Source: DASVDK01 sp036562265 [NCBI: Thermodesulfobacteriota bacterium] (GTDB lineage Bacteria > DASVDK01). Taken from it: DNA of 7,026 bases. The notes under the pieces are model-generated. The model was not told the DNA's origin, made no database searches, and saw only the letters and a list, made by a program, of their open reading frames with translations. Both the position numbers and the translations under genes were made by a program. Within the stretch, counting starts at the first letter, position 1. Every line of letters starts with the position of its first letter. Location: contig DATCKS010000301.1 in the NCBI GenBank assembly GCA_036562265.1, forward strand, positions 1-7,026. Direction: 5' to 3'. Shown here piece after piece: positions 1-7,026 of this stretch.

Positions 1-642
1 GGCCGGCTCGACGAGGCGGCGATCCGCACCTGGATCCGCAACCGCTTCGCCTACCAGCGGATCATCCCGCTCAAGGACGCCGCCATCCTGTCGAACTGCC
101 CGGTCCTCGAGGTGCGCAGGATCTGGATCCGGCGCATCACCGATCACGACGGCGTGGCGGGTTCGCCCGACTCGCCGAACGGCGGCCTCGAGGCCTGGCT
201 GCTCCTCGGCGAGGCGGCCGGCATCCCGCGCGAGGCGATGCTCGACGAGCGGCAGGTGCTCCCCGGGGTTCGCTTCGCCTGCGAGGCTTACCTCAACTTC
301 TGCCGGCAGCGGCCGTGGATCGAGGCGGTCGCCGCCTCGCTCACGGAACTCTTCGCCCCCGACCTCATGGCCGTGCGGCTTGCCGCCTTCGAGCGATTCT
401 ACCCGTGGGTCGAGGCCCGAGGGTTGCGCTATTTCCGCAACCGCCTCACGCAGGCGCCGCGGGACAGCCGCGAGGCGCTCGACCTCGTGCGGCGATGGTG
501 CGTCACCGCGGAGCAGCAGCAGGCGGCCGTCGACGCGCTCGTCTTCAAGTGCGACCTCCTCTGGTCCATGCTCGACGCGATCGACCGGGCCTGCGCCGAT
601 CGCCCCGCGCGGGCGGTCGACACCGCCGGCAGCGCGGCGTGA
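1..642 (+). CDS. pqqC: PqqC, pyrroloquinoline-quinone synthase (5' end cut by window)
   Basis: PqqC catalyses the last step of PQQ synthesis in the cytoplasm: oxygen-dependent ring closure and oxidation of AHQQ to PQQ. The frame is open from base 1 and 213 residues are visible. Against Klebsiella PqqC (recalled, about 250 aa) roughly the first 35 residues are missing, so the start lies upstream. Conserved blocks in order, numbered from the window edge: NRFAYQ with R15 and Q19, IPLKDAA with K25, RRITDHDG with R45 and H49, GGLEAWL, LPGVRFA, SLTELFAP with E116, LRYFRNR with Y144 and R148, and FKCDLLWSMLDA with K183. These match Klebsiella R50, Q54, K60, R80, H84, E147, Y175, R179 and K214. Two oddities: about four extra residues (SPDSP) after DHDG, and Met123 where Klebsiella has active-site His154. 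The stop overlaps the pqqD start (GTGA), so the two are probably translationally coupled. The family call is very secure. Confidence 0.97.
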   Translation, partial: GRLDEAAIRTWIRNRFAYQRIIPLKDAAILSNCPVLEVRRIWIRRITDHDGVAGSPDSPNGGLEAWLLLGEAAGIPREAMLDERQVLPGVRFACEAYLNFCRQRPWIEAVAASLTELFAPDLMAVRLAAFERFYPWVEARGLRYFRNRLTQAPRDSREALDLVRRWCVTAEQQQAAVDALVFKCDLLWSMLDAIDRACADRPARAVDTAGSAA

Positions 643-950
643 GCCTCCCGGCCGGCCCCTTGCGGCTCGCGCGCCGCGCGAAGCTGCGCCTCGACCCGGT
701 GCGGCGAAAGCCGCTCCTCCTCGTGCCCGAGGGGGTCCTCGTCCTCAACCGGACGGCGCACGAGATCGTGAGGCGGATCGACGGCACGCGGACGGCGGCC
801 GATCTCGCGGCGGAGCTGACGGCGGCGGCTGGCGGCGAGGCGCGCGTCGCGGCGGAGGTGCGCGCCTTCCTCGAGCGTCTCGCCGCGAAGGGACTCCTCG
901 AGGAGGTCGGGGGCGCCGCACCCGGTGCGGGCGCGGCGCCGCGAGGGTGA
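639..950 (+). CDS. pqqD: PqqD, PQQ peptide chaperone
   Basis: PqqD is a small RiPP recognition element protein. It binds the PqqA precursor peptide and presents it to the radical SAM enzyme PqqE. The predicted product is 103 aa, slightly longer than the usual 90-95. The family pattern is clear: a basic N-terminal part with RLARRAKLRLDPVRRKPLLLVPEGVLVLN (shown here in pieces: RLARRAKLRLDP at 9-20, LLLVPEGVLVLN at 26-37), then a helix with HEIVRRIDG (41-49), a hydrophobic helical region, and EVRAFLERLAAKGLLEEV near 73-90. The tail after residue 90 is Gly/Ala/Pro-rich and probably disordered; its DNA is full of inverted repeats. I chose GTG at 639 because it overlaps the pqqC stop by 4 bases and gives a normal N-terminus; no strong Shine-Dalgarno is visible, consistent with coupled reinitiation. 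pqqD is not fused to pqqC or pqqE here. Confidence 0.94.
   Translation: MSLPAGPLRLARRAKLRLDPVRRKPLLLVPEGVLVLNRTAHEIVRRIDGTRTAADLAAELTAAAGGEARVAAEVRAFLERLAAKGLLEEVGGAAPGAGAAPRG
913..943. other. Dyad-symmetric hairpins at the pqqD 3' end, facing pqqA
   Basis: CCGCAC (916-921) and GTGCGG (925-930) form a 6-bp stem around a 3-base loop. With one bulge it extends to GCGC on both sides (913-934). The 12-base perfect palindrome CGCGGCGCCGCG follows at 932-943. The structures lie inside the last codons of pqqD and 19-49 bases beyond the pqqA stop on the other strand, so they could stop or slow transcripts from either side. Neither side has a T-run, so a classical intrinsic terminator is not supported. 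Chance palindromes are common in DNA this GC-rich. Confidence 0.35.
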
Positions 951-961
951 CCGATGCGGGG

Positions 962-1063
962 CTACTCGGTCTCCGTCCAGTCGGCCACGTACGCGGTGAC
1001 CTCGGCGCTCGCCCCGACCTCCTCGAACTCCGGCGTCTCCCAGGTCAGCTCTCGATCGTCCAT
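962..1063 (-). CDS. pqqA: PqqA, PQQ precursor peptide (on the opposite strand to pqqCDE)
   Basis: PqqA is the ribosomally made substrate from which PQQ is built: PqqE joins the side chains of a Glu and a Tyr, and proteases then release the cross-linked pair. This 33-aa peptide has the family signature W-x2-P-x-F-x-E followed by EVTAY. W8, P11, F13 and E15 are followed by E21 and Y25 with the required three-residue spacing (codons at 1001-1003 and 989-991). The tail after Tyr25 is VADWTETE, acidic rather than the short basic tail of many PqqAs. Length is in the normal range (about 22-40). The ATG start is supported by GAGGAGG five bases upstream. The same frame stays open far upstream, antisense to pqqE, so gene callers could overextend or miss this gene. 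It faces pqqD tail to tail (11 bases) and pqqE head to head (96 bases). Confidence 0.9.
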   Translation of the reverse strand: MDDRELTWETPEFEEVGASAEVTAYVADWTETE

Positions 1064-1068
1064 GCCTG

Positions 1069-1075
1069 CCTCCTC
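1069..1075 (-). promoter_or_regulatory. Shine-Dalgarno of pqqA
   Basis: Read on the minus strand the site is GAGGAGG, five bases before the ATG at 1063. It is the strongest ribosome binding site in the PQQ part of the window. It fixes the pqqA start, ruling out the much longer reading of the same frame, and fits a precursor peptide that must be made in greater amounts than its modifying enzymes. Confidence 0.85.
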
Positions 1076-1089
1076 GGCGGGAGCCGAAA

Positions 1090-1104
1090 CCGTGGTCCCC
1101 ACGG
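1090..1104. other. Inverted repeat in the pqqA-pqqE divergent gap
   Basis: CCGTGG (1090-1095) and CCACGG (1099-1104) form a perfect 6-bp stem with a 3-base loop. If pqqA is transcribed from the minus-strand promoter proposed at 1122-1150, the repeat lies in the pqqA 5' leader, about 25 bases before the start codon. It could also be an operator between the two divergent starts. No known regulator site is recognised. Confidence 0.35.
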
Positions 1105-1120
1105 CCCGGCCCGCCGTCCG

Positions 1121-1129
1121 TAGGATACT
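1121..1129 (+). promoter_or_regulatory. Candidate -10 region of pqqE
   Basis: TAGGATACT contains two overlapping -10-like hexamers (TAGGAT, GATACT) about 30-39 bases before the pqqE ATG. No convincing -35 box lies at the right distance. The same bases read on the minus strand provide the TATCCT proposed for pqqA, so one site may serve both directions. It is one of the few AT-containing spots in this gap. Confidence 0.4.
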
Positions 1130-1150
1130 CCGCCCGCGACGCACTGGGAA
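1122..1150 (-). promoter_or_regulatory. Candidate sigma70-type promoter of pqqA
   Basis: On the minus strand TTCCCA (1150-1145) is followed after exactly 17 bases by TATCCT (1127-1122). Each matches the TTGACA/TATAAT consensus at four of six positions. Transcription would start near 1115 and give a leader of about 50 bases carrying the CCGTGG/CCACGG hairpin. The spacing is ideal, but the -35 box is modest, so this is a prediction only. Confidence 0.4.
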
Positions 1151-1159
1151 CGGGAGACG

Positions 1160-2272
1160 ATGACCCACCCCTTCTCCCTGGTGGCCGAGCTCACCTACGC
1201 CTGCCCGCTGCGCTGCCCGTACTGCTCGAACCCCGTCTCCCGGCCGCGCGGGGAGGAACTCCCCGCCGAGGTCTGGGGTCGCGTCGTCGACCAGGCGGCC
1301 GCCCTCGGCGTCGTGCAGGTCCACCTCTCGGGCGGGGAGCCGACGCTGCGCCCCGATCTCCTCGTGGACGTCGTGGCGCGCGCAGCCCGCCACGGGCTCT
1401 ACACGAACCTGATCACGTCGGCCTACCGCCTCGACGAGGCGCTCCTTGCGCGGCTTGCGGCCGCCGGCCTCGACCACGTGCAGATCAGCCTGCAGGACGC
1501 CGACCCCGCGTCGGCCGACCGTCTCGCCGGCACGGCGAGCCACGCGCGCAAGCTCGACGCGGCGCGTCGCGTCAAGGCGCGGGGTCTCCCGCTCACGCTC
1601 AACGTGGTGCTCCACCGGCACAACCTCGACCGGATCGAGGCGATCATCGCCCTGGCCGAGTCGCTCGGGGCCGACCGGCTCGAGCTGGCGAACGCCCAGT
1701 ACTACGGCTGGGCGCTCGCGAACCGTCCCTGGCTCTTGCCGACGCGAGCCCAGATCGAGCGGGCCTTCGCGGTCGTCGAGGCGGCGAGGCGGCGGATCGG
1801 CCCCCGCATGCAGGTGATCCACGTCGCGCCGGACTACTTCACGGGCGAGCCGAAGCCCTGCATGGACGGCTGGGCGCGGCGCCACCTGACGGTGACGCCC
1901 GACGGCCGCGCCCTCCCCTGCCCCGCCGCGGGCGACATCACGACGCTCGCGTTTCCGTCGGTGCGCGAGCGGGCGCTCGCATGGATCTGGTTCGAGTCGG
2001 CCGCCTTCAACGCCTACCGGGGCGACGCGTGGATGCAGGAGCCGTGCAGGTCCTGCCCGAGAAAGGGGATCGACTTCGGCGGCTGCCGCTGCCAGGCGTT
2101 CGCCCTGGCCGGCGACGCCGCGGCGGCCGACCCCGCCTGCCGGTGGTCGCCGCACCACCGCGTCGTCGTCGAGGCGGTGGCCGCGGCCGAGGCCAAAGGC
2201 CCGTCGGCGGCGAACGTGCGCGACCGGACCGCCCCCCGACAGGTCGGCCGGCGGTCGCGTCCCCCCTGCTAG
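1160..2272 (+). CDS. pqqE: PqqE, PqqA peptide cyclase (radical SAM/SPASM)
   Basis: PqqE uses S-adenosylmethionine and iron-sulfur clusters to form the carbon-carbon bond between the Glu and Tyr side chains of PqqA, the first committed step to PQQ. The product has 370 aa, normal for the family. The radical SAM cluster motif C15-x3-C19-x2-C22 (TYACPLRCPYCSNP) is followed by the SAM-binding LSGGEP at 56-61. The C-terminal SPASM domain keeps the auxiliary-cluster cysteines: C234 (KPCMDGW), C254 (LPCPAAGD), then C296, C299, C309, C311 and C327, including the PqqE hallmark GGCRCQAF. The ATG at 1160 is preceded by GGGAG with a short 3-base spacer. It gives the typical family N-terminus. The last about 25 residues are an Arg/Pro-rich extension. 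pqqE is separated from pqqD by the inverted pqqA. Confidence 0.97.
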   Translation: MTHPFSLVAELTYACPLRCPYCSNPVSRPRGEELPAEVWGRVVDQAAALGVVQVHLSGGEPTLRPDLLVDVVARAARHGLYTNLITSAYRLDEALLARLAAAGLDHVQISLQDADPASADRLAGTASHARKLDAARRVKARGLPLTLNVVLHRHNLDRIEAIIALAESLGADRLELANAQYYGWALANRPWLLPTRAQIERAFAVVEAARRRIGPRMQVIHVAPDYFTGEPKPCMDGWARRHLTVTPDGRALPCPAAGDITTLAFPSVRERALAWIWFESAAFNAYRGDAWMQEPCRSCPRKGIDFGGCRCQAFALAGDAAAADPACRWSPHHRVVVEAVAAAEAKGPSAANVRDRTAPRQVGRRSRPPC

Positions 2273-2275
2273 ACT
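2267..2275 (+). promoter_or_regulatory. Candidate extended -10 promoter of the DUF885 operon
   Basis: TG-C-TAGACT fits the extended -10 pattern TGnTATAAT, with four of six hexamer matches. It lies 19 bases before the ATG at 2295. The first three bases of the hexamer are the pqqE stop codon TAG (2270-2272). No clear -35 box is visible, which extended -10 promoters tolerate. Transcription starting near 2282 would leave the GGGGAGG ribosome site almost at the 5' end of the message. Confidence 0.45.
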
Positions 2276-2280
2276 CTTGG

Positions 2281-2287
2281 GGGGAGG
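2281..2287 (+). promoter_or_regulatory. Shine-Dalgarno of the DUF885 gene
   Basis: GGGGAGG lies seven bases before the ATG at 2295. It decides against the in-frame TTG at 2277, which would sit upstream of this site and add six unconserved residues. Confidence 0.85.
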
Positions 2288-2294
2288 ATCCCGG

Positions 2295-3968
2295 ATGCCG
2301 CTTGCGGAATCGATGGCGACCCTCGCCGACCAGATCCTCGAGGATCGCTGGAAGACCTCGCCGGTCACGGCCACCCTCGACGGCGTGCACCGGTACGACC
2401 GGGAACTCGACGAGGTCGACGCCGACGCGCTGGCCGACGCGGCGGCGCGCCAGCGGGCCTGGCTCGCCCGCCTCGCGGCCATCGACCGGGCCGCGCTGCC
2501 GATCGAGGCGCGCCTCGATCACGCCGTCCTCACCGGGTATCTCGAAGCGGCGATCGACGCCTACGAGCACGTCCGGGCCTGGCAGAAGGACCCGAGCGGC
2601 TACGCGACCACCGCCCTCTACGGCGTCTTCCCGCTCGCGCTGCGCACGTTCGCGCCGGTCGAGACGCGCGCCGAGGCGGCGGCGTCGCGCCTCGCGCAGG
2701 TCCGGCGGCTCCTCGAGCAGGCGCGCGCGAACCTCGAGAGCGCCACCTCCGGGCGCGTCTCGCCGCGGCTCTTCACCGAGACCGCCATCGAGGTCGTCCG
2801 GGGCGGCCAGGCCTTCTTCGCCGAGGTCGTGCCGCGCCTCGCCGAGTCGCTCGCGTCGCACGCGCTCAAGCGGCAGCTCCTCGAGGCCAACGCCGACGCC
2901 ATGGCGGCCTTCGCCGACTACCTCGAGTGGCTCCGGAGCGTCCACCTGCCGCGTTCCACCGGCAACTTCGCCATCGGGCGCGAGGCCTTCGACCTCAAGC
3001 TGCGCGCCGAGCACGGCCTGCCGTACGACGCCGAACAGCTCGACGCCATCGGCCGCGAGGCGATGGAGCAGACCGAACGGAGCCTCGCCGCGCTCGCGCG
3101 CACGATCGACCCGAACCGGAGCTGGATGGAGCAGGTCGAGGCGCTCAAGCGCGACCACCCCACCGCCGCGGGGCTCCTCGACACGTACCGCGCCGAGATG
3201 GCCCGCGCCCGCGCGTTCGTCGTCGAGCACGGGCTCGCCACGCTGCCGCCGGACGAGTCGCTCGAGGTGGTCGAGACGCCGGTCTTCGAGCGGCCGCTCG
3301 TCCCCTACGCGGCCATGATGCCGCCGGCGCCGTTCGACGCGGAGCAGAAGAGCCTCTTCTACGTGACGCCGGTCGACACGACGCGGCCCGAGACCGAGCA
3401 GTGGGAACAGCTCAAGGGCCACTCGACGTACGCCATCCCGGTGACCGCCCTGCACGAGGCCTATCCGGGGCACCACCTTCAGATCTCCCGGGCCAACCGG
3501 ATCGCGTCGAAGGTGCGCCGGGTGGTGTCGACGCCGGTCTTCGTGGAGGGCTGGGCCCTCTACTGCGAGGAGATGATGTACGAGGCGGGCTACTATCCCG
3601 ACCCGCGCGTACGCCTCTTCCAGCTCAAGGACCTGCTCTGGCGCGCCTGCCGCGTGGTGATCGACGTCGGCCTGCACTGCATGGGGATGACGCCGGCCGA
3701 GGCGGTGGACCTGCTCGTCACGCGGGCCCACCTCGAGCGCGCCAACGCGGAGACCGAGGTCCGCCGCTACTGCGCCACGCCGACGCAGCCGATGTCCTAC
3801 CTGATCGGCCGGCGCGAGATCCTCGCCCTGCGCGACGCCTACCGGGACCGGGGCGGCAGGCCGTTCGCACTCGGCGCCTTCCACGACGCGATCCTCTCGT
3901 ACGGCAGCATCCCCGTCGGCCTGATCCGCGAGGCCGTCCTCGCCAGGCAGGCCGGGAAGCGCGCATGA
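2295..3968 (+). CDS. DUF885 family protein, predicted zinc metallopeptidase
   Basis: The 557-aa product is full length for DUF885 (PF05960), a widespread family of predicted metal-dependent peptidases whose physiological substrates are mostly unknown. The active-site signature TALHEAYPGHHLQ carries H387, E388, H393 and H394. A likely third ligand, E418, lies in VFVEGWALYCEE, the usual downstream family motif. A third conserved block, TQPMSYLIGRREI, falls at about 497-509. The N-terminal half is largely helical. There is no signal peptide or lipobox, so this copy should be cytoplasmic, unlike the many exported lipoprotein members. Start: ATG at 2295 after a strong GGGGAGG. It begins 22 bases after pqqE and overlaps the M24 gene by four bases (ATGA), so the two peptidases are almost certainly co-translated. 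Peptide processing or degradation is the expected role; a link to PqqA is only positional. Confidence 0.9.
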   Translation: MPLAESMATLADQILEDRWKTSPVTATLDGVHRYDRELDEVDADALADAAARQRAWLARLAAIDRAALPIEARLDHAVLTGYLEAAIDAYEHVRAWQKDPSGYATTALYGVFPLALRTFAPVETRAEAAASRLAQVRRLLEQARANLESATSGRVSPRLFTETAIEVVRGGQAFFAEVVPRLAESLASHALKRQLLEANADAMAAFADYLEWLRSVHLPRSTGNFAIGREAFDLKLRAEHGLPYDAEQLDAIGREAMEQTERSLAALARTIDPNRSWMEQVEALKRDHPTAAGLLDTYRAEMARARAFVVEHGLATLPPDESLEVVETPVFERPLVPYAAMMPPAPFDAEQKSLFYVTPVDTTRPETEQWEQLKGHSTYAIPVTALHEAYPGHHLQISRANRIASKVRRVVSTPVFVEGWALYCEEMMYEAGYYPDPRVRLFQLKDLLWRACRVVIDVGLHCMGMTPAEAVDLLVTRAHLERANAETEVRRYCATPTQPMSYLIGRREILALRDAYRDRGGRPFALGAFHDAILSYGSIPVGLIREAVLARQAGKRA

Positions 3969-5182
3969 GCGACGTCGCCGCCCACGCGCGCATCGCCGAG
4001 ATCCAGGCGGCGCTTCGCGAGGCGGGCCTCGACGGCTGGCTCTTCGCCGTCTTCCGCGGGTCGGACCCGATCGCGTCGGCGGTCCTCGGGCTCCCCCCCG
4101 GCCACGAGTCGCGGCGGTGGTTCTACTACGTCCCGGCCGAGGGGCGTCCCGGGAAGCTCGTCCACGCGATCGAGGCGGGCCGGCTCGACGCCCTGCCCGG
4201 CGAGCGCACGCTCTACGCGAGCTGGCAGGCGCTGCACGAGGGACTCCGCACCCTCCTCGCCGGCGCGCGGCGGGTCGCCATGCAGTACTCGCCGATGAAC
4301 GCCATCCCGTACGTCTCGCGGGTGGATGCCGGCACGGTCGAGCTGGTCCGCGCGGTCGGCTGCGAGGTCGTCTCGTCGGCCGACCTGGTGCAGCGGTTCG
4401 AGGCGATCTGGACGCCCGAGCAGGCGGCGAGCCACATGCGTGCCGCCGCGGCGCTCCGCGCCGTCATCGACGCCGCCTTCGACGAGGTCCGCCGCGCGGT
4501 GCAGGGCGGCCGGCGGCTCGACGAGTACGGGCTCCAGCAGTTCATCCTCGACGAGTTCGGCCGCCGCGGCCTCACGACCGACCACCCGCCCGGCGTCGCC
4601 GTCGGCGCCAACACCGCCGACCCCCACTACGGCCCCGGTCCCGACCGGTCGGCCGAGATCCGCGAGGGTGACATCCTGCAGCTCGACATCTGGGCGCGCG
4701 AGGCGGCCTCGTCCGACTCGATCTACGCGGACATCACCTGGACCGCGGCGGTCAGCCGTACGGTTTCGGCCGAGCACGCCCGCATCTTCGAGCTGGTGCG
4801 TCGCGCGCGGGATACCGGCATCCGGCTCGTCGCCGAGCGGGTCGCGGAGGGGCGCCCGGTCCACGGCTACGAGGTCGACGACGCCGTCCGGTCGGTCATC
4901 CGCGAGGCCGGGCTCGCCGACCGGTTCGTCCACCGCACCGGCCACTCCATCGGCCGGCTCGTGCACGGCAACGGCGCGAACGTGGACAACTTCGAGACGA
5001 GGGACGAGCGGCGACTCCTGCCGGGGACCGGCTTCTCCATCGAGCCCGGCGTCTACTTCGAGGGGCGCTTCGGCGTGCGCAGCGAGGTCGACGTCTACAT
5101 CGAGCCCGGCGACGGCACGCGCGGCCCCAGGGCCGTCGTCACGGGCGAGCCGATCCAGACCGAGGTCGTGGCGCTCCTCTGA
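3965..5182 (+). CDS. M24 family metallopeptidase, Xaa-Pro aminopeptidase-like
   Basis: The 405-aa product has the two-domain M24B layout: an N-terminal creatinase-like domain (about 1-150) and a C-terminal pita-bread metallopeptidase domain (about 155-405). Such enzymes are dinuclear-metal exopeptidases, often removing a residue before proline. All five expected metal ligands are present: D241 (LQLDIWA), D256 (IYADITWT), H327 (RTGHSIG), E360 (FSIEPGVYF) and E374 (VRSEVDVYI). H221 (NTADPHYGPG) matches the conserved substrate-side histidine. The two Asp ligands are 15 residues apart instead of the usual 11, because of a small insertion around AREAASSDS. There is no signal peptide. The ATG at 3965 overlaps the DUF885 stop by four bases, with GGGAAG five bases upstream. 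The intact ligand set argues for an active enzyme, but substrate specificity cannot be read from the sequence. Confidence 0.92.
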   Translation: MSDVAAHARIAEIQAALREAGLDGWLFAVFRGSDPIASAVLGLPPGHESRRWFYYVPAEGRPGKLVHAIEAGRLDALPGERTLYASWQALHEGLRTLLAGARRVAMQYSPMNAIPYVSRVDAGTVELVRAVGCEVVSSADLVQRFEAIWTPEQAASHMRAAAALRAVIDAAFDEVRRAVQGGRRLDEYGLQQFILDEFGRRGLTTDHPPGVAVGANTADPHYGPGPDRSAEIREGDILQLDIWAREAASSDSIYADITWTAAVSRTVSAEHARIFELVRRARDTGIRLVAERVAEGRPVHGYEVDDAVRSVIREAGLADRFVHRTGHSIGRLVHGNGANVDNFETRDERRLLPGTGFSIEPGVYFEGRFGVRSEVDVYIEPGDGTRGPRAVVTGEPIQTEVVALL

Positions 5183-5190
5183 CGGAACGT

Positions 5191-5196
5191 GGAGGG
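5191..5196 (+). promoter_or_regulatory. Shine-Dalgarno of the cupin gene
   Basis: GGAGGG lies seven bases before ATG 5204. The in-frame GTG at 5189 overlaps this site and would add five unconserved residues, so ATG 5204 is preferred. Confidence 0.8.
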
Positions 5197-5203
5197 ACCA
5201 GAG

Positions 5204-5554
5204 ATGCTCACGGTGAACTGGGACGCGGTGCCGGCCGAACGGATCAACGACGCGATCACCCGGCGGCTCGTGACCGGCGAGAAGGTGATGCTCTGCCGAT
5301 GGACCATGCGCGCGGGGGCGGTCGTGCCGGCCCACAGCCACCCGCACGAGCAGGTCGCCTGGATGCTGAGCGGGACGATGCGGATGCGCGTGGGGGACCG
5401 GTGGCTCGACTGCCGGGCCGGCGACGTCGTGGTCATCCCCGGCGGGACCGAGCACGAGGCGACCTTCCCGACCGACTGCGAGGTGGTCGACGTCTTCTCG
5501 CCGCCCCGCGAGGACATGCTCGCGAAGAGCGAGACGTATCTCACCCGGGGTTGA
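5204..5554 (+). CDS. Small single-domain cupin protein
   Basis: The 116-aa product is one complete cupin barrel. Motif 1 runs from G38 to G57 with H44, H46 and Q50 (PAHSHPHEQ); Gln takes the usual Glu position, as in many HSHPHEQ-type cupins. Motif 2 (G73 to F88) has P79, G81 and H84. H44, H46, Q50 and H84 should bind one divalent metal. Such stand-alone cupins include dioxygenases, isomerases and ligand sensors, and nothing here selects among them. There is no DNA-binding domain and no signal peptide. The gene starts 21 bases after the M24 gene and has its own strong ribosome site, so it is probably the last gene of the three-gene operon. The C-terminal VFSPPREDML is a common ending for this cupin type. 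Confidence 0.88.
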   Translation: MLTVNWDAVPAERINDAITRRLVTGEKVMLCRWTMRAGAVVPAHSHPHEQVAWMLSGTMRMRVGDRWLDCRAGDVVVIPGGTEHEATFPTDCEVVDVFSPPREDMLAKSETYLTRG

Positions 5555-5571
5555 CGCGGTCGGGCCTCGAC

Positions 5572-5590
5572 GCGTTCCCGCACGGAACGC
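5572..5590 (+). other. Stem-loop 18 bases after the cupin stop
   Basis: GCGTTCC (5572-5578) and GGAACGC (5584-5590) form a perfect 7-bp stem with a 5-base loop. It sits where a transcription end for the three-gene operon would be expected, but ACAAAGG follows rather than a T-run. It may therefore protect the mRNA 3' end or help factor-dependent termination rather than act as a classical terminator. Confidence 0.4.
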
Positions 5591-5611
5591 ACAAAGGCCT
5601 GACCCCTTGTG
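5590..5611. repeat. REP-like imperfect palindrome (single copy here)
   Basis: Left arm CACAAAGG (5590-5597) pairs with CCTTGTG (5605-5611) if one A is bulged out; the loop is CCTGACC. The core AAGGCCTGACCCCTT resembles GGTCAGGCCTT-type short intergenic palindromes that I recall from genomes with IS200-like or REP-associated tyrosine transposases. It occurs once in this window, so its repeat nature cannot be shown. It directly abuts the preceding stem-loop, sharing base 5590. Confidence 0.35.
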
Positions 5612-5615
5612 ACGT

Positions 5616-5636
5616 GGCGCGCTTGGCAAGCGCGCC
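5616..5636. promoter_or_regulatory. Perfect palindrome over the -35 box, possible operator
   Basis: GGCGCGCTT (5616-5624) and AAGCGCGCC (5628-5636) are exact inverted repeats separated by three bases (GGC). The proposed -35 hexamer TTGGCA (5623-5628) lies in its centre. A dimeric repressor bound here would block the exporter promoter. No regulator gene is visible in the window, and the repeat could also act as a hairpin in read-through RNA. Confidence 0.45.
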
Positions 5637-5651
5637 GGGGGTGTCTACACT
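5623..5651 (+). promoter_or_regulatory. Sigma70-type promoter of the MFS gene
   Basis: TTGGCA (5623-5628), then a 17-base spacer, then TACACT (5646-5651). This is the best-matching promoter in the window: five of six at -35 and four of six at -10. The expected start of transcription is about 5658-5661, only three to six bases before the GTG start codon at 5664. Confidence 0.65.
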
Positions 5652-5663
5652 CTCGTTCCCACG

Positions 5664-6926
5664 GTGCGCCTCCTCCGCGCCCTCGCCTCGCGCAACTACC
5701 GCCTGTTCTTCGCGGGCCAGGGCATCTCCCTCATCGGCGGGTTCATGACGCGGGTCGCGTCGGCGTGGCTCGTCTACCGTCTGACCGACTCGCCGTTCCT
5801 GCTCGGGCTCGTCAGCTTCGCCTCGACCATCCCCACCTTCGTCCTCGGGCCGCTGGTGGGTCCGCTCGTCGACCGGTCGAACCGCATCGGCCTGGTCATC
5901 GGCGCGAAGGTGCTCTCCATGCTCGTCTCGCTCGCGCTCGCCGTCCTCGCCTTCTCGGGCGCGATCGAGGTCTGGCACATCGCGGTCCTGAACCTCTGCC
6001 AGGGGCTCATCGACGTGGTCGAGGTGCCGGCGCGCCAGTCGCTCGTCGTCGACCTGGTCGAGCGGCGCGAGGACCTGCCGAACGCCATCGCCCTCAACTC
6101 CTCCCTCTTCAACGCGGCCCGCCTCGTCGGGCCGTCCATCGGGGGGCTCGTCATCGCCGCCGCCGGCGAGGCGGCCTGCTTCCTCGCGGACGCCCTCTCG
6201 TACCTGGCGATCATCGCGGCGCTGCGCGCCGTGCGCCTGCCGCCCAGGCCGCCGCGAGCGTCCATCGTCCCCTTCGGCCGCCAGTTGCGCGAGGGGCTCG
6301 TCTACGCCCTCGGGTCGAGCCCCATCCGGGCGGTGCTGCTCCTCCTCTCCCTGACGAGCCTCGCGGGGATGCCCTACATCACGCTCGCGCCGGTCATGGC
6401 GCGCGACGTGCTCGGCGGCGGCCCCGAGACGCTCGGCTTCCTCATGGCGTCGATCGGCGTCGGCGCCCTCGGCGGCACGATGTTCCTCGCCGCGCGGACG
6501 AGCGTGCGCGGGTTCGGGACGATCATCGCCGCGGCCGCCGCCGTCTTCGGCGCGGCGGCCGGCGTCTTCGCCCTCTCGCACGTCTTCTGGCTCTCGTCGC
6601 TCGCCCTCGCCGTCGCGGGGGCCGGCATGATCGTCCACTCGGCCGCCGCCAACACGGTCCTCCAGACGCTCGTGGGGGACGAGATGCGCGGGCGGGTGAT
6701 GAGCCTCTACGCGGTCGCGGTGATCGGCATGATGCCCTTCGGCAGCCTCGGCGCCGGAGCGCTCGCGAGCCAGATCGGCGCGCCGGCGACGATCCTCGCA
6801 GGCGGCCTGCTCTGCGTGGGCGGCTCGGCGCTCTTCGCGAGGCAACTGCCGGCGCTGCGCGCGGCGGTGCGACCCGCGTGGGCGCGGCCTGCCGCGGGGG
6901 TGCCGGCGGCGAGCGGGAGGGACTGA
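5664..6926 (+). CDS. MFS transporter, EntS-like MFS_3 family exporter
   Basis: The 420-aa product is an inner-membrane major facilitator with about 12 hydrophobic segments. It belongs to the MFS_3 (PF05977) group, which includes the enterobactin exporter EntS and many drug-efflux-like proteins. The N-terminus RNYRLFFAGQGISLIGGFM (11-28), the motif-A loop GPLVGPLVDRSNR (62-74), EVPARQSLV (120-128), PNAIALNSSLFNAARLVGP (139-157) and MRGRVMSLYAV (341-351) are typical. The substrate cannot be told; siderophore, small-molecule or drug export would all fit. The GTG at 5664 is chosen because the conserved N-terminus begins at once and no earlier start is in frame. No Shine-Dalgarno precedes it, and the promoter places the mRNA 5' end a few bases upstream, so the message looks leaderless. 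The Ala/Pro-rich tail (about 396-420) is cytoplasmic and unconserved. Confidence 0.93.
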   Translation: MRLLRALASRNYRLFFAGQGISLIGGFMTRVASAWLVYRLTDSPFLLGLVSFASTIPTFVLGPLVGPLVDRSNRIGLVIGAKVLSMLVSLALAVLAFSGAIEVWHIAVLNLCQGLIDVVEVPARQSLVVDLVERREDLPNAIALNSSLFNAARLVGPSIGGLVIAAAGEAACFLADALSYLAIIAALRAVRLPPRPPRASIVPFGRQLREGLVYALGSSPIRAVLLLLSLTSLAGMPYITLAPVMARDVLGGGPETLGFLMASIGVGALGGTMFLAARTSVRGFGTIIAAAAAVFGAAAGVFALSHVFWLSSLALAVAGAGMIVHSAAANTVLQTLVGDEMRGRVMSLYAVAVIGMMPFGSLGAGALASQIGAPATILAGGLLCVGGSALFARQLPALRAAVRPAWARPAAGVPAASGRD

Positions 6927-6927
6927 C

Positions 6928-7026
6928 TCACTCGCCCGCGAGCCGCTTGAGCGCCTGCTCGAGATCGGCGATCAGGTCGTCCGGGTCCTCGAGCCCGGCG
7001 TGGAGGCGGATCAGCGGCCGCGGTCC
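6928..7026 (-). CDS. C-terminus of Cys/Met metabolism PLP enzyme, cystathionine beta-lyase-like (cut by window)
   Basis: Only the last 32 residues and the stop are in the window. LIRLHAGLEDPDDLIADLEQAL is the characteristic C-terminal end of the Cys/Met metabolism PLP-dependent family (PF01053: cystathionine gamma-synthase, cystathionine beta- and gamma-lyases, methionine gamma-lyase). The RLHxGLED form recalls E. coli MetC, where I remember LIRLHIGLEDVDDLIADL, so a cystathionine beta-lyase-like enzyme is the best guess, but this tail cannot fix the reaction. The catalytic Lys and PLP site lie outside the window. The stop is one base from the end of the MFS gene on the other strand, with no room for a separate terminator. 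Confidence 0.85.
   Translation of the reverse strand, partial: GPRPLIRLHAGLEDPDDLIADLEQALKRLAGE

Follow-up and report, generated by a model that had tools for sequence, protein, structure and literature searches.

In a 7,026-nt stretch of DNA, referred to here as the window, the pqqA gene sits inverted in the gap that separates pqqD from pqqE, its coding strand opposite to that of the enzyme genes. The arrangement is real but rare, a variant layout of the pqq cluster in which both the gene and the pathway are familiar ones. On balance, the gene is probably an ordinary pqqA that forms its own expression unit, has been moved in reversed orientation into the gap between pqqD and pqqE, and would supply PQQ synthesis in trans.

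The original prediction described pqqA as convergent with pqqD and divergent from pqqE, and the gene calls confirmed this layout (Table 1). The segment 962-1159 that it singled out consists of pqqA (962-1063) and the 96-nt gap to pqqE. The pqqD and pqqA genes are arranged tail to tail, with 11 nt from stop to stop, whereas pqqA and pqqE are head to head; pqqD and pqqE are both intact. PqqC, PqqD and PqqE each score above their own NCBI equivalog cut-off. The G+C content is 73.5% over the whole window and 75% in the pqqA-pqqE gap. The pqqD-pqqE gap measures 209 nt, compared with a median of 26 nt over 99 pqqD matches that lie less than 1 kb from pqqE elsewhere, as measured from match end to match end.

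Table 1. Features of the pqq locus and their positions in the window.
Feature	Position	Strand	Basis
pqqC, 5' end cut by window start	1-642	+	TIGR02111, 250 bits (cut-off 240)
pqqD, overlapping the pqqC stop	639-950	+	TIGR03859, 62.6 bits (cut-off 46); PF05402, 46.6 bits
Hairpin, candidate 3' end signal of pqqA	912-940	-	13-bp stem, 3-nt loop, no T-run
pqqA, inverted precursor gene	962-1063	-	PF08042 and TIGR02107, both over cut-off
Divergent gap between pqqA and pqqE starts, 96 nt	1064-1159	.	Sequence
Candidate sigma-70-like pqqA promoter, TTCCCA-17-TATCCT	1122-1150	-	8/12
pqqE, radical SAM/SPASM enzyme	1160-2272	+	TIGR02109, 502 bits (cut-off 381)

A clear PqqA with W-x2-P, EVTAY and a strong Shine-Dalgarno sequence had been predicted, and this was borne out by two profiles over cut-off and a GAGGAGG ribosome site directly 5' of the minus-strand ATG. 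The 33-aa product translated from the gene, MDDRELTWETPEFEEVGASAEVTAYVADWTETE, scores 29.0 bits against PF08042 (cut-off 21.1, E 1e-6) and, in an NCBIfam profile search, 29 bits against TIGR02107 (cut-off 20); by profile score it is a member of the PqqA family. Its W-x2-P-x9-E-x3-Y core is complete, and the Glu-x3-Tyr that becomes PQQ is present as E-V-T-A-Y; E-X3-Y is named as the PqqA motif in PMC12423496. The core equals that of Rubrobacter marinus PqqA (L008) in 16 of 18 residues. In the 146 distinct PqqA cores compared, W, P, E and Y are invariant by construction, as the collecting pattern required them. The position-specific score of the window PqqA is 51.7, against at most 6.9 for the reversed sequences of 60 loci. 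A chance ORF was ruled out by the profile scores and this reversed-sequence control. A 506-aa minus-strand ORF (962-2482) contains pqqA in frame; it was taken as a by-product of the 73.5% G+C because it runs antisense through pqqE and because a clean ribosome site precedes the start of PqqA. No second PqqA was found by position-specific search of the 7-kb window, which begins inside pqqC.

The window shares with the canonical pqqABCDE operon the precursor, the chaperone, the radical SAM enzyme and PqqC, the co-directional order C-D-E, and a hairpin after pqqA. It differs, as far as the window shows, in the reversed pqqA in the D-E gap. The canonical pqqA is co-directional and upstream of pqqB, whereas the sole pqqA of the window is reversed and follows pqqD; this comparison covers the window, which starts inside pqqC.

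The rarity of the layout was assessed in 221 pqqE loci: 80 named loci (from a species genome collection with 196 relatives, of which the best 80 were taken), 134 regions from the phyla of genomes G001, G012, G011, G007, G003, G010, G006 and G008, and, lastly, 7 regions of the G005 phylum. Among the first 214 loci, where PqqA was counted at a position-specific score of at least 20, it was seen in 176 (168 co-directional only, 6 opposite only and 2 both) and absent from 38. The last seven gave a co-directional PqqA in six and none in one, on a short contig. PqqA was thus seen in 182 of 221 loci; it occurs only in the direction of pqqE in 174, only on the opposite strand in 6 and in both orientations in 2, which agrees with the expectation that pqqA usually runs in the direction of the enzymes. 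Comparing gene order around pqqE in relatives had been suggested as a check, and it marked the layout as unusual: an opposite-strand PqqA between pqqC/pqqD and pqqE occurred in 0 of the 182 surveyed loci with PqqA. As the loci were picked by likeness to the window PqqE, some are clipped by contig ends, pqqD is often too diverged to detect and the relatives are not independent, these counts are a guide to rarity and not frequencies.

Each half of the arrangement was found separately. A co-directional PqqA lies between pqqC/pqqD and pqqE in five loci (L018, L019, L036, L233, L269), with two further loci of this kind in which no pqqC was seen (L033, L229). The five resemble the window in having pqqA in the stretch before pqqE, but their pqqA is co-directional with pqqE. 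The six opposite-only copies lie upstream of pqqC (L074, L250, L255, L272) or downstream of pqqE (L047, L267); they resemble the window in having pqqA on the strand opposite pqqE, but outside the D-E gap. Among them, L255 has a divergent pqqA-pqqB against pqqC-D-E, and L047 also has a co-directional PqqA match of score 17, under the cut used. Of the two loci with both orientations, L342 owes this to a second pqqE, which the same region carries on its other strand. Relocation and inversion are each known elsewhere in the survey, and none of the surveyed loci combines them as the window does. A pqqA reversed between pqqD and pqqE was not found in searches of CC0, CC BY and CC BY-SA papers for pqq layout or expression. 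The survey also revealed 20 loci with the order A-C-(D)-E in which pqqB follows pqqE, 12 of Actinomycetota and 8 of the phylum of G006 (L025, L038, L040, L041, L048, L059, L061, L066, L075, L077, L079, L080, L299, L303, L305-L310), and two G007-phylum genomes with pqqE first, in the order E-A-C-D (L286, L287).

A local inversion had been offered as one origin of the layout. As pqqA normally lies upstream of pqqB, a simple local inversion alone cannot convert the usual order into that of the window. The gene would rather have moved co-directionally into the D-E gap and then flipped, or entered it by a one-step reversed insertion. The intermediate state, a co-directional pqqA in the D-E gap, is present in the five loci named above, which belong to other lineages. 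Inversion by flanking repeats was also considered; 18 inverted pairs were listed for 640-1400, none of them judged a likely agent. The pairs spanning pqqA are 71-100% matched and chance-like, with arms in pqqD, pqqE or the gap. The strongest short-range pair, a perfect 15-nt inverted repeat, has one arm at the end of pqqD (898-912) and the other within pqqA, at its middle (1012-1026); both arms encode E-E-V-G on their own strands. No PqqE relative closer than 62% identity to the window PqqE was found, and two trees, one of PqqE (147 rows) and a thinned one of PqqC+PqqE, both leave the window on a long lone branch. A search of a viral collection for the lineage of the window gave nothing.

PqqE, in complex with PqqD, cross-links PqqA as its substrate (PMC10906245), and this chemistry requires no shared strand for pqqA and the enzymes. 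As a separate unit, pqqA would comprise its own promoter, a strong ribosome site, the 33-codon gene and a 3' hairpin. We infer that the gene is expressed and functions in PQQ synthesis: its transcript would start near 1115, about 50 nt before the ATG, from the 1150-1122 site, and would end at the hairpin just past its own stop, and the precursor peptide would feed the normal PqqD/PqqE/PqqB/PqqC machinery in trans. This reading is supported by the PqqA calls, the adjoining pqqC, pqqD and pqqE equivalogs, the position of the promoter site, the 3' hairpin, the moved or reversed pqqA genes elsewhere in the survey, and the expression of stand-alone pqqA in a methylotroph. It is weakened by a weak promoter, by a hairpin without a T-run, and by the lack of such a hairpin in all six opposite-only copies of the survey.

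The candidate promoter is weak, given that a standard scan (9/12) found none in 600-1400, that shuffled whole windows contain 1.9 sites of at least 8/12 on average, and that the gap is 75% G+C. The whole window has two sites of at least 8/12, this one and one at 5623-5651, both within the 259 non-coding nt of its 7026, and 0.8% of 500 single-base shuffles of 1064-1200 reach 8/12. The best promoter-like site of the window, TTGGCA-17-TACACT (9/12, 5623-5651, plus strand), lies just before an MFS transporter gene at 5664.

The hairpin starts 22 nt past the pqqA stop, inside the last codons of pqqD, and 12 of its 13 pairs are Watson-Crick. It exceeds every other short-loop stem of the window in length; when at least 11 pairs are required, the window gives seven matches, three of them registers of this hairpin, against 2, 0, 0, 0 and 7 in five shuffles. 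It folds with an MFE of -33.2 and z of -3.15 (-4.59 with more flank, -2.4 as a plain 70-nt tail). A standard scan found no intrinsic terminator in 600-1400, and there was no Rfam match. Without a T-run, termination at this hairpin is a proposal only; on the pqqD strand it would be crossed by translating ribosomes, and it may be a chance feature of G+C-rich DNA.

The 70 nt after each pqqA stop were folded in the first 214 loci, and a hairpin was called strong at z below -2. Strong hairpins follow 87 of 182 pqqA copies (a number that equals the 182 PqqA loci of the full survey by coincidence), all 87 in loci with a co-directional pqqA, where the hairpin separates the gene from the next one. After pqqB (n=164), pqqC (n=174) and pqqE (n=172) the share is about 5%, a difference with a Mann-Whitney p of about 1e-32 when kinship among loci is ignored. 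By phylum, the hairpin follows pqqA in Gemmatimonadota (16/18), Actinomycetota (21/40), Acidobacteriota (8/11), the phylum of G006 (7/14), Pseudomonadota (23/53), Bacillota (5/13), others (5/11) and, weakly, the phylum of G003 (2/10); it followed none of the 12 copies in the phylum of G012. None of the six other opposite-only pqqA copies has a 3' hairpin with z below -2, so the hairpin goes with co-directional pqqA and is no general mark of reversed copies.

These results bear on the proposal that the inversion uncouples precursor dosage from enzyme expression. Precursor dosage is probably already uncoupled in ordinary pqq clusters, since strong hairpins follow 87 of 182 pqqA copies and only about 5% of pqqB, pqqC and pqqE, and the effect is therefore probably not special to the inversion. 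In Methylorubrum, pqqA transcripts reportedly outnumber longer ones. The dosage proposal loses further ground to free-standing, well-expressed pqqA copies already in print: of the five copies described in one methylotroph, three stand alone, and expression is highest for pqqA1 and for pqqA3, one of the free-standing copies (PMC9851590). For the Gluconobacter operon, the only promoter detected is that of pqqA (PMC8102297), so any separation of pqqA there would have to act after initiation.

Two alternatives concern the window pqqA itself. It could be an extra copy, with a co-directional pqqA upstream of pqqB beyond the window, a situation with precedents: two PqqA genes scoring at least 20 occur in 6 of 176 loci (L022, L040, L048, L311, L341, L342), L022 pairs a co-directional with an opposite pqqA, and five copies are described in one methylotroph (PMC9851590). 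This is nevertheless improbable, as 170 of the 176 loci have a single nearby PqqA and the 7-kb window holds no other. It is less probable still that an assembly artefact flipped or inserted a short segment at 950-1160. The region comes from a single contig, no relative among the loci examined has the same order, and the perfect 15-nt inverted repeat links the end of pqqD to pqqA; but this repeat does not flank pqqA, and recombination there would break the gene. Such an artefact would also need both of its break points in gaps of 11 nt and 96 nt and would have to spare the stop of pqqD, the ribosome site of pqqA and the start of pqqE, all of which are intact.

The remaining alternative concerns expression. 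pqqC, pqqD, pqqE and the downstream genes could share one mRNA that runs antisense across pqqA, a noncontiguous operon in which pqqA transcription collides with that of the enzymes, the RNAs pair, and precursor and enzyme expression oppose each other. An opposite-strand gene is indeed nested in the window (pqqC+ pqqD+ pqqA- pqqE+), the single operon being putative. The same pattern, an opposite-strand gene nested between co-directional pathway genes, is described for menE-menC-MW1733-ytkD-MW1731 in S. aureus (PMC7154746), and a phage case is described in PMC11087260. Co-transcription and reciprocal control were reported for S. aureus (PMC7154746) and are putative in the window; a further difference is that the nested gene of the window encodes the substrate of the pathway. 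Read-through into pqqE is favoured by the lack of a good plus-strand promoter in the 1064-1159 gap, where the best site on the pqqE side reaches only 6/12, and the pqqC/pqqD overlap and the common direction of the three enzyme genes point the same way. Against this, the hairpin could stop pqqA antisense transcription, and opposed expression of substrate and enzymes is not obviously useful, which makes the whole reading doubtful. The original prediction stressed pqqA transcripts running antisense into pqqD and pqqC. This is the less likely direction given the 13-bp hairpin, which lacks a T-run but could shorten the pqqA antisense RNA before most of pqqD. An mRNA shared by pqqD and pqqE would be antisense to the whole of pqqA, so that the likeliest antisense effect, judged from the sequence, would be that of the enzyme mRNA over pqqA, the reverse of the emphasis first given. 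The earlier interpretation therefore held for the unusual layout and was weakened for the dosage effect, the antisense transcription and local inversion as the sole origin. A bolder version, in which a RiPP-type cofactor pathway is organized as a noncontiguous operon with its enzyme mRNA antisense to its own precursor gene, is improbable. The same low standing applies to its corollary that the supply of peptide and that of enzymes exclude each other, either over time or from cell to cell, as a state fixed in a deep lineage.

The arrangement shows that pqqA need neither lead its own operon nor point along it. Annotation that seeks pqqA only upstream of pqqB and on the same strand misses such genes. 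The 3' hairpin of pqqA in its usual orientation could explain separate supply of precursor and enzymes in several phyla. If the antisense control were true, the locus would offer a testable noncontiguous operon in cofactor synthesis.

In the phylum of G012 (L236-L272), 25 of 37 loci have pqqE and no recognisable PqqA within at most about 7 kb per side, and 17 of these 25 also have pqqB and pqqC. No TIGR02107 match over cut-off was found in the 25 genomes. These loci may have a diverged precursor, because the model under-scores even a real PqqA of this phylum (G278, 17.9 bits). Small-ORF families were considered as an alternative precursor in 21 PqqA-less loci, with motif inspection covering 20 loci; the 40 top-ranked small ORFs listed all run on the strand opposite to pqqE and look like antisense by-products.

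Genes for a DUF885 protein, an M24 peptidase and a cupin closely follow pqqE in the window (2295-5554, plus strand), and these proteins could be candidates for a PqqA-processing protease. By tblastn with the window proteins, neither DUF885 nor the cupin was found near pqqE in the 214 surveyed loci, and M24 only in L057. Seven DUF885 neighbourhoods elsewhere contained no M24. Relatives of the window DUF885 protein, in 51 genomes, reach at most 48%. At the far end of the window, a minus-strand frame end (6927-7026) has a C-terminus that reads, by eye, ...LIRLHAGLEDPDDLIADLEQALKRLAGE, and resembles the end of a cystathionine gamma-synthase/lyase.
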